This document shows positions 1-64,000 of a stretch of 64,000 nucleotides of DNA, piece after piece. Position 1 is the first letter of the stretch. Each line of letters opens with the position of its first letter. The stretch is from Thaumasiovibrio subtropicus (GTDB lineage: Bacteria; Pseudomonadota; Gammaproteobacteria; Enterobacterales; Vibrionaceae), in contig NZ_AP023054.1 of assembly GCF_019703835.1 (NCBI RefSeq), positions 1,488,001-1,552,000 of the forward strand, given 5' to 3'. The translations under genes were made by a program, and so were the position numbers. A model generated the notes under the pieces. The model ran no database searches and was not told where the DNA came from. It saw only the letters and a program-made list of their open reading frames with translations.

Positions 1-1219
1 AGAGCCAGTGTTGGCTGCTGTCAATCCAATAGGAGAATACCTGAATACCGAACAGCACGGATAAATGTGGTACCACTAGAGGGATGGCAATCAGCGCCAT
101 GGGGATACGCTTTCGTTGGAACTGGAGTATCGCAACCACCAAAATTAGAGCGAATAGCGCGGTGGGTATCGCAATAGCCAAGCTGTTAAATGACAGTTCT
201 AGAATATGGGCAACTTCTTGTTGCCAATACTTAAATGATAGCTGGTTAGGCCAAACATCGGGAAAGCGCCAACGGAAAGTGAACGACCATATTAACACGG
301 TGGGTAGCACAATCAGGGGGAGCCAAAGTAGACGATGAAAGGCAAAAGTAGATAAAATCGGGGTGTGACGTTTACCTTTCAAGCGCATGTGATGCGTAAG
401 CCGCAAATAGGCGTGTTCTGCGCACCACCAAACAGCGAGACCTGTTAGCCCAATGGCTAACAAGATAGCGGCACCTGCGGCCGCTCGCGGAAAGAGATCG
501 AGGTTTGGTTCGTTAAACCACTGCCAGACTAAGACGGCAAAAGTAGGGGGACGTTGGGGCCCTAAGATATAGGCGAGCTCGACATTCGATAGCCCATAGG
601 CGAGCACGGCAAAAATCGGCAATCGCATTTGTGAAAGCCACTGCGGAAAGAGCAATGCGTGCCACGCTCGTTGTGGCGAATAGCCGAGACTTTGCGCGGC
701 GGTCAGCTGTTTATTCACATCTAAACGCTGCAGTACGCTGAGGCTCATGAGCAAGAGAAAGGGCACCTCTTTTACCGTCAACACAACGATTAAACCGATA
801 CCCCATTTATCTTGAGTGAGTAGGGGGAGGCTGATCGGGTCAATTATTCTCGCTAGCCAGCCGGTTTGAGAAAACAGAAATAGGAAACCGATGGCAAAGG
901 CGGCATGTGGTAATGCGATGACTGGCGTCAATAGATGTTGAAGTCGACGCCAGCGCTGGCTATTCCAAAGGTTGCGTGTAATTAAAAAACTCAGACAAAC
1001 TGCTAAGAGCGTGCTCACGGTTCCTGTTAGCAGGGTGACATGTATAGACTGCGTAACGCCGTGCCAGTCAAATACGGCGATAAAACCGGAAACGCTAAAC
1101 TCGGTATAGCCAAGGGTCGGGATGTAAGACAGGGCGGGCAATAAAATGCCCGCAAAGCCGGGAAGGAGTGGGACAAGGATGAGAGAAATCGCTGTCCAGT
1201 AGACCCAAGTGTAACGCAT
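1..1219 (-). CDS. ynjC: ABC transporter permease, YnjC-like (partial, 3' end outside window)
   Basis: Reading leftwards from an ATG at 1219 the frame stays open to base 1, giving at least 406 residues of a strongly hydrophobic protein. It shows repeated membrane segments and two-fold permease organisation (PVIALPHAAFAIGFLF in the first half; a second block resumes near bases 60-330). E. coli YnjC is about 511 residues, so roughly 100 C-terminal residues lie beyond the window. It starts 5 bases after the ynjB stop, so the two are co-transcribed, and an ynjD ATPase would be expected further left. By family it forms the inner-membrane channel of the YnjBCD importer, whose substrate is not established. 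The truncation is only the window edge. Confidence 0.85.
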   Translation of the reverse strand, partial: MRYTWVYWTAISLILVPLLPGFAGILLPALSYIPTLGYTEFSVSGFIAVFDWHGVTQSIHVTLLTGTVSTLLAVCLSFLITRNLWNSQRWRRLQHLLTPVIALPHAAFAIGFLFLFSQTGWLARIIDPISLPLLTQDKWGIGLIVVLTVKEVPFLLLMSLSVLQRLDVNKQLTAAQSLGYSPQRAWHALLFPQWLSQMRLPIFAVLAYGLSNVELAYILGPQRPPTFAVLVWQWFNEPNLDLFPRAAAGAAILLAIGLTGLAVWWCAEHAYLRLTHHMRLKGKRHTPILSTFAFHRLLWLPLIVLPTVLIWSFTFRWRFPDVWPNQLSFKYWQQEVAHILELSFNSLAIAIPTALFALILVVAILQFQRKRIPMALIAIPLVVPHLSVLFGIQVFSYWIDSSQHWL

Positions 1220-1224
1220 TAAAA

Positions 1225-2379
1225 CTATTGCACTCCGTAGCGTTGTTGCCAGCTCTCTTCCAGAGCGACTTGCCAACTTGGATGAGGCTCAGGTAAGGAT
1301 GGGAAGAGATCAAAGCCTTGGGTCTCACCTGTTAGTTTACTGGTATCAATGATGGCTGGGTCCCCCCAAACCTCACTGTCTGATTTACGAATCTGTGCTT
1401 CTGGACTGATTAAAAAGTTGATTGCGACTAATGCACCAGCCGCATTCTCGGCATTCCATGGAATCCCCATAAAGTGGATATTAGAAAGTGCTCCTTTTTC
1501 GAACGCGAAAGTATGCGCGGAAGGGGTTAACGAACCGGCGGCAATCGAGGCGTTAGCATCATTGGGGTTGAAAGTGATCGCAAGATCAAGCTGACCATCG
1601 TCGAGTAGTTGCTTGGTTTCAGCGCTGCTTGCTGGGAATCGTTGCCCCTTTTGCCACGCTACTTTGTGTAAGGCGTCTAGGTATTGCCAAAGTGGCGCGG
1701 AAATCGTGTCAAACTCATCATGGTTTACGGGCTTATACAAACGTTCATCATTACCACTAAGCTCGATTAAGGCGGCTTTTAAAAAAGAGCTGCCATGGAA
1801 TTCGGGTGGTTGAGGATAACTGATTCGGCCCGGATTTTCTTGCGCATAGTCTAGTAAAGCGTTGAATGATCGCGGTGGCTTTTTTAGTCGCTCGGTATCA
1901 TGAATAAACACCAGTTGACCCACGCCCCAAGGCGCCTCTAAACCCAAAGTGGGCTCAGTGAAATCGACATCGATAGGCAGGCTTTTATCGACATACTGCC
2001 AATTGGGTAACATGGTAACAAATGGCCCCCAAAGGAGGGCGTGTTGTTTCATCGACTTAAAGTTTTCACCATTGATCCAAACCATATCGACACTGCCGCC
2101 AGTGTGTTTCCCTGCCGTTTTTTCCGCCAAAAGTCGGTTAACCGTTTCGGCGATATCACCCACTTTTACATGCTCTAGCGTAACTTTGTACTCACTTTGC
2201 AAAGATTGGTTTGCCCAACGCAAATACTGATTGATTTGGGGGCTTCCGCCCCAAGCATTGAAATAGACGGTTTGACCTTCTGCCTCTTTCAGTACCTCTT
2301 CCCAGCTCGACTCAGGCGTTATCGCTGCTGCTGAAAAGCTTGCTGTCATCAGGGCTGCGACAATCATGCTATTTTTCAT
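1225..2379 (-). CDS. ynjB: ABC transporter substrate-binding protein, YnjB family
   Basis: A 384-residue protein, close to the roughly 388 of E. coli YnjB. It begins with a Sec-type signal peptide (residues 1-19, ending SAAA) and is followed by the family-like segments VYFNAWGGSPQIN and VDMVWINGENF. The ATG at 2379 is preceded by AAGGAG at good spacing. By family it is the periplasmic ligand receptor of the YnjBCD importer, related to thiamine and iron binding proteins; the ligand is unknown. It is the first gene of the operon, with the permease 5 bases downstream. I saw no TPP riboswitch in the short leader. Confidence 0.88.
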   Translation of the reverse strand: MKNSMIVAALMTASFSAAAITPESSWEEVLKEAEGQTVYFNAWGGSPQINQYLRWANQSLQSEYKVTLEHVKVGDIAETVNRLLAEKTAGKHTGGSVDMVWINGENFKSMKQHALLWGPFVTMLPNWQYVDKSLPIDVDFTEPTLGLEAPWGVGQLVFIHDTERLKKPPRSFNALLDYAQENPGRISYPQPPEFHGSSFLKAALIELSGNDERLYKPVNHDEFDTISAPLWQYLDALHKVAWQKGQRFPASSAETKQLLDDGQLDLAITFNPNDANASIAAGSLTPSAHTFAFEKGALSNIHFMGIPWNAENAAGALVAINFLISPEAQIRKSDSEVWGDPAIIDTSKLTGETQGFDLFPSLPEPHPSWQVALEESWQQRYGVQ

Positions 2380-2442
2380 TCTTTTTGCTCCTTAAAAGGC
2401 GTGCAATTCCACTTTGTTGGTTGTTGCCTTACTTCGGCAATG

Positions 2443-2467
2443 AAGGTCGAGGGTTACGCTCGACCTT
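2443..2467 (-). terminator. Hairpin after the oxidoreductase gene
   Basis: A perfect 9-bp inverted repeat (AAGGTCGAG / CTCGACCTT) with a 7-base loop lies 9 bases past the stop of the minus-strand reductase gene and before ynjB. The T-run on the minus strand is short, so it is a weak intrinsic terminator or an mRNA-stabilising hairpin. Confidence 0.5.
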
Positions 2468-2475
2468 TCGTCTGA

Positions 2476-4611
2476 TTATTGGCGACGCCATTCGTGATAG
2501 CGAGCGACCCATGCGAGGAGTTTTTCTGGGGCGTTCGCTTTTTTCCAAACGCCGGCAGTGTATTTCACTGCTTCACTCATTGTTGGGTAAGGGTGAATCG
2601 TGCCGAGGATCTTGTTCAAGCCCAAGCCGTGCTTCATGGCAAGGGTAAACTCCGCTAAGAGATCGCCAGCTTTTGCGCCGACAATAGTGACGCCGAGAAT
2701 CGTATCTTTGTTTTTGGGGGTGAGCACTTTAATAAAACCGACATCATCGCCGTCAGTAATTGCTCTATCTAGATCATCAATGCCATATGTTGCAACTTGA
2801 TACTCAATCCCTCGTGCTATCGCCTCTTTTTCATTGAGGCCAACCCGAGCAACTTCAGGGGCGGTATACGTGACGGCAGGGAGGACACGATAGTCAGTTT
2901 TGAATTTCTTAAACTGACCAAATAAGCCATTTACAGCCGCATACCAAGCCTGATGCGCAGCTGCATGAGTTAACTGGAATGGACCAGCGACATCGCCAAC
3001 GGCAAAGATATTGGGGTATTTGGTTTGAAGGTAGTCATTGACATCTACTGTACCGCGCTCGTTGACGTCTATCCCGAGTGATTCTAGACCAAAGCCGCGG
3101 ACATTTGCGGTTCTGCCAAGGGCCAGCAACACTTTGTCAAAATAGACTTTTTCTTGTTTTCCATCATGTATGAGGATCGCATATTGCCCATCATCATCTC
3201 GACCAAACTGGTCTGCCTTTTGAGACGTGAGTAGCTTAACACCATCTTTAACGAGGTGCTCTGCGGCCAGCGATGCGGCGTCACTATCCTCTCTGATCAA
3301 GATCTGTGGCGCCATTTCAACTAAGGTGACATCAGTCCCGAGTAAACTAAAGCTCTGAGCGAGCTCACAACCGATAGGCCCACCGCCAAGAACAAGTAAA
3401 CGTTTTGGTTGCGTTTTCAGGGACCAAATAGTGTCAGAGGTAAGAAACTCAACTTGATCAAGCCCAGGTATCGCAGGGACTAGAGGTCGGGCGCCTGTTG
3501 CGATGACGATATTCTGTGTGGTAATGGTTTTGCCATTGACTTCAACTTCCCAAGGAGAAAGGATGTTGGCATCACCGGTAACGCAGTCAACGCCCAGAGA
3601 AGTGTATCGCTCCACTGAGTCATGAGGCTCGATATTGGCAATCACGTTATGGACTCGTGCCATGACTGCTGAAAAATCGACATTGGGCTGCTGGCTTTCA
3701 ATACCAAACTGGCCCGCTCGGTTTATCTCTTTGACCGTATGGGCGGCACGAATCAAGGCTTTCGATGGCACACAACCCGTGTTTAAGCAGTCCCCACCCA
3801 TTTTATGTCGCTCGATGAGAGTGACTTTTGCTTTTACTGCTGCGGCAATATAGGCCGAGACCAGTCCACCTGAACCCGCACCGATAACAACCATGTTGGT
3901 ATCGAAGCTTTTTGGCTTCTGCCAACGCTGGTAAACGGCTTGTGCTTTTACGCGGTTGATGATGGATTTCGCGATGAGAGGAAAGATGCCCAGAAGCACG
4001 AATGACAACAATATTGGTGCCGAAATAATGCCTGACAGTGTTTCTATCTCAGCAAGCTGCGTGCCTGCATTGACATAGACAGCAGTGCCAGCCAACATCC
4101 CTAGTTGGCTAACCCAGTAAAAATTAAAGGTTTTAAACGGGGTTAAACCCAATAGTAAGTTCACCATGAAAAAGGGGAATACTGGGATGAGTCGTAAGGT
4201 GAAAAGATAGAAGTTGCCCTCTTTTTCTATACCTTGGTTTATTGCACTAAGGCGATCCCCAAAACGCTGTTGTACCCAGTCGCGGAGTAGGAAGCGGCTG
4301 AAAAGAAAGGCGAGCGTCGCGCCAATCGTACTTGCAAAAGAGACAATGACTAAGCCCCACACAAACCCAAACAGGGCACCAGCCAGCAGGGTCATTATTG
4401 CAGCGCCGGGCAGCGACAAGGCGGTAACAGCGATGTAAATCAAGAAAAATGACAAGCTTGACTTAACCGGATTCGCTGCGATGAAGTCCGCTAGCTGCGC
4501 TTGTTGCACTTTGGCATTTTCAAGTGTGAGTAAACTTCCTAAGTCAAATGCGAACCATGCGATGATAAGTGCAACAATGGCGCTGGCGACGACAATCTTC
4601 TTTGTATTCAT
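2476..4611 (-). CDS. TVP38/DedA-like membrane domain fused to pyridine nucleotide-disulfide oxidoreductase
   Basis: A 711-residue two-part protein. Residues 1-230 are a multi-pass TVP38/TMEM64 (SNARE-associated) membrane domain with FAFLFSRFLLR and RLIPVFPFFMVN motifs. Residues 238-711 are a flavin disulfide reductase of the mercuric reductase/lipoamide dehydrogenase type: FAD site GAGSGG at 244-249, redox pair C275/C280 in GGDCLNTGCVPSK, an NAD(P) site GGGPIG, and AVGDVAG near the FAD tail. The start at 4611 is chosen because AAGGGAA precedes it; a longer frame reaches 4710 but its extra 33 residues look non-coding. There is no N-terminal HMA domain and no terminal vicinal Cys pair as in MerA, so mercury reduction is unlikely. 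The substrate is unknown; the membrane anchor suggests redox work at the cytoplasmic face. Confidence 0.88.
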   Translation of the reverse strand: MNTKKIVVASAIVALIIAWFAFDLGSLLTLENAKVQQAQLADFIAANPVKSSLSFFLIYIAVTALSLPGAAIMTLLAGALFGFVWGLVIVSFASTIGATLAFLFSRFLLRDWVQQRFGDRLSAINQGIEKEGNFYLFTLRLIPVFPFFMVNLLLGLTPFKTFNFYWVSQLGMLAGTAVYVNAGTQLAEIETLSGIISAPILLSFVLLGIFPLIAKSIINRVKAQAVYQRWQKPKSFDTNMVVIGAGSGGLVSAYIAAAVKAKVTLIERHKMGGDCLNTGCVPSKALIRAAHTVKEINRAGQFGIESQQPNVDFSAVMARVHNVIANIEPHDSVERYTSLGVDCVTGDANILSPWEVEVNGKTITTQNIVIATGARPLVPAIPGLDQVEFLTSDTIWSLKTQPKRLLVLGGGPIGCELAQSFSLLGTDVTLVEMAPQILIREDSDAASLAAEHLVKDGVKLLTSQKADQFGRDDDGQYAILIHDGKQEKVYFDKVLLALGRTANVRGFGLESLGIDVNERGTVDVNDYLQTKYPNIFAVGDVAGPFQLTHAAAHQAWYAAVNGLFGQFKKFKTDYRVLPAVTYTAPEVARVGLNEKEAIARGIEYQVATYGIDDLDRAITDGDDVGFIKVLTPKNKDTILGVTIVGAKAGDLLAEFTLAMKHGLGLNKILGTIHPYPTMSEAVKYTAGVWKKANAPEKLLAWVARYHEWRRQ

Positions 4612-4859
4612 TTTATTCCCTTGTTTCGTCACTGAGGTATCGATTCGGCATATCAACCAAAAGATAACGGAATTGTAACGACTTAATAAAAGATTACACC
4701 CAAAAACCAATAAGATGTTTGTCTATAACGGATTTTTTCGCCGTTTGTTATGACAAATTCCCATGACGAAACGTAAAGATGCCTGACAGGCTAAAAATCG
4801 TTCAGATTTAGTGTCGTTGAGTGGTTACAAGAGAAGACCTGCGAATTGAGCGGAAAATT

Positions 4860-5198
4860 TCATAGGGTAAGTGCAGCAATGATGAAAAGGTCAGTGATTG
4901 TGAGTAAAAGTAGTAAAAGCAGGCTTTTTCCTATGTGGTAACTTCGATACCACATTGTTTTTGCTCTAATTTTTAAGATTACGCCCCAAAAGAAAAGTAG
5001 GATATGCAGCGCAGTCCAAATACTAATAGCGTCCAAAGCGATGTTGGGACGAGAAAGAATCGGTAGTTCCAATAGGAATGGGAGTAATGTAATGAGTAGC
5101 GCAGAAAAAACAAGGCAGTGGAAGATGACTGGCCATTTGTTGAAGGAATCATTAAACAAGTTGTCTTGTTGGTCTGGAAATGGGGATACAAATTTCAT
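4860..5198 (-). CDS. Small membrane protein of unknown function
   Basis: A 112-residue protein with a short polar N-terminus and three probable membrane helices (about residues 26-46, 58-78 and 90-111). Isoleucine and leucine dominate the last helix (LLLLLLLTITDLF). I recognise no family. A GAG lies about 9 bases before the ATG. It sits alone between the oxidoreductase and the CHASE-GGDEF gene. An ORF on the opposite strand in the same place is less convincing because it lacks the hydrophobic periodicity of a membrane protein. Confidence 0.55.
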   Translation of the reverse strand: MKFVSPFPDQQDNLFNDSFNKWPVIFHCLVFSALLITLLPFLLELPILSRPNIALDAISIWTALHILLFFWGVILKIRAKTMWYRSYHIGKSLLLLLLLTITDLFIIAALTL

Positions 5199-5625
5199 TT
5201 TGCGCTACTCAAAAGGAAACAATGAAGTCAAGATACTAAGCGATTAACTCCTTGAATTGTCAGTAATGCGTCAGTTACCTCAGGGTTATTAATAAAAGTG
5301 CGACTAATTTCAAAGCGTAATAAGGTATGTATGCAATATGCCTAGTGATCATTGTGAAACTGTTGGTTTATCGGTGGAGTGATTGACGATCTTAAAGAAT
5401 GTGTGTTGAGCTTACATGGCTTGAGTATAAAAGAGGAGGGTTTCGATGATGGGCACAAGTTTTAGGGGCATCGGTTGATTTTTAAAATTGATGCCAGCGT
5501 TAATAGCGGATATTCAAGGGAATAAGCCATGAGTTTTAGCTATTAATTTGAGCAAGTGATTGTTTGGCAGGCTCGCACTTTCTGGTCTTTAATGTGTAAA
5601 GGTGAAGCAACGAGAGCGATAAGGT
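5199..5625. other. Intergenic, no gene seen
   Basis: This 427-base AT-rich stretch separates divergent genes and probably holds both promoters. The only recognisable element is GGCTTGAGTATA near 5418-5429, which matches the outer end of the dispersed repeat described elsewhere in the window and may be a solo remnant. No RNA gene or riboswitch was recognised. Confidence 0.4.
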
Positions 5626-7233
5626 GTGAATAGTCATAAGATGTTGTTCAGCTACCTGTTGTGTGGCGGTATCTTGCTGTTTGGGCTTTATTCTTATCTC
5701 AATAGGTTGGAGCAGTATCGTATATCGACTGATTTTCAAGCCGTTGTTGAAGATAAAGCAACTTCGATTTATGACGAATTGCACCGAAATGCTGAAGCCT
5801 TGTATGCGCTTCGCCAGTATTTCCTCCTCCATCAAGGGCTGAGTGTCCAAGAATTTCAAGCGTTCTCGCGCGGTTTTTTTGCACGCCAGACCAGCTTAGT
5901 GGCGCTCGAGTGGGTACCAGAAGTTGAAGCTTCGCAAAAACAAAGCTATGAATACGATATTCAGCAATTCTATCCCGACTACAAGATCATCGAGTTCGAT
6001 GATCAAGGCCAAGCGCAAGAAGTCGCCAATCGGCCATTTTATTACCCCATTCACTATGTCGAACCTTATGCGACTAACAAGCGAGCCCTCGGGTTAGATT
6101 TTGGTTCTGAGCCTCTGCATGCTGATGTGCTTGAACGAGCAAAAACAAACGGTACCTTGCAGATGTCACAGCCTATTTCGTTGATTCATGGCACGGGAGA
6201 GATTGACGCGGTGCTGTTGGCGCTACCTGTTTACGACCGTGAAATCATCCCAGATGATGAACGACGCGCGCGCTTTGAAGGCTTGCTTGTTGCTGTGATC
6301 AACTTAGAGCAAATCGTGTTGACGGCACTGGACAAGACAAAAGAAAAAGACCTTTATTTATCTTTGTTAGATGGCTCCGCATCAAAGGATGATCGCGTCG
6401 TGCTGTTCCAGTTTCCCTCGAGCTATAGCTTGACCTCTGCAAATCTTGCGGATGTAAGAGGAGAAACGACGGTATTGCAACTGGGTAATCGGTTGTGGAC
6501 GTTGGAAGCTGTACCGATGCAGAGCTATCTCGATCAGCATTACAACGAGTTGACGAGTTTAGTCTTGACCATGGGGGTGTGCTTTTTGGGTGTGTCAGCG
6601 ATGTTGTGGCGTAGCCAACTGCGACGCACGGCAGAGATTGAAGTGGCCGTTGAGGACAAGACGAGTCGATTGAGGGCGCTCAATCACAAACTAGAAATGC
6701 TATCGAACACTGACCCATTGACGGGTATCTCTAATCGCCGGATGTTTGATCGGTACTTGGAGCAAGAATTTTATCGGTCTCGTCGAGAGAAAACGCCACT
6801 CGTCGTCATGATAGTCGATATAGATCACTTCAAAGCCTACAACGATAAGTATGGTCATTTGATGGGGGATGACTGTCTTAAACAGGTGGTTGACCGCGTT
6901 AACAGCAGTTTGAATCGAGCCAGTGATCTGTTCGCGCGTATAGGGGGGGAAGAGTTTGGGATCATTTTACCCAACACAAATGATGGTTTCCCAGTGGCAA
7001 GACGTATTTTAGACGCGTTTAGTCGTGACAGAATCCCGAATGATAGTGTCGAAGATGGCGGGTACGTATCAGTGAGTATCGGCGCTGTTGTAGTTCATCA
7101 GATCACAGACATGCAGCGTGAAGAACTCGTTCAACTGGCTGATAAAGCTTTATATAGGGCCAAGAATAACGGTCGGAATCGAGTAGAAATTACCAAGATT
7201 GGTAGCGATGCACATCGCTACCAACAACTCTAG
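5626..7233 (+). CDS. CHASE-domain diguanylate cyclase (GGDEF)
   Basis: A 535-residue inner-membrane signalling enzyme. It has a first membrane helix at about residues 6-24, a periplasmic CHASE ligand-sensing domain (about 40-230, with EFQAFSRGF and LEWVPEV), a second helix near 310-328, a short coiled coil, and a GGDEF domain starting at NTDPLTGISNRRMFD. The active site is GGEEF (about 440-444) and an inhibitory I-site RASD lies five residues upstream, so it should synthesise c-di-GMP with product feedback. The GTG at 5626 has GAGAG upstream; ATG at 5641 is the alternative start. It is monocistronic. The ligand is unknown. Confidence 0.9.
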   Translation: MNSHKMLFSYLLCGGILLFGLYSYLNRLEQYRISTDFQAVVEDKATSIYDELHRNAEALYALRQYFLLHQGLSVQEFQAFSRGFFARQTSLVALEWVPEVEASQKQSYEYDIQQFYPDYKIIEFDDQGQAQEVANRPFYYPIHYVEPYATNKRALGLDFGSEPLHADVLERAKTNGTLQMSQPISLIHGTGEIDAVLLALPVYDREIIPDDERRARFEGLLVAVINLEQIVLTALDKTKEKDLYLSLLDGSASKDDRVVLFQFPSSYSLTSANLADVRGETTVLQLGNRLWTLEAVPMQSYLDQHYNELTSLVLTMGVCFLGVSAMLWRSQLRRTAEIEVAVEDKTSRLRALNHKLEMLSNTDPLTGISNRRMFDRYLEQEFYRSRREKTPLVVMIVDIDHFKAYNDKYGHLMGDDCLKQVVDRVNSSLNRASDLFARIGGEEFGIILPNTNDGFPVARRILDAFSRDRIPNDSVEDGGYVSVSIGAVVVHQITDMQREELVQLADKALYRAKNNGRNRVEITKIGSDAHRYQQL

Positions 7234-7241
7234 TGATTTTT

Positions 7242-7688
7242 TCAATACTTCCAGTCATCAAGCTGCAGCACGAGCTTATGAACGCCCTCAATTATCAATA
7301 GATCGCCCTCGATGGATATCTCACTCCATTCATTGAGAGTATTGGTAAAGGCGGCTTCAGTCGCCATCGATTGTTCTGAACAGGCTTTCATTGTCATAAT
7401 CATCTGTTCAATGCGAAATTGGCTGTCATTCAGTTCCGCTTTTCCCATATAGGTATTGCAACCAGCATAACCGTTGCTATTGAGGGCTTCACCCACTTCC
7501 AAACGCGGCGTATTCAGTTTGTGGTCTGCTGTTACTGGTGCACCGTCAATGCTGAGTAACTGCCAGTTGTGGTGCAGTAAATCGGCGGCAGTGACCATTG
7601 TTATTTCTTGCGTAGATTGTCCGGAAGTGGAACCGCATCCAACCATGCTAAGTAATCCTAGACCGACTAGCCAATATTTTAATGTCAT
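7242..7688 (-). CDS. META/HslJ-domain putative lipoprotein
   Basis: A 148-residue protein with a signal peptide ending in a lipobox-like LSMVGC, so probably a lipoprotein anchored through that Cys. It is followed by a META domain: HNWQLLSIDGAPV, PRLEVG, GYAGCNTYMG and MTMKACSEQSMATE match the HslJ fold signature. Family members include HslJ, linked to novobiocin resistance and motility in E. coli; the biochemical role is not established. The start at 7688 is chosen because it puts the signal peptide at the N-terminus and has AGGGA upstream; a longer frame to 7754 adds an unlikely basic extension. It is convergent with the cyclase gene. Confidence 0.8.
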   Translation of the reverse strand: MTLKYWLVGLGLLSMVGCGSTSGQSTQEITMVTAADLLHHNWQLLSIDGAPVTADHKLNTPRLEVGEALNSNGYAGCNTYMGKAELNDSQFRIEQMIMTMKACSEQSMATEAAFTNTLNEWSEISIEGDLLIIEGVHKLVLQLDDWKY

Positions 7689-8068
7689 TGTGATTGAATC
7701 CCTGTTGAGGCTGAAAGCCCGTATTAATCTTTTAATGCGAAAGCGTGTTATCACACTATTTAAGTTCAGTTCATTTTGTACTTTGTCAGCGGTGAGTCAA
7801 TCTTGGCGTTACAGGATTGAGTTCGGTTCTCAAAGACAACCATAAACGTCGGCTGCGTTCACTCTATCTTCTGCTGAGAACCCCAGAAACTCGCGCTGAA
7901 CCCGTTTCTAAAGTTTGTTTGAGTATATAGAGCGCTAGATTGTTGAACAGTTCCCTTAAGCGAGCTCGCCTTTGTCGTTTGATTATCCTTGTGTCGAGAG
8001 GGTATCAGACCTTCAACAAAGGATCGCACGTTGATCGGTTACGCAGAGGGGAGAAGAGGAGGCTGAGA
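7689..8068. other. Intergenic, no gene seen
   Basis: About 380 bases between the META-domain gene and the pst terminator. It contains the lipoprotein promoter region but no convincing coding frame. TTTGAGTATATA near 7918-7929 resembles the outer tip of the dispersed repeat but is too short to call. Confidence 0.35.
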
Positions 8069-8097
8069 ATAAAAAAAGCCCCCTAATACATGGGGGC
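8068..8097 (-). terminator. Rho-independent terminator of the pst operon
   Basis: On the minus strand, GCCCCC and GGGGGC form a 6-bp GC stem around an 8-base loop, followed directly by a run of seven or more T. It lies about 65 bases after the pstB stop, marking the end of pstSCAB. Confidence 0.85.
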
Positions 8098-8161
8098 AAG
8101 GTTTACCATCGCTTTATATTATTGGAGTTATAGTATTGAACGACAGGTTCAATGAGGTTGA

Positions 8162-8911
8162 TTAACCGAAGTCACCATTCACATAGCCACGCGTACGGTC
8201 ATCTTGTGGATTATTGAAGATGTTTTGCGTGTCATCGTGCTCAACCAGTTCACCCATTAAGAAAAACGCTGTACGGTCTGAAATTCGTCGCGCTTGTTGC
8301 ATTGAGTGAGTCACGATGACGATGGTGAAGTCTTGTTTTAATGACTCCATTAAATCTTCAATTTTCTTGGTCGCGATTGGGTCAAGTGCAGAAGTCGGTT
8401 CGTCCATCAAGATCACGTCAGGCTGCATTGCAATCGTACGAGCGATACACAGACGCTGTTGCTGACCGCCAGAGAGGCCAAATGCGTGTGATTTAAGGCG
8501 ATCTTTAACTTCATCCCACAGGGCTGCACCACGTAGCGACTTCTCGACGACTTCATCCAGATATTTCTTATCTTTTAGGCCTTGCGCACGTAGACCATAG
8601 GCGATGTTGTCATAGATGCTCATTGGGAAAGGGTTGGGCTTTTGGAAAACCATACCCACTTTAATGCGAAGACGTGCGACGTCAATGTTGCCGTAGATAT
8701 CTTCGTTATCCATGTGAAGCTTACCTTCGATTTTCACACCTTCGATGAGGTCATTCATTCGATTGAGGCAACGAAGTAGCGTTGACTTACCACAGCCTGA
8801 AGGGCCGATAAGTGCCGTCACTTGACGTGAAGGAATCGGTAGCGTGATTTGCTTAAGTGCTTGGTTCTCGCCGTAATAAAGGTCTAGGTTTTCGATATCA
8901 AATTTGTTCAT
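8162..8911 (-). CDS. pstB: Phosphate ABC transporter ATP-binding protein PstB
   Basis: A 249-residue ATPase of normal PstB length. Walker A is GPSGCGKST, the signature LSGGQQQR, and Walker [13 protein letters not shown], followed by the switch His in VTHSM. The family-specific stretches [18 protein letters not shown] and [13 protein letters not shown] identify PstB rather than another importer ATPase. It powers high-affinity phosphate uptake with PstC and PstA and is last in the operon, 12 bases after pstA. No phoU follows, unlike in enterobacteria. Confidence 0.97.
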
Positions 8912-8923
8912 ATTAGTATTCTC

Positions 8924-9769
8924 TTAGTAGGTCGCAGTGTTGAAGCGAGAAGCAATCAGTTTGGTAACAAGGTTAATGACAAGTACAACAACGATTAGAA
9001 CAGTTGCTGTGGCGTATGCCATGTGCCACTCGTGGACGGTGTAAAGCTCTGTGGTGAGCTTATACAGGTGAACGGTAAGCGTTCGACCAGAGTCAAATAG
9101 GCTGCCAGGAATACGAGCAACCATACCTGCCGTCATAAAGACAGGTGCAGACTCACCGATCACGCGACCGATACTAAGGATGACGGAAGTAATGATACCA
9201 GGCATTGCACTTGGCAAAATCAGCTTCCAGATTGTGTAGATCTTTGATGCGCCAAGTGCGTAAGATCCTTCGCGATATGTTTGTGGAACGGCCATTAGGG
9301 CTTCTTCTGTTGTCCGGATGATAACCGGCAAGATGAGGATACTCAGCGTCAAAGCACCTGACAAAATAGAGTAACCAAAGCCGAGTACGACAACAAAGAA
9401 CGTCATACCGAACAGGCCGTAGATGATAGACGGAATACCCGCGAGCGACTCGGTACAGAAACGGATGATCTTAACCGCTTTACTGCCCACCTTTGCGTAT
9501 TCAGTCAAGTAGATTGCCGTCATGATACCGATTGGTGCAGCGACACCGATAGAAGCCGCGACCATGTAGACCGTCGACACGATCATTGGCCAGATGCCTG
9601 ATGTCTCACCAATAGAGGTGTAATTGGATGTAATGAACTCCCAGTTTACATAAGAGAGACCATTTGAAAGGATGTACCAAACAACCCAAAGTAGGAAGCC
9701 GACAGTGATAAGCGCCGAAGCCCAGATCACCGATAGAGAAATCTTGTCTTTAATTTGTTGAGTTAGCAT
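8924..9769 (-). CDS. pstA: Phosphate ABC transporter permease PstA
   Basis: A 281-residue inner-membrane permease with about six helices and the PstA signature regions FCTESLAGIPSIIYGLFG and ALMAVPQTYREGSYALGASK (EAA loop that docks on PstB), then IGRVIGESAPV. It pairs with PstC to form the phosphate channel. It starts 5 bases after the pstC stop and is followed by pstB. Length and motifs are normal. Confidence 0.96.
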   Translation of the reverse strand: MLTQQIKDKISLSVIWASALITVGFLLWVVWYILSNGLSYVNWEFITSNYTSIGETSGIWPMIVSTVYMVAASIGVAAPIGIMTAIYLTEYAKVGSKAVKIIRFCTESLAGIPSIIYGLFGMTFFVVVLGFGYSILSGALTLSILILPVIIRTTEEALMAVPQTYREGSYALGASKIYTIWKLILPSAMPGIITSVILSIGRVIGESAPVFMTAGMVARIPGSLFDSGRTLTVHLYKLTTELYTVHEWHMAYATATVLIVVVLVINLVTKLIASRFNTATY

Positions 9770-9774
9770 AGTGA

Positions 9775-10689
9775 TTACCTCGCACGCTCACGGTTTAAGT
9801 AAAGAAGCGCACCGTTCAACAACATGATGAACACCAGAAGCACAATCCCCGTTGCGTATAGAGCACTTGCGTGAATGCCCGTTGCATAAGACATTTCGAT
9901 AGCAATGTTGGCTGTTAGGGTACGAGCTGAGTCTAAAATGCCTTCAGGCATTGCAGGGGAGTTACCCATGACCATGATGATGGCCATCGTCTCACCAAGC
10001 GCCCGAGCGATACCGAGGATAACGCCTGTCATGATGCCGGAGCGAGCGGCAGGGACGAGCAGTTTGAAGATGGTGAACATGTGTGATGCGCCCAGTGCTA
10101 GCGAACCTTCTTTGTAGGTACGAGGCACAGCACGAATCGACGTCTCAGAAACGGTGATGACCGTAGGTAAAATCATAACCGCAAGCACAATGATACCTGC
10201 CAGAATCGTATTACCCGCTGGCACATTAAAAATGTCTTGAATGAGCGGGACAATAATCACCAAACCAAAGAAACCGTATACTACTGACGGGATACCTGCC
10301 AGCAACTCAACGGCTGGGCGGATAAGGTCAGCAAGGCGTTTAGGCGCGACTTCTGCAATGAAAATCGCAGTCAGGACGCCGACGGGGACGCCGATGATGA
10401 CAGCACCCGCTGTTGAAACAAGCGAGGCAACAATCATTGGCGCGATACCAAAGAGTGCTGGTGGAAGCCACTGTTGGCCTAGCACGATGCCTGAAACACC
10501 AGCTTGCGCGAATGCGGCGTAACCTTCTCGAAAAATGAAGTAGCCAATTAGAATGAGCGAGATAATTCCGAGTGCAGCACTCGAAAGGAAAAGGTATTTG
10601 AAGAACAACTCACGCCAATCAACGCTTTCTTGTGATTGCAGTGAACCGCCGTCCTTCAGTTTTTCAATTTTGTCACTTGCGATGGTCAT
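9775..10689 (-). CDS. pstC: Phosphate ABC transporter permease PstC
   Basis: A 304-residue permease with a cytoplasmic N-terminal tail of about 30 residues, then membrane helices and the typical PAVELLAGIPSVVYGFFG and RAVPRTYKEGSLALGAS (EAA loop), followed by ARALGETMAI. It forms the heterodimeric phosphate channel with PstA. It lies second in the operon, separated from pstS by a hairpin that may lower its expression relative to the binding protein. Confidence 0.96.
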   Translation of the reverse strand: MTIASDKIEKLKDGGSLQSQESVDWRELFFKYLFLSSAALGIISLILIGYFIFREGYAAFAQAGVSGIVLGQQWLPPALFGIAPMIVASLVSTAGAVIIGVPVGVLTAIFIAEVAPKRLADLIRPAVELLAGIPSVVYGFFGLVIIVPLIQDIFNVPAGNTILAGIIVLAVMILPTVITVSETSIRAVPRTYKEGSLALGASHMFTIFKLLVPAARSGIMTGVILGIARALGETMAIIMVMGNSPAMPEGILDSARTLTANIAIEMSYATGIHASALYATGIVLLVFIMLLNGALLYLNRERAR

Positions 10690-10718
10690 AAAAACTCCAA
10701 GTGCCTAAAAGGCAAAGA

Positions 10719-10754
10719 ACCCGCCCAAAAGTGATGCAATGCATCCGGGCGGGT
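10719..10754 (-). promoter_or_regulatory. Intercistronic hairpin between pstS and pstC
   Basis: An 8-bp inverted repeat ACCCGCCC / GGGCGGGT encloses a second inner stem GATGC/GCATC. On the transcribed minus strand it is followed by TTCTTTGCC, not a long T-run, so it is more likely an attenuator or RNase-stop that keeps pstS mRNA more abundant than pstCAB than a full terminator. Confidence 0.6.
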
Positions 10755-10765
10755 AAAAATGTTGC

Positions 10766-11587
10766 TTATTTAACAGCGATGTAACCTTTACCTTCAACTA
10801 GCTTCTGTGCGTCAGAAGTCAGTGTCCAGTTAACAAACTTTTGAGAAGCGTCATTGATTAGAGACTTCTTGAAAAGAACGAGGAATGGACGTTGTACACC
10901 GTAATCACCGGCGTTGATCGCTTCAACTGTTGGGTATACGCCATCGACTTCAAGCGCGGTCAATGTGTCATCAACAGTACCTAGAGAGATGTAGCCGATT
11001 GCAAATGGGTTGTTAGCAACCATGGTCTTCAGCTGGCCGTTACCAGAAGCAACTTGAGCGCGTTGCGAGATAGCAGAGACTTTTTGACCGTTGATTTCTT
11101 GCTTAAGGCTCATGATGTCTTCGAAAGCACCACGTGTACCTGATGCAGTGTCACGAGTAATCGCTACGATTGGCTTATCTTCACCACCGACTTCTTTCCA
11201 GTTAGTGATTTCGCCTTTGAAGATCTTAGTGATATCTTCTTTCTTTAGGCCTTTGATGGTGTTGGTGTTGTGAACAACAACCGCGATGCCGTCACGTGCA
11301 ACAACGACTTCTTGTAGGTCATCAGATTTTTCTGAATCTTTTAGGTTACGTGAGCTCATACCTAGGTCAGCAGAACCGTCGTTCGCAGCACGAACACCAG
11401 CAGAAGAGCCTGGGCCTTGAACTTCAACAAAAACATCTGGATTTACTTTCGTGTAAGTTTCGCCAAATACTTCCATCAGTGGAGATACAGAGCTTGAACC
11501 AACAACAGAGATTGTTTCATTTGCTACTGCAACGTTGAATACCATTGAGCCAGCTAGTGCTAGTGCGCTAATAACCTTAGTTTTCAT
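10766..11587 (-). CDS. pstS: Periplasmic phosphate-binding protein PstS
   Basis: A 273-residue secreted protein. Its signal peptide (MKTKVISALALAGSMVF...VAVA) is followed by ISVVGSSSVSPLMEVFGE and GPGSSAGVRAANDGSADLGMSSR, which carry the Ser/Thr/Asp phosphate contacts of PstS, and by RDTASGTRGAFEDI. It captures phosphate in the periplasm for PstCAB. The start at 11587 is chosen for AAGGATAT upstream; six extra in-frame residues to 11605 are possible. It is the first gene of the operon, behind a Pho box array. Confidence 0.95.
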   Translation of the reverse strand: MKTKVISALALAGSMVFNVAVANETISVVGSSSVSPLMEVFGETYTKVNPDVFVEVQGPGSSAGVRAANDGSADLGMSSRNLKDSEKSDDLQEVVVARDGIAVVVHNTNTIKGLKKEDITKIFKGEITNWKEVGGEDKPIVAITRDTASGTRGAFEDIMSLKQEINGQKVSAISQRAQVASGNGQLKTMVANNPFAIGYISLGTVDDTLTALEVDGVYPTVEAINAGDYGVQRPFLVLFKKSLINDASQKFVNWTLTSDAQKLVEGKGYIAVK

Positions 11588-11647
11588 TTTTATATCCTTT
11601 AACATCCGGCGAATTTGCCATGAGCTTGTTTAAATGAACGAGGCAAA

Positions 11648-11702
11648 GGTTAGGAAAGTTATATGACAGTAATGTTTCATCTCTTTGAAGACTGTGTGAC
11701 GG
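11648..11702 (-). promoter_or_regulatory. PhoB-binding site array (Pho boxes) upstream of pstS
   Basis: Read on the minus strand, five consecutive 11-base units fill these 55 bases: CCGTCACACAG, TCTTCAAAGAG, ATGAAACATTA, CTGTCATATAA, CTTTCCTAACC. Units four and five form the best Pho box (CTGTCAT, four-base AT spacer, CTTTCCT) against the known CTGTCAT-N4-CTGTCAY consensus. The position, about 60-115 bases before the pstS ATG, fits PhoB activation under phosphate limitation. Confidence 0.75.
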
Positions 11703-11726
11703 TTGAAAAAAGGCAGGTTTGGTCGA

Positions 11727-11757
11727 AAATGTGCATCTATGTGCATCTATGTGCTTG
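11727..11757. repeat. Three ATGTGC motifs at 10-base spacing
   Basis: ATGTGC recurs three times in phase with the DNA helix (the 10-base unit GTGCATCTAT is exactly doubled at 11731-11750, then GTGCTT). It lies upstream of the Pho boxes of pstS. It could be an accessory operator or a chance microrepeat. Confidence 0.45.
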
Positions 11758-11881
11758 ATTTATGATTCTTGCTGCCTTGAAGGTTAGACGATTTTTGTTT
11801 AGGAGAGTGCCTTAGGAGTCAAGGTGAGTGTCTGATTTTCTGTCTTAACTGACTGTAATTTATAGATTACTCATATTGTTT

Positions 11882-11904
11882 GTCGCGCGCGTTTTAAGCG
11901 CGAC
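11882..11904 (-). terminator. GC-rich hairpin downstream of parA-like gene
   Basis: GTCGCGC and GCGCGAC form a 7-bp stem about 60 bases past the parA-like stop. There is no clear T-run on either strand, so termination is uncertain. Confidence 0.35.
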
Positions 11905-11962
11905 TATTAATGGGTGTATTATTTATTGGCTATTTCGGTTTTGTGCTGTTTTACAATCTTGG

Positions 11963-12745
11963 TTATGCGTTTGCTTTGATTTCGTTTAAGTTTTCAGCAA
12001 TGGCAACAAAGGCTTGAGTCAATTTATGGTTAGGCGCAAAGGTTGTGAGGGGCTGTCTTTGGTAATGGGATTCTTTCATTTTGACTGAGGAAGGAATGAA
12101 AGGTTTGATGACGGGAATACCGAACAGTTCTATTTCTGAGACGATTTGCTTGGGATGGTTGGCTTGGCTGTTGAACATATTGACGATAATACCTTCGATA
12201 ACGAGCTTCTGGTTGTGGTCTTCACGCAGCTCACTGACATTGGCAAGGAGAATTTCTAAGGCCTGTTTAGAGAAAGTATCGCAATCGAATGGGATTAAGA
12301 GTTTCTCACAAGCAATCAACGCCGATTTGGTGTAAAAGTTGAAGTTAGGCGGGGTATCGATATAAATACAGTCGAATTCTTTGTCTAATTCGTTGATGGC
12401 ATCTCGTAGCTTGTAAATTTTGTATCGTCGCTCTAGTTCATTCTCAATTTGATCAAGTTTAAAGCTTGAAGGTATCAGGCTAAGGTTTTCGACGTTTGTC
12501 GCTTGAGGGAAACGTGAGATGGGTGTTGCCATTGTAAACCAGCCAGCGGTTTGGTTGAGAAGATCGGCAATGGTCAACTGCTCGCTTTTCGCTACGTCAT
12601 AGCCCAGATAGTGACTTGCATTTCCTTGGACATCTAAATCAATCAATAATGTTTTGAGCCCTTGCTGAGCCGAGATAGCGGCTAAGTTGCACGCAATGCT
12701 CGATTTTCCAACACCGCCTTTTTGATTGAAGATGACTCTTTTCAT
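11963..12745 (-). CDS. ParA/Soj-family ATPase without a ParB partner
   Basis: A 260-residue deviant-Walker ATPase. Walker A' is KGGVGKSS (residues 8-15) with the signature lysine near the start, then LLIDLDVQGNASHYLGYD and FDCIYIDTPPNFNFYT (Walker B region). Such proteins form ATP-dependent dimers on DNA or at the pole and position plasmids, chromosomes, chemosensory arrays or other cargo. The start at 12745 has AAGGA upstream. No parB, parS cluster or chemotaxis operon adjoins it, so the cargo is unknown. It is not a plasmid or chromosome ParAB locus by context. It is divergent from the TonB receptor gene. Confidence 0.85.
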   Translation of the reverse strand: MKRVIFNQKGGVGKSSIACNLAAISAQQGLKTLLIDLDVQGNASHYLGYDVAKSEQLTIADLLNQTAGWFTMATPISRFPQATNVENLSLIPSSFKLDQIENELERRYKIYKLRDAINELDKEFDCIYIDTPPNFNFYTKSALIACEKLLIPFDCDTFSKQALEILLANVSELREDHNQKLVIEGIIVNMFNSQANHPKQIVSEIELFGIPVIKPFIPSSVKMKESHYQRQPLTTFAPNHKLTQAFVAIAENLNEIKANA

Positions 12746-12927
12746 TATCACGTCCTTATGTGTTTGGTTTAATAAAATAGTCAACTTAATCCTTTATGGC
12801 AAGCCACATGTCGTGGAGTTGTGGGTTGGGTATATTCAATTCTCCTTAGCATCAATAACCCTGCTTATGCCTCATTTGCATACACTCAAGACTATACTGT
12901 AATCACGAGATGTGCTTGGAGTATATA

Positions 12928-14964
12928 ATGACGCTGCATTTTCGCCTTAACACTCTGATTCTTTCGGGTTTTAGTTGTTTCTCTTTTGGTGCCGATGATG
13001 ACTTTTTAGATCTTGATGCACTCATGCAGATGGATGTTCAGGCGACAACCGCATTGAAACGCGCATCCTCAGTGCGAGATACCGCCGCTTCTGTTTATGT
13101 TATTGATAGTGAAGAACTCCATTTGCATGGTATTCGCAGTGTGCCTGAGGCATTGAAGTTGGTGCCGGGGGTCTTTGTCAGGCAGATAGACAATAATGTT
13201 TGGGCGATATCAACGCGGTTCGCAGCCAGTCAGTTTTATAGTCGCATGTTAGTGATGGTCGATGGACAGAATGTCTATAATCCGACTTTCGCCGGTATCG
13301 CGTGGGAAGAGTTGGATATCGACATCGATACCATAGAGCGAATCGAGGTGATTCGTGGGACTGGCGGCATGCTTTGGGGGGCAAATGCCACCAATGGTGT
13401 CGTTAACATTATTACTAAGCACAGTTTTGACACCCAAGGTGTAGAAGGTCGGGTGACAGTGAGTTCACTGCCAGGCTATGCGATGGCGTTAAAATATGGC
13501 GGAGGCTATGGTGATGACGTCAATTTTCGTATTGGTATCACCACGACTAATCACGAAAAGGCCAATAGACCTGACGACGCAAATGATGAAGGACGCGTGA
13601 CTTCATTGGGTCTACGGTGGGATTATAGTCTGACGCCTCAGCTTGAGTGGCAATGGCATACGCGCTTGTTACGTAGCGACATTGCGCAAGTGACGCGTAC
13701 ACAATGGCTCGATACACCTAAGACTGCTGAGACGATAGAAGGCGAAGGGTTATCGATGATGACACGTCTTGTTCACAATGTGTCACCCTATACCTCTCAG
13801 CAGTTTCAGGTCTCGTATCAATACAGTAATCGCCCTCAAATCGCTATTGATATTAAATACCAGTCATGGGATATCGACTATCAATACAATCATTCATGGG
13901 ATAATAAACGGCTCGACTTTGGTACTTATATTCGCCATAACGATGTACTTACTGATGATGGCTTATTGGTCACACTGTCAGAAAATGACACTAACCTCGA
14001 TATTTATGGCGCGTTTTTGCAATTTGAGTGGGCAGTGAGGGAAACAACCAAACTGCTGTTTGCGGGAAAGCTAGAACATAACAATTATCACGGTTGGGGA
14101 TTTCAACCTTCAGTCAGGTTGTTGCAAAACATTAATCAGAATCACAGTTTCTGGCTTGGTTATTCTGAAGTGGAACGAACACCGACATTTGGGGAGTATT
14201 CGATTGAGGTAAATTCGGCGCAACAGCCTTTTTCTTCTATTTATACTACTGGCGTGTCAAAGGTTGACAATTACTTGGTGAAGGCGGTAATTCGAAGTAA
14301 CAATGAGCTTGATGCTGATCGGTCTGAAAATATCGAAGCTGGGTATCGATATTATCCAGATCAAGATACCTTCCTGGACGTTTCAGCTTTCTATTCTACA
14401 TATAGAAATAGTGCAAACTTCGATATTGAAATCGATCAGCAAGCGATTGAGAGTATCGTCACACTGGCACAGATTGGCGATATCAGTGGTGCTCAAAACC
14501 GCATTGAACAGCTTAGGATTGGCTTTCAGTCTGTTGGTGGAGGCAAGCTTGATATTTATGGCGTCGAAGCGAGTCTGTCACAGATCCTTTCTGAACGTTT
14601 TCGGTTGCAGTTAGGCGTAAGTTTATTGGATATGCACTACCGTGGTCTGTTAGGCGAGATCTACGGATTGGGTGTGTCGGATGATATCGTCCAATCTAAG
14701 CTGAAGATGACCTATCTGTCTGCTGAAAACTTCAACTTTTCCGCAATGTTAACGCATGAATCTGAGAGTGATATTTATGGCACCGATGACTATTGGAGTA
14801 TGTCGTTAGGAGGGAACTATCGTTTTAGCGACCGCGTCAGTGCCGGGTTGTTTATCAAGAATGTGTTTGTAGATGGACTTGAGTACGGGAAGCAATCAGA
14901 TATCTATATTCATCAATCGGAAATTGAGCCCTATGTGATGGGAACAATCGTGATAGGGTTTTAG
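12928..14964 (+). CDS. TonB-dependent receptor linked to YfiR/GGDEF-EAL signalling
   Basis: A 678-residue outer-membrane receptor. It has a signal peptide (cleavage probably near residue 23), then an N-terminal segment DDFLDLDALMQMDVQATTALKR that resembles the start of the TonB-receptor class found beside YfiR-like proteins. The plug domain (about 45-160) includes SVPEALKLVPGVFV, MLVMVDGQNVYNPTF and IERIEVIRGTGGMLWGANATNGVVNIITK. The remainder is a 22-strand barrel ending in an aromatic-type TIVIGF. The ATG at 12928 has GGAG upstream. It overlaps the start region of the yfiR-like gene, so the three genes form one operon. A transport substrate cannot be predicted; the context suggests ligand sensing. 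Confidence 0.9.
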   Translation: MTLHFRLNTLILSGFSCFSFGADDDFLDLDALMQMDVQATTALKRASSVRDTAASVYVIDSEELHLHGIRSVPEALKLVPGVFVRQIDNNVWAISTRFAASQFYSRMLVMVDGQNVYNPTFAGIAWEELDIDIDTIERIEVIRGTGGMLWGANATNGVVNIITKHSFDTQGVEGRVTVSSLPGYAMALKYGGGYGDDVNFRIGITTTNHEKANRPDDANDEGRVTSLGLRWDYSLTPQLEWQWHTRLLRSDIAQVTRTQWLDTPKTAETIEGEGLSMMTRLVHNVSPYTSQQFQVSYQYSNRPQIAIDIKYQSWDIDYQYNHSWDNKRLDFGTYIRHNDVLTDDGLLVTLSENDTNLDIYGAFLQFEWAVRETTKLLFAGKLEHNNYHGWGFQPSVRLLQNINQNHSFWLGYSEVERTPTFGEYSIEVNSAQQPFSSIYTTGVSKVDNYLVKAVIRSNNELDADRSENIEAGYRYYPDQDTFLDVSAFYSTYRNSANFDIEIDQQAIESIVTLAQIGDISGAQNRIEQLRIGFQSVGGGKLDIYGVEASLSQILSERFRLQLGVSLLDMHYRGLLGEIYGLGVSDDIVQSKLKMTYLSAENFNFSAMLTHESESDIYGTDDYWSMSLGGNYRFSDRVSAGLFIKNVFVDGLEYGKQSDIYIHQSEIEPYVMGTIVIGF

Positions 14965-14966
14965 TG

Positions 14967-15488
14967 ATGCGGTTGTTTTTGCTCTTTCTCGCAATGACCT
15001 TAACGAGTGGGATAGCTGTCGCTGATGACAGCGAAGTCACTGAGCGTGAATATAAGATTAAAGCGGGGTATATCTATAATTTCATTCGCTATTCTCGTTT
15101 GAAAGAGTTGAAAGAGAATATTCAGGTTTGTAGCCCGAGTGCACCATTTATTTCGATTGCCAACAGTGTGTTTGGCGAAAGAGAAGTGAATGGTCGTTAT
15201 ATTACGCTGCATCAAGTTAAGGACGATATTAAAGGGTGTCATGTCGTTTTTATTTCTGAAGATGACGTTAAATGGTGGGAGGCAAGAAAAACAACCCCGC
15301 TACCTGAGAATGTGTTGATCGTTGGAGAAAGTGATGACTTCGCGATACATCTTGGGCATATCAATTTTGTTATTGTCGGCAGCAAAGTACGGTTTGAAAT
15401 TAACCCCCAAGAGCTTAGATCCTCCGGATTGAGTATTAGCTCGACTGTGTTGCGTCTGGGTAAGGTTGTATCAGGGGGGCCGCAATGA
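14967..15488 (+). CDS. YfiR-family (DUF4154) periplasmic protein
   Basis: A 173-residue secreted protein. A signal peptide ends near VADD (residue 20), followed by the YfiR/DUF4154 pattern: YKIKAGYIYNFIRYSRL, IQVCSPSAPF, GCHVVFISEDD, NVLIVGESDDFA, INFVIVGSKVRFEINPQEL and LSISSTVLRLGKVV near the end. In Pseudomonas YfiBNR, YfiR is a periplasmic repressor that holds the cyclase YfiN off. The two cysteines (in VCSP and GCHV) match the idea of redox-sensitive folding, but this is inference. The stop of the receptor and this start are two bases apart, and it overlaps the next gene by 4 bases (ATGA), so translation is coupled. Confidence 0.88.
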   Translation: MRLFLLFLAMTLTSGIAVADDSEVTEREYKIKAGYIYNFIRYSRLKELKENIQVCSPSAPFISIANSVFGEREVNGRYITLHQVKDDIKGCHVVFISEDDVKWWEARKTTPLPENVLIVGESDDFAIHLGHINFVIVGSKVRFEINPQELRSSGLSISSTVLRLGKVVSGGPQ

Positions 15489-17533
15489 GACGCCGAGGGT
15501 TGTCAGTCACCGCCAAGATAATGATGTTAGTCAATGGCGCGCTCATCACGGTCGTCATCGCATTACTTTGGCTCTTTTTTATGTTCGAAACTGGGCTCGT
15601 TAAAGCCTCAGAAGAGGCGAACCTCAATAGTCTTGTCGATGTGGTCAGTCCAAGTTTAAAAGCCGCATTGTTGTTTGATGATGTTGACACAATCCAAGAT
15701 ATCTTGTCCTCACTCAGGGCGTTAGACTCCATTGATTATGTCGCGGTGGTCGATCATAACAACCGAGTTATTCATGATATTGGGATATCGGTTGTGCCTG
15801 TTGAGGGTGGCGCGATATTACCAGAGTACTATCAGCGTCTCTTTTATGATGATGGTAGGTTACTAGCGACGTTAATTGTGGCAAAAAGTGAGAACTATCT
15901 TGGTGAGCAATTTGTGCTCTTTTCAAATGTATTGGTTGCGGTCTTTTTTATCTTCATCTTAGTTTCGGTTATTTTTTCTTACACGATTCAACACATTATT
16001 AGCTCACCAATCAAGCGACTCACGTCGGTGGTGAAGGGGATATCCGAATCTGGAGAGTATATGCAGCGCGCATCGATCGATACGCGGGATGAGGTGGGGG
16101 AGTTAGCCAAGTATTTTAATGCGATGATGGATGAAGTCAGTCAGCGGGATAAGTGGATGGAAGAGCAAGTCTCGCAACGCACCAAACAGTTAGAAGCTTC
16201 AAATCAAAAACTTTTTCAACTGGCATATACTGACCCGTTAACCAAGCTTGCGAATCGGTCTCGGTTTATCTCGGAGTTGGATTACTACACGCAAATTGGC
16301 CGAAGTGAGCCTTTTGCGTTGCTTTTTATTGATCTAGATAAGTTCAAAACGATAAATGACAACTTAGGCCATGAAGCTGGTGATCAGTTGTTAGTTGAAA
16401 CGGCAAATCGGCTTGTTTCGGCAATGGGAAAAGACGACATCGTCGCACGTCTTGGTGGCGATGAATTCGTTATCATGCATTTTGGCTATCAGAGCTTACA
16501 TGAGTTAAGACTCCGCTGTGAGCATTTGAGGCAACAGTTTCTCGCCCCATTTGTCCTCCAAAATCGCCATCTGTATGTCAGTGTTAGCGTGGGCGTCGCT
16601 GAGTATCCTAAAGATGGCCGAGAGAGTGACTTACTGGTAAAAAATGCTGACGAAGCGATGTATGTGGCGAAATCGAAGGGGCGAAACCGAGTTGGCTATT
16701 ACGAACCATCGATGGGCGCGGTTGCTGCTATTAGAATGAATTTAACCCAAGACCTGCGCTTGGCATTAAATCGTGGCGAGTTTGAAATTCACTATCAACC
16801 CATTGTCGATATGAAAACGGGTGAGTGGGTGAAACTCGAGGCATTGCTCCGCTGGCAGCACCCTACGCGAGGTATCATCTATCCGAATGAGTTTGTGCCT
16901 CATGCTGAAGAAAACGGCATGATCTCTGAGATTGGTCGCTGGGTGTTTATGCAGTCTGCAATCTATTGTCGCAAGCTCTATGAGCTCACTGGCCGTTGGT
17001 TTTCGATCAGTGTCAATATCTCTCCTGTGCAATTCAACGATAAGCCAGAGGATTACCATGATTATGTTAAGCGCTTCATGCGACTAAGGTTGCCAGAAGG
17101 AGCGTTGATCATTGAGATCACTGAAGGGTTGCTGATGGATGTTGATGAAGGTACCTCAGACTTATTAAGTGGTTTACGTCGTCTTGGAGTACAGCTCGCG
17201 ATTGATGACTTTGGCACGGGTTACTCTTCGTTGTCGTATTTAAGAAAATTTGACATTGATTTGCTCAAAATTGATCGCTCTTTTGTTGAGTCAATTGCTG
17301 ATTCACAAGATGACTGTGCAATTTGTGAGGCAATTATTACCATGTCTCATGCATTGGGAATTGCCGTCGTTGCGGAAGGCATTGAAACACAAAATCAGAT
17401 AGATGTGCTTAATCGATTGGGTTGTGATTATGGACAGGGCTATTTATTCTCATTGCCAATAATTGGCGATGCCTTACTGGTATCTATATGTGAAAAACAG
17501 GGCGTGCTTAAACTTACAAATCGCAAGGGATAA
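15485..17533 (+). CDS. Membrane HAMP-GGDEF-EAL c-di-GMP enzyme, partner of YfiR-like protein
   Basis: A 682-residue protein with a helix at about residues 10-33, a small periplasmic domain (34-143), a second helix (144-168), HAMP (about 172-225), GGDEF (active site GGDEF at 324-328) and EAL (EALLRW near 451). The RxxD inhibitory site is absent (GKDD at that position). The EAL domain keeps VNISPVQF, IEITEG, IDDFGTG, LLKIDRSF and AEGIET, so it looks catalytically competent. It can in principle make and degrade c-di-GMP; which activity dominates is unknown. The topology (periplasmic loop, HAMP) matches YfiN, which YfiR inhibits. Last gene of the receptor operon. Confidence 0.92.
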   Translation: MRRRGLSVTAKIMMLVNGALITVVIALLWLFFMFETGLVKASEEANLNSLVDVVSPSLKAALLFDDVDTIQDILSSLRALDSIDYVAVVDHNNRVIHDIGISVVPVEGGAILPEYYQRLFYDDGRLLATLIVAKSENYLGEQFVLFSNVLVAVFFIFILVSVIFSYTIQHIISSPIKRLTSVVKGISESGEYMQRASIDTRDEVGELAKYFNAMMDEVSQRDKWMEEQVSQRTKQLEASNQKLFQLAYTDPLTKLANRSRFISELDYYTQIGRSEPFALLFIDLDKFKTINDNLGHEAGDQLLVETANRLVSAMGKDDIVARLGGDEFVIMHFGYQSLHELRLRCEHLRQQFLAPFVLQNRHLYVSVSVGVAEYPKDGRESDLLVKNADEAMYVAKSKGRNRVGYYEPSMGAVAAIRMNLTQDLRLALNRGEFEIHYQPIVDMKTGEWVKLEALLRWQHPTRGIIYPNEFVPHAEENGMISEIGRWVFMQSAIYCRKLYELTGRWFSISVNISPVQFNDKPEDYHDYVKRFMRLRLPEGALIIEITEGLLMDVDEGTSDLLSGLRRLGVQLAIDDFGTGYSSLSYLRKFDIDLLKIDRSFVESIADSQDDCAICEAIITMSHALGIAVVAEGIETQNQIDVLNRLGCDYGQGYLFSLPIIGDALLVSICEKQGVLKLTNRKG

Positions 17534-17804
17534 TGACGATTTTTCATTGTAAAGGTGTGATAGAAGCGACAGATTCATTTGTTTTTTCGCTAATGTTAGT
17601 AACACGTAAAATAAGTTTTTTTCTCTCCATCTTTAGCTTAAATTGTTATGTGTTCAGTTGCTTAGTGGTTTAAGTTGTTGTTTTTAGTTGTTTTTCTTAT
17701 GCGTGTTATTGATGTGAAATATAAGTTAAATAAGTGTCAGAATAATATTTGGTCAGCGTCGAGTATTTCTAATTACTGAGTTTGCTATCAATAGTAAAAC
17801 ATAG
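17534..17804. other. AT-rich intergenic region, nothing recognised
   Basis: Between the GGDEF-EAL stop and the promoter of the small gene the sequence is T-rich on the plus strand with no coding frame, hairpin terminator or RNA motif that I can name. Confidence 0.35.
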
Positions 17805-17833
17805 TTGCGTTAATTCTCATTGCTGGCTATAAA
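17805..17833 (+). promoter_or_regulatory. Sigma-70 type promoter of the 69-aa gene
   Basis: TTGCGT (17805-17810) and TATAAA (17828-17833) are separated by exactly 17 bases, and a GG precedes the -10 closely. Transcription would start near 17840, about 40 bases before the ATG at 17879. Confidence 0.6.
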
Positions 17834-17878
17834 TAGAGCATATTAAAAAATAACTTATTGATAATTGGTTAGGTGTCT

Positions 17879-18088
17879 ATGTTTAAATGCGAAATTGATT
17901 GCCAGTCAGAAAGAGTCAGTTTTTCTGATGTAGAAATGGCGATAGGATATGTCTCAGAAGTCCTTATCCCAAACAACGGTGACTTTGGCTTTAGAAAAGC
18001 GAATATATCGTTGAACTTAGAAGAAAAAGTGAGAGATTACGTCTACATTGATGCAGAGAATCTCCTCGAAGATTTGATGAATCTTTGA
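17879..18088 (+). CDS. Small hypothetical protein, 69 aa
   Basis: A 69-residue acidic protein (MFKCEIDCQSERVSF...ENLLEDLMNL) with no signal peptide or membrane helix. It has two cysteines in CEIDC near the N-terminus and a predicted amphipathic C-terminal end (IDAENLLEDLMNL). I recognise no family. It is flanked by a well-formed promoter upstream and a strong terminator 6 bases downstream, making it a monocistronic unit that is likely real despite its size. The ATG at 17879 has AGG five bases before; a GTG at 17873 would overlap that site. Confidence 0.7.
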   Translation: MFKCEIDCQSERVSFSDVEMAIGYVSEVLIPNNGDFGFRKANISLNLEEKVRDYVYIDAENLLEDLMNL

Positions 18089-18093
18089 TCGAA

Positions 18094-18120
18094 AAGGCTG
18101 ACGGAATGTCAGCCTTTTTT
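18094..18120 (+). terminator. Rho-independent terminator of the 69-aa gene
   Basis: A perfect 9-bp stem AAGGCTGAC / GTCAGCCTT with a 5-base loop runs into a T-run. It begins 6 bases after the stop codon. Confidence 0.9.
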
Positions 18121-18350
18121 GACGCTAGAATACCGAGAACGGGATAGGATAAATAATCTTGGTGCATATAGGCTTAGTGCATATGGCTATTCTGGTTTTG
18201 ATGTCTTACTTTATTCGTTTTAAATCCCGCTATACCTTTCTTTTTGATGTGCTCAGGGCATTAATCGCCTTCTAAACCGCCTCTAGAACAGCATTGTGAA
18301 GTGGATTGAGCATATGTTCGTAACGTTTATCTGTTGCAACATAGGGTAAA
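18121..18350. other. Intergenic, upstream part of the queD leader
   Basis: No coding frame was found. GTGCATAT occurs twice 15 bases apart (18162 and 18177) within a partly repeated GTGCATAT-GGCT unit. The queD promoter presumably lies towards the right side, but I cannot point to a clear -35/-10 pair. Confidence 0.35.
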
Positions 18351-18351
18351 T

Positions 18352-18431
18352 CTGGTGTGAGTAGCTACATTGTGGTAGTCTACGCCCCGCTTTTCGGAGC
18401 CCTGTCGTAGCACCAGGTAAAAAACACCACA
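18352..18431 (+). ncRNA. Candidate structured leader with H-type pseudoknot upstream of queD
   Basis: Three helices can be drawn directly. P1 is CTGGTG (18352-18357) with CACCAG (18411-18416). A nested helix is CTACG (18380-18384) with CGTAG (18406-18410), stacked directly on P1's 3' strand. A pseudoknot is TGTGGT (18371-18376) in the P1 loop with ACCACA (18426-18431), after an A-rich linker GTAAAAAAC. P1 plus an A-rich strand plus a loop-tail pseudoknot is the general layout of preQ1-I riboswitches, and the downstream genes make preQ0 precursors. The size and sequence do not match a class I can name, so this is a candidate only. Confidence 0.4.
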
Positions 18432-18508
18432 TCGCTGTAATGCTTTTGTGTCGGACTGATGTCCGTGTGTCGTGCTGCATTGTCGGATTCACAGGAAACA
18501 ATGCAACT

Positions 18509-18865
18509 ATGTATCGCATCAAAAAGTCTTTTCAATTTTCAGCGTCTCATCAACTTCAAGGTCTACCTGCTGATCACCCTTGTACCCGATTGCATGGGCA
18601 CAATTATGAAGTGATCGTAGAGCTGGCTTCAGAGATGCTAAACCATACTGGGTTTGTCCGTGATTACCGCGAACTCTCAGAATTCAAATCGTATATCGAC
18701 GATCAAATTGATCACCGCCATCTGAATGACGTACTTGGCGAAGACAATACGACGGCCGAACGTATGGCCAAACATTTTTATGAATGGTGTAAGTCGCGTT
18801 GGCCTGAAATAAGTGCAGTCGCCGTTTCAGAAACGCCAAAAACGTGGGCGGAGTATCGTCCATGA
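18509..18865 (+). CDS. queD: 6-carboxytetrahydropterin synthase QueD
   Basis: A 118-residue T-fold enzyme that converts dihydroneopterin triphosphate to 6-carboxytetrahydropterin, second step of queuosine/preQ0 synthesis. It shows FSASHQL and LHGHNYEV (zinc-binding histidines), the catalytic Cys in HPCTRLHGHN, and a closing SETPKTWAEY with the substrate-binding Glu. The ATG at 18509 is preceded by AGGAAA at slightly long spacing. The stop overlaps the queE start by 4 bases. Longer in-frame starts exist at 18440 but would extend into the structured leader and do not resemble QueD. Confidence 0.95.
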   Translation: MYRIKKSFQFSASHQLQGLPADHPCTRLHGHNYEVIVELASEMLNHTGFVRDYRELSEFKSYIDDQIDHRHLNDVLGEDNTTAERMAKHFYEWCKSRWPEISAVAVSETPKTWAEYRP

Positions 18866-19560
18866 TTACGATTTCAGAAATTTTCGGCCCGACCATTCAA
18901 GGTGAAGGGGCATCCATCGGTGAGCCAACCGTATTCGTCCGCACAGGCGGCTGTGATTTTCGTTGCAGCTGGTGCGACACCCTGCATGCTGTTGATCGCA
19001 AGAACCGCCACTTGTGGAATGATATGTCGGCAGAAGAGGTGTTTGCTGAAGTCGAAAAGCTCAGTGGTGGCTTGCCGATGTTGGTTACGTTATCGGGTGG
19101 AAATCCAGCGACGCAAAATCTCGCCCCGCTTATCGCGCTAGGGAAAGCGAAGGGATACCGCTTTGCGATGGAGACGCAAGGGAGCGTCGCCGCTGAGTGG
19201 TTCTCAATGCTAGATAATCTCACGTTGAGCCCTAAGCCGCCGTCATCAAAAATGCGTTTTGATGCGATTCGTTTTGATACCGCACTGATGATGGCAGGCG
19301 ATAGCGTGCAGACAACGATGAAAATTGTTATCGCTGATGAAGCAGATTTTCAATGGGCGGAGGAAATGAAGGCGCTTTATCCGCAACTGCCGCTGTATCT
19401 GCAGGCGTGTAACCCTCAGGTTGAAGGAGAGCCAGATCAAGCAGAGCTGGCGGCGCAAATGCGTGCGCTGGTAGACCGCGTGATTGCGAAGCGTTGGTTC
19501 GATGTCCGTGTTTTACCTCAGCTTCATGTTTATCTTTGGGGTAATGAAACGGGCGTTTAG
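18862..19560 (+). CDS. queE: 7-carboxy-7-deazaguanine synthase QueE (radical SAM)
   Basis: A 232-residue radical SAM enzyme that converts 6-carboxytetrahydropterin into 7-carboxy-7-deazaguanine. The cluster motif is CDFRCSWCDT, a canonical CX3CX2C, preceded by EIFGPTIQGEGASIGEPTVFVRTGGC, typical of QueE. LSGGNPATQNL and LSPKPPSSKM are further family positions. It starts inside the queD stop (ATGA) and ends before a strong terminator, so queDE is a two-gene operon; queC and queF are not in the window. Confidence 0.95.
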   Translation: MITISEIFGPTIQGEGASIGEPTVFVRTGGCDFRCSWCDTLHAVDRKNRHLWNDMSAEEVFAEVEKLSGGLPMLVTLSGGNPATQNLAPLIALGKAKGYRFAMETQGSVAAEWFSMLDNLTLSPKPPSSKMRFDAIRFDTALMMAGDSVQTTMKIVIADEADFQWAEEMKALYPQLPLYLQACNPQVEGEPDQAELAAQMRALVDRVIAKRWFDVRVLPQLHVYLWGNETGV

Positions 19561-19586
19561 CGAGTACTTGAAGTTCGTAGTAAACG

Positions 19587-19611
19587 AAAGCCGGCAGATG
19601 CCGGCTTTTTT
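19587..19611 (+). terminator. Rho-independent terminator of queDE
   Basis: GCCGGC / GCCGGC with a 4-base loop, flanked by A and T tracts (AAAGCCGGC...GCCGGCTTTTTT), starts about 27 bases after the queE stop. Confidence 0.9.
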
Positions 19612-19625
19612 GTGGTTTGAGTCTA

Positions 19626-20261
19626 TTAACGCTGTTTTGCCAGACGATAGCCTGTTGCTGAAATGGCACCGATGAAAAGGAGCACGGGCACTGAAATGGC
19701 GAGTTTTGTGACCAAGTCTGCGTGATTAACAAACAGGTTGGTGCTAACAAAGAATGCGCCAGCAATCCCGAGACACATAGACCATAAAAAAGCACTGACA
19801 AAGCTGACTATCGCAAAGCGACGTCTAGAGACTTCTGATGCTCCCATGAGCATAGGCACTAACGCACGTACAAACGGAATGAACCGCGCGATGAACATCG
19901 CAAAAGTACCATGGTTTTCAAACAGCGTTTTGGCGCGAGGTAACACATCATTGGGTAGTGACCGCTCGATACGATGCATAAACTGAGTACCTGATAGCCA
20001 TCGTCCTTGTTCATAAGAAAAGACACCGCCCAGCCCTGCCGCTAAAGGTAAGTAAATCATGGAGACTTCTGGCCCAATGATCCCCAATCCAACCAATCCT
20101 CCTGCAAGAATGACAAGGCTGTCCCCAGGTAGCGGAAGAAAGACAAAACCGTTTTCGAGCAATAAAACACCGGTTAAACAGATAATGAGTAAGCCAATTT
20201 GGTTCGCGTTGATTAAAAATTCATAGTCGGTGTGCCAGAGGGCGGCGAAGAGTTCCATCAT
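19626..20261 (-). CDS. DedA-family inner-membrane protein
   Basis: A 211-residue membrane protein. Family features are ENGFVFLPLPGDSLVILAGGLVG at residues 36-58, GVFSYEQGRWLSG, and the conserved FIARFIPFVRALVPMLMGAS with the functional Arg residues. DedA proteins act in membrane homeostasis and lipid carrier (undecaprenyl phosphate) recycling; which role applies here cannot be told. Two adjacent ATG codons (20261 and 20258) are possible starts. It is convergent with queE, with the queE terminator between. Confidence 0.9.
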   Translation of the reverse strand: MMELFAALWHTDYEFLINANQIGLLIICLTGVLLLENGFVFLPLPGDSLVILAGGLVGLGIIGPEVSMIYLPLAAGLGGVFSYEQGRWLSGTQFMHRIERSLPNDVLPRAKTLFENHGTFAMFIARFIPFVRALVPMLMGASEVSRRRFAIVSFVSAFLWSMCLGIAGAFFVSTNLFVNHADLVTKLAISVPVLLFIGAISATGYRLAKQR

Positions 20262-20382
20262 TGTTGAGATCTCGTAGGGGATGAGAGTTTTAACATAGCA
20301 ATTACAGTGGAGAGATAAACGAGGAAGATATTGCGATTATCAAAGATGGATTGCAAAGTGTGTCAATTGCTTCACAGAGTGG

Positions 20383-20413
20383 AAAAAGCTGAGCAGGGGC
20401 TGTCTCCCTGCTC
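20383..20413 (-). terminator. Rho-independent terminator of yejABEF
   Basis: On the minus strand GAGCAGGG and CCCTGCTC pair (8 bp, 7-base loop) and are followed by AGCTTTTT. It lies about 24 bases after the yejF stop. Confidence 0.85.
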
Positions 20414-20436
20414 GGACGCTTGAATATTATTTCCTA

Positions 20437-22023
20437 TTAGGCGAATGCTGTACGTAATAATGTATGGGTGTAATCGGTTTGCGCCTTTTCAAACACACGT
20501 TCTACATCACCGGCCTCAACAACTTTGCCATCTTTCATCACAATCACTCGGTGACAAAGGGATTTAACCACTTTGAGATCGTGGCTGATAAAGAGATAGC
20601 TGAGTTGATAGGTTTCTTGGAGGGTTTTTAGCAAGGCCAATACTTGATACTGGACAGAACGATCAAGCGAAGAGGTAGGTTCATCAAGAATCAACAGCTC
20701 CGGTTGCAGGACGATGGCGCGGGCAATGGCAATGCGTTGGCGTTGTCCGCCCGAAAATTCATTGGGATAGCGATGACGACTCTCTGGATCAAGCCCCACT
20801 TCTGCCATCACGTCGACAATACGTTCATCAATGGCCTCAGCAGTGAGTTGGGTATGAATGGTTAGCCCTTCCCCAATGATCTGCGCGACAGACATCCGTG
20901 GGCTTAAGCTCCCGTAGGGATCTTGGAACACGACTTGAATCTTACTGCGATAAGGTAACATCTCCTTATGGTTTAAGTTGTCAATGCGCTGACCAGCAAA
21001 GTGCATTTCCCCTTGGCTATCTAGTAAACGCAAGATGGCATTCGCCGTTGTCGATTTACCACTTCCACTCTCGCCAACAATACCGACCGTTTCCCCTTTG
21101 TGAATGTTGAGGCTTACCCCATCGACCGCTTTGAAATAGTCAACCGTGCGTTTGAATATCCCTTTTTGAATGGGGAACCAGACACGTAAGTTGTCCACCG
21201 CAAGCAAAATATTTTCTGAGGGCGTGCCGACGGCCTGTCCGTCAGGTTCCGCACTGAGTAGCGTTTTTGTGTAGTCATGTTGGGGGGCATTAAAAATCTG
21301 CGCTGTTGTATCGGTTTCCACTATTCGCCCATGTTCCATGACGGCGATGCGGTCTGCGACGCGCCTGACAACATTAAAGTCGTGAGTGATAAACAGAATC
21401 GCCATCCCGAGTTCGTGCTGTAGCTGCTTTATGAGTGTCAGTATTTGGTCTTGAACCGTGACATCCAATGCGGTTGTAGGTTCATCTGCGATGAGTAGCT
21501 CTGGTTCGTTAATCAATGCCATTGCGATCATCACACGCTGCTGCTCACCGCCAGATAACTCATGCGGGTAAGCCTTCATTTTCTTTTCTGGCTCACGCAG
21601 TTCCACTTTTTTAAGCCAGCTATAGACTTTTTGGTAGGCATCTTTTTTCGTCAATCCTTTGTGGATTTCGAGTACTTCCGCCAGTTGTTTTTCAATGGTA
21701 TGCAGCGGATTTAAACTCATCATAGGTTCTTGAAAAATAACACCGACTTTGTTCCCTCTTAGATGGCGAAGCTCTCGGGGCTTCATGGCAAGCGTGTTTC
21801 TGCCCGCAAACTGTATTAGGCCCTGAGGGTACTGCGTTTGAGGTTGAGGGAGTAACTGTAAAATCGACATCGCTGTTACCGATTTCCCAGAGCCACTTTC
21901 GCCTACAAGGGCAAGTGTCTCGCCTTTATCAATATGCAGTGTCACGCCGTGAACAACGTCGTTGCGGTGGTCGCCTTTCTGAAAGCCGACATGCAAGTTT
22001 GAAATAGACAGTAAATGCGGCAT
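20437..22023 (-). CDS. yejF: Dipeptide/oligopeptide-type ABC transporter ATPase YejF (fused double ATPase)
   Basis: A 528-residue protein with two complete ATPase domains: Walker A GESGSGKSVT and GESGSGKSTT, signatures LSGGEQQR and FSGGQRQR, Walker B ELLIADEPTTALD and ELLILDEPTSSLD. This fused arrangement and length match YejF (529 residues in E. coli), which energises the YejABEF importer known for microcin C and antimicrobial peptide uptake. Last gene of the operon, 9 bases after yejE. Confidence 0.95.
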   Translation of the reverse strand: MPHLLSISNLHVGFQKGDHRNDVVHGVTLHIDKGETLALVGESGSGKSVTAMSILQLLPQPQTQYPQGLIQFAGRNTLAMKPRELRHLRGNKVGVIFQEPMMSLNPLHTIEKQLAEVLEIHKGLTKKDAYQKVYSWLKKVELREPEKKMKAYPHELSGGEQQRVMIAMALINEPELLIADEPTTALDVTVQDQILTLIKQLQHELGMAILFITHDFNVVRRVADRIAVMEHGRIVETDTTAQIFNAPQHDYTKTLLSAEPDGQAVGTPSENILLAVDNLRVWFPIQKGIFKRTVDYFKAVDGVSLNIHKGETVGIVGESGSGKSTTANAILRLLDSQGEMHFAGQRIDNLNHKEMLPYRSKIQVVFQDPYGSLSPRMSVAQIIGEGLTIHTQLTAEAIDERIVDVMAEVGLDPESRHRYPNEFSGGQRQRIAIARAIVLQPELLILDEPTSSLDRSVQYQVLALLKTLQETYQLSYLFISHDLKVVKSLCHRVIVMKDGKVVEAGDVERVFEKAQTDYTHTLLRTAFA

Positions 22024-22032
22024 CTCGATTCC

Positions 22033-23049
22033 TTAATAACTGCGACGTGGGTCGAGGGCATCACGTACCCCTTCACCAATAAAGACTAAAAGACTCAACA
22101 TGAGCGATAAAACTAAAAAGGCGGAAATCCCCAGCCATGGTGCTTGCAGGTTGTTCTTGCCTTGGGCAAGTAACTCACCTAAGGAGGGAGAGCCGACAGG
22201 CAATCCAAATCCAAGGAAGTCGAGCGAGGTGAGGGTAGTGATAGAGCCGCTCAATATGAAAGGCATGAAGGTGAGGGTTGCCACTAACGCATTAGGCAGA
22301 ATGTGACGACGCATGATGGTATTGTCGTTGACGCCCAGCGCGCGGGCGGCGGTGACATAGGCAAAATTGCGTCCACGTAAAAACTCAGCGCGGACCAGAC
22401 CGACCAGTGCCATCCAACTAAAGAGCAAGGTGATGAAGAGTAACCACCAGAAATTAGGCTGCACCACACTGGCGAGGATAATCAGCATAAAGAGTTGTGG
22501 CATACCGCTCCAGACCTCAATAAACCGCTGACCAATAAGATCGATTTTTCCGCCGTAGTAACCTTGTATTGCGCCAATAGTGACACCGATAATGCTGGAA
22601 AGAATACTCAATGTCAGCCCGAACAGCACCGATATCCTAAAGCCATAAATCAGTCGGGCTAATACATCACGCCCTTTGTCATCGGTGCCGAGCCAATTAT
22701 CGAATGTCGGTTTATAGGGTGCAGGGCCGGGAAGAGCATAGTTGATGGTGTGATAGGAGTAGCGGATAGGTGGCCAGACTGACCAGCCTTTTTCATCAAT
22801 CAAGGCATCGACATAGGGATCACGATAGACGGCTTCTGTTTCAAACTCTCCGCCAAACGTGGTCTCTGCGTATGTGTTCCAAATCGGGAAGTACCAATTG
22901 CCATCGTAACTCACGATGATCGGCTTGTCGTTGGCGAGGATTTCGGCAAACAAGCTTAGGGCAAACAGTATAGCGAAGATCCAAAGTGACCAAACGCTAC
23001 GTCGATTGGCTTTGAAGCGCGCTAATCTCTCTTGTTGTAATGGTGTCAT
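22033..23049 (-). CDS. yejE: ABC transporter permease YejE
   Basis: A 338-residue permease with one N-terminal helix, then a periplasmic segment carrying FPIWNTYAETTFGGEFETEA and DNWLGTDDKGRDVLARLIYGFRIS, both typical of YejE, and a C-terminal membrane part with the EAA loop ARALGVNDNTIMRRHILPNAL. It pairs with YejB. Located between yejB and yejF with about 9-base gaps. Confidence 0.95.
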   Translation of the reverse strand: MTPLQQERLARFKANRRSVWSLWIFAILFALSLFAEILANDKPIIVSYDGNWYFPIWNTYAETTFGGEFETEAVYRDPYVDALIDEKGWSVWPPIRYSYHTINYALPGPAPYKPTFDNWLGTDDKGRDVLARLIYGFRISVLFGLTLSILSSIIGVTIGAIQGYYGGKIDLIGQRFIEVWSGMPQLFMLIILASVVQPNFWWLLFITLLFSWMALVGLVRAEFLRGRNFAYVTAARALGVNDNTIMRRHILPNALVATLTFMPFILSGSITTLTSLDFLGFGLPVGSPSLGELLAQGKNNLQAPWLGISAFLVLSLMLSLLVFIGEGVRDALDPRRSY

Positions 23050-23058
23050 TGCCGCTCC

Positions 23059-24147
23059 CTAACGTTGCTCGAAATCGATACGCGGATCTACCAGCGTATA
23101 GGTTAAATCACTGATGATACTGAGGATTAAGCCAAGTAAGGTGAAGATGTACAGGCTAGCAAATATGACGGGGTAATCTCGTTGTATCGTAGACTCAAAG
23201 CCAAGCAGCCCTAATCCATCGAGTGAGAAGATCACCTCTATCAACATGGAACCGGTAAAAAATATCCCGATAAATGCGGCAGGAAAGCCAGCAATGATAA
23301 TCAACATGGCATTACGAAATACGTGACCGTACAACACGCGATTGTCGCTCTGGCCTTTAGCGATGGCCGTTCTCACATATTGTTTATGTATTTCATCAAG
23401 GAAACTGTTTTTGGTAAGCAGCGTTAAGGATGCGAACCCCCCAATAACCATCGCAGTAACAGGCAGCACCATATGCCAGAGATAGTCGAGGATCTTCGCG
23501 CCAGTCGATAGCGTCTCCCAATCATCGGAGACAAGTCCGCGTAATGGGAACCAACTCAAGTAAGAGCCACCAGAGAAAACGATGATCAGTAGAATAGCGA
23601 ACAAGAAGCCCGGTATGGCATTGCCAACAATCACGGCAGCGCTGGTCCAGACATCAAACTTACTGTTGTGCATGAGGGCTTTGCGTATACCGAGTGGGAT
23701 AGAGACGAGATAGACAATTAAGGTGGTCCACAGCCCTAACGAGATAGAGACGGGCAAACGATCTTTGATCAGCTCTATCACACTACTGCCTCTAAACAAG
23801 GAATCGCCAAAGTCAAAGCGCAAGTAGTCCCAAAGCATGTTGAAATAGCGTTCATGCAAGGGCTTATCAAACCCAAATTGCTTCTCGATTTCTGCGATGA
23901 CTTCGGGATCTAAGCCTCTCGCACCTCGGTACGCACTGTTTTCGTTGCGACTCTCTAACTGTTGCGTTGCTTCGCCCGTTGAACCGGTAAAGCGTTCACT
24001 AAACCCGCCAGAAGTGCCTTCCATCTGTGCAATGGCTTGATCAACGGGTCCACCGGGGGCGATTTGAATGATAAAGAAGTTCAATGTGATGATCGCCCAC
24101 AAGGTCGGAATGACCAACAGGAGGCGACGAATAATATAGGCACCCAT
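23059..24147 (-). CDS. yejB: ABC transporter permease YejB
   Basis: A 362-residue permease (E. coli YejB 364). It begins [19 protein letters not shown], has the long YejB-type periplasmic region with PGGPVDQAI and [18 protein letters not shown], and the EAA loop [23 protein letters not shown]. The start at 24147 overlaps the yejA stop by one base (TAATG), the usual mark of coupled translation; a longer frame to 24177 would lie inside yejA. Confidence 0.95.
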
Positions 24148-25961
24148 TAGCGTTTCTCCGCGTCTGTCGACCACCAAGTATCCAGACCAAGGCTGTAGTC
24201 TGGGCGAGTTTCAGGCTTAGCGAACTTGTCCCAATAGGCGACCCAATAGGCGCTGAGGTGCCATTTAGGAATGACATAAAAGTGCCACTGCAACACGCGA
24301 TCGAGTGCTGGGCCTAATGCCGCAAGTGCTTCTCCATCCCCTTGAGATTGTGCAATAAGTTCAGTGAGCGTATCGATGGCAGGTTCATTGGCGGACGCGG
24401 CGTTATAGGATGAGTCCATGAACTCTGAGTGCCAGGTGATTTTTAGCCCCCCGCTGGGATACTGATTGGAATTAAAACCACGATCAATCATGTCGTAGTC
24501 TTGATTGCGCATCCGGTTTGTAAACTGCGAGGTATCAACCATTCGAATGTTCATATCAATGCCTAAGCGTTTTAAATTCGCTTGAAAGGGAAGCGCAGTG
24601 CGTTCTTGGTCTGGGGTGTAAATCATCAGCTCAAAGGTAAAGGCTTCACCCGTCTCAGCATTAACAAGTTTTTGGTTGCGGACTATCCAACCAGCATCAG
24701 CCAACAAGTTCTTCGCAACCAACAGATTGCGACGAATAAGCCCATCCCCCTCGGAGACAGGCGGCTGGTAGCTCTCGGTAAAGACGCGGGCGGGTAACTG
24801 TGCCTTCAATGGCGTGAGGTAGTGTAGTTCTTCTTCACTCGGTAAGTCAGTGGCTTCATAAGGACTGCTTTGGAAATAGCTTCGAGTTCGGGAATAAGCA
24901 TTGTAAAACAGGGCTTTGTTCATCCATTCGAAGTCGAAGGCATAGGCAAGAGCTTCTCGCACCCTCGCATCAGAAAAAAGGGGTCTCGCAGTGTTAAAGA
25001 CCAAGGCATTCATAGGCCGTGGAATAGAGTGCGGGATAACATCTTTAATGATCTGATTGTTATCAAAGGCCGGTCCCGTATAGAGCGTGGCCCAATTTTT
25101 CGCCGAGCTTTCTGAGCGGAGGTCATATTCACCCGCTTTAAATGCCTCTAACGACACATTGCTGTCGCGATAATAGTCATAGATGATCTTCTCGAAGTTA
25201 TAACGACCTTTGTTAACGGGGATATCTGCTCCCCAATAATCCTCTTTGAGGCTATAAGTGATTTGTTGGCCAGTCTTGTAGTCACTGATGTAATACGCAC
25301 TGCTGCCCACTGGGGGGACAGATAGGGGTTCACTAAAGTCTTTGTCCTGCCAGAAGTGTTCAGGCAAAACGGGTAAGGCCAAGATACTGAATAACTTTTC
25401 TTTATCAGGTTGCGCAATGGTAATAATAAGGCGATGAGGGTGTTCAACATAGACGCTGACATCGGCGTAGTAGCGTCGAAACTGCGGGACGCCTTCATCA
25501 AGAAATTTCTGAAAGCTGAAGGCGAAGTCCTCGGCTGTGATAGGCTCTCCATCATGGAAGCGCGCGTTGGGATTGAGGTCGACAGCGACCCAGTTCCAGC
25601 TTTCACTGTACTCGGCTTGTGTTGCGATCAGGGGGTAGTATACGCCTAGCTCGTCATCGGATGAGGTGTACAAGGTGTCATAAAGCTCACCGCTGCGTTC
25701 GGCGGCAAGGCCTCGTGATGCATAGCGGTTGAAGTTGTCGTAGGTACCGATAGCGGACAAGCGCAAGGTGCCGCCTTTAGGTGCGTCAGGATTGACGTAA
25801 GCAAAGTGTTGAAAATCGGCGTCATATTTGGGAACGTCATGCATGGCAAGGGCATGAGAGACGACGGTCACTTCGGGCTTTTCAGGTAACGTATCGCGAG
25901 TTTCAGCGTATGCACTCAGCGTGGTAGCCATAAAAATAGTAGTGAAGACGATCTGCTTCAT
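24147..25961 (-). CDS. yejA: Extracellular solute-binding protein YejA
   Basis: A 604-residue periplasmic receptor of the SBP_bac_5 (peptide/oligopeptide) family. A signal peptide of about 19 residues ends in LSAYA, followed by [24 protein letters not shown] and [23 protein letters not shown], characteristic of the family. It delivers peptides to YejBEF. It is the first gene of the operon. The divergent gene starts about 155 bases away, so promoters lie between 25962 and 26115. Confidence 0.94.
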
Positions 25962-26115
25962 CAGCTATCCTTGTTTAAATAAAAATTGTCATGGTTTCAT
26001 ATAAATATACGACTAATCAGACAGTTTTTGCGAATAAGTTATTGTAATACGGATAATGTCTCAAAATATGGATGCGATTAAATTGGTTAAGTTGACACAA
26101 AAGAAAGGCGGAAAG

Positions 26116-27036
26116 ATGTCAATTCGACCCGAGATTCGACGATATAGCCAACAAATGGGTAAACTTCTGCTAATTGTCGGGTCAGGGCTTCTATCGGCAT
26201 GCAGCATCGCGGCCAGTGATTTCTCATTGGAACGAGTCAGTGAAGTGACGTTATCTCGAGAACTCAATGAGATATCCGGACTGTGGTGTGAAGAGGACTC
26301 GTTGTTTGCGATCAATGACTCAGGAAACAGTGCCACCCTTTATCAGTTAAACTTGCGTGGTCAAATTGAGCAGCGATTTACTATTGCTTCTCCAAATCGA
26401 GATTGGGAGGCGGTGACGGCGAGAGGCAAAGAGATCATTATTGGTGATATCGGCAATAATCGAGGCAAGTTTGACACCATTCACCTGTATGCAGTCAATC
26501 GAGATACGCAAACACAGACAATCAAACCCGAGAAACAAAGCTATCAGTATGCCGATTTTCAATCAGCGAAGCCTTACCAGCACGATTATGATGCGGAAGC
26601 GTTGACGTATCACCCCGATGTAGGGCTCATCATGTTTTCGAAAAGCTGGCAAAGTTATACCACGCATGTGTACCACCTTGAAGCGGATCAAACCTCCGCT
26701 GCGGTTGCCCCTTTGGCACAGATTGACGGCTTACACTGGCTAGTGACAGGTGCTGATTGGGACGCAGTCAGGCAACGTTTTGTTTTAGTGGGATATCATC
26801 CCAGTTTGATTGGCGAGCTGAATGCAAAACTGGCGATTGTTTCTGAGGCCTATCAAGTCGAAGCGACATTTTCTCTACCGTCTGGACAAATTGAAGGCGT
26901 TTGTGTGCTGGAGAATGGCGATATTCTTGTCGCTCAAGAGCAACGAAAACGCCAGCCTGCGAAGTTGATGCGTTTCCAACTCAATCAGCCTGTTGAGAAT
27001 AGAAACAATATTGTGCAATTGGTTGACAAACCTTGA
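26116..27036 (+). CDS. Putative beta-propeller-like lipoprotein or secreted protein
   Basis: A 306-residue protein. Near the N-terminus a hydrophobic stretch ends LLSACSIA, a lipobox-like site, so it is probably exported and perhaps lipid-anchored. The body has repeated short beta-like motifs (ISGLWCEEDSLFAINDSGNSATLYQLNLRG; WEAVTARGKEIIIGDIGNN; VCVLENGDILVAQE) reminiscent of SdiA-regulated/phytase-like propellers, but the family is not certain. The start at 26116 has AAGGCGG upstream; ATG at 26155 would give a shorter leader. It is followed closely by another lipoprotein gene. Confidence 0.7.
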   Translation: MSIRPEIRRYSQQMGKLLLIVGSGLLSACSIAASDFSLERVSEVTLSRELNEISGLWCEEDSLFAINDSGNSATLYQLNLRGQIEQRFTIASPNRDWEAVTARGKEIIIGDIGNNRGKFDTIHLYAVNRDTQTQTIKPEKQSYQYADFQSAKPYQHDYDAEALTYHPDVGLIMFSKSWQSYTTHVYHLEADQTSAAVAPLAQIDGLHWLVTGADWDAVRQRFVLVGYHPSLIGELNAKLAIVSEAYQVEATFSLPSGQIEGVCVLENGDILVAQEQRKRQPAKLMRFQLNQPVENRNNIVQLVDKP

Positions 27037-27094
27037 CACAGAAATCGGTAGAATAGTCGCGAGTTTGAAATTGTTAAACCCAAATGGGGGCGAT

Positions 27095-27838
27095 ATGCGC
27101 TTTTTACTGTTCATACCAGTGTTGATGGTCTTGCTGTCTGGTTGTGAGATTGAAATTACCAACGGGAGCAGTTGCTCACGTACCACGGACCCGAGTACGG
27201 GGTTACGAGTAGACGTTTATCAACAAGGTTTTGGTTTCACGACTGAAAACGGTTATGACTCCCGTTTTAGCTTCACGCGCCATTATGAATGTGGCCCGGC
27301 ATATGCCTATCAAAATAGTGGTGGAGAGGAACGGTTTGAATACTTCAAACACGGCCGACGTGCAAGCTCCAATCATGGTTTTACCGACATCGCTTTTGGT
27401 TACGACAGCTTTAACCAACAGTATTTTAAAACCAATTTAAGAAGCACTGAGCATGCCCAAGAATATGGTTGGACGCGCACTGGGCGTCTTTACGAGAAAC
27501 GCTGGCCTGCTTCTGCCACCATTGATGAGATTGTGGTGAAGAACAGTACGGCGCCGAATGTATCAGAATCCCTGTTTGCCAGCGCTGACGTCAATAACAT
27601 GCAAAAACAAAAGTTTGATGATGGCAATTTAGGTCAATATCAGTGCCGTTGGTTGAGAAATGGCTTGCTAGTGGACAGTCTATTAAATTGCCAAGGTGCG
27701 GCAGAGATGGAAAAAGACCGTATTCATTTGGGCTTGGTCGTTGACTTGATGCCTTTTATTAATGACTTTCAAACCAATAATCGAGTCAGTTACTCGGTTG
27801 ACCCTTATCAATACGAGCGCGATATGCGTATTCGCTAA
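27095..27838 (+). CDS. Putative lipoprotein of unknown function
   Basis: A 247-residue protein beginning MRFLLFIPVLMVLLSGCEIE, a clear lipoprotein signal with lipobox LSGC. After it come several cysteines (SSCSR, YECGP, YQCRW, LNCQG) that could form disulfides in the periplasm. I recognise no domain. The ATG at 27095 has GGGGG upstream. It lies 58 bases after the previous exported-protein gene and ends in a strong terminator. Confidence 0.75.
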   Translation: MRFLLFIPVLMVLLSGCEIEITNGSSCSRTTDPSTGLRVDVYQQGFGFTTENGYDSRFSFTRHYECGPAYAYQNSGGEERFEYFKHGRRASSNHGFTDIAFGYDSFNQQYFKTNLRSTEHAQEYGWTRTGRLYEKRWPASATIDEIVVKNSTAPNVSESLFASADVNNMQKQKFDDGNLGQYQCRWLRNGLLVDSLLNCQGAAEMEKDRIHLGLVVDLMPFINDFQTNNRVSYSVDPYQYERDMRIR

Positions 27839-27841
27839 TTC

Positions 27842-27866
27842 AAACGGGCTGAGCGCCCGTTTTTTG
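27842..27866 (+). terminator. Rho-independent terminator after the lipoprotein gene
   Basis: ACGGGC / GCCCGT, 6 bp with a 5-base loop, followed by six T. Starts 6 bases past the stop codon. Confidence 0.85.
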
Positions 27867-28046
27867 TTACTGGTTACAGGCTGTGGCATGGAAAGCCCAA
27901 CGCCCCTCTGAACGGCACGTCAAACACACGCTTGTTGATCGACTTTAGTGATTAATTTATCTATAAAATCGGGTAAATCACTTAATACTGACTAAACTGA
28001 AATGTGGATTGTAATTATCGCGTCTCATTAAGGTGGTTGGTATTTG

Positions 28047-30098
28047 ATGGTCGGTGAACAAGGTATTCTAGGTACATCACTCAGGGCGGTGCGAGAAGGC
28101 CTGCTATGGATGGTACCTTGCCTTATGGTGTCGTCGGTAGTGTTGTTTCTTGCCAGTATCTTGGAGTTTTTCCAAGGTGGCGCGACTCCCTTCACCCAAG
28201 CACTTTATAGTTTACATGCGGCGATTAATGAGGCGTTGCCGCTGTTGTTAACGGCATCGATCGCTTACATGGTCGCGATGCAATGGAAATTGCCGCGCCC
28301 GCCATTGGCCTTGTTGTGCATTATCTATTTGGTGATAGTTAAGTCGCTGATTAGAGATGACCAAGCGCTATTAATATTCTATTTGCTAATCTCTATCGTT
28401 ACCCCTCTCTATGCTATTCCGCTCATCGCCCGATTACATCGCATCAAGTGGCTGAAAATCACCGATCAAGCAGCGGCAGGTAACAATGTGCGGGACTCGC
28501 TTAATCTCGTCATGCCATCGGTCATTGTCGGTGCTTTCATTGTTGCGGTGAACCTGTTCTTGAATGATGCCGTCGCGCTACTTGATGTCTCTCTACCGAT
28601 TTATCTCGATTATGCTAATGAGCCAACCCTTTTTGGCGTCGTGTTTGCTGCGTTGAATTCGCTGTTTTGGTTTGTTGGCATCCATGGATACTACGCCTTG
28701 CTACCGCTGGTGAGTGGGCTAGAAGAAGCGGTAACGCTAAATTACGCAACAGTCATCGCTGGTGGGGAGGGGGTCTACCCGATGAACCTCTCCTTTATGG
28801 GCGCATTTGTTTTTATAGGCGGCAGTGGCGCGACGATGTCACTGATTCTGGCGATACTATTATTTAGCCGCACCGATATTATGCGGGTGATTGCCATTGC
28901 CAGTATCCCCATTGCGTTAATCAACGTGAATGAACTGCTGCTGTTTGGCTTGCCGATCATTTTTAATCCAAGGTTGTTTATTCCCTTTTTCTTGGCACCC
29001 ATTGCTAATGTCATTGTCGGCTTATCAGCGATTCAAATGGGCCTCGTAGACAGTCCTTCAGTTTCCGCACCATTTAATAGCCCAGTGTTATTGAACGCTT
29101 GGATTGCCACGCGTGGTGACTGGGGGGCAGTGGCTTTACAGTTAGTGAATGTCTTTGTGGGGATGGTGATTTATCTGCCGTTTGTGCTGAAATTGGATCA
29201 ATTACGGATCAGTCGTTCGATCTACTTTTCATCGCTTGATACGACATTCTCTCGCCGTCTGGAAGAAGCGGAGACGCTGGCAGAAGACCCTATCAGTGAA
29301 GCAAAATCGGCGACGCTGGCCACAGAGCGGATGGATAGCTACTTAAAGCGTATTAGTGCCTACGAGTTCACGATGGAGTATCAGCCGCAAGTTGCGCGGC
29401 ATTCACAACACGTGGTGGGCAGTGAGGCGCTTATTCGTGCCATAGACAGTTCAGGTACCGTCAAGTATCCCGGTGAGTTCCTGCCTTGGTTAGAGAAAGC
29501 GGGCATGATGAAAGAGATCGATCTATGGGCGGTGAAGACGGTGACGGCACAGGCATTAAAGTGGCAAGGGCAGGGCGTTGATATCCCTATCAGTGTTAAT
29601 ATTACCGCAGAAACCTTGGCCTCGTTGAAGACGGTGAATCGCATCGTCAACATTGTTAAACCCGCCGCACATCTCGTGCATGTAGAGATTACCGAAGAGT
29701 CATTACTTATCGATGAGGTGATCATTAAGCAGGCATTTACATTGCTTCATAATGCAGGGATTAAGGTCTTTATTGATGATTTTGGCACCGGGTTTTCTTC
29801 GTTGAGTTATCTCAATCGTTACGATATCGATGCGATTAAAATTGATCGCAGTTTTGTTCTCGCCCTAGAGAATGAGCGAGGCCAAAAAGTCTTTAATAGC
29901 TTGCTCAGTGTGGCAAAAGCACTGGCCTTAAATGTTGTGGTGGAGGGGGTTGAAGAGTCAGAGCAGCTCCACTTTGTCCCGTTGGAGTCAACGATTTCTG
30001 TGCAAGGATGGTACTACGCAAAATCGCTCTCGCCCGAACATTTTGTCGAATTTGTTCAAACCTATAATCAGCCGCCTGAGGCGAGGCACCTGAGTTAA
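28047..30098 (+). CDS. PTS EIIC (lactose/cellobiose-type) fused to an EAL phosphodiesterase
   Basis: A 683-residue fusion. Residues 1-395 form a multi-pass PTS permease of the cellobiose/lactose EIIC family: LFWFVGIHGYYALLP and NVNELLLFGLPIIFNPRL are the substrate-site signatures. Residues about 420-670 form an EAL domain that hydrolyses c-di-GMP: SEALIRA near 459-465, VNITAETL, VEITEESLL, FIDDFGTGFSSLSYL, AIKIDRSF, VVVEGVEE, with metal- and substrate-binding residues apparently all present. No EIIA or EIIB domain is present in it or its neighbours, so sugar phosphorylation is doubtful and the permease may be a sugar sensor. The start at 28047 has AAGGTGG upstream. Monocistronic. Confidence 0.92.
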   Translation: MVGEQGILGTSLRAVREGLLWMVPCLMVSSVVLFLASILEFFQGGATPFTQALYSLHAAINEALPLLLTASIAYMVAMQWKLPRPPLALLCIIYLVIVKSLIRDDQALLIFYLLISIVTPLYAIPLIARLHRIKWLKITDQAAAGNNVRDSLNLVMPSVIVGAFIVAVNLFLNDAVALLDVSLPIYLDYANEPTLFGVVFAALNSLFWFVGIHGYYALLPLVSGLEEAVTLNYATVIAGGEGVYPMNLSFMGAFVFIGGSGATMSLILAILLFSRTDIMRVIAIASIPIALINVNELLLFGLPIIFNPRLFIPFFLAPIANVIVGLSAIQMGLVDSPSVSAPFNSPVLLNAWIATRGDWGAVALQLVNVFVGMVIYLPFVLKLDQLRISRSIYFSSLDTTFSRRLEEAETLAEDPISEAKSATLATERMDSYLKRISAYEFTMEYQPQVARHSQHVVGSEALIRAIDSSGTVKYPGEFLPWLEKAGMMKEIDLWAVKTVTAQALKWQGQGVDIPISVNITAETLASLKTVNRIVNIVKPAAHLVHVEITEESLLIDEVIIKQAFTLLHNAGIKVFIDDFGTGFSSLSYLNRYDIDAIKIDRSFVLALENERGQKVFNSLLSVAKALALNVVVEGVEESEQLHFVPLESTISVQGWYYAKSLSPEHFVEFVQTYNQPPEARHLS

Positions 30099-30199
30099 CA
30101 CGCGGTCACTAAAATACGGGGGCGTTTGGAACCCATCGGTTCTCTTTTTTCTGTTGTGATGCTGTGGTAGCGTGAGCTTTTTCATTGTTTGAGTTGTTT

Positions 30200-30811
30200 A
30201 TGCTTGATCTTTCGCCTTACCAAGCCGTGATTTTCGATATGGACGGCACCCTAATTGATTCCATGCCCTCACATTTAGCCGCATGGCAGCAAACCGCCGC
30301 CGCCTTTGATTTTCCTTTTGAACCCGAGTGGTTTTATCAACTAGGTGGACAACCCACCACCAAAACCGCCGTGATGTTAAAAGCAAAATACCCGATTGAG
30401 GCGAGTGAAGAAACGCTAGTGCAAACCAAATACGGTCATTATGAGGCCATCGAGCAAAAGGGCAGCTTGATAGCAAGTACCCATCAAGTGCTACTGTCTG
30501 TATTGGGTAAAAAGAAGGTCGCCATCGGTACAGGGAGTCGCCGCATTCATGCCGATGAACTACTGAGCAGCAATGGCGTGATTGACCATTTTGATGCCAT
30601 CGTCACTGCAAACGACGTTGAGAACCATAAACCTGCTCCCGATACCTTTTTGCAAGCAGCGGACAACATGGGAGTAGCGCCAGCAAAGTGTGTGGTGTTT
30701 GAAGACACCTTACTTGGTGTGCGCGCCGCACAAGCCGCGGGCATGGACTGCTATTTGGTTGAGCATGGCGAGATTAGCCGCTTTATTAAAGCGGGTGAAG
30801 CGGTGTCATAA
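30200..30811 (+). CDS. HAD-superfamily phosphatase, YqaB-like
   Basis: A 203-residue hydrolase of the beta-phosphoglucomutase-like subfamily: nucleophile motif FDMDGTLIDS, motif II IGTGSRR, motif III Lys in NHKPAPDTF and acidic pair in VVFEDTLLGVRAAQAAGMD. It resembles E. coli YqaB, which hydrolyses fructose-1-phosphate. It follows the PTS-like gene by about 100 bases, so a sugar-phosphate substrate would fit, but this is inference. ATG at 30200 is preferred over a TTG at 30185; the ribosome site is weak. Confidence 0.88.
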   Translation: MLDLSPYQAVIFDMDGTLIDSMPSHLAAWQQTAAAFDFPFEPEWFYQLGGQPTTKTAVMLKAKYPIEASEETLVQTKYGHYEAIEQKGSLIASTHQVLLSVLGKKKVAIGTGSRRIHADELLSSNGVIDHFDAIVTANDVENHKPAPDTFLQAADNMGVAPAKCVVFEDTLLGVRAAQAAGMDCYLVEHGEISRFIKAGEAVS

Positions 30812-30830
30812 GCAGTGTATAGCCTTGTGA

Positions 30831-31670
30831 CTACTTCTCTGTCACATCTAAATACTTCGCATGAAAGTGCAGGTGCTCTTCAATGAAGCTGGCGATAAAG
30901 TAGTAGCTGTGATCGTAGCCATGCTGGGTTCGCACGGTGAGAGAAGGGTATTGTTTACCAGCTTGGACTAAACGCTCAGGGTGCAGCTCGGTGTCGAGGA
31001 ACTCATCTTTATCGCCTTGATCAACCAGTATTGGGGTTTGTGCGTTGGCGTTACTGATTAAACAACAGGCGTCAAACTCCTCCCATAGCGAGGTATCGTC
31101 GCCCAAGTAATGGCGAAAAGCTTTTTGTCCCCATGGTGTTTTACTTGGATTGCAAATCGGGCTAAAGGCGGAGATAGAGCAGTAACGATGGGGATTATGA
31201 AGCCCAATGATCAATGCCCCGTGGCCGCCCATTGAATGACCGGCAATGCTACGAAGATGGTTTACGGGAAAGTGCGACTCAATCAAATGTGGCAGCTCAA
31301 CGGCGATGTAATCGTACATCTGGTAGTTGTGTACCCAAGGTTGTTGAATCGCATTGATATAGAAGCCCGCACCTTGGCCAAGGTCATAAGCTTCGTTGTC
31401 AGGGACATCGTCACCGCGGGGGCTGGTGTCCGGGATCACAAGCGCTATACCGAGTTCGTTGGCGGCACGCTGCACACCGGCTTTGGTTGAAAAGTTTTCA
31501 TCGCTGCAAGTCAAACCAGAGAGCCAGTAAAGGGTGGGTACTGGGTGGTCCATACTTGCACATTGAGGCAAATAAATGGAGAAGGTCATCGCACAGTTAA
31601 GCGTATCTGATTGATGCTGATAACGGTGTTGCTCGCCGCTATGGCAACGCTGTACAGAAAGGAGCTCCAT
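30831..31670 (-). CDS. fghA: S-formylglutathione hydrolase
   Basis: A 279-residue alpha/beta hydrolase of the esterase D family, normal length. [10 protein letters not shown] carries the nucleophile Ser, DQGDKDEFL the Asp, and the C-terminal [13 protein letters not shown] the His. [16 protein letters not shown] is a family signature. It splits S-formylglutathione to formate and glutathione, the second step of formaldehyde detoxification after FrmA. AGAGG precedes the ATG. It is downstream of frmA, with a repeat element between. Confidence 0.95.
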
Positions 31671-31691
31671 GAAAACCTCTAATCACATGTT

Positions 31692-31810
31692 GATACTTAA
31701 GCCCCCTCAAGATGCTAGCTCAGCAAGAATGTCTAGGTCTGCTATCGAGGTACTGCTTTGACGCTCTTGTCGACGACATCAAAATGCAGTAATCAAGGTG
31801 GCTTGAGTTT
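31692..31810. repeat. Dispersed repeat, short form (copy C) between frmA and fghA
   Basis: About 119 bases with imperfect inverted ends: ACTTAAGCCCCCTCAAGATG at the left and CAAGGTGGCTTGAGT at the right. Its body (TCTAGGTCTGCTATCGAGGTACTGCTTTGA and following) aligns with the left part of copy A near 62576-62640, so it is an internally deleted version. It would be transcribed inside the frmA-fghA message and form a hairpin. Confidence 0.75.
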
Positions 31811-31813
31811 AGT

Positions 31814-32953
<1,140 letters not shown>

Positions 32954-32984
32954 TTAAACCCAGCGATCATCTAAAAAAGAGAGA

Positions 32985-33244
32985 TGGAGACAAGCGACCT
33001 CATGATGCCGAGTTCAAATGCGGGCTAGCACATTGAGCGAAAGGCAGCAGAGTGGCGATCCCCTTTCAAACGTGTCTCTAGCAGAAATGGTGGGGACTTA
33101 GCCTTTCCCGTCAAACGCGTTTTCTATACGCGCTGCCGCTCTTTACGGTTTCTAGAGGGGCTTGCTAGGTCGTATAAAACAGTCGTTTTATGCCATGTCT
33201 AACACTTCTCACTGAACAAGCATGTTGAGGTTGCTTGAGTATAG
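32985..33244 (-). repeat. Dispersed repeat, full-length copy (E), reversed orientation
   Basis: About 260 bases with degenerate inverted ends (CAAGCGACCTCATGATG on the left, CATGTTGAGGTTGCTTGAG on the right). The interior (CCCCTTTCAAACG, GCAGAAATGG, CCTTTCCCG) matches the reverse complement of copy A interior. It is more diverged than A and B, so probably older. It fills the upstream region of frmA; the rest of 32945-33356 holds no gene that I can see. Confidence 0.7.
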
Positions 33245-33356
33245 AGTATAGGTAGATGTTCAAGGGTTTAGCGCATGAAAGTAAATCGATGTCTGATATC
33301 TAAGCCTGAGTCTGGCGGGTGCGACAATGGTGTGCCGCTAGGTAGCGCTTAATAGG

Positions 33357-33839
33357 TTAATACAGGGCGAGGATCTTTGCGCCAATGTATAAGCCACACC
33401 CGAAACTAGCGTGAGCGACCAAGCTGCGTAAACGCATGATGTTGGGTCTTGGCGTGCGTCGAGCCATTAAGCCAACACCGAGACAAGGTTGCAAAAGAAA
33501 GTACGGTGCAATAACCGTGACGATACCAAATCCTAATGCATGAGAAAAAGAGGCAGCGGCCAGCCCAGCAGGGGTTAGCCAGCAAGCATAGAGTCCGGCA
33601 AAGAGAACACCAATGAGGTAGTGTGCAGTCCAACCGATGATTGATTCGCCCTGAATCGGCTTAGCGTCTGCGATGGTGTTGTGAATGAGGCGTCCTTGCG
33701 GTAGGTGCCCCAGCCAGCGCCCAACCATGGGATAGCTCAACGAAGGAATGTTAAATAGTTTTAACTGAATCCATGCCCAGCTATCCATAACGAATGTCGC
33801 GATAACACCAAGAACAATGACATCAATAAGTAAACTCAT
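33357..33839 (-). CDS. DUF2938-like membrane protein
   Basis: A 160-residue membrane protein with four probable helices. MDSWAWIQLKLFNIPSLSYPMVGRWLGHLPQGRLIH and the IGWTAHYLIGVLFAG segment are typical of the DUF2938 family, whose function is unknown. AAGGAG lies before the ATG at 33839. It is divergent from the ArsR-rhodanese regulator, with a perfect palindrome in the 66-base gap, so that regulator probably controls it. Confidence 0.85.
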   Translation of the reverse strand: MSLLIDVIVLGVIATFVMDSWAWIQLKLFNIPSLSYPMVGRWLGHLPQGRLIHNTIADAKPIQGESIIGWTAHYLIGVLFAGLYACWLTPAGLAAASFSHALGFGIVTVIAPYFLLQPCLGVGLMARRTPRPNIMRLRSLVAHASFGCGLYIGAKILALY

Positions 33840-33862
33840 CGCATCTCCTTAATATTTAATCT

Positions 33863-33888
33863 ATCATTCAATTGATTAATTGAATGAT
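33863..33888. promoter_or_regulatory. Perfect palindrome, likely ArsR-family operator
   Basis: ATCATTCAATT and AATTGAATGAT form 11-base arms around a 4-base centre GATT. It sits between the divergent DUF2938-like gene and the ArsR-rhodanese gene, where it would overlap both promoters, the normal place for an autoregulatory ArsR site. Confidence 0.75.
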
Positions 33889-33905
33889 GACGGGGTGTAA
33901 CTTTG

Positions 33906-34583
33906 ATGTCAACCATGAAAAGTGAAGAGGTATTGACGGGCTTTGCCGCGCTTGCTGAGTTACTAAAGCCACTTGGACACGCCCATCGCTTGGGGTTGTT
34001 GTCGATGATTGTTGAACAGCCTCGTTCGGTTGAACAACTTGCCGAGCTCTCAGGATTGACTATCGCGAATGCCTCTCAGCACCTTCAGCACTTAAAGCGT
34101 GCTCGTTTAGTTTGTAGCCATCGAGAAGGAAAAAATGTTGTCTATGCGGTAGGAGAAGGCCCTATTGCGCAGCTGATTCGCGCAGCATGTGCTCTTGGTG
34201 CTTACCATGATGACAGCTTGCAGATTTTGTCGGACGCCGCGTTTGAGCATCGGCCAGAAGTGAAGGCTATTTCTCGCAGTGATCTTGAATCTAAGTTAAG
34301 AGAAAAAAAGATTATTCTGCTCGATGTACGGGAAAACACCTTGTACAGGTTGGGACACCTGCCGAATGCAATGAATGTTCCTTTGGAAGAGCTATCACAA
34401 CGCCTTGCAGAGTTGCCTGATGATGTAGAGGTTGTGACCTATTGCCATGGACCTTATTGCCGACTTTCAGAGCAAGCCGCTAAATTGCTTCACAATGATG
34501 GCTATGTTGTATCGCGCTTGCAAAGTGGCTATTTACGCTGGGAGGAGGCTGGGCTACCGATTAATCGGTGTGACGAACGTTAA
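33906..34583 (+). CDS. ArsR-family regulator fused to a rhodanese domain
   Basis: A 225-residue fusion. Residues about 10-95 form an ArsR winged helix (LKPLGHAHRLGLLSMI, SGLTIANASQHLQHLKRARLV, wing HREGKNVVYAV). Residues about 125-222 form a rhodanese domain (ILLDVRENTLYRLGHLPNAMNVPLEEL, then the active-site loop CHGPYCR). Fusions of this kind sense reactive sulfur or thiosulfate-type donors through the active Cys; the ligand here is an inference. The ATG at 33906 has GGGG upstream. Confidence 0.92.
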   Translation: MSTMKSEEVLTGFAALAELLKPLGHAHRLGLLSMIVEQPRSVEQLAELSGLTIANASQHLQHLKRARLVCSHREGKNVVYAVGEGPIAQLIRAACALGAYHDDSLQILSDAAFEHRPEVKAISRSDLESKLREKKIILLDVRENTLYRLGHLPNAMNVPLEELSQRLAELPDDVEVVTYCHGPYCRLSEQAAKLLHNDGYVVSRLQSGYLRWEEAGLPINRCDER

Positions 34584-34699
34584 CGGGTATGTGCAACAGG
34601 TAACAATGATGGGTTCGATATTTCGCGATGCAAAACATTGATAACTTGGTTGGTAACGCCAAGTCTGTCGCAATTCCTTGGGGTTGGGATTGTCGTGCG

Positions 34700-34712
34700 T
34701 CCCCTTCGGGGA
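34700..34712 (+). promoter_or_regulatory. Short GC hairpin upstream of the coiled-coil gene
   Basis: TCCCC-TTC-GGGGA is a compact hairpin about 30 bases before the ATG of the coiled-coil gene. Without a following T-run it is not a terminator; it may stabilise the leader. Confidence 0.3.
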
Positions 34713-34743
34713 TAGCGTGTTAATTTTAGGCTAGGACTGGGCG

Positions 34744-35670
34744 ATGAAAATACCGTTGTCGTTAAAAGGGCGTGCAAATAAGAAAGAGCTTACTCAGGCG
34801 GATTATGTTGAACAAATCCAAGCTTGGATGAGAGAGGAACGTCCCCTTGAAATGATCTCTGAAGAAGATCTTGTACAAGTGTTAGGCGGTGACGTGATTG
34901 TCGCTCGCGCAGCCCTTGAATCTTGTCGTAATGACGAACTTGCGAAACGTCGAGCGCAAGAAGGGGAAGCTGAGCGTCAACAAGAAGCCACGCTCGCCAA
35001 ACCTGATGCTATAACAGGCATTATGAAATCCGCACTTCAACAAATAAAAGGTGTACTCGATAGTGAAGTGCAAGAACAAATTGCTTTGCGGGAAGCAGAG
35101 TTTGCGCGTGTTCGTGGTGAGCTTGAGGAAGTAATCCGAAATCACTTGGGTGTGATAGCGGATTTAAAAGAAAATGTTGAGCGTATTGATTCGCAGCGAA
35201 TTGAAGCGACGAAACGTGCCGACTCTCTGAGTTTTCAGTTAGTTGAAGAGCGTGAGCGTATTGCGGAGATGGAAGAGCAGTGTAATCACTTTGTTGAGAG
35301 TCTCGCGGATAGACAGAAAAAGCTAGATAGCTTGCAGTCACATTTGGAGAGCCAAGACATGCGCCACCGCGCTGATCGCAAAGAGCATTCAGAGAAGCAC
35401 AATCAGCAGATTACTGCGTTGCAAAACGAGTATCAGAAGTTGGGTAGCATTCAAGTGACGAAGTTAGAGGCGCGACTTGAAGAAAAAGAAGCCGTGATTG
35501 AGGGATTGCAGTCCCAACTTTCGGCCTTAGAAGCAACGCTAAACTCGTCCAATCAAGCACTGGCACGCGCAAGTGTTCGAGCGGAAACTGCGGAAAGAGA
35601 GCTTGAAGTGGCTCAGCTAAAAATCATCGCTGATAGTGAAAACAAGTATAAGCAAACTGATATTGTATAG
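34744..35670 (+). CDS. Coiled-coil protein of unknown function
   Basis: A 308-residue soluble protein. Residues 15-65 (ELTQADYVEQIQAWMREERP...VLGGDVIVARAALESCRND) resemble a small helical DNA-binding head of the KfrA type, but only loosely. Residues about 95-300 are continuous heptad-like helix rich in Glu, Gln, Arg and Leu (LQQIKGVLDSEVQEQIAL, LQSQLSALEATLNSSNQAL). No membrane segment or signal peptide is seen. A structural, nucleoid or partitioning role would fit such an architecture but is speculation. Followed by a strong terminator. Confidence 0.75.
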   Translation: MKIPLSLKGRANKKELTQADYVEQIQAWMREERPLEMISEEDLVQVLGGDVIVARAALESCRNDELAKRRAQEGEAERQQEATLAKPDAITGIMKSALQQIKGVLDSEVQEQIALREAEFARVRGELEEVIRNHLGVIADLKENVERIDSQRIEATKRADSLSFQLVEERERIAEMEEQCNHFVESLADRQKKLDSLQSHLESQDMRHRADRKEHSEKHNQQITALQNEYQKLGSIQVTKLEARLEEKEAVIEGLQSQLSALEATLNSSNQALARASVRAETAERELEVAQLKIIADSENKYKQTDIV

Positions 35671-35691
35671 TTGATGGTTCATCTTTCATTC

Positions 35692-35721
35692 AAAGCCAGT
35701 CATCTTCGACTGGCTTTTTTA
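35692..35721 (+). terminator. Rho-independent terminator after the coiled-coil gene
   Basis: AAGCCAGTC / GACTGGCTT, a perfect 9-bp stem with a 6-base loop and six T. It ends right at the stop codon of the convergent lipase gene; the opposite strand lacks a T-run, so it mainly serves the plus strand. Confidence 0.88.
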
Positions 35722-36585
35722 TTAGTGGTGATCAAAGTAGTTTTTGCGGCGAATGTACTTTTCCATGTAGTGGTAGGCAATAGGCCTAAATAACCAGCTT
35801 CGTAATGTCATGTAGAGGCGTTTAGGGGTAGGAATGTTTTCGTAGATCTTATCGTTGTGTAACCAAAGTAGTTTCCCGACATGCCAAAACAGAAAGGGGA
35901 TGCCGGGTAGAAAGGTCACGATGTCAACATCACAACTGATTCGGTATGTCTTTTTCTCTAGCGAGTAATGCTGACGAAAACTCCAAAAGCCCATGGCGGG
36001 TTGACCAAAGGTGACGACGCGTTTGATTTTATCGGGGTAGTGATGCTGTAAAAGTTCAGCAGCAATCACAGCCATTGCGCCTCCAGATGAATGGCCAGTA
36101 AAAGAGACGCGTTTGCCCATCGAGATGAGAGGATCGAGCGCCTCCTTCAGTTGTTGATAGACAGTAATTTTTTCGTCGCCATTGCTATAGTGATGAAGCA
36201 ATAGTTCGTGGGTTGATGTCGAAGGGATGTCTTTGATGGTGTGTTGAAAGTTAAGCGGAGGACTTAAACTGGGTTGGAAGAGGAGAAAGTGAAAGCCAAA
36301 ATGTACAAACCCCGTTTTTTTGCGGTCCTTTCCCATTGAGATACGTTTTGGAAAGATGGCTGCATTGATAAGCCAATCTTTCATCGAATGCGAACCCTTA
36401 AAGACGACTATCACATCGCCGGTCTCTGACCAAAGGACGCGAATGATTGTTTTGCCTTCTCTGTCCTTTATATCGGTTCTGCCTTGTCTGGAAAAACCGT
36501 ACTTTAAATGGTTAAACGTTGTTGGGTAAGAAGCCAAACACAATATTGCATAGCGTTCATATTGGTATCGCTTTAGATTTTTCAC
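35722..36585 (-). CDS. Lipase class 3 family protein
   Basis: A 287-residue alpha/beta hydrolase. GHSSGG at 164-169 (Ser166) is the nucleophile elbow, with VVFKGSHSMKDW forming the oxyanion side and DVDIVTFLP containing the probable catalytic Asp; a C-terminal His is in AYHYMEKY. No signal peptide is apparent (it starts MKNLKRYQYERYAILCLASYP), so it may be intracellular or exported without a Sec signal. Substrate unknown; family members cleave triacylglycerols or phospholipids. Monocistronic. Confidence 0.85.
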   Translation of the reverse strand: MKNLKRYQYERYAILCLASYPTTFNHLKYGFSRQGRTDIKDREGKTIIRVLWSETGDVIVVFKGSHSMKDWLINAAIFPKRISMGKDRKKTGFVHFGFHFLLFQPSLSPPLNFQHTIKDIPSTSTHELLLHHYSNGDEKITVYQQLKEALDPLISMGKRVSFTGHSSGGAMAVIAAELLQHHYPDKIKRVVTFGQPAMGFWSFRQHYSLEKKTYRISCDVDIVTFLPGIPFLFWHVGKLLWLHNDKIYENIPTPKRLYMTLRSWLFRPIAYHYMEKYIRRKNYFDHH

Positions 36586-36688
36586 AAAATTAAGTATTCA
36601 GACCGAGCCATTCGATCCATCCTACAGCTTAAATGTGAACTATTTACGTAGCTCTGAGCTGCTGCGTGCGCTGTGACGACATCGGACT

Positions 36689-36901
36689 TTATTGATGTGA
36701 AAGAAACTTTCGTCTGTAGTCTGATGCTTTCGCAAAAAGAAACAGAGGGAAACAAAGGCTAAGTAAACCAATACCAAACATGATTTGTTCTTCTACTAAG
36801 AGCATGAAAGTGCTAGCAAAAAACACCATAGCACTGAGTAACAAGAGTAGGACATGAAGCCATGGGTGATTTTGTGAAAATTTTGCATACATCCGTATCA
36901 T
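36689..36901 (-). CDS. Small membrane protein, 70 aa
   Basis: A 70-residue protein (MIRMYAKFSQNHPW...DYRRKFLSHQ) with two hydrophobic helices (about 16-34 and 37-55) and a basic tail. The ATG at 36901 is chosen because AAGGG sits 5 bases before it; longer in-frame starts at 36922 and 36970 are possible. No family recognised. It stands alone between the lipase and the hydroxylase genes. Confidence 0.55.
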   Translation of the reverse strand: MIRMYAKFSQNHPWLHVLLLLLSAMVFFASTFMLLVEEQIMFGIGLLSLCFPLFLFAKASDYRRKFLSHQ

Positions 36902-37274
36902 GGAATCCCTTACAATATTCATTCGTGCGAAAAGTGTAACATTTATGAGATCTACAATACTAAATTTCATTACCTCAATGCTAGATGTTAAGTTTAACAA
37001 TTACGTTATTAAGGGAGTCAAATCACGTTTTTGTATGGAATAGATAATAAATTGTGCACATATTCACATAAGTAATGATAAGTATATTTATAGGAAAACG
37101 CCCTAGGTGGCAACGTTTGAACTTGGCAAGATTAATAAATGAGCTTTTTAGTATGATACTTATTTAATACTCGGGAAAGAGGCACCGAAAATACAACGGG
37201 CTTGTATTTTGTCGTTTCACAATGTGCGCTTGTGAAATTTACTAACACACCACAGTGATGATTATATCTTTGTA

Positions 37275-38084
37275 CTAATTTCTATACTTAAAAGGTTGCA
37301 GTAATAATGCTGCAAGTTTCATATCTTTTTTTCTCCTACAGTCTTGTTGTCCAAGCACAATATCTTGATGCCCTTGTTCTGGTTGTGCGACATAACTGTG
37401 AAACCACCTGTCCCAACAACTCAAGAAAAAGCCAAAATTTTTATGGGTTTCATAACCGAGAATCGAGTGGTGTATACGATGCATGTCAGGGGTGACAACC
37501 ACTGGGCGCAGCAATCGTTCTAGCTTGCTTGAAATGCGTATATTGGCGTGATTAAACATCGCCGCACCATTTAGGGCGATTTCAAACAGTATGACGGCAA
37601 TGATGGGGGCGCCCAATAGAAACACCAAGCCGATTTTAATCAGCATTGAAAGGAGGATTTCAAGGGGATGAAATCGCGCACCGCTCGTCACATCGAGGTC
37701 AACATCGGTATGGTGAACGCGATGTAAACGCCATAGCAAAGGAACCCGATGAAAGAGTCGATGCTGAAAGTAGATAGCCATATCCATAAGTAAAATAGTC
37801 ACGATGACAACCCACCAAAGCGGCAAAAACGTGAGCTGATGCCATAGACCCCATTGGTATTGTTGCGCGACGTAAGCGGCATCAATAGCGAGGAGAGGGA
37901 AGGCGAGTTTCAGAACGAGACTATTGAGCACCACAATCGATAGATTGGCCGGCCAGCGCTGGGTTTTCTTTACATGGGGACGGCGCCGCTCAAAATAGGT
38001 TTCTAAGACTGCAAATAGGAGAAACAGTGAGAGAAAACAGGCCAGTCTTAACGTGTCGGCGTGAGTCACTATCCATTGATGCAT
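37275..38084 (-). CDS. Sterol desaturase / fatty acid hydroxylase family protein
   Basis: A 269-residue integral membrane di-iron enzyme. Histidine clusters HRLFHRVPLLWRLHRVHH, FNHANIR and MHRIHHS match the family's iron ligands, set among about four helices. Such enzymes hydroxylate or desaturate lipids; the substrate here is unknown. The start at 38084 has AAGGAAGCG upstream; the longer frame to 38174 is less likely. It is divergent from the FIST gene. Confidence 0.88.
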   Translation of the reverse strand: MHQWIVTHADTLRLACFLSLFLLFAVLETYFERRRPHVKKTQRWPANLSIVVLNSLVLKLAFPLLAIDAAYVAQQYQWGLWHQLTFLPLWWVVIVTILLMDMAIYFQHRLFHRVPLLWRLHRVHHTDVDLDVTSGARFHPLEILLSMLIKIGLVFLLGAPIIAVILFEIALNGAAMFNHANIRISSKLERLLRPVVVTPDMHRIHHSILGYETHKNFGFFLSCWDRWFHSYVAQPEQGHQDIVLGQQDCRRKKDMKLAALLLQPFKYRN

Positions 38085-38248
38085 TATTTTCGCTTCCTTG
38101 TGAAGGTAAACCGCGTAAATGTATGTACGTAAGTGGCATAGAGGCGCTTGAATATAGTTAGACCTCATTACCACCTTTTTATTACAAACCCCTGCATATG
38201 AAGGTTTTTCACCTACAATTAATTTACCAGTTTAGGGGGCAGGTAAAC

Positions 38249-39379
38249 ATGAAAGTAGTACAAAGCCGTTGGAAGAGTGATGAGTGGCATTTGGGGGCAA
38301 AACTTGAAGGGGTGGACGGTGAACATACTTTAGCGCTGGTATTTGGTGATCTTGGTGATAATCCGCATGCGATACAGGGACTGAGACAGCTATTGCCTAC
38401 GGCACATATTATTGGGGCGACCACGGCAGGCGAGATTGAAGGTGTTGATGCGTTAGAGAATGAACTTGTTGTGACGGTTATTGAATTTGAAAAGACACAG
38501 ATCAAGACAATCAGTGTTGCTGTTGAGCCGAGCAGTGACTTTCGCCAAATTGGTCGAGAACTCATCAGTCAGTTGGAAGATAGCAGACTCAAAGCGGTTT
38601 TCATTCTGTCAGAAGGGATCGTGATTAATGGTAGCGAGCTTGTTAGAGGGTGTCATGAAGTACTGAAAAGTGACGTCCTCCTTACTGGCGGGTTAGCGGG
38701 CGATGATATCCGCTTCTCGACAACGAAGACGGCGCACAATGAGGTGATAGCGTCGCAGCAGGTTGTTGCACTAGGCTTATACAGTGATGTATTGGAAGTC
38801 GGGGTAGGATCCTGTGGTGGTTGGTCTGCATTTGGTCCTGTGCGACGTATTTCTGACTCTGAAAATAACGAGCTGATATCCCTTGATGGGGAGCCAGCGC
38901 TCTCTGTTTATAAGAATTATTTGGGCGCATTGAGCGAAGGATTGCCTTTCTCTGGCTTGAGGTATCCCATGCAGCTGTTTTCGCCTGAAAAAGCCTCTTC
39001 AGTTGTCCGCACTTTGGTTGGTTTGGATGAGGAGAAAGGGAGTATTTACTACGCAGGGGAGATGCCAAAAGGGGCAAGTGTTCAGTTGATGAAAGCGACG
39101 GTTGATTCGCTGGTGGAAGGTGCTGAAAGTGCGGCCAAACAGGCTATGCAGCATCACAGTGATGATGTCGATGTCGCGCTTCTGATTAGTTGTGTCGGTA
39201 GAAAGCACGTGCTCAAGCAATTGGTAGAAGATGAGTTAGAGGCCGTCCAAGATGTGCTTGGCGAAGAGACCATGTTAACGGGTTTCTATTCCTACGGAGA
39301 GATTGCGCCGCATGCCAAGGGTGAACATGCACAGCTTCACAATCAAACCATGACCATTACGACCCTCAAAGAGTCTTGA
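38249..39379 (+). CDS. FIST-domain sensor protein (possibly NosP-like)
   Basis: A 376-residue cytoplasmic protein with an N-terminal FIST domain (LALVFGDLGDNPHAIQGLRQLLPTAHIIGATTAGEI, VFILSEGIVINGSELVRG, LTGGLAGDDIRF) and a C-terminal FIST_C part (GEPALSVYKNYLG, ALLISCVGRKHVLKQ, LTGFYSYGEIAPH). FIST proteins bind small ligands; the NosP subgroup binds haem and nitric oxide and is often next to c-di-GMP or kinase genes. Haem binding here is not shown. It is 4 bases upstream of a GGDEF gene, so it is probably that enzyme's sensor. AGG lies 6 bases before the ATG. Confidence 0.88.
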   Translation: MKVVQSRWKSDEWHLGAKLEGVDGEHTLALVFGDLGDNPHAIQGLRQLLPTAHIIGATTAGEIEGVDALENELVVTVIEFEKTQIKTISVAVEPSSDFRQIGRELISQLEDSRLKAVFILSEGIVINGSELVRGCHEVLKSDVLLTGGLAGDDIRFSTTKTAHNEVIASQQVVALGLYSDVLEVGVGSCGGWSAFGPVRRISDSENNELISLDGEPALSVYKNYLGALSEGLPFSGLRYPMQLFSPEKASSVVRTLVGLDEEKGSIYYAGEMPKGASVQLMKATVDSLVEGAESAAKQAMQHHSDDVDVALLISCVGRKHVLKQLVEDELEAVQDVLGEETMLTGFYSYGEIAPHAKGEHAQLHNQTMTITTLKES

Positions 39380-39383
39380 ACCA

Positions 39384-40823
39384 ATGCATCGGTTATTGAA
39401 GCGACAGCTAAAGCGCATTGGTCTTGCTAATGAGCCTGTTTCTAATGAGATGCAGCGCCTGATTGACTTAGTCGGTCAGGCCTACAGTGATTATGACGAA
39501 GCTCATACCATTTTAGAGCGCTCGCTTGATATTAGTCTGAAAGAGCTGAATGACCGAAATCACTATCTACAGATGGTGCTTCAGGCCATTCCTGATAGCT
39601 ATTTACTGATCAGTGAGAGCCTTTACATCAATGATTTCCGTATCACATCCGAGCTGAAAAACGTATTTCGACAGGTTGAGGTTGATTCAGTCATGTCGAA
39701 TAACATCTTGATTCAGCATAGTGAAAATCTCATCCTACTTGTTAAGCAAGTGGTGAGGACCGGGGATTCGCAAGATACGGTGATTCGTATCGTCAACGAT
39801 GAGTTGTCGGTGTTTGTTGAAGTGCGTTGTCGGCGAATTGATAAACTGAGCTTGTTGTTGACATTCCGTGATGTGACTGATCATTTTGTCGCCGAGCAAC
39901 TGCGGGCCCAGGCGTTGATTCAATCGCAACGCTCTCAACGGCAACTGCAAGACGTCATTGATGCGGCACCCGTTGGTATCGTCATTTTAGACATGAATTA
40001 TCGTATTACGCTTGTGAATCAGTATGCGGCCAACCGATTGGGGCGATCCGAGCAGGAGTTAGTGGGCATACCGGCATTGCAGTTATTGATTTCTCAGCAC
40101 CGAGCGAAGTATTTCGAACAGTTGCAAAATCTCTCTGACGGAAAATCCGCTTGTTCGTTAGATGTCTCGATGAGAGCCTTATCTGAAGTTGGCTTTATGG
40201 TCAGTCTGTCTTTAAGCAAAGTGATGTTCGATAACAAAGAGCAAATCATTCAGACCTTCACAGATATCACCGATCGAATAGCAATGGAAGGGCAGTTGCG
40301 CATTATGGCGACAACGGATCCCTTAACAGGCATTTATAATCGTCGATCTTTTGATGAGAAGATGAGCGTTTTTCTCGCTGATCAACACCATGCGTGTGCA
40401 ATTATCATGATGGATTTAGATCACTTTAAGCAGGTGAATGATAATTATGGCCACTCGGTGGGTGACAATGTCATTGTGGCTGCCGTCAACGTGGTGCTTA
40501 AAGAGTTGCGCAGCCAAGATCTCTTCGGGCGCTATGGTGGCGAAGAGTTTATTGTTGGTTTGCCTGACACATCACATATTAGTGCAACACGGATAGCGGA
40601 AAGGTTGAGAGCCGCCATTGAAGGACATGCGATAGCCGTGGGCGAGAATCAATCAGTCAATATTACCGCAAGTTTTGGTGTCTCCTCTACTGAGCAAGGG
40701 GTGATGAGATTAGAGCCTTTAATTTTAGTTGCCGACAAGAATCTTTATCTTGCTAAGAACCAAGGTAGAAACCGTGTTGTGGCACTTCATTCCAATGAGG
40801 TGGTGAGAAAGCTAAATCCATGA
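39384..40823 (+). CDS. PAS-GGDEF diguanylate cyclase, FIST partner
   Basis: A 479-residue cytoplasmic enzyme. It has an N-terminal coiled region (1-60), a first PAS-like region (about 62-170), a helix linker, a second PAS domain (about 188-300, starting VIDAAPVGIVILDMNYRITLVN) and GGDEF (starting TTDPLTGIYNRRSFDEK). Active site GGEEF lies near 385, with an I-site RSQD five residues before, so c-di-GMP synthesis with feedback is expected. Co-transcribed with the FIST gene (4-base gap), which presumably modulates it. Confidence 0.92.
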   Translation: MHRLLKRQLKRIGLANEPVSNEMQRLIDLVGQAYSDYDEAHTILERSLDISLKELNDRNHYLQMVLQAIPDSYLLISESLYINDFRITSELKNVFRQVEVDSVMSNNILIQHSENLILLVKQVVRTGDSQDTVIRIVNDELSVFVEVRCRRIDKLSLLLTFRDVTDHFVAEQLRAQALIQSQRSQRQLQDVIDAAPVGIVILDMNYRITLVNQYAANRLGRSEQELVGIPALQLLISQHRAKYFEQLQNLSDGKSACSLDVSMRALSEVGFMVSLSLSKVMFDNKEQIIQTFTDITDRIAMEGQLRIMATTDPLTGIYNRRSFDEKMSVFLADQHHACAIIMMDLDHFKQVNDNYGHSVGDNVIVAAVNVVLKELRSQDLFGRYGGEEFIVGLPDTSHISATRIAERLRAAIEGHAIAVGENQSVNITASFGVSSTEQGVMRLEPLILVADKNLYLAKNQGRNRVVALHSNEVVRKLNP

Positions 40824-40849
40824 TGCCTCCGCAGGTGGCTTGGGTATAT
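40824..40849 (+). repeat. Solo end of the dispersed repeat (copy G)
   Basis: CAGGTGGCTTGGGTATAT matches the right inverted end of the repeat family with one mismatch over 17 bases. It begins right after the stop of the PAS-GGDEF gene; no other part of the element is recognisable. Confidence 0.5.
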
Positions 40850-40965
40850 TAGTTATATACTGATATTAGTCGTATGCTGTCTTAAGGTGTAGCATGTCAG
40901 TCTTTCAGGTTGTACTCTCATTAGGAACACACAATAAGTCTTCTACCGTATTGCAAGGTATCAAA

Positions 40966-42018
40966 ATGACCAATTTATATAGCTTGGTTATGATGTCTGC
41001 TTTTATGGTTAATGTTGTCCTGTTTTATTTTCATTATCATCTGCCTATGCCATTGACCGTGGTTGGACTATTTGCTTTGTTCTCTTTATTCGGATTGACG
41101 CTAGTGCTTAATGGTGTTGGCCTGAATTTTATTGCTCAATTATGGCTAATTAGTATTTATACATCGACGGTGTTTGCTTCGCATTTATTTATTTTCTCCA
41201 GTCATGGTAATTACATTTGGAATATTGTCGTCGTCTATCCGCTATTGTTTTTAATTTGGGGAAGAGAGCAACAAAGATTCAGAGTCATCGTTTTAACCGT
41301 TGTGCTTGTTTTGTTTATCGGTAGCTCCTTAGTCAGTTACTCTATTGAACCAGTGGTGAAGCAACCCGGTGAATTTGTGAATCTACTTGCCTTTATCAAT
41401 GTTACACTCTTCTTATCATTGATGGCTTGGCAGTTTACTCAAGATATCGCGGTGTTTCGCGAGATGGTGGATGAGGAGGCTGATGCCGACCAATTGACAG
41501 GGGTATTAAGTAAAGTCCAGTTTGAATTTAAAATGAAAGAGGCCTTACGCTGGAAGGGAAGTGATGAGTGTCATAGCCTGATGGTCATCGATCTTGATCG
41601 TTTTAGGCAGATTAACGAACAGTTTGGCCATGAAGGTGGGGACAAGGCGTTAACATCTCTGGTTGATGGTATATTGGCGGTGAAACCTGAAGATGTATTG
41701 CTTGGCCGCTTGTATGCCGATCGATTTTGTCTCTTTTGGTTGAATGACACCGAAGAAGAGGCTGTGTTAACCGCGAGTCATATAGCAAGAAACATTAATC
41801 TCGCGTCGGTAGAGTTCAACAACCAGCTTTTTCCATTGCAAATCAGCGCCGGTTTGACGACCGAACGTCAAAGAAAAGACCTAGCGCGACTGTTCAATGC
41901 GAGTAATGATGCCTTGTACCGTGCCAAAAGAAGCGGCCGTGGTTGCTTAGCTGTTTCTGAGGGAAAAATAATCACCTTGGTCAACGTGAGTGATAATTAC
42001 GAAGAATCAAATGTTTGA
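40966..42018 (+). CDS. Membrane GGDEF protein with degenerate active site
   Basis: A 350-residue protein with about six membrane helices (residues 3-170) and a C-terminal GGDEF-fold domain that starts EADADQLTGVLSKVQFE. The catalytic GGDEF is replaced by YADRF near residue 249, and the metal-ligand region reads MVIDLDRFRQINEQFGHEGGDKAL, so it keeps the fold but should not make c-di-GMP. It may bind c-di-GMP or GTP, or heterodimerise with the next gene, a close paralogue. AAGGTATC precedes the ATG at 40966. Confidence 0.88.
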   Translation: MTNLYSLVMMSAFMVNVVLFYFHYHLPMPLTVVGLFALFSLFGLTLVLNGVGLNFIAQLWLISIYTSTVFASHLFIFSSHGNYIWNIVVVYPLLFLIWGREQQRFRVIVLTVVLVLFIGSSLVSYSIEPVVKQPGEFVNLLAFINVTLFLSLMAWQFTQDIAVFREMVDEEADADQLTGVLSKVQFEFKMKEALRWKGSDECHSLMVIDLDRFRQINEQFGHEGGDKALTSLVDGILAVKPEDVLLGRLYADRFCLFWLNDTEEEAVLTASHIARNINLASVEFNNQLFPLQISAGLTTERQRKDLARLFNASNDALYRAKRSGRGCLAVSEGKIITLVNVSDNYEESNV

Positions 42019-42142
42019 CGCAATAGTGCTTCATTTTGTGTGAGTACTAATTGAGATTAGTCTCAGCAACTAAACACTTTCTAATGATGGAGTCTATACT
42101 TCCATATAGGCAGTAGAGCTGTACGTTGCGAGTGAGGCATTA

Positions 42143-43279
42143 ATGGCCGTTATTTCGTCATTATTGATGATTGGAGCTGATAAATCGGCGGAAATTGAAG
42201 CGCAGTCTATTAAGGTGTGCAACATGCTCGCGCTTGTCGCCATTCCCGTTATTGCTGTGAACTTGCTTTTTCAATATTCAATTGTAGACATGAGCGCCCA
42301 ACTTTCTTTCACGTTTTGGTTGATCGTGGCAAGCCTGTTTGGTGTGACCATAGGGTTTAATGCAATCTGTTTGCATGATCTTGCGAAGGTCTGGGTCATT
42401 TCTGTGTTCTCACTTTATGTGACGTTTACGTGCCTCTTTTTGTACGGTATAGAAACAGGGTTTTGTTGGCTATTGCTATTGGCCTATCCCATCGGGTTCT
42501 TGTTTTGGCCTGAAAAGAACTCCACGCTGAGGTTCAGCCTGTTCTGCATTACAACACTATTTTTCGCCTTAAATATGGTTGTTGAGGCCAAACCTTTATT
42601 CACTCTTGATCAGTCGCAGCAGTATTTGATGAACATTAGTGTGTTTTTCACCAGCATTGTCATTCAAATATTGGCTTCAAAGCAGTTTATTGATGGAATG
42701 ATGCGTTATAAATCGCGACTTGAAGTCCAAGCAAACATGGACTCATTAACTGGTATCTATAATCGCAACTTCTTTGAAGATGAACTTCAAACGAAACTGC
42801 GTGAAAAGGGCACTGACCAATACCATTCGCTGTTAATTCTCGACATAGACTATTTTAAAGAGATAAATGACAACTATGGTCACGCTGCCGGGGACGATGC
42901 GCTAAGAGAAATTGTCAGACGTGTGAACTCCGCCATGCCCACGGAAGGGTTATTCGGGCGATTTGGTGGCGACGAGTTTTGTTTGTTCTGGCTATCGTCA
43001 TCCTCTACGCAAGCTATGCGCGTGGCACAGCATGTGATTTCCGCCGTTAACTTACCCAAAGAAACGCAGGTGCGTGATTTTCATGTGAGGGTGAGCGCTG
43101 GTATGACGACAGACTCAAAGCGACGGAATTTAGTGCGGCTTTTTAATGCGGCAGACAACGCCTTGTATTTTGCGAAACGAAATGGCCGAGGCCAACTGGC
43201 GATTGAGCAAGATGGTCATTTGGACCTCGTGAAAACACGGCTTGAGGTGGTCGATACGCCGTTTGTGTCAGTTCAGTAA
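42143..43279 (+). CDS. Membrane diguanylate cyclase (GGDEF), paralogue of the preceding gene
   Basis: A 378-residue protein with about six membrane helices (residues 20-185, MASE-like but not assigned) and an intact GGDEF domain: NMDSLTGIYNRNFFE, LLILDIDYFKEINDNYGHAAGDDAL and GRFGGDEFCLFW with the active site near 275-279. No RxxD I-site is visible (PTEG there), so product inhibition is unlikely. The last 40 residues (LVRLFNAADNALYFAKRNGRGQLAI) align closely with the preceding gene, indicating a tandem duplication. It lies 124 bases downstream of it. Confidence 0.9.
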   Translation: MAVISSLLMIGADKSAEIEAQSIKVCNMLALVAIPVIAVNLLFQYSIVDMSAQLSFTFWLIVASLFGVTIGFNAICLHDLAKVWVISVFSLYVTFTCLFLYGIETGFCWLLLLAYPIGFLFWPEKNSTLRFSLFCITTLFFALNMVVEAKPLFTLDQSQQYLMNISVFFTSIVIQILASKQFIDGMMRYKSRLEVQANMDSLTGIYNRNFFEDELQTKLREKGTDQYHSLLILDIDYFKEINDNYGHAAGDDALREIVRRVNSAMPTEGLFGRFGGDEFCLFWLSSSSTQAMRVAQHVISAVNLPKETQVRDFHVRVSAGMTTDSKRRNLVRLFNAADNALYFAKRNGRGQLAIEQDGHLDLVKTRLEVVDTPFVSVQ

Positions 43280-43386
43280 GCATGCTAATGCTTTTCAATT
43301 ACTTCTCCTAACGTGAAGTCCGCCGAAATTAAAATAATCTCTTCGTTTAGTACGTTAATCTAAGTTGCATTTCCTCCACTGATTGT

Positions 43387-43598
43387 TTATCCAAGTAATT
43401 TCAAGGTGCCAATTCATTCAGCGAAAATATTAAGGCTTGGCAGTAAGCCTAGAAAACTCGCCCTTCGGGAAGCGACTAGCGCCCCGATTTCTGCGTTAAA
43501 GGCGCTCGAAAGGGGAAAGCCATTCCTTCACACCTTTGCCTTGAACTCAATGCGCTAGTCTGCTTCTGAAGCCTGCATCTTGAGGTGGCTTGAGTATA
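43387..43598 (+). repeat. Dispersed repeat (copy B) upstream of the arginase gene
   Basis: The left end TATCCAAGTAATTTCAAGGTG is a degenerate inverted end and the right end GCATCTTGAGGTGGCTTGAG is well preserved. From 43446 on it aligns almost base for base with copy A from 62650 (shared CCTAGAAAACTCGCCCTTCG, then GGAAGCGACTAGCGC, TTCCTTCACACCTTTGCC). It fills most of the 350-base gap between the GGDEF gene and the arginase gene. Confidence 0.85.
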
Positions 43599-43630
43599 CA
43601 TGAATCATCAATACCAATGAGGAGATCAGC

Positions 43631-44554
43631 ATGACGAGAAAGTACCGTATTTTGGGCGCACCTTTTAATCGTACGTCGCATCGGCCCACAGCAAATAATA
43701 CGGTAGAGCCTCTTCGACGCTGTGATGGCGATGATTGGTATTGTTTGGAGGAGTGGATTGCCGTGAGAACGCGGAACTGGCAATCGGATATTGAAGATAT
43801 CGGGGATCTGCATATTGACGATAATGTGGCGTCGCTGCTTGTTGCTGGCGAGGTTGATAAGGGAGCCAACCACTATATGCAGCAGTTGCGAGATGCGGCG
43901 TATCAATGCTATGCAAATGGGCAGTTTCCGATCATCATCGGTGGCGATCACAGTATTGCATTAGGCTCTGTACAGGCTGCACTGGATTACTACCAGTCCG
44001 ATAACAACGAGAGGGTTGCCGTCATTTGGTTTGATGCCCATGGCGACTTGAACCGCCAAGCGCGTGGCAACTTACACGGTAAGCCTTTAGCTATCATGAC
44101 CAATTTGAACGAAAAATCGTCAGACTGGCTGCCAAGTAGTCGCGCAATATTGAAGATGGAAGACCTTTTTCATATCGGTCTTCGAGACTTGATGCTGAGC
44201 GAGCGAGAGGTTGTTGAACGCTACGAGACGAATTTCTACGATATGGAAACGTTAGATGCGCGTGGGATCAATGCAGTGATTGATGAGTTATTGTTAAAGC
44301 TGCAAGAGTATGATCGCTTCTATATCAGTTTTGATTACGATGTACTTGATGGTATTGAGCATCGCGCTTGTGCGACACCGAATGTCGGTGGAATGACGCT
44401 CCGTGAAGCATTAACGGCGGTACATAGGCTAGCATCAGATGAGAAATGCGTTGGCTTTGATATTGTCGAATACCTTCCAGAGCTAGATGATAATGGCGTG
44501 GGTAAACATAGCGTTATTAAACTAATCGATGCTGTATGGGGGTTTCGACGTTAA
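43631..44554 (+). CDS. Arginase-family ureohydrolase
   Basis: A 307-residue manganese hydrolase. Metal-site motifs are GGDHS (104-108), WFDAHGDLN (133-141) and ISFDYDVLD (232-240), giving the His/Asp ligands. RGNLHGKPLAIM after the second motif and DIEDIGDLHI near residue 53 favour arginase over agmatinase or HutG, whose gene neighbourhood (hut operon) is also missing. It would hydrolyse arginine to ornithine and urea, but activity is inferred. GAGGAG precedes the ATG. It is bracketed by repeat copies B and D, and its stop codon lies within copy D. Confidence 0.82.
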   Translation: MTRKYRILGAPFNRTSHRPTANNTVEPLRRCDGDDWYCLEEWIAVRTRNWQSDIEDIGDLHIDDNVASLLVAGEVDKGANHYMQQLRDAAYQCYANGQFPIIIGGDHSIALGSVQAALDYYQSDNNERVAVIWFDAHGDLNRQARGNLHGKPLAIMTNLNEKSSDWLPSSRAILKMEDLFHIGLRDLMLSEREVVERYETNFYDMETLDARGINAVIDELLLKLQEYDRFYISFDYDVLDGIEHRACATPNVGGMTLREALTAVHRLASDEKCVGFDIVEYLPELDDNGVGKHSVIKLIDAVWGFRR

Positions 44555-44665
44555 AGGTGCTTGAAAGGGAAAGTCAATCCTTCACATCTTTACCTTGGTG
44601 TCTTTACCTTGACTTCGACATGCTAGGCCACTTTGAAGTCCCTCACGTTGAAGTGGCTTGAGTAT
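44541..44665 (+). repeat. Dispersed repeat, right half only (copy D)
   Basis: Homologous to the right half of copies A and B, from TTTC-GACGTTAAAGGTGCTTGAAAGGG through TCAATCCTTCACATCTTTACC to GTGGCTTGAGTATA. The left half is missing. Its first bases coincide with the last codons and the TAA of the arginase gene. Confidence 0.75.
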
Positions 44666-44935
44666 AAGCATTAACGCTTGAACATCGCTTCTGGGTGGAC
44701 AGTTACCTAATCTGTAATGTATTCACACTCGGTTATATTTCTTTGTGAACAATTCACAGGGTTATTAGTTATAGTTATAGAAGTTGTTAAGTTTGAACTG
44801 AGTACCATTTCATTCTTAATACTGATGGTGAATCTTACATTGTTCGCGTACTATACTTGTTAAGTTTCTTGTGTTGTCGACATAAAGGTTTTAACGAGTG
44901 TGGCTGCTTGTGTAAAAACAATGAGTATTTAATAG
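44666..44935. other. AT-rich promoter region of the CSS gene pair
   Basis: No coding frame or structured RNA was recognised in these 270 bases. The region must contain the promoter of the CSS genes, but I cannot choose a -35/-10 pair with confidence. Confidence 0.35.
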
Positions 44936-45733
44936 ATGCGTTCAAAGTTAGTCAATTTTACACTTATTATTTTTTATACATTGCTGCTCGGTGCTTTATA
45001 TCAGGTTCTTCTTAGTTGGCGAGATATAGATGCGCAAGGTGAAGTTGCGGTCTTGGAAATTGATAAACGTCTAGATGCGATGTTTGCTGAACTTGAAGGT
45101 TTTCGTGACGTGCCAGATGTATGTAGTAGCGAGTTTCGTTTGAGGGCGCAACGTCAGGTATATACCAGTCTAGATTTACGCTCAATAGTGGTAGGATATC
45201 CAGAAGGTGAGTTTCCAAACTTTTGTGGGGGGTTGGGGAGTTACAGTCAGCGGTTGGACTCAAACTTCTGGCATTTTGCGGTAAAAGACGATTATGTTAT
45301 GGGGCTCTTGAAAGTGACCGCTTATCGAGATGATCCTTCTGTTGCTATAGGGCAATACCACGGCGAGGCCGTAACCTTAGGTATAGTGAACCCACGGATC
45401 ATGCTAGGTCGTTGGTTAGAACCTTTTCAAAAAACCGTGTCTATCCGGCTCTATTTAGATGATCGTTCTCACCCAATTTTATCAAGAGCGGCGCAAGCAC
45501 AGCCAAGCCGCAGGCATGGGTTCAGTCACAGAGAAATTACCAATGACTTTTCTTCCGAAAAGTATCCATACAGTGTCAGCGTTTCTATGTCTTACGGTAT
45601 AATAGCCGAACATATCATAGAGTTTGCTCAGCGATTGGTTAAGGTGATTGCAGTGCTTATTCTAGTGGCATTGATTGCAGTGATTGGTTTAATTCAGTTT
45701 GGTTCTGCTAAAAGGGAAATTTACAGCAAGTAA
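44936..45733 (+). CDS. Stand-alone CSS-domain periplasmic sensor, no EAL domain
   Basis: A 265-residue protein with a membrane helix at about 7-27, a periplasmic domain (28-232) and a second helix (about 235-257), ending 8 residues later. The periplasmic part carries the CSS motif: VCSSEFRLRAQRQVYTSLDLRSIVVG with C63 and C97 (34 apart). In EAL proteins such as PdeB/PdeC a CSS domain senses redox state through these cysteines; here the protein stops after the second helix with no EAL. VNPRIMLGRWLEP is shared with the next gene. The ribosome site is weak. Confidence 0.82.
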   Translation: MRSKLVNFTLIIFYTLLLGALYQVLLSWRDIDAQGEVAVLEIDKRLDAMFAELEGFRDVPDVCSSEFRLRAQRQVYTSLDLRSIVVGYPEGEFPNFCGGLGSYSQRLDSNFWHFAVKDDYVMGLLKVTAYRDDPSVAIGQYHGEAVTLGIVNPRIMLGRWLEPFQKTVSIRLYLDDRSHPILSRAAQAQPSRRHGFSHREITNDFSSEKYPYSVSVSMSYGIIAEHIIEFAQRLVKVIAVLILVALIAVIGLIQFGSAKREIYSK

Positions 45734-45811
45734 CCCAGAGAATAGATTCGTGGGATGAATCATTTCTAACAGCATGCGGAGATAAATGACAATTAGTCAT
45801 ATCCTAACCAG

Positions 45812-46621
45812 ATGGATTTAATATATAAAAGAGAAATTAGTTATCGCGGCGTATTTGCCTTATCAATCTTTCTTTTTTTTACTGGCCTGTATTACTCCGT
45901 CAGTGAAATGAGAGCGGAAATGGAGCATCACTTAAAAAAAGCGAGCAATAGTATTGATTCGCATATAGAAAAGGTGATCAATGAACTGAGCCAAGTCTCG
46001 ATGTCGGCGCAGTGTAATCAAGAGTTGATCTCTTACTATGAAAATGTGGTTTACCGACACGACCACTTGAGGGCGTTGGGCTTTGCGTATATCGCTCGTG
46101 ACAGCCTTCAAGTGTGCAGTATCTTTGGAGATGTTAAAACGAGTAGCGTAGAGCGAAACTGGCACTATAAAAAGGTGAATAACTACTATATCGGCACGAG
46201 TTTGAGCCTAGCGTATTTTCCGGAGACTTCGTTCTTTATCGGCAAGCGGACAGGTCCTTTGATGGAATTTGGCTACGTCAATCCCAGGCATGTTTTAGGT
46301 GGGTGGATTGAGCCAGTATTATCAGCAGCAGACTACGACTTCTTTCTGTTAGGTGAAGATGATGCACTCTATTCGCGAACTCAGGAGGCCACAAACTCTT
46401 CTATCGATTGGCTGAATCAGCGTTTAACGGTTACCGCCGCATCTAAACGGTTCCCTTACACTTTGTCGGTGAGTTATAGCTACTTGCATGTATTAAAAGC
46501 TGTTTTGAGAAGTGTTGGTCAGTATATGGTTGTACTCGTTGTCGGCTTTGTGACTTTCTTATTACTGCTTTCCGGCTTAAAAGGCTTTTATCCTCAACGC
46601 AGCTCAGGCCATTCCAATTAG
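45812..46621 (+). CDS. Second stand-alone CSS-domain protein, no EAL domain
   Basis: A 269-residue paralogue of the preceding gene with the same plan: helix (about 12-31), periplasmic CSS domain, helix (about 232-252), short tail. Its cysteines are C68 and C102, again 34 apart, in AQCNQELISYYENVVYRHDHLRALGF...QVCSIFGD. It shares VNPRHVLGGWIEP and YPYSVSVSMSYG/FPYTLSVSYSYL-type segments with its neighbour. The start at 45812 lacks a good Shine-Dalgarno. The 78-base gap after the first gene suggests co-transcription. It is convergent with the chemoreceptor gene. Confidence 0.8.
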   Translation: MDLIYKREISYRGVFALSIFLFFTGLYYSVSEMRAEMEHHLKKASNSIDSHIEKVINELSQVSMSAQCNQELISYYENVVYRHDHLRALGFAYIARDSLQVCSIFGDVKTSSVERNWHYKKVNNYYIGTSLSLAYFPETSFFIGKRTGPLMEFGYVNPRHVLGGWIEPVLSAADYDFFLLGEDDALYSRTQEATNSSIDWLNQRLTVTAASKRFPYTLSVSYSYLHVLKAVLRSVGQYMVVLVVGFVTFLLLLSGLKGFYPQRSSGHSN

Positions 46622-46680
46622 AGCAGACTCCGGTCAGAGTCCGCTTACGTATGTTGCTAGTGACGCACGATGCTGAAGCG

Positions 46681-48585
46681 TTAAGCAATTTTAAACTTAG
46701 CGACCATCTTATCGAGGTCTTGATTGGCTTGAGCGAGTGACTGGGTCACCGAGACCGTCTGTTGGCCACTGGCCACGAGACTAGCGACAATGTCGCGAAT
46801 GGCGAGCATGTTTTGCGAAACTTCCGTGGTCACTGATGTTTGTTCATCGGTTGCCGTCGCGATATGACTGGTCAGCATGTCGATGTCAGCAACCGCGCCG
46901 CGCATGGCTGAGAGGCTTACTGACACTTCAGATGTTTTCTCGGCAGTCGTTTTGCACTGCTGTTTGGTGAGTTCCATGGCGTTGACAACGCTTTCTGTTC
47001 CATCGAGAAGTTTCGCCAACATGGCTGAAATATCGGTGGTGCTTTGTTGTGTGCGGGCGGCGAGAGCACGGACTTCATCGGCAACAACAGCGAACCCTCT
47101 CCCTTGTTCACCAGCTCGCGCAGCCTCAATCGCTGCATTGAGCGCTAATAGATTCGTTTGCTCGGAAATCTCTTCGATGACATTCAGTACATCGCTGATT
47201 TGGTTGGCATCGGTGTTCATGACTTGGATACGATCCGACATCATTTCGACATCAGCGACCAGTGACGAGACGGTTGAAACAGCATTACTGACAATCTCTT
47301 CGGAGGTTTGTGCTTCGCTATTGGCTGATTCTGTATGCTGATTAGAAGTCGCGACATTTTCTGAAACAGATTTTGCTGATTCCGCCATTTCTGTTATCGC
47401 GGTAACGACCTGTTCAGTTTCCCCTTGATGGGATTTAAGCATTTTTTCGTTATCAACTGCAGTATCGGAGAGTTGATCAACGTCGGTGTGGATATGGCGG
47501 CTAGCCTCCGCGACATGCTGCATCATCTCTTGCAAGTCGGCGATGAATCGATTGAACCCTTGACTGATTTGTGCCAAATCATCATGACCATTGGCATCGA
47601 GCCGACGGGTGAGATCACCTTTACCTGAGGAGAGGTCAATCACCGCTTCTTTCAAGCGAATTAGGGGGCGATAAGCGTTGTGGATAACACTGTAAACGGC
47701 TGCCAGACTAACACAAAGTAACCCTAGCCCAACCCCGGCGCTGTACTTGATCGCTGACCAGACGGGTGTCATGGCCGTCTCTTTATCAATGAAGACCATC
47801 AGGGTCCAAAACATGTCGGCACTCAATTGGATACGTTTGTGGTAGCCATCAAAGTCGATACCCAAATACGGGAATGAAATCAAACCTGATTCGTTTTGTT
47901 TAAACGACGCTTCAATGGGTGCAAAGACCGGACTGATTTGCGCAGGGGTGCGACCTATATCGGAAGGGTCATCGCTGGCAAAAAGAACATGATTGTGGTC
48001 AGCGAGTACAGCGGCACCACCAGCAAAACGCATGTTATTAACTTGCTCAATCACATCTGTCAACAACACATCACCGACCAAAACACCAGTAAACTGGCCA
48101 TTTTCAATCAGAGGCGCAGCAATACTGATCACCTGAGAGCCAGATACAATATCATTATATATTTCACTGATTTGGGTGCGATTATCAACTTTTACTGCGC
48201 GGTACCACGGCCTGGTACGCAGATTGGTTGTGAGGGTTGTTTGACCACTTGCGAGTGAAACGTATTGCTCACCGTTTTCATAGACAACAGCCACATTCGA
48301 TAACTGTGTGGTGGTTTGGAGTAGATCAATACGTAGTTGATTTTCAGCGCTAGATAATGTCTGCGAAAACTGCTTGCTGGCAGCATCAACGGCGAAGTAG
48401 TTGCTCTGCATCCAAGCTTGGATTTCATTGACATGATACTCGAGTTTATTCGCAGTCGACTGGGTTAGTCCTTGTACCATTTTTTCACGCATGATGGAGG
48501 CATTGACGATCATGAGGGTGATCAACGCGAGCGATATCAATAAACCCACGCACAGATAAATTCTAGCTTTAAAACCCAGATTCAT
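46681..48585 (-). CDS. Methyl-accepting chemotaxis protein (Cache-type)
   Basis: A 634-residue chemoreceptor. Helix at about 8-28, periplasmic double-Cache domain (about 35-275, with [35 protein letters not shown]), second helix near 280-300, HAMP, then a signalling domain with hairpin tip [39 protein letters not shown]. Cache domains of this kind usually bind amino acids or small carboxylates. It signals to the CheA/CheW array. It has no pentapeptide tether at the C-terminus (ends KFKIA). Monocistronic. Confidence 0.95.
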
Positions 48586-48960
48586 AGTGACCTCTTCCTA
48601 CTTGTTCTACCCAGCCAACAGTACCTAGCGATGTCTCGGTTTGAATTGTGGATTTTTCTAGTCAAACCGCTATTTAAAAGTGGTCAAGGTATTCCTATTT
48701 ATCAAGACCAAGCTGGTGAGGTATACAGGCAGTTTTGTGCTGGCGGGGAAATGATAAGTTTTGTTAAAACAGCTGGTTGTTTCGTGATATGGCTCTTTTT
48801 TAAAATGTGCTACTTGTTCAAAGAATTAATATTTATGTGACCTGAATCACCCTGGGTGTCTTTCGCTGGCAAGGATTGGCTGCAGTTGTATACAGATTCT
48901 AACAATTAATTACTCAGTCTGAACGGTTTTAACTCAACGATTGCGTTAATCTATTTCCAA
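48586..48960. other. Intergenic region, no gene accepted
   Basis: Between the divergent chemoreceptor and TetR genes. A short frame at 48631-48840 starts with MSRFELWIFLVKP, but it has no ribosome site or family resemblance and I reject it. No repeat copy is present. Confidence 0.35.
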
Positions 48961-48965
48961 TACAT

Positions 48966-48978
48966 ACCGACGGTCGGT
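48966..48978. promoter_or_regulatory. TetR-type operator palindrome
   Basis: ACCGAC-G-GTCGGT, a perfect 13-base palindrome, lies 16 bases before the TetR start codon, in the position and style of a TetR-family self-repression site that would also control the downstream operon. Confidence 0.7.
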
Positions 48979-48993
48979 TTGAAATGGGTAGTC

Positions 48994-49680
48994 ATGACAG
49001 AAAGTAAACGTGTTAAAAAAAGCGCCGAGGAAAGAAAGCAAGAACTCGTTCAAGCAGCAATGGGGCTGTTTTTTAGTCGAGGTTATGCAGAGACATCAGT
49101 GAATGACATCATTCAGAGCGTTGGTGTCTCAAAAGGGGCCTTCTATCATCACTTTGAGAGCAAGCAAGCTGTCCTTGAAGCCTTAGTGGATGGAATGATT
49201 GCGCAGTATCATGCGCTATTGGTCCCGGTCATGGCGGATAAAAGTTTAGGGACCTTTGGATTGTGGAAAGCGTTGCTAGAGACAACACACCGGATGGATT
49301 TGAAGCAAAAAGAGAGCATCAAGCTATTTGCACAAGTCATGCATAAAGAGGAAAACGTACTCCTTGCCAAAAAGATTGTTGCTAAGAGTGCCGCAGCGTT
49401 TAACCCATACCTCACAGAGTTTATTCAACGAGGGATTGATGAAGGGCATTTTGATGTTGAGTTTCTGCAAGAGAGCGCTGCGATTGTTATCGCGATACTC
49501 AATGCTTTCAATGAAGACTTTCTTTTTTACCTTTGCCAAGAAGGGAACAACACGCTCGTTATTGAAAACATAAAAAGGAAAGTGGATGCAAGCCAGAAGG
49601 CGATTGAGCGTGTCCTCGACGCGCCGAAGGGCAGTTTGCCTCTCGTTGATCTAAATCTACTTGATGTTTGGTTTGAGTAA
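48994..49680 (+). CDS. TetR-family transcriptional regulator
   Basis: A 228-residue regulator. The N-terminal helix-turn-helix is RKQELVQAAMGLFFSRGYAETSVNDIIQSVGVSKGAFYHHFESKQAVLEAL, the remainder a variable ligand-binding helical domain. It sits 27 bases upstream of the LolA-like gene in the same direction, and an ACCGAC/GTCGGT palindrome precedes it, so it most likely represses its own operon, including the envelope transporter genes. Effector unknown. A slightly earlier in-frame start at 48979 would overlap the operator. Confidence 0.92.
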   Translation: MTESKRVKKSAEERKQELVQAAMGLFFSRGYAETSVNDIIQSVGVSKGAFYHHFESKQAVLEALVDGMIAQYHALLVPVMADKSLGTFGLWKALLETTHRMDLKQKESIKLFAQVMHKEENVLLAKKIVAKSAAAFNPYLTEFIQRGIDEGHFDVEFLQESAAIVIAILNAFNEDFLFYLCQEGNNTLVIENIKRKVDASQKAIERVLDAPKGSLPLVDLNLLDVWFE

Positions 49681-49707
49681 TGGATATCCATCAGTTTGGA
49701 GAGAGAG

Positions 49708-50487
49708 ATGTTTAGAGTTAGATACCGTGTTAAGCGAGTTCTCGTATCGATGTTTGTATTGACTTGCCTTACTGCAAACGCCCATGCCAATGAAGCATTA
49801 ACGGCCTTTGAGGTTGTTGAACGTTCTGACCAGCAGATGCGTGGTGAGTCCAGCTATACCGAGTCGACGATGAAGATTGTTCGCCCAACTTGGACACGTT
49901 CGATGAGCATGAAGAGTTGGACCAAAGGGCAAGATCTCTCTTTGGTGTTAATTACCGCGCCAGCTAAAGACAAAGGCAGTGCGTCGCTCAAGCGATACCG
50001 TGAAATGTGGAACTGGTTACCGAGTATTGAGCGTGTCGTGAAAATTGCCCCGTCTATGCTTGGGCAGTCTTGGATGGGTTCGGATTTTACCAATGACGAC
50101 TTAATCAATCAGTCATCCATCGTCGTGGACTATCACCATCAGATAGTGGAGAAAGAAGCGTTTGATGGGGAAGTAATGTATGTGATTGATGCATTTGCAA
50201 AAGAGGACGCGCCTGTGGTTTGGTCGCGCGTCAGGTTATGGATTTCAGAGAGCTCTTATTTGCAGCGTAAAGTTGCCTTTTATGATGAGTTTGATGAGCT
50301 GGTGAATACCATGAGCACCTATGACGTTCAGGAGATGGGCGGGCGATTGATTGCGACACGTATGGAGATGGTGCCAGCAGACAAGCCCGATCAAAAGACA
50401 GAGATGATCACCCATGCCGCGCAGTTTGATTTTGATATTAGCGATGATTTTTTCTCACAGCAACAGATGAAAGCACTGCGCGATTAA
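49708..50487 (+). CDS. LolA-like outer-membrane lipoprotein-sorting family protein
   Basis: A 259-residue periplasmic protein. Signal peptide ends near ANAHANEA. The body carries MWNWLPSIERVVKIAPSMLGQSWMGSDFTNDDLI, the hallmark of the LolA-like family (PF17131 type, GSDFT-EDL). Such proteins have an incomplete barrel that can carry a lipid-modified or hydrophobic molecule across the periplasm. The ATG at 49708 has GGAGAGAG upstream. It precedes two permeases, an ATPase and an outer-membrane barrel, so it is probably the periplasmic shuttle of that transporter. Confidence 0.88.
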   Translation: MFRVRYRVKRVLVSMFVLTCLTANAHANEALTAFEVVERSDQQMRGESSYTESTMKIVRPTWTRSMSMKSWTKGQDLSLVLITAPAKDKGSASLKRYREMWNWLPSIERVVKIAPSMLGQSWMGSDFTNDDLINQSSIVVDYHHQIVEKEAFDGEVMYVIDAFAKEDAPVVWSRVRLWISESSYLQRKVAFYDEFDELVNTMSTYDVQEMGGRLIATRMEMVPADKPDQKTEMITHAAQFDFDISDDFFSQQQMKALRD

Positions 50488-50510
50488 CTGTTTAGGGAAG
50501 GAGAGCGAGC

Positions 50511-51743
50511 ATGTTATGCAAACTTGCTTGGCGAAATATATGGCGTCAAAAGCGTCGGACACTTTTGACGGCGGGTTCCATCGCGACAACACTTCTGCTT
50601 GTCCTGCTGATGCGTGGTCTGCAGGAAGGATCTTATAGCGCCAATATTGATAACTCGGCACGATTTCACACGGGATTGATTCAATTGCAGCATCCAGATT
50701 TTGCTGACAGTAATAGTATCGATGACCTTGTCAGTATGGATGACGCTTTCATCGCGCCGACGCTGCAAGAGGCGGCGGTGACACATCGGTTACCCCGTAT
50801 TGAATCATTTGCCTTGGCGGCTGCGGGAGAACGTTCAAAAGGTGCGATGATTTTTGGGATGACGCCGTCTTTAGAAATCGCCTACTCCGGTATTGACTCC
50901 CGTTTGATAGCGGGAACATTCATGCAAGATGATGATACAACCAGTGCGGTGGTAGGCGAAGGGCTTGCGCGGAGCTTTGGTCTTGAGGTTGGTGATGAGC
51001 TGGTGTTATACGGGCAAGGTTATCGCGGCCAAACGGCAGCGGGTCTTTACTCCATTGCTGGTATTGTTCGCTTCCCGATGCCGGAGATGGATAAACAGTT
51101 AGTCTACCTATCTTTACCCGCGGCACAGCAGCTTTTTAGTACAGAAGATCAGATCACTGCCTGGGTGCTGCATGTTGACACTGTGGCACAGGTTGCGGCG
51201 ATAACTCAACGGCTGCAAACCGTCTTTGGTGAACGTGTTAACGTGCGGGATTGGCAGTCTTTATCACCGCAGTTGGCGCAGCAAATGACGTTGGATAGGG
51301 TCGGGAATACGTTCGTCATGTCCTTGCTTTACGGCATTGTCGGATTTGGACTATTCGCGACGCTGATAATGATGACCCTTGAACGACAACGTGAGTTTGC
51401 AGTTATGCTCGCAACCGGTATGGTTCGTTGCACGTTGTTGAGATTGTTAGTGCTTGAGTCGAGCCTGATCGCCGCAATTGGCATGGGTGCTGGCGCCTTG
51501 CTTGCTCTCCCAATCTTAACTTGGCTCTATTTCAATCCTATCGAGTTTACAGGAGATAATGCCCAGATGATGCTCGAGATGGGTTGGGAGCCCATTGTCC
51601 CTGTGCATCTATCGTTTGGTTTGTTTGCGGAACAGATTTTCACCGTGAGTGTGCTTGTGGTTGTGTGTCTTCTCTATCCACTCTGGCGTGCCTACCGATT
51701 AGATGTGGTGAGTAGTTTGAAAGGAGGCGCGCATGCTCATTAA
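50511..51743 (+). CDS. FtsX/LolC-type ABC permease 1
   Basis: A 410-residue permease with one N-terminal helix (about 18-37), a large periplasmic domain and three C-terminal helices (about 270-292, 318-340, 377-397), the MacB/LolCE fold. It starts with MLCKLAWRNIWRQKRRTLL, typical of the type. It overlaps the next permease gene by 11 bases. Together the pair would form a LolCE-like heterodimer that extracts substrate from the membrane using the ATPase. Substrate unknown. Confidence 0.9.
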   Translation: MLCKLAWRNIWRQKRRTLLTAGSIATTLLLVLLMRGLQEGSYSANIDNSARFHTGLIQLQHPDFADSNSIDDLVSMDDAFIAPTLQEAAVTHRLPRIESFALAAAGERSKGAMIFGMTPSLEIAYSGIDSRLIAGTFMQDDDTTSAVVGEGLARSFGLEVGDELVLYGQGYRGQTAAGLYSIAGIVRFPMPEMDKQLVYLSLPAAQQLFSTEDQITAWVLHVDTVAQVAAITQRLQTVFGERVNVRDWQSLSPQLAQQMTLDRVGNTFVMSLLYGIVGFGLFATLIMMTLERQREFAVMLATGMVRCTLLRLLVLESSLIAAIGMGAGALLALPILTWLYFNPIEFTGDNAQMMLEMGWEPIVPVHLSFGLFAEQIFTVSVLVVVCLLYPLWRAYRLDVVSSLKGGAHAH

Positions 51744-52968
51744 ATTGGCGTGGCGTAATTTATGGCGTAATCGACTTCGCACTAGCATTATGCTTGGCGC
51801 GATGATCTTTGGCCTCGTGGGTGTGATGCTGATGGTGGGCTTTATGCAAGGCATGATTCACAGCATGGTGAACAATGCAATTGCCTTTCAAACGAGCCAT
51901 GTTCAACTGCATCACAAAGCGTATGTTGCCGACCCGACAATGTCAGACGTGCTGCCTGACTATCAAGAAGTCGAAGCGTGGTTAGAGAGTGACCCTCGGG
52001 TACTGGCATGGACACCAAGATTGCTGGCAAATGGCATGATCGCCTCAGCTCGCAGTGCTCGCGGAGTGAGAATTAATGGTGTCGACGCGCATCGAGAGGC
52101 CGAAGTGACCCCAGTGCATGGCCGCTTTGTAGAGGGGACATGGCTACCGGAAACGGGGCGTAACCCGATATTGATTTCTCAACTGTTGGCAAGTCGCTTG
52201 AAGCTTCGACTTGGTTCGAAAGTGGTGCTCACCTTTAGTGATGTGAGTGGAGAAGTCTCAGGGGCGGCGTTCCGTGTTGCGGGTTTGTTCACGACGCCCT
52301 CGAGTGGTTTCGATGAGTCGCAAGTGTTTGTGCGTCGTAGCGACTTGTTTGCCCTAACCGGATTGGCTGGTGAAGAGGGGCAAGTGGCTCATGAGATTGC
52401 GATTTTGCTCAATGACAGCGAGGAGAGCCGTACATTTGCTATCGAGCACCGCGAGAGGCAAGAGGGTACATCATTGCTTATTCGCGATTGGCAAACGATT
52501 CAGCCATTGTTGGCCTCGCTACTGTCGCAAACAGGCGTCAGCATGCTAGTGATGGTCGGTATTTTCATTGTGGCAATGATGTTTGGCATCATCAATATCA
52601 TGTTGATGTCGGTGTTCGAACGCACGCGTGAGTTTGGTGTGTTGATGGCCGTCGGCATGCAAAAACATCGCATCTTCAGCTTGATTGTACTTGAGACGAC
52701 ATTTTTGGGGGGCTTGGGGGTGGGTTTAGGGTTGTCTGTCAGTGCGTTAGTCAGCGCTTATCTCGCCAATCATGGCTTACCGCTTGGCGCGTTAGCGGAG
52801 GGGCTGGGTGCCTTTGGTGCCGATACGACCATCTACCCGCATGTGACCTTAGCTGATTATCGCCTAGTGACCTTCAGTGTGATCACTGCTGCAGCAATCG
52901 CTGCGATTTATCCCGCAAGGCTAGTCTTGAAACAGCGTCCCGTAGACGCGATGGCGGAGAAACATTAA
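51733..52968 (+). CDS. FtsX/LolE-type ABC permease 2
   Basis: A 411-residue paralogue of the previous permease with the same layout: N-terminal helix after MLIKLAWRNLWRNRLRTS, periplasmic domain, and C-terminal helices with FERTREFGVLMAVGMQKHRI (coupling region facing the ATPase). It overlaps the upstream gene by 11 bases and the ATPase start by one base (TAATG), so expression is tightly coupled. Confidence 0.9.
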   Translation: MLIKLAWRNLWRNRLRTSIMLGAMIFGLVGVMLMVGFMQGMIHSMVNNAIAFQTSHVQLHHKAYVADPTMSDVLPDYQEVEAWLESDPRVLAWTPRLLANGMIASARSARGVRINGVDAHREAEVTPVHGRFVEGTWLPETGRNPILISQLLASRLKLRLGSKVVLTFSDVSGEVSGAAFRVAGLFTTPSSGFDESQVFVRRSDLFALTGLAGEEGQVAHEIAILLNDSEESRTFAIEHRERQEGTSLLIRDWQTIQPLLASLLSQTGVSMLVMVGIFIVAMMFGIINIMLMSVFERTREFGVLMAVGMQKHRIFSLIVLETTFLGGLGVGLGLSVSALVSAYLANHGLPLGALAEGLGAFGADTTIYPHVTLADYRLVTFSVITAAAIAAIYPARLVLKQRPVDAMAEKH

Positions 52969-53651
52969 TGACGATTCAAATTTCTCAGTTAAGAAAAGTG
53001 TATAACCAAGAGACTGACTTTCCGGTACACGCGGTGCAGTCCTTAGATCTCTCAATTGAAAAAGGCGAGTTTGTTGCCATTATGGGCCCTTCTGGTTCCG
53101 GCAAAACGACCCTATTGAATATGCTTGGTGGGATTGATGTGCCCACAAGTGGTTCTGTCACCATTGATGATGTTGTACTGACTGAACTTGATGATAGGGC
53201 ATTGATTGCTTACCGCCGCGATAACATTGGCTTTATTTTCCAAGACTATAGTTTGCTACCTGTGCTTACTGCGAGAGAAAACGTTGAGTTTGTGATGCAG
53301 TTGCAAGGTCGACATGCTGCCGAGTGCCAAGAGCGCGCCAACACCTTGTTAGACCAAGTTGGATTGGCTGCTCAGAAAGATAAGCGGCCATCGAAGTTAT
53401 CTGGGGGGCAGCAGCAACGAGTGGCGGTCGCACGCGCATTGGCATCCAGACCGCGATTTGTCATGGCGGATGAACCGACTGCAAACCTTGATGCGCAAAG
53501 TACTTCTGAGTTACTCGATATAATGCAGCAGCTTAATGAGAAGGAGCAAACCACATTTATCTTCTCTACTCATGATCCGCGTGTCATTAAGCGTGCGAAG
53601 CGTGTCATTGTGTTTGAACATGGATGCTTAAAAGAGGATAGAAGGCAGTGA
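52968..53651 (+). CDS. LolD/MacB-type ABC ATPase
   Basis: A 227-residue ATPase with Walker A GPSGSGKTT, Q-loop FQDYSLLPVLTARENVEF, signature LSGGQQQR and Walker B RFVMADEPTANLD. It belongs to the LolD/MacB/FtsE class, which works on FtsX-type permeases by mechanotransmission. It overlaps both neighbours (1 base upstream, 4 bases downstream). It is a duplicate-type system rather than the essential lolCDE, because it has its own LolA-like and outer-membrane partners. Confidence 0.93.
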   Translation: MTIQISQLRKVYNQETDFPVHAVQSLDLSIEKGEFVAIMGPSGSGKTTLLNMLGGIDVPTSGSVTIDDVVLTELDDRALIAYRRDNIGFIFQDYSLLPVLTARENVEFVMQLQGRHAAECQERANTLLDQVGLAAQKDKRPSKLSGGQQQRVAVARALASRPRFVMADEPTANLDAQSTSELLDIMQQLNEKEQTTFIFSTHDPRVIKRAKRVIVFEHGCLKEDRRQ

Positions 53652-54832
53652 CATCGGCTCGACACGGTTACAGCTTCCTCCTCGTGTTGCTGTGTGGACT
53701 AAGTAGTACAAATATCGCAGCCGCTATCCCCGGTCTGGAACCAGAAAAAGCGTGGGATTTCGACGGCTATGTGACGGCGATGCACACCTTGTCAGAGCAG
53801 AAACAGCGTCAACGTCAGCAGGATAATATGATTCACCATCGTTTGAACGTTGAGTATCGGTCAGAGGTGAACTGGCGATTTAACCTCGGCATGCGGAATC
53901 GACTACTCTGGGGAGATAGCTTTGATACCCCTGACTTTGCGAAACAGTTCAATGTTGATGGTGGTTACTTTGACCTGACAACAAATTGGATCGAGGACGA
54001 TAATCGAGTACTAAATAGCCAACTCGATCGTTTGAATATCACCTGGCATCAAGAAGATTGGCAAGCACGGGCAGGGCGGTTTCGTATTAACTGGGCCATG
54101 GCGACATTATGGAATCCTAACGACTGGTTCAATGCTTATTCGATTTATGATTTTGACTATCAAGAGCGTGCCGGTAGTGACGCGGTGATGCTATCAAAGA
54201 AACTGGGTTTTGCCAGCGGTGTTGAAGGGGTATTCAGCCCTGCGAAGAAGAGTGAGCTAGATCGCTATGCCGTAAGGTATTTGGGCAACAATCGGGGCTG
54301 GGATTGGCAGGTTCTGATAGGTAAAACGGGCTTAGATCATGCTTTAGGCGCTGGGTTTGCGGGGGATGTAAAAGGCGCGGGATTTCGAGGTGAAATAAGC
54401 CATTTTTCGCCGACCCGTGATGAATGGCAGGGGGTGTCAATGACGGAAAGTACCGTTGCAACATTGGAAGTTGATTACAGTTTAGGTGGGCGTCGAAACT
54501 GGGTGACGCGAACAGCCCTGCTGTATATTTCCCACCCGATGGCGGTACAAACCCAGCAGACAACGCTGCCATTGACCGCGAGAACACTGAGCTTTACCCG
54601 TTGGACTGCTTATGCGGATCTGGGATTTGACCTGAACCCGTTGAGTCGCGTTACCACGTCAGTAACATATTATGATGATGGGTCTTATTATGTCGGTTTA
54701 AATGGTCACTATTCGCTCTCAGAAAACTGGACCTCCAGCGTGGTGTTACAGCACTTTGATGGTGACGATGATTCAGCATTTGGGCAAACAGCGAACACGT
54801 CAGTGCATTTTCAAATTAAGTGGAGCTATTAA
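53648..54832 (+). CDS. Outer-membrane beta-barrel protein of the LolA-like transport operon
   Basis: A 394-residue exported protein. Signal peptide about 1-26 (ending NIAAA), then alternating amphipathic strands throughout (RFNLGMRNRLLWGD, WQARAGRFRINW, YAVRYLGNNRGWDWQVLIG) and a C-terminal strand VHFQIKWSY ending in an aromatic residue, as outer-membrane barrels do. The GTG at 53648 overlaps the ATPase stop (GTGA). Family not recognised. In context it may accept the molecule delivered by the LolA-like carrier or act as its outer-membrane exit. Confidence 0.8.
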   Translation: MTSARHGYSFLLVLLCGLSSTNIAAAIPGLEPEKAWDFDGYVTAMHTLSEQKQRQRQQDNMIHHRLNVEYRSEVNWRFNLGMRNRLLWGDSFDTPDFAKQFNVDGGYFDLTTNWIEDDNRVLNSQLDRLNITWHQEDWQARAGRFRINWAMATLWNPNDWFNAYSIYDFDYQERAGSDAVMLSKKLGFASGVEGVFSPAKKSELDRYAVRYLGNNRGWDWQVLIGKTGLDHALGAGFAGDVKGAGFRGEISHFSPTRDEWQGVSMTESTVATLEVDYSLGGRRNWVTRTALLYISHPMAVQTQQTTLPLTARTLSFTRWTAYADLGFDLNPLSRVTTSVTYYDDGSYYVGLNGHYSLSENWTSSVVLQHFDGDDDSAFGQTANTSVHFQIKWSY

Positions 54833-54906
54833 GCGTAAAACCATGGCGTTTGAGTATAATCAGGCCTTCACAGTTGGCTTGAATATCGTAGAAAAAGAGA
54901 TGGCTC

Positions 54907-55614
54907 ATGAGTGGTGAAATGTATAGTCGCTATGCAGGCGAGTATGATCAAGCAATACAAGACAATATTTATAACGCGCTATTAGAGCGCCCTTCGCTGC
55001 AAGCGCTGTTAGGTTGTGTAAAGGATAAAAAGGTACTGGATCTCGGGTGTGGTTCTGGGATTTATATACAGTATTTGTTAGACAGCGGTGCGAAGCACGT
55101 GACAGGGATAGATTTATCTGAGTCTATGTTAGCTGTGGCGCGGACACGATTACCGGAATCGGTGCTGCTATATGCTCAAGATCTTTCCGTTGGTTTACCT
55201 CAGGAAGCGGATAGCCAGTACGATTGTGTAATTTGTCCGCTCGCGGTGCATTATCTGGAAGATTTGTCGCCAATAATGGTATCGATTGAAAGAGTGCTCA
55301 AACCGGGAGGGATCTTCGTTTTCTCTACCCATCACCCCTTGGTTGATTTTGAAGTTTCGCCTTCGGGGAACTACTTTTCTGTTGAGCGTATTGTCGAAGA
55401 GTGGGATACGATTGGCAAGCCCGTCGAGGTGCAGTTCTATCGTCGTTCACTGACAAGTCTTTTGCAATCTGTGTTTGAAGCAGGCATGTTGGTTTCAGGC
55501 CTCACTGAAGGTAAGCCAGCAGAGGCGATGAAAGAAGTAGACGAAGCACGTTATCGACATCTATCAACAAATCCAAACTTTATCTTTGTACGCTGTCTTA
55601 AACCGTTGGCTTAA
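54907..55614 (+). CDS. Class I SAM-dependent methyltransferase
   Basis: A 235-residue soluble enzyme with the SAM motif VLDLGCGSGIYIQYLLDSG, acidic motif II VTGIDLSESMLAVA, and CVICPLAVHYLEDLSPIMVSIERVLKPGGIFVFSTHHP. It resembles the UbiE/Tam-like small-molecule methyltransferases; substrate unknown. AGATGG precedes the ATG. It begins 74 bases after the barrel gene and may be the last member of that operon or separately transcribed. Confidence 0.88.
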   Translation: MSGEMYSRYAGEYDQAIQDNIYNALLERPSLQALLGCVKDKKVLDLGCGSGIYIQYLLDSGAKHVTGIDLSESMLAVARTRLPESVLLYAQDLSVGLPQEADSQYDCVICPLAVHYLEDLSPIMVSIERVLKPGGIFVFSTHHPLVDFEVSPSGNYFSVERIVEEWDTIGKPVEVQFYRRSLTSLLQSVFEAGMLVSGLTEGKPAEAMKEVDEARYRHLSTNPNFIFVRCLKPLA

Positions 55615-55618
55615 TTAT

Positions 55619-55648
55619 AAAAACGGCGCCTTTTGAGCGCCGTTTGTC
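55619..55648 (+). terminator. Terminator after the methyltransferase gene
   Basis: AAACGGCGC / GCGCCGTTT, a 9-bp stem with a 7-base loop, starts 6 bases after the stop codon. The T-run is short (GTTTGTCC), but the long stem makes termination likely. Confidence 0.7.
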
Positions 55649-55743
55649 CATGGAAAGTAGGCGAAAGCCTGCAACAACGTAGACCCGTTATCGCGTAACA
55701 CCCGTTGGAGCGCACAAACGGAAACCACTGTCGTCTTCAAGCG

Positions 55744-56415
55744 TTAAGGGTACATACCCTGCCCAAAGCGGTTGAAGACTCGCGCTAAACCTTGAGTGAA
55801 GATCATTGGATCTGTCATCACGATGAGACACAAGCAATCCTCAGTGGTTGTTTCTGGTGTATGTTTCACCTCACCATCGGTAACAAGGTAATCACCTGCT
55901 TGGTATTCACCGTCCTCGTCTTTAAAGCTGCCGTGCAAGATAAGCGTTGTTTCAAGCCCTTTATGGGTGTGTTGAGGTACTTTCACACCGGCTTTTATGT
56001 AAAGTAAGCTCATTTTATCGCTTTCATCAGTATCAAACGATGCGCTATAAACTCGTCCACCGTAATTCTTCCATGCTTGCAGCTTCGGCATGACATTGTG
56101 CAATGATTTCGGCACCGCAAACGATTTACCGTTAACTTCAATAGTGACTGGCTCCTCCGCGACAGCTTCTTGCGGCTTAGCAATTTGCTCTTGTGGCAAG
56201 GCAAGGATGGCGGCCAGCATATCGTCGTCACTGCTCGCTAACACCTCATCTGGCGCTGAAAACGCCTCTTCAGCTGCTGCTATTTCTAGCTCGGAGACGA
56301 TATCTTTACAATACTGGCTCGATTCAATATGGGTTGTGATTGAGAGCGCTTGAGGGCCGCTCAACTCGCCTTTGACGTATGCGTTCAATAAGGCGAGACT
56401 AGGATGACGCTTCAT
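55744..56415 (-). CDS. ChrR-like cupin anti-sigma factor with an altered zinc motif
   Basis: A 223-residue protein: an N-terminal anti-sigma domain (about 1-85) and a C-terminal cupin (about 90-205) with VPQHTHKGLETTLILHGSF and GEVKHTPE metal-site histidines. In ChrR the N-terminal zinc is held by His, then H-x3-C-x2-C. Here H4 and H29 are present and C36 matches the second Cys, but the first Cys is replaced by Ser33. It overlaps the sigma gene by 4 bases and would inhibit it. Singlet oxygen or organic hydroperoxides are the family's known signals; that role is inferred. Confidence 0.88.
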   Translation of the reverse strand: MKRHPSLALLNAYVKGELSGPQALSITTHIESSQYCKDIVSELEIAAAEEAFSAPDEVLASSDDDMLAAILALPQEQIAKPQEAVAEEPVTIEVNGKSFAVPKSLHNVMPKLQAWKNYGGRVYSASFDTDESDKMSLLYIKAGVKVPQHTHKGLETTLILHGSFKDEDGEYQAGDYLVTDGEVKHTPETTTEDCLCLIVMTDPMIFTQGLARVFNRFGQGMYP

Positions 56416-56993
56416 AATGATTTCACCTTCATAGTTACGCGTAATTTTTCAACGGCGAGTCGCAATCGGCTCTTCACCGTACCTAACGGTAGATCAAACA
56501 TTTCAGCGACTTGCTGTTGAGGAATATCCTCTAGATAAACCGCTTTCACCACATCTTTTTGGTTGTCCGGCAGCACCTCTAACCATTGTCGGAGTTTCGC
56601 TTGCATCAACGCCTGCTCGGGTGCGTAAGGGTCAGAAAGTTCCTCCTTGTAGTGCTCCTCGAGCGGGTAGATGTCGTCCGTTGATATGGTCTTACCTTGA
56701 CTCTGTTGTTTGCGAAGTAGGTCATAGCTTAAATTACGAGCAATCGTATATATCCAAGTCGAAGGACTACTTTTGTCAGGGTCAAACTGATTCGCTTTCT
56801 GCCATACTTTGGACATCGTCTCTTGAACCACTTCAGCAGCGACTTCTTCGTCCTTGATGTGTTTAAACACATAGTGCTTCAAGCGTGGCGCGTAATAGCT
56901 AAATAGCTGGCTAAATGCTTGTCTATCGCCTTGTTGGATGCGCAACATGACGGCTTTCCACCCATGTGCAGGGGTTTCTGTATCACTTTCCAT
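56412..56993 (-). CDS. ECF RNA polymerase sigma factor (ChrR-linked, ECF11-like)
   Basis: A 193-residue sigma factor. Region 2 is FSQLFSYYAPRLKHYVFKHIKDEEVAAEVVQETMSKVW with FDPDKSSPSTWIYTIARNL; region 4 is EDIPQQQVAEMFDLPLGTVKSRLRLAVEKLR. Similar factors paired with ChrR control the singlet-oxygen response. The usual neighbours (phrB, cfa) are not adjacent, so the regulon is not visible here. It is translationally coupled to the anti-sigma gene. Confidence 0.93.
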   Translation of the reverse strand: MESDTETPAHGWKAVMLRIQQGDRQAFSQLFSYYAPRLKHYVFKHIKDEEVAAEVVQETMSKVWQKANQFDPDKSSPSTWIYTIARNLSYDLLRKQQSQGKTISTDDIYPLEEHYKEELSDPYAPEQALMQAKLRQWLEVLPDNQKDVVKAVYLEDIPQQQVAEMFDLPLGTVKSRLRLAVEKLRVTMKVKSL

Positions 56994-57036
56994 AACAGCG
57001 TCGCTCGCCTTTAAAGTTATTGTTTAGTCTACTCTC

Positions 57037-57066
57037 TTGATACGCGCGTCGCCCAGAAAAAGATCA
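57037..57066 (-). promoter_or_regulatory. Possible ECF promoter upstream of the sigma gene
   Basis: On the minus strand TGATCT (57066-57061) and TATCAA (57042-57037) are 18 bases apart and about 45 bases before the sigma start. The -35 agrees with the TGATCC-type sequence known for RpoE/ChrR systems; the -10 agreement is partial. Confidence 0.35.
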
Positions 57067-57096
57067 GATAAAAAGGTCTGAAGGCTGCGTTATAGT

Positions 57097-57702
57097 CTAA
57101 TGCAGGGTGATGGGTTGACGGTACTTGGGGATGTACTGAAAGAGAAAGCTCATCGCTGGTAATAGGTTGTCTTGCTCAATAAGGCTTGGCAAGGTATCAG
57201 CTTCAATAGGTAACAGCTCCAACCAACGTTGGCAAACCCAACTGAGATCATCGAATTGGTGCTCGTCGTAGAGGCTCAACAGTTGAGGATAGGCGCTGGC
57301 AACTTGCTGCAGTTTTGCAGGTAGATAGCGATAGTGATGGTCGTTAACCATGATGGGCTCCCAGTTAGGTTGTAGCGATGTTTCTGCCCAGAAGAGGTGA
57401 TCTGTGTCCTGCCAGTGCGTGTCTAAACTCACCCGCTGTTGTCCTTCAACAATGATGGCGAGAGCCCCATTCTCATCAACTGAAAAATCAATTACTTTTG
57501 CCAACGTTGCATGATTAGCCAATTTTCGCGGTGTTCTGTTGTTGCCCCTCAGTATTAACCCAATGACCAAAGGCTGCCCTGACGCCATCATCGTTGTGAT
57601 ATGGTGACGCAACGCTTCAGACGGCAAGCGCAACTTTAGTCGCCCTTTGGGCAAAACCAAGGTCTTTAATGGGATCATGAGCAGGGGGTTATACGACGTC
57701 AC
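57097..57702 (-). CDS. Lon N-terminal (LON substrate-binding) domain protein
   Basis: A 201-residue protein made of a LON N-terminal domain only: LLMIPLKTLVLPKGRLKLRLPSEALR, GLILRGNNRTPRKLANHATLAKVIDFSVDENGALAIIVEGQQRV, then a helical part (about 125-195). No ATPase or protease domain follows. Such stand-alone proteins occur widely with no established function; substrate binding is likely. It lies about 64 bases downstream of the GDPD gene on the same strand and may share its transcript. Confidence 0.85.
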   Translation of the reverse strand: MTSYNPLLMIPLKTLVLPKGRLKLRLPSEALRHHITTMMASGQPLVIGLILRGNNRTPRKLANHATLAKVIDFSVDENGALAIIVEGQQRVSLDTHWQDTDHLFWAETSLQPNWEPIMVNDHHYRYLPAKLQQVASAYPQLLSLYDEHQFDDLSWVCQRWLELLPIEADTLPSLIEQDNLLPAMSFLFQYIPKYRQPITLH

Positions 57703-57765
57703 TTAGTGCTTCCTCAGTCTTGTTGTTTACGGGGTTTTACGACTGAGGAAGAAAAGGCGATCAAA

Positions 57766-58491
57766 TTAGGTTGGCAAGTTAGTATTGATAAAAGTGGCGG
57801 GATAGTCAGTAAAGATAGCGTCGACCTCTTTGAGAAGTGGAAAATCATCGGCGTTGTTGACCGTGTAACACCAGACTTCATAACCGTGATCTTGGAGTTG
57901 TTTGAGTGCGACGTTATCGAGATGGCTGTAATTTAAGTGGCAACTAAACGCGCCCACTTGTTCAAGTCTATTGAGTAAGGTTTCGTTGAAATGGTCGCTG
58001 ATCAAACCGCGTCTAAATTGTGGACAACGCTGTCCGATGGCTTCGATCAGGTCGTGGTCAAAGCTAGAAAGCAAGATTTGAGCAGGGTCCATTGTCGACT
58101 GAGCAAGCTGCTGGCTGACGAGATCGATGAAGATTTGATTGTCCGTTTGGTCGGTTTTCAGTTCGAGATTTAAACGCAAGCGATGTCGTTTACCCAGGCT
58201 CAACAACATCTCTAAGGTAAGAAGCGGCTCATTTTTAAAGTCTTGATGAAACCAGCGTCCGAAATCTAAACGTCTCAGCGCTTCAAGTGTCAAGCTATCG
58301 ACTCGCCCTTGACCGTTACTACAACGATCAACGGTGAAGTCATGACACACGATGAGTACCTTGTCGGCGGTCATCTGAATGTCAACTTCTACCCAATGCA
58401 AGCCTAGCCGAATGGCTTCATTTATCGCAGAGAGCGTGTTTTCTGGATGTGTGCCTGCTGCGCCTCTATGACCAATAATTCTTGGCTTCAT
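57766..58491 (-). CDS. Glycerophosphoryl diester phosphodiesterase (UgpQ-like)
   Basis: A 241-residue cytoplasmic enzyme of the GDPD family: GHRGAAGTHPENTLSAINEA (catalytic His), VEVDIQMTADKVLIVCHDFTVDRCSNG (Glu/Asp metal ligands and second His), NLELKTD. The absence of a signal peptide fits UgpQ-type cytoplasmic enzymes rather than periplasmic GlpQ. It releases sn-glycerol 3-phosphate from glycerophosphodiesters. The start at 58491 has AAGGAG upstream; the frame to 58515 is longer but would contain that site. Confidence 0.88.
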   Translation of the reverse strand: MKPRIIGHRGAAGTHPENTLSAINEAIRLGLHWVEVDIQMTADKVLIVCHDFTVDRCSNGQGRVDSLTLEALRRLDFGRWFHQDFKNEPLLTLEMLLSLGKRHRLRLNLELKTDQTDNQIFIDLVSQQLAQSTMDPAQILLSSFDHDLIEAIGQRCPQFRRGLISDHFNETLLNRLEQVGAFSCHLNYSHLDNVALKQLQDHGYEVWCYTVNNADDFPLLKEVDAIFTDYPATFINTNLPT

Positions 58492-58611
58492 GCTTTTCCA
58501 CTCCTTTCCGAGCATCGTTTTTCGAGCATAGTTTTAAGAGCATTGCTGGATTCACTGTACAAATAATGCCATTGTTTTTTCAAGACAGCCCCGATGAAAC
58601 AGCTTTTCCAT

Positions 58612-58663
58612 CATTTGAAGCCACCTGAGTATAGCGCTTCTCTGTCTAAGTTAGCTTGAGTAT
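58612..58663 (+). repeat. Remnants of repeat ends (copy F)
   Basis: CATTTGAAGCCACCTGAGTATA at 58612-58633 is a degenerate end and AGCTTGAGTATA at 58652-58663 a second partial end. They lie upstream of the solute-binding protein gene. Too short to call a full element. Confidence 0.4.
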
Positions 58664-58732
58664 AAGCCTTATCAGCGGATTAGTTTTCTGATACGCATAT
58701 TCTGTCTATGCTATTAAGGAATATATTTGTTC

Positions 58733-60388
58733 ATGTTGGGGATAGGGCCTCTTATGCGGCAGAGCGTTTGTGTCGGGTTAATGCTGTCATGGTTTCTTTT
58801 TTCCGTAGAGGCGTTTGAGCAAAAGGGTGACGAGGTGCAGAAATGGGCACAAGCCTTTGAGCCATCGGTCCTCTCATTATCGCAGCGCAAAGAAGAGTTT
58901 ACATGGTTTCATGATGTCTCGGCTGAGTTGTCCAATCAGCGTCTGTATGTGGTCGGTGAAGCGAACGAAGCTACGTATTATGAAAGCCAGTTTCTGTCGC
59001 GCGTCTTTGAAGAAATCACTGGTATTTCTGTCACTTATGATGTGGTTGATCGCGAAGAGTTGATTGCCCGACTCTACACGCAGTTAGAGCGAGGGGTCGA
59101 GGAGTATGACGCCTTTCTTATTGATGGCAACTTACTGAGCACTTTTGTCCCACAAGGTAAGTTTGTCTCGTTAACGCAGTATATGAAGAACGAAGGTAAA
59201 TCGAGCTTATCACCTTACCTTGACTTGGATGATTTTGATTTCCTCTCTGCCTCCCAATTGCCAAAAGGTGAGCTTTGGCAACTTCCCGGTTTTTCTTATC
59301 CGGTCGTTTATTGGTTCCGATACGACTGGTTCAGTAACCCTGAACTTCAGGCATCTTTTGAGGCGCAATATGATTACCCACTGGGTGTGCCAGTCAATTG
59401 GGCTGCTTACGCTGACATTGCCGAGTTTTTTCATGGCAGAGCGTTAAGGAATCCAAATGATACGGAAGTCGACGCAGAGGGGCATGCAGACTTTACGTTA
59501 ATAACACAAACCCATTTACCGAGACTTGCTGGCGGGTTATTGGCTATCGCTGGACTAGTGAAGAGTGACTCAACTCAGTTGTCGGGCTCGTCAGGTATAG
59601 ATAGCTGGGGACTTGCACTATCTGAGGGCGTGGGACGTACAGAAGATCATCACATTGTTTACCATGCTTTGGCTTTTTGGCAATCACTGTTTGAGCACTA
59701 CTTGGCGGAAAAGTATACGCAACAGTCGTGGCTAGAACATGGTCGACATTTGGCCGCGGGTAAGGTGGCGCAAAGTTGGTATTGGACGCCAGCATATTAC
59801 CCCAAAGTGAAGGCCTATCGACTTCTCAGTAGCCCTGTAACCTCGCGAGATGGCGACCCAGTTTGGCGCACGGCCCCGTTGCCCAAAGGGCCCGCTTGGA
59901 AAAATGGCAGTGCGAAAGGGTACCGGCTAAGCGGGAACTGGACCATGCCTTCATCTTTAACACCAGACAAGAAGCGAGCGGTCTGGTTGTGGATGCAGTT
60001 CGTCACGTCTAAGTCGGTTGCGTTAAAAAAGTTTCAAGTGTCCCAATCCTATGTCCGAGAGAGTACGCTGCATTCGGATTTAGCGACCTCTCTGGATACG
60101 GCGCTAGGCGGATTAGTTAAGTTGCTGCGTACTTTTGATGAAGACGCAATGTTAACTGAGAGCCTTGAAATTCATGACTACCAGACCACCGTTGACCAGT
60201 GGTGGCAAATTGAAAACACCTTGATTACCCAACTGACGCCACCTAGGGACGTTGTCAGTAAGTTGATTGAAACGTTAAATGAGTCGCGATTGAATGCCAG
60301 CGAACTATCCGCACCCCCTTTATTTAAAGAGGAGAGAGGCAAAACCATTGATTATCGGCAACTCGAGCAAGCCTTGGAGCATCAATAA
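58733..60388 (+). CDS. Extracellular solute-binding protein linked to a histidine kinase
   Basis: A roughly 551-residue periplasmic binding protein with a signal peptide (hydrophobic stretch around VCVGLMLSWFLFSVEAFE). RLYVVGEANEATYYESQFLSRVFEEITGISVTYDVVDREELIARLYTQLERG resembles the start of sugar-type SBPs; YWFRYDWF and GYRLSGNWTMPSS follow. It is 551 residues, longer than typical SBPs (about 400). No ABC permease or ATPase accompanies it; the next gene, 2 bases away, is a sensor kinase. A binding protein used as a periplasmic co-receptor is therefore likely. ATG at 58754 is an alternative start with a shorter signal peptide. Confidence 0.85.
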   Translation: MLGIGPLMRQSVCVGLMLSWFLFSVEAFEQKGDEVQKWAQAFEPSVLSLSQRKEEFTWFHDVSAELSNQRLYVVGEANEATYYESQFLSRVFEEITGISVTYDVVDREELIARLYTQLERGVEEYDAFLIDGNLLSTFVPQGKFVSLTQYMKNEGKSSLSPYLDLDDFDFLSASQLPKGELWQLPGFSYPVVYWFRYDWFSNPELQASFEAQYDYPLGVPVNWAAYADIAEFFHGRALRNPNDTEVDAEGHADFTLITQTHLPRLAGGLLAIAGLVKSDSTQLSGSSGIDSWGLALSEGVGRTEDHHIVYHALAFWQSLFEHYLAEKYTQQSWLEHGRHLAAGKVAQSWYWTPAYYPKVKAYRLLSSPVTSRDGDPVWRTAPLPKGPAWKNGSAKGYRLSGNWTMPSSLTPDKKRAVWLWMQFVTSKSVALKKFQVSQSYVRESTLHSDLATSLDTALGGLVKLLRTFDEDAMLTESLEIHDYQTTVDQWWQIENTLITQLTPPRDVVSKLIETLNESRLNASELSAPPLFKEERGKTIDYRQLEQALEHQ

Positions 60389-60390
60389 GC

Positions 60391-62499
60391 ATGATTGTGA
60401 AATGGCAGAGCAGTATTCGCGTTAAGTTAGCCAGTATTGTGTTTCTCACTGGCGTGGTTCTCATTGCCATCATTTATTGGGTCTATATACCCGCCTTAGA
60501 GAAAAGTCTGCGAGAAGAGCGGACATCAACGTTAAGTTCTGTTGTTCATAGCGCCGTGTCAGTGATGGATTACTATGAGCGCGGTATTCGAGAGGCTCGC
60601 TGGCGCAGTGACCCTGACTTCCCTCGCAGTCGCCGAGAAGCGAAACAGAAGATATTGGACTATCTGCGTCACTTAGAGTTTGCGGAGAGTAAACAGATAT
60701 TCATTCTTAACATTGAAGGGGAAGCGGTGCTCTATCCGGCTTTTCCTCATATGGAAGGGCGGTCATTGATGGAGGGGAGAGGTGATGCCGAAGCCGAGTT
60801 TCCGTTTGAGATGATTCTGAATGCAGCGCTCAAAGAGGAAGAAACCTTACTGGAATATGACTGGGTTGCTAAGTGGAGCCAAGAGACAAAAGAGACACAC
60901 TGGTCTTACTCTGAGTTGTTTTACCCATGGGGCTGGATAGTATCTGCGAATATCAGCGCGCAAGACATTAACGATCATATTTTCAACGTGGGCTCTAAGC
61001 TACTCGCTAATTTACTCATGATTCTACTGGTCGGGCTCATTTTGGCTTATTGTTTCGTAGTTAAACTGACGAATCCTATTACGCGCTTATCGCGTCAAGT
61101 GCAAAACATTACCGAGTTTCTCGCAGCAGGTGCGTCTGTCAACATTGACGTGCATGCGAAAGACGAAGTGGGTGCGCTCGCGTCAGCATTTCGTAAAACG
61201 GTACAACGTTTATCGACGGTCATGTCGACCTTGAAGAATAAGCAGGAAAGTTTACAGACCACCATGAATTCCATTGGTGATGGCCTCGTGAGTGTCGATC
61301 TGCACGGTTGCATTCAATTGTACAACCCCGTTGCGGCAAAGCTAAATGGGTGGACTGGTCAATCTGTTCGCAATGAAAAGATTGATGATGTCATGGTCTT
61401 ACATGACTTGAATGACGAGACCCAGATAGGAATTATTCAGTTTATTGAGTTGATGCAAGGTGAAGAAGGCAGTATTACTCACGAAGCTCGACTAGAACCC
61501 AAGGAAGGAGAGTCTTATATTGTGCTGGTGACACTGTCACCTATATTGGCGCTCGATGAGAATAATCAAGGTATGGTTGTCGTCATTCGTGATATCACGC
61601 GCCGCAAACAACAAGAGCAGCGATTAGCAGAACTTAACGAAGCGTTGAAACAACATAAGGCGGAACTTGAAGAACGCGTAGAGCAACGCACGGTTGCGCT
61701 TTCTCAAAGCATAGATGATTTGAAAGAGACTCAACAGCAGCTGGTCGCGACTGAGAAGATGGCTTCGCTTGGACGGCTTGTGGCGGGCGTGTCTCATGAA
61801 ATAAACACCCCGATTGGCGTCGGTGTGACCGCGATATCTCATATGCAAGAGATATTTAAGCAGTTTCATAAAGCTTGCCAAGAAGGACGTCTAAGTAAGA
61901 GCTACTTAAATAGCTACTTAGAGGATACTGAAGAAGGGCTTAAACTGGTGATGACGAACTTGCAGCGTGCTTCTAGCCTTGTGCAGAGTTTTAAACAAGT
62001 CTCTGTTGATCAATCGGTAGATAATCACCGCACGTTTGATATTAAAGAGTATGTCGAAGAAATCGTGGCAAGTCTGAAACCTAATTTGAAAAAAGGGTGC
62101 CACACCTTAGCTATTCATTGCCCGGAAGGACTCACGCTCTATTCTAATCCTGGCGCACTTGCTCAAATTGTCACTAACCTCGTAATGAATTCGGTACTGC
62201 ATGGCTTTGATGACAGGACGGGAGGAGAAATAAGTATCTCCATTTTTGATGATGGAGGAGATATTGTCCTCGACTACCGAGACAATGGTCGTGGCATGCC
62301 GCCGACCATTGCAGAGCGTATTTTTGACCCGTTTTTCACTACCAAGTTAGGACAAGGGGGAAGTGGTCTTGGTATGCATATTGTCTATAACTTGGTGAAC
62401 GTCACGTTAGAAGGCCAAATCCATTGTGAGAGCTATGAAGGAGTGGGAACGAAGTTTTTAATTGCCATTCCGCGTCTTGAACCTGAGGTCGTTGCTTAA
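60391..62499 (+). CDS. Sensor histidine kinase with Cache, HAMP and PAS domains
   Basis: A 702-residue membrane kinase. Helix at 11-30, periplasmic single-Cache domain (about 35-200, with RSRREAKQKILDYLRHLEFAESKQIFILNIEGEAVLYP), second helix near 205-230, HAMP, PAS (about 285-400, MNSIGDGLVSVDLHGCIQLYNPVAAKLNGW), coiled coil, dimerisation domain with SLGRLVAGVSHEINTPIGVG (phosphoacceptor His near 469), and an HATPase with NLVMNSVLHGF, DYRDNGRGMPP and GQGGSGLGMHIVYNLV. No receiver domain or response-regulator gene is in the window. It begins 2 bases after the SBP stop. Confidence 0.93.
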   Translation: MIVKWQSSIRVKLASIVFLTGVVLIAIIYWVYIPALEKSLREERTSTLSSVVHSAVSVMDYYERGIREARWRSDPDFPRSRREAKQKILDYLRHLEFAESKQIFILNIEGEAVLYPAFPHMEGRSLMEGRGDAEAEFPFEMILNAALKEEETLLEYDWVAKWSQETKETHWSYSELFYPWGWIVSANISAQDINDHIFNVGSKLLANLLMILLVGLILAYCFVVKLTNPITRLSRQVQNITEFLAAGASVNIDVHAKDEVGALASAFRKTVQRLSTVMSTLKNKQESLQTTMNSIGDGLVSVDLHGCIQLYNPVAAKLNGWTGQSVRNEKIDDVMVLHDLNDETQIGIIQFIELMQGEEGSITHEARLEPKEGESYIVLVTLSPILALDENNQGMVVVIRDITRRKQQEQRLAELNEALKQHKAELEERVEQRTVALSQSIDDLKETQQQLVATEKMASLGRLVAGVSHEINTPIGVGVTAISHMQEIFKQFHKACQEGRLSKSYLNSYLEDTEEGLKLVMTNLQRASSLVQSFKQVSVDQSVDNHRTFDIKEYVEEIVASLKPNLKKGCHTLAIHCPEGLTLYSNPGALAQIVTNLVMNSVLHGFDDRTGGEISISIFDDGGDIVLDYRDNGRGMPPTIAERIFDPFFTTKLGQGGSGLGMHIVYNLVNVTLEGQIHCESYEGVGTKFLIAIPRLEPEVVA

Positions 62500-62534
62500 G
62501 TCTTCATCTGCGAGCGTTGCTTCGATTACTGATT

Positions 62535-62803
62535 TATATACTCAAGTCACCTCAAGATGGTTGTTCAGCGAGAGTTTCTAGGTTTGCCATCGAGGCACTG
62601 CTTTGAAGATCTAGTGGACTACATCAAAAAGCAGTAACAAAGGTGGCGAGCCTAGAAAACTCGCCCTTCGGGAAGCGACTAGCGCACCGATTTCTGCGTT
62701 AAATGTGTTTGAAAGGGGAGAGCCATTCCTTCACACCTTTGCCTTGAACTCGACGCGCTAGTCAGCTTCTGAATCCTGCATCTTGAGGTGACTTGAGTAT
62801 ATA
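62535..62803 (+). repeat. Dispersed repeat, best-preserved copy (A), MITE-like with 25-bp perfect inverted ends
   Basis: A 269-base element whose first 25 and last 25 bases are exact reverse complements (left end begins TATATACTCAAGTCACC; right end finishes GACTTGAGTATATA). The left part matches copy C, the right part copies B and D. It contains no reading frame and no transposase, so it is a nonautonomous, MITE-like element. TA-rich tips make a TA target duplication possible. Confidence 0.88.
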
Positions 62804-62941
62804 CTCTTGCAATCTTATGATGCGGGAAAGGGTTAGCGTGTTATCTCTTATCACGTACATCTGAATCCAACCTTCGTGGCAAACGCATTATGGGGTAGCG
62901 TATTTTTATCATTGCTTTCGAACTGACAAGGAGCTTAAGTT

Positions 62942-63169
62942 ATGCCAGTGAGTATCTATATCGCAATCGCGAATCATCGCAGTGAATACCCAGATCCGAT
63001 CTGTTTCTCTGCTGGAGAAAAACTGCATGTTGGTGAACGATATGAAGGAGAAGAAGATTGGGATAACTGGTTTTTTTGTCGTTCAGAATCCGGAAAATCA
63101 GGTTGGGTACCGATACAAATTTTTGAACAAGACGAGAACTCTCACTCTCGCCTAAGAAGCCCTGTCTAG
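62942..63169 (+). CDS. Small SH3-like domain protein, 75 aa
   Basis: A 75-residue soluble protein with the pattern of a variant SH3 domain: IYIAIANHRSEYPDPICFSAGEKLHVGERYEGEEDWDNWFFCRSESGKSGWVPIQIFEQ. The closing GWVP-IF and the ALYDY-like start are characteristic. AAGGAG lies 10 bases before the ATG, so it is probably translated well. Bacterial SH3-like domains bind peptides or cell-wall parts; this one has no signal peptide, so it is probably cytoplasmic. It converges with the following kinase, sharing a CTAG that contains both stop codons. Confidence 0.8.
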   Translation: MPVSIYIAIANHRSEYPDPICFSAGEKLHVGERYEGEEDWDNWFFCRSESGKSGWVPIQIFEQDENSHSRLRSPV

Positions 63170-64000
63170 GCTTGTTGTCTATCGACAAAGCCATCATCGG
63201 CGGCATCGAGTGGAATGAGCATCTTGAATGTCGCGCCGTGTCCCGGTTCAGAGTCGCATTCAATAGAACCTTGCATCAGTTGCACGATAAGATTGTAGAT
63301 AATATGCGTCCCCAATCCACTGCCGCCTTGACCAAGCTTGCTGGTGACAAAAGGATCGAAGATGCGGTCACTGATTTCTTTCTCAATACCACGACCGTTA
63401 TCGTGGTATTCAATCGCTAACATGTCACTCTCAGTATCGATGTTGACAGTAATGGTAATTTGATGAGGGCCATGCCAATTACTGAAGCCATGGATCAGAC
63501 TATTCATGACAAGGTTAGTAAAGACCTGTTGTAATCGTCCGGGGTAGTTATCGATCACGAGTGTTGAGTCACAGTTAAGGCTAACTTCGACACTGTCCTG
63601 TACAAGTCGATATTGGAGTGAGTTTAACACCTGTTCAATATTGTCAGAGAGATTGAAAGAGACACGCTGTTCGTTGGTCTGGTTGACGGCAACTTGCTTG
63701 AAGCTTTCGATCAGCTTCGCGGCTTTTTCCAAACTGTTTAACACTAGATCTGCCGAGCTACTTATGTTTTCTACCATGGTGTCTAAGGCACTCTTAGAAA
63801 TTTTTCCGGTAGAGACACTTTTCTGTAGCTTGATGGCTTCTTCTTTCATAAAAGAGGAAGAGGTGACACTGATGCCAATTGGTGTGTTGATCTCGTGAGA
63901 AATGCCGGCGACCAAACTACCTAAAGACGCCATTTTCTCCGCTTCAAGCAATGACTTTTGCGTCTCCTTGAGCTCTGCATACGCACTTCTTAGCTCAGCA
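63166..64000 (-). CDS. Sensor histidine kinase (partial, 5' end outside window)
   Basis: Reading leftwards, the frame enters from the right edge at 63999 and ends at 63166. It encodes a helical linker (LKETQKSLLEAEKMASLG), a dimerisation domain SLVAGISHEINTPIGISV with the phosphoacceptor His, and an HATPase with NLVMNSLIHGF, EYHDNGRGIEKE, GQGGSGLGTHIIYNL. It is a close paralogue of the 60391-62499 kinase in this region. The sensor domain lies beyond the window. The stop codon shares CTAG with the convergent SH3-like gene. Confidence 0.93.
   Translation of the reverse strand, partial: AELRSAYAELKETQKSLLEAEKMASLGSLVAGISHEINTPIGISVTSSSFMKEEAIKLQKSVSTGKISKSALDTMVENISSSADLVLNSLEKAAKLIESFKQVAVNQTNEQRVSFNLSDNIEQVLNSLQYRLVQDSVEVSLNCDSTLVIDNYPGRLQQVFTNLVMNSLIHGFSNWHGPHQITITVNIDTESDMLAIEYHDNGRGIEKEISDRIFDPFVTSKLGQGGSGLGTHIIYNLIVQLMQGSIECDSEPGHGATFKMLIPLDAADDGFVDRQQA

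Follow-up and report, generated by a model that had tools for sequence, protein, structure and literature searches.

A PTS EIIC domain fused to an EAL domain in Thaumasiovibrio subtropicus: a candidate permease-derived sensor controlling c-di-GMP hydrolysis

Why would the membrane domain of a sugar permease be built into an enzyme that degrades c-di-GMP? The question is raised by a gene of Thaumasiovibrio subtropicus (Vibrionaceae), located in a stretch of 64,000 nucleotides on contig NZ_AP023054.1 (positions 1,488,001 to 1,552,000 of assembly GCF_019703835.1), which was analysed as a whole and is referred to here as the window. In a phosphotransferase system (PTS), EIIC binds the sugar and hands it to EIIB for phosphorylation, and a PTS permease EIIC requires both EIIB and EIIA. 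To our knowledge, EIIC itself is not phosphorylated. The initial annotation described a PTS EIIC fused to a catalytically complete EAL domain, and proposed that the permease could act as a sugar sensor tuning c-di-GMP hydrolysis. The fusion is confirmed, and the sensor interpretation is partly supported by the comparisons described below.

The fusion protein and its domains

A single open frame in the window joins the two domains. In a Pfam profile search of both halves, PTS_EIIC was matched at residues 17-319 (E 4.5e-18, 65.8 bits against a cut-off of 30.7) and EAL at residues 434-660 (E 1.3e-53, 182.2 bits against a cut-off of 31.3). Both scores lie above the curated cut-offs and bear out the earlier assignment of EIIC signatures and an EAL domain to one frame. 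The gene and the parts of its product are as follows.

28044..30098, + strand: EIIC-EAL protein, 684 aa with the TTG start at 28044
28047, + strand: alternative ATG start, giving 683 aa, at least as likely and preceded by AAGGTGG
28077..29201, + strand: membrane domain, a PTS EIIC of the lac/cellobiose family, approximately residues 12-386 (Pfam, lacE, 3qnq)
28683..28685, + strand: His214, aligned with His250 of 3qnq (sequence alignment)
28929..28934, + strand: Asn296-Glu297, with Glu297 aligned with Glu334 of 3qnq (sequence alignment)
29202..29342, + strand: linker, residues 387-433, conserved in the close subgroup of relatives
29343..30023, + strand: EAL domain, residues 434-660 (Pfam), containing all eight catalytic residues that were checked

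The EIIC region can be aligned with relatives of the close subgroup over about residues 12-390. The NCBIfam models for lacE and for cellobiose IIC both cover residues 200-388 and score 141.6 bits, which falls short of the respective cut-offs (236 and 434.45), and the domain is therefore regarded as a divergent lactose/cellobiose member. It has the sequence profile of a lac-family EIIC as well as the His and Glu of the site, while its scores stay below these two subfamily cut-offs and no cognate EIIB or EIIA adjoins it. A solved chain, 3qnq (PTS cellobiose IIC), matches the C-terminal half of the domain (residues 194-390, E 1.3e-25). The signature FWFVGIHG spans position 250 (His) of this chain, and NELLLFGLPI spans position 334 (Glu). 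According to the paper on the 3qnq structure, His250 and Glu334 reportedly line the site of sugar phosphorylation. The literature searched yielded nothing on the corresponding residues of ChbC. In a structure model built from the window protein and five relatives, the EAL part was good and the EIIC part poor (mean pLDDT 59.9, pTM 0.42).

The linker contains seven residues that are invariant in the 21 aligned rows of the close subgroup, namely T400, R404, E407, E408, A409, L412, and D415. A helix is predicted in the structure model at residues 416-438, with low to moderate confidence.

In the EAL half, E461, N519, E548, D578, D579, K599, E634, and Q654 are all present, as expected from the complete catalytic motifs noted at first; these eight positions are what we take to be the metal- and substrate-binding catalytic residues of EAL domains. 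The best solved relative of this half is 4rni (Motility regulator, E 2.1e-35), presumably MorA, whose catalytic residues agree with those of the window protein. The two proteins have the EAL domain in common, whereas 4rni is devoid of an EIIC part. All eight residues are also found in 52 of 54 fused rows of the alignment, the exceptions being the truncated frame L061 and L070, a fusion to GGDEF. With a profile score above the Pfam cut-off and the catalytic residues in place, the protein should be an EAL-type c-di-GMP phosphodiesterase, as predicted from the intact domain.

Distribution of the fusions and of their potential PTS partners

The EIIC part was matched in 191 of 296 Vibrionaceae genomes, fused and stand-alone proteins being counted together. 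The close subgroup comprises 65 genomes, that is, the T. subtropicus genome and 64 others whose EIIC match falls into it, with 35-58% identity over the EIIC; other fused subgroups are more distant. Some subgroup copies are damaged, with two stops in G080 and a split in G287, and that in G083 runs off the end of its contig. At the order level, 139 of 394 genomes have a match (fused and stand-alone, Vibrionaceae members included), and at the class level 2 of 369, one of them being the T. subtropicus genome itself. Plasmid-borne fusion-like matches that extend over most of the protein stem, among those listed, from Vibrio, Tritonibacter, Pseudoalteromonas, Acetoanaerobium, Photobacterium, and C. 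difficile, and the three annotated plasmid examples that were examined are labelled just EAL domain-containing protein. A scan of named genomes with the single protein gave five loci, the named relatives belonging to Vibrio.

In a survey of domain architectures, eight further proteins were scanned, seven of which combine EIIC with EAL and one EIIC with GGDEF. The latter, a protein of 771 aa encoded in G159 (L070:7498-9810, the same gene in L127), contains the motif GGDEV and a weak GAF match between its domains that lies below the cut-off. Judging from its domains, a sensor-type EIIC is apparently linked to c-di-GMP synthesis in this genome.

The EIIC pocket is not uniform, since Asn replaces His in 16 of the 54 fused rows, while 38 keep His, 51 keep the Asn preceding the Glu, and all 54 keep the Glu. 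The rows with Asn for His, for example GING versus GIHG, retain the Glu throughout (L058, L063-L074, and L076-L078), and 15 of the 16 belong to subgroups other than the close one. All 21 rows of the close subgroup share Asn296 and Glu297, and 20 of them retain His. When 49 fused and 17 stand-alone EIICs were placed in one tree, a single branch with a support of 100/99 separated the two groups; the branches of this tree are long, and its stand-alone members are few in kind, which limits what it says on origin. Nine rows were omitted from the tree (L004, L080-L082, L084, L085, L099, L107, and L109). The 20 rows labelled stand-alone include two shortened fusions, L084 and L099, as well as L004 and L007, which represent one gene.

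The possible partners of the fused EIIC were sought in the 65 subgroup genomes. EIIA-Lac was found in 38 of them and ChbB-type EIIB in the same 38. Neither of these two families, the only ones searched, was detected (E <= 0.001) in the other 27 genomes, of which 20 are drafts of at least 30 contigs and seven (G012, G054, G197, G210, G224, G270, and G276) are assembled in at most three contigs. A ChbC query retrieved 59 lac-family EIICs from these 27 genomes, and all 59 were inspected. In 57 cases the EIIC is in frame with an EAL domain, one EIIC is fused to GGDEF (G159), and one is interrupted by the end of a contig (G083). Of the 57 EIIC-EAL proteins, 55 are nearly complete in length; in one (G083) the EIIC is reduced to its C-terminal part, and in another (G111) the EAL domain is truncated. 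A stand-alone lac-family EIIC was thus seen in none of the 59 cases recovered by this single ChbC query; very distant EIICs could be missed, as only one query sequence was used. In two control genomes containing EIIA and EIIB, stand-alone EIIC frames did appear in the same search. The 12 aligned subgroup rows that come from partner-less genomes keep His in 11 cases and Asn-Glu in all 12.

The T. subtropicus genome encodes a single lac-family EIIA and a single ChbB-type EIIB. Both belong to a complete chbBCA operon, which is found 1.66 Mb from the fusion, at C1:3.18 Mb; the broad PTS_IIB family has four more matches at other sites. A dedicated EIIB or EIIA, which the initial annotation had named as evidence against sensing, is not found beside the fusion, but since the genome carries chbBCA, these components could act in trans. 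The same genome contains 27 EAL matches in total. A second fusion was considered and rejected, as the one other EIIC frame of more than 600 aa, C2:122511, encodes an ordinary EIIABC, presumably of the fructose type as judged by eye.

Phosphotransfer in trans would make the protein a working PTS permease that is served by EIIB and EIIA of the chb operon, with the EAL domain reporting transport flux. The equivalents of His250 and Glu334 are retained, chbB and chbA are at hand in T. subtropicus, and EIIA-Lac is somewhat commoner in subgroup genomes (38/65) than in other Vibrionaceae (94/231; Fisher p 0.016, a value that ignores descent). This weak positive association is set against the 27 of 65 genomes in which neither partner was detected. 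Furthermore, the chb operon already has an EIIC of its own, and Asn stands in for the His in 16 of the 54 fused EIICs, 15 of which belong to other subgroups. The vicinity of the genes points the same way: comparison with ChbA and ChbB of T. subtropicus (E <= 0.1) revealed no similar protein among 562 ORFs from 41 fusion neighbourhoods including that in the window, which extends to 40 further loci the early observation that EIIA and EIIB are missing nearby. A transporting role of this kind is considered quite unlikely.

The 27 of 65 genomes in which no ChbB-type EIIB was detected, together with the 16 fused rows out of 54 in which Asn takes the place of His, would also fit an EIIC that is a mere membrane anchor or a decaying relic. 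In that case, nothing sugar-like would be sensed, and the EAL domain would be constitutive or set by expression. However, the motifs should drift if anchoring alone matters, and the constancy of Asn296 and Glu297 in 21 of 21 subgroup rows, with the Glu present in 54 of 54 fused rows, therefore counts against this explanation, which we regard as unlikely.

Gene neighbourhood of the fusion

Two terminator-like hairpins and a downstream hydrolase gene define the immediate surroundings of the fusion gene.

27842..27862, + strand: terminator-like hairpin just 3' of the preceding gene, upstream of the fusion (consensus match only)
30128..30143, + strand: second terminator-like hairpin, 3' of the fusion and 5' of the HAD gene (consensus match only)
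30185..30811, + strand: HAD hydrolase, beta-PGM/YqaB type (173.3 bits with TIGR02009, whose cut-off is 153.35)

Because of the flanking terminator-like hairpins, the fusion gene is probably transcribed alone. The adjoining sugar-phosphatase-like gene, which had been noted as context for a sugar sensor, is indeed a HAD gene, but it is not a conserved neighbour, as its protein cluster was found in none of the 40 other fusion neighbourhoods. An operon with the HAD phosphatase was rejected on this count and on account of the hairpin in between, and the gene is probably not a functional partner of the fusion. Control by CRP was likewise rejected: CRP-like sites with at least 8 of 10 matches occur in 3 of 21 upstream regions, compared with a mean of 2.3 and a maximum of 7 in shuffles, so that these sites are not enriched.

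In 19 of the 40 neighbourhoods, all of them from the close subgroup, the fusion lies directly 3' of a gene that we take to be nucleotidyltransferase-like. A presumed polB and a presumed response regulator gene are found near the fusion in 17 neighbourhoods and a presumed uvrC in 13, these names all being assigned by eye and from recall. The neighbourhoods bear on a further explanation, in which the EIIC is a facilitator that admits unphosphorylated sugar, the EAL domain is coupled to its passage, and cytosolic enzymes then handle the sugar. Pocket residues retained without a detected EIIB would be compatible with such a facilitator, whereas no conserved sugar gene stands beside the fusions, the commonest subgroup neighbours being those just listed. 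It is considered very unlikely.

Further observations concern the organisation of related genes. Two such genes apparently stand in tandem in L076 and L078, where another ORF of the EIIC-EAL cluster immediately precedes the fusion. The window itself encodes a further membrane-type GGDEF-EAL protein whose EAL looks complete (15485-17533), downstream of a TonB-dependent-receptor-like gene (12910-14964), both identified by eye. The region 38198-42018 encodes a FIST-domain protein followed by a PAS-GGDEF protein and another GGDEF protein, a possible cluster for sensing and c-di-GMP synthesis. On the minus strand, 30831-32944 contains a pair of genes for S-formylglutathione hydrolase and S-(hydroxymethyl)glutathione dehydrogenase, associated with formaldehyde detoxification.

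A sensor model and comparison with known systems

Pocket residues kept without a detected partner, an intact output domain, and a conserved joint together argue for a transporter turned sensor. On this sequence evidence, the protein is read as a one-component membrane c-di-GMP phosphodiesterase that has retained a lac/cellobiose-family EIIC as its ligand-binding sensor, with a probability of roughly 0.6. The EIIC would most likely sense a ligand and set c-di-GMP hydrolysis, rather than serve PTS uptake. The original sugar-sensor proposal is strengthened by the 27 of 65 genomes in which EIIA-Lac and ChbB-type EIIB were not detected and by the 59 EIICs with no stand-alone member among them, while the argument from the HAD neighbour does not hold. 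It is the comparison across genomes that separates sensing from transport.

In the proposed mechanism, the ligand is probably a di- or oligosaccharide, which would enter the EIIC pocket and shift the EIIC dimer between inward- and outward-facing states. The linker helix would pass this shift on and alter the pairing of two EAL domains, and hence the rate of hydrolysis. Levels of c-di-GMP would then track the carbon supply, with no direction implied. As the EIIC sensor family has a solved structure, the ligand can be guessed and tested; beta-glucosides are one candidate only, and a guess. If the sensor model is true, it would provide a direct route by which sugar outside the cell bears on the choice between swimming and settling, without the involvement of phosphotransfer.

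A more general reading is that lac-family EIICs gave rise to old and widespread non-transporting receptors, which act mainly on c-di-GMP breakdown and at least once on its synthesis, and which outlive their parent PTS. Some of these receptors would have exchanged His for Asn while keeping the Glu, and could therefore bind a ligand without passing it on for phosphorylation. We give this broader view an even chance.

Compared with the lac/cellobiose/chitobiose EIIC of 3qnq, the window EIIC is alike in the homology of its C-terminal half and in the retained equivalents of His250 and Glu334, but differs in being joined to EAL, in having no adjoining EIIB or EIIA, and in falling on a separate side of the tree. 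BglF is a trigger-enzyme EII, a PTS permease that doubles as a sensor and signals by phosphorylating a regulator. The window protein resembles it as a PTS permease in the role of a sensor, but contains no phosphotransfer domain. A survey of C. difficile c-di-GMP enzymes reportedly appeared in 2011; it lay outside the literature searched, in which no functional study of an EIIC-EAL protein was found, and it may describe this layout.

In the accessible sections of a 2022 review, PTS_EIIC is listed among the rare domains of c-di-GMP enzymes and is termed a phosphoreceiver, many putative sensory domains of these enzymes are stated to have no validated role, and no experiment on a PTS_EIIC fusion is described (PMC8846402). 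The window protein belongs to the class listed there, as it combines PTS_EIIC with a GGDEF or EAL domain in one chain; in contrast to the role of a phosphoreceiver, no phosphocarrier partner of the EIIC family was detected in 27 of the 65 subgroup genomes. Two Vibrio surveys use none of the words EIIC, PTS, and phosphotransferase in their main text (PMC10552763, PMC11575326). According to the sections available of a further study, PdeS (VC1710) of V. cholerae is a PAS-EAL protein regulated by EIIA-Glc (PMC6877527). PdeS was rejected as the same protein on account of this PAS-EAL architecture. PdeS makes an EAL phosphodiesterase of a Vibrio dependent on the sugar status of the PTS, and the window protein would provide a comparable link; in the latter, the permease domain belongs to the enzyme itself. 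As far as the searches show, this kind of protein has already been listed and its relatives are common in Vibrionaceae, and what is new is the evidence that the fused EIIC and its PTS partners are separated.
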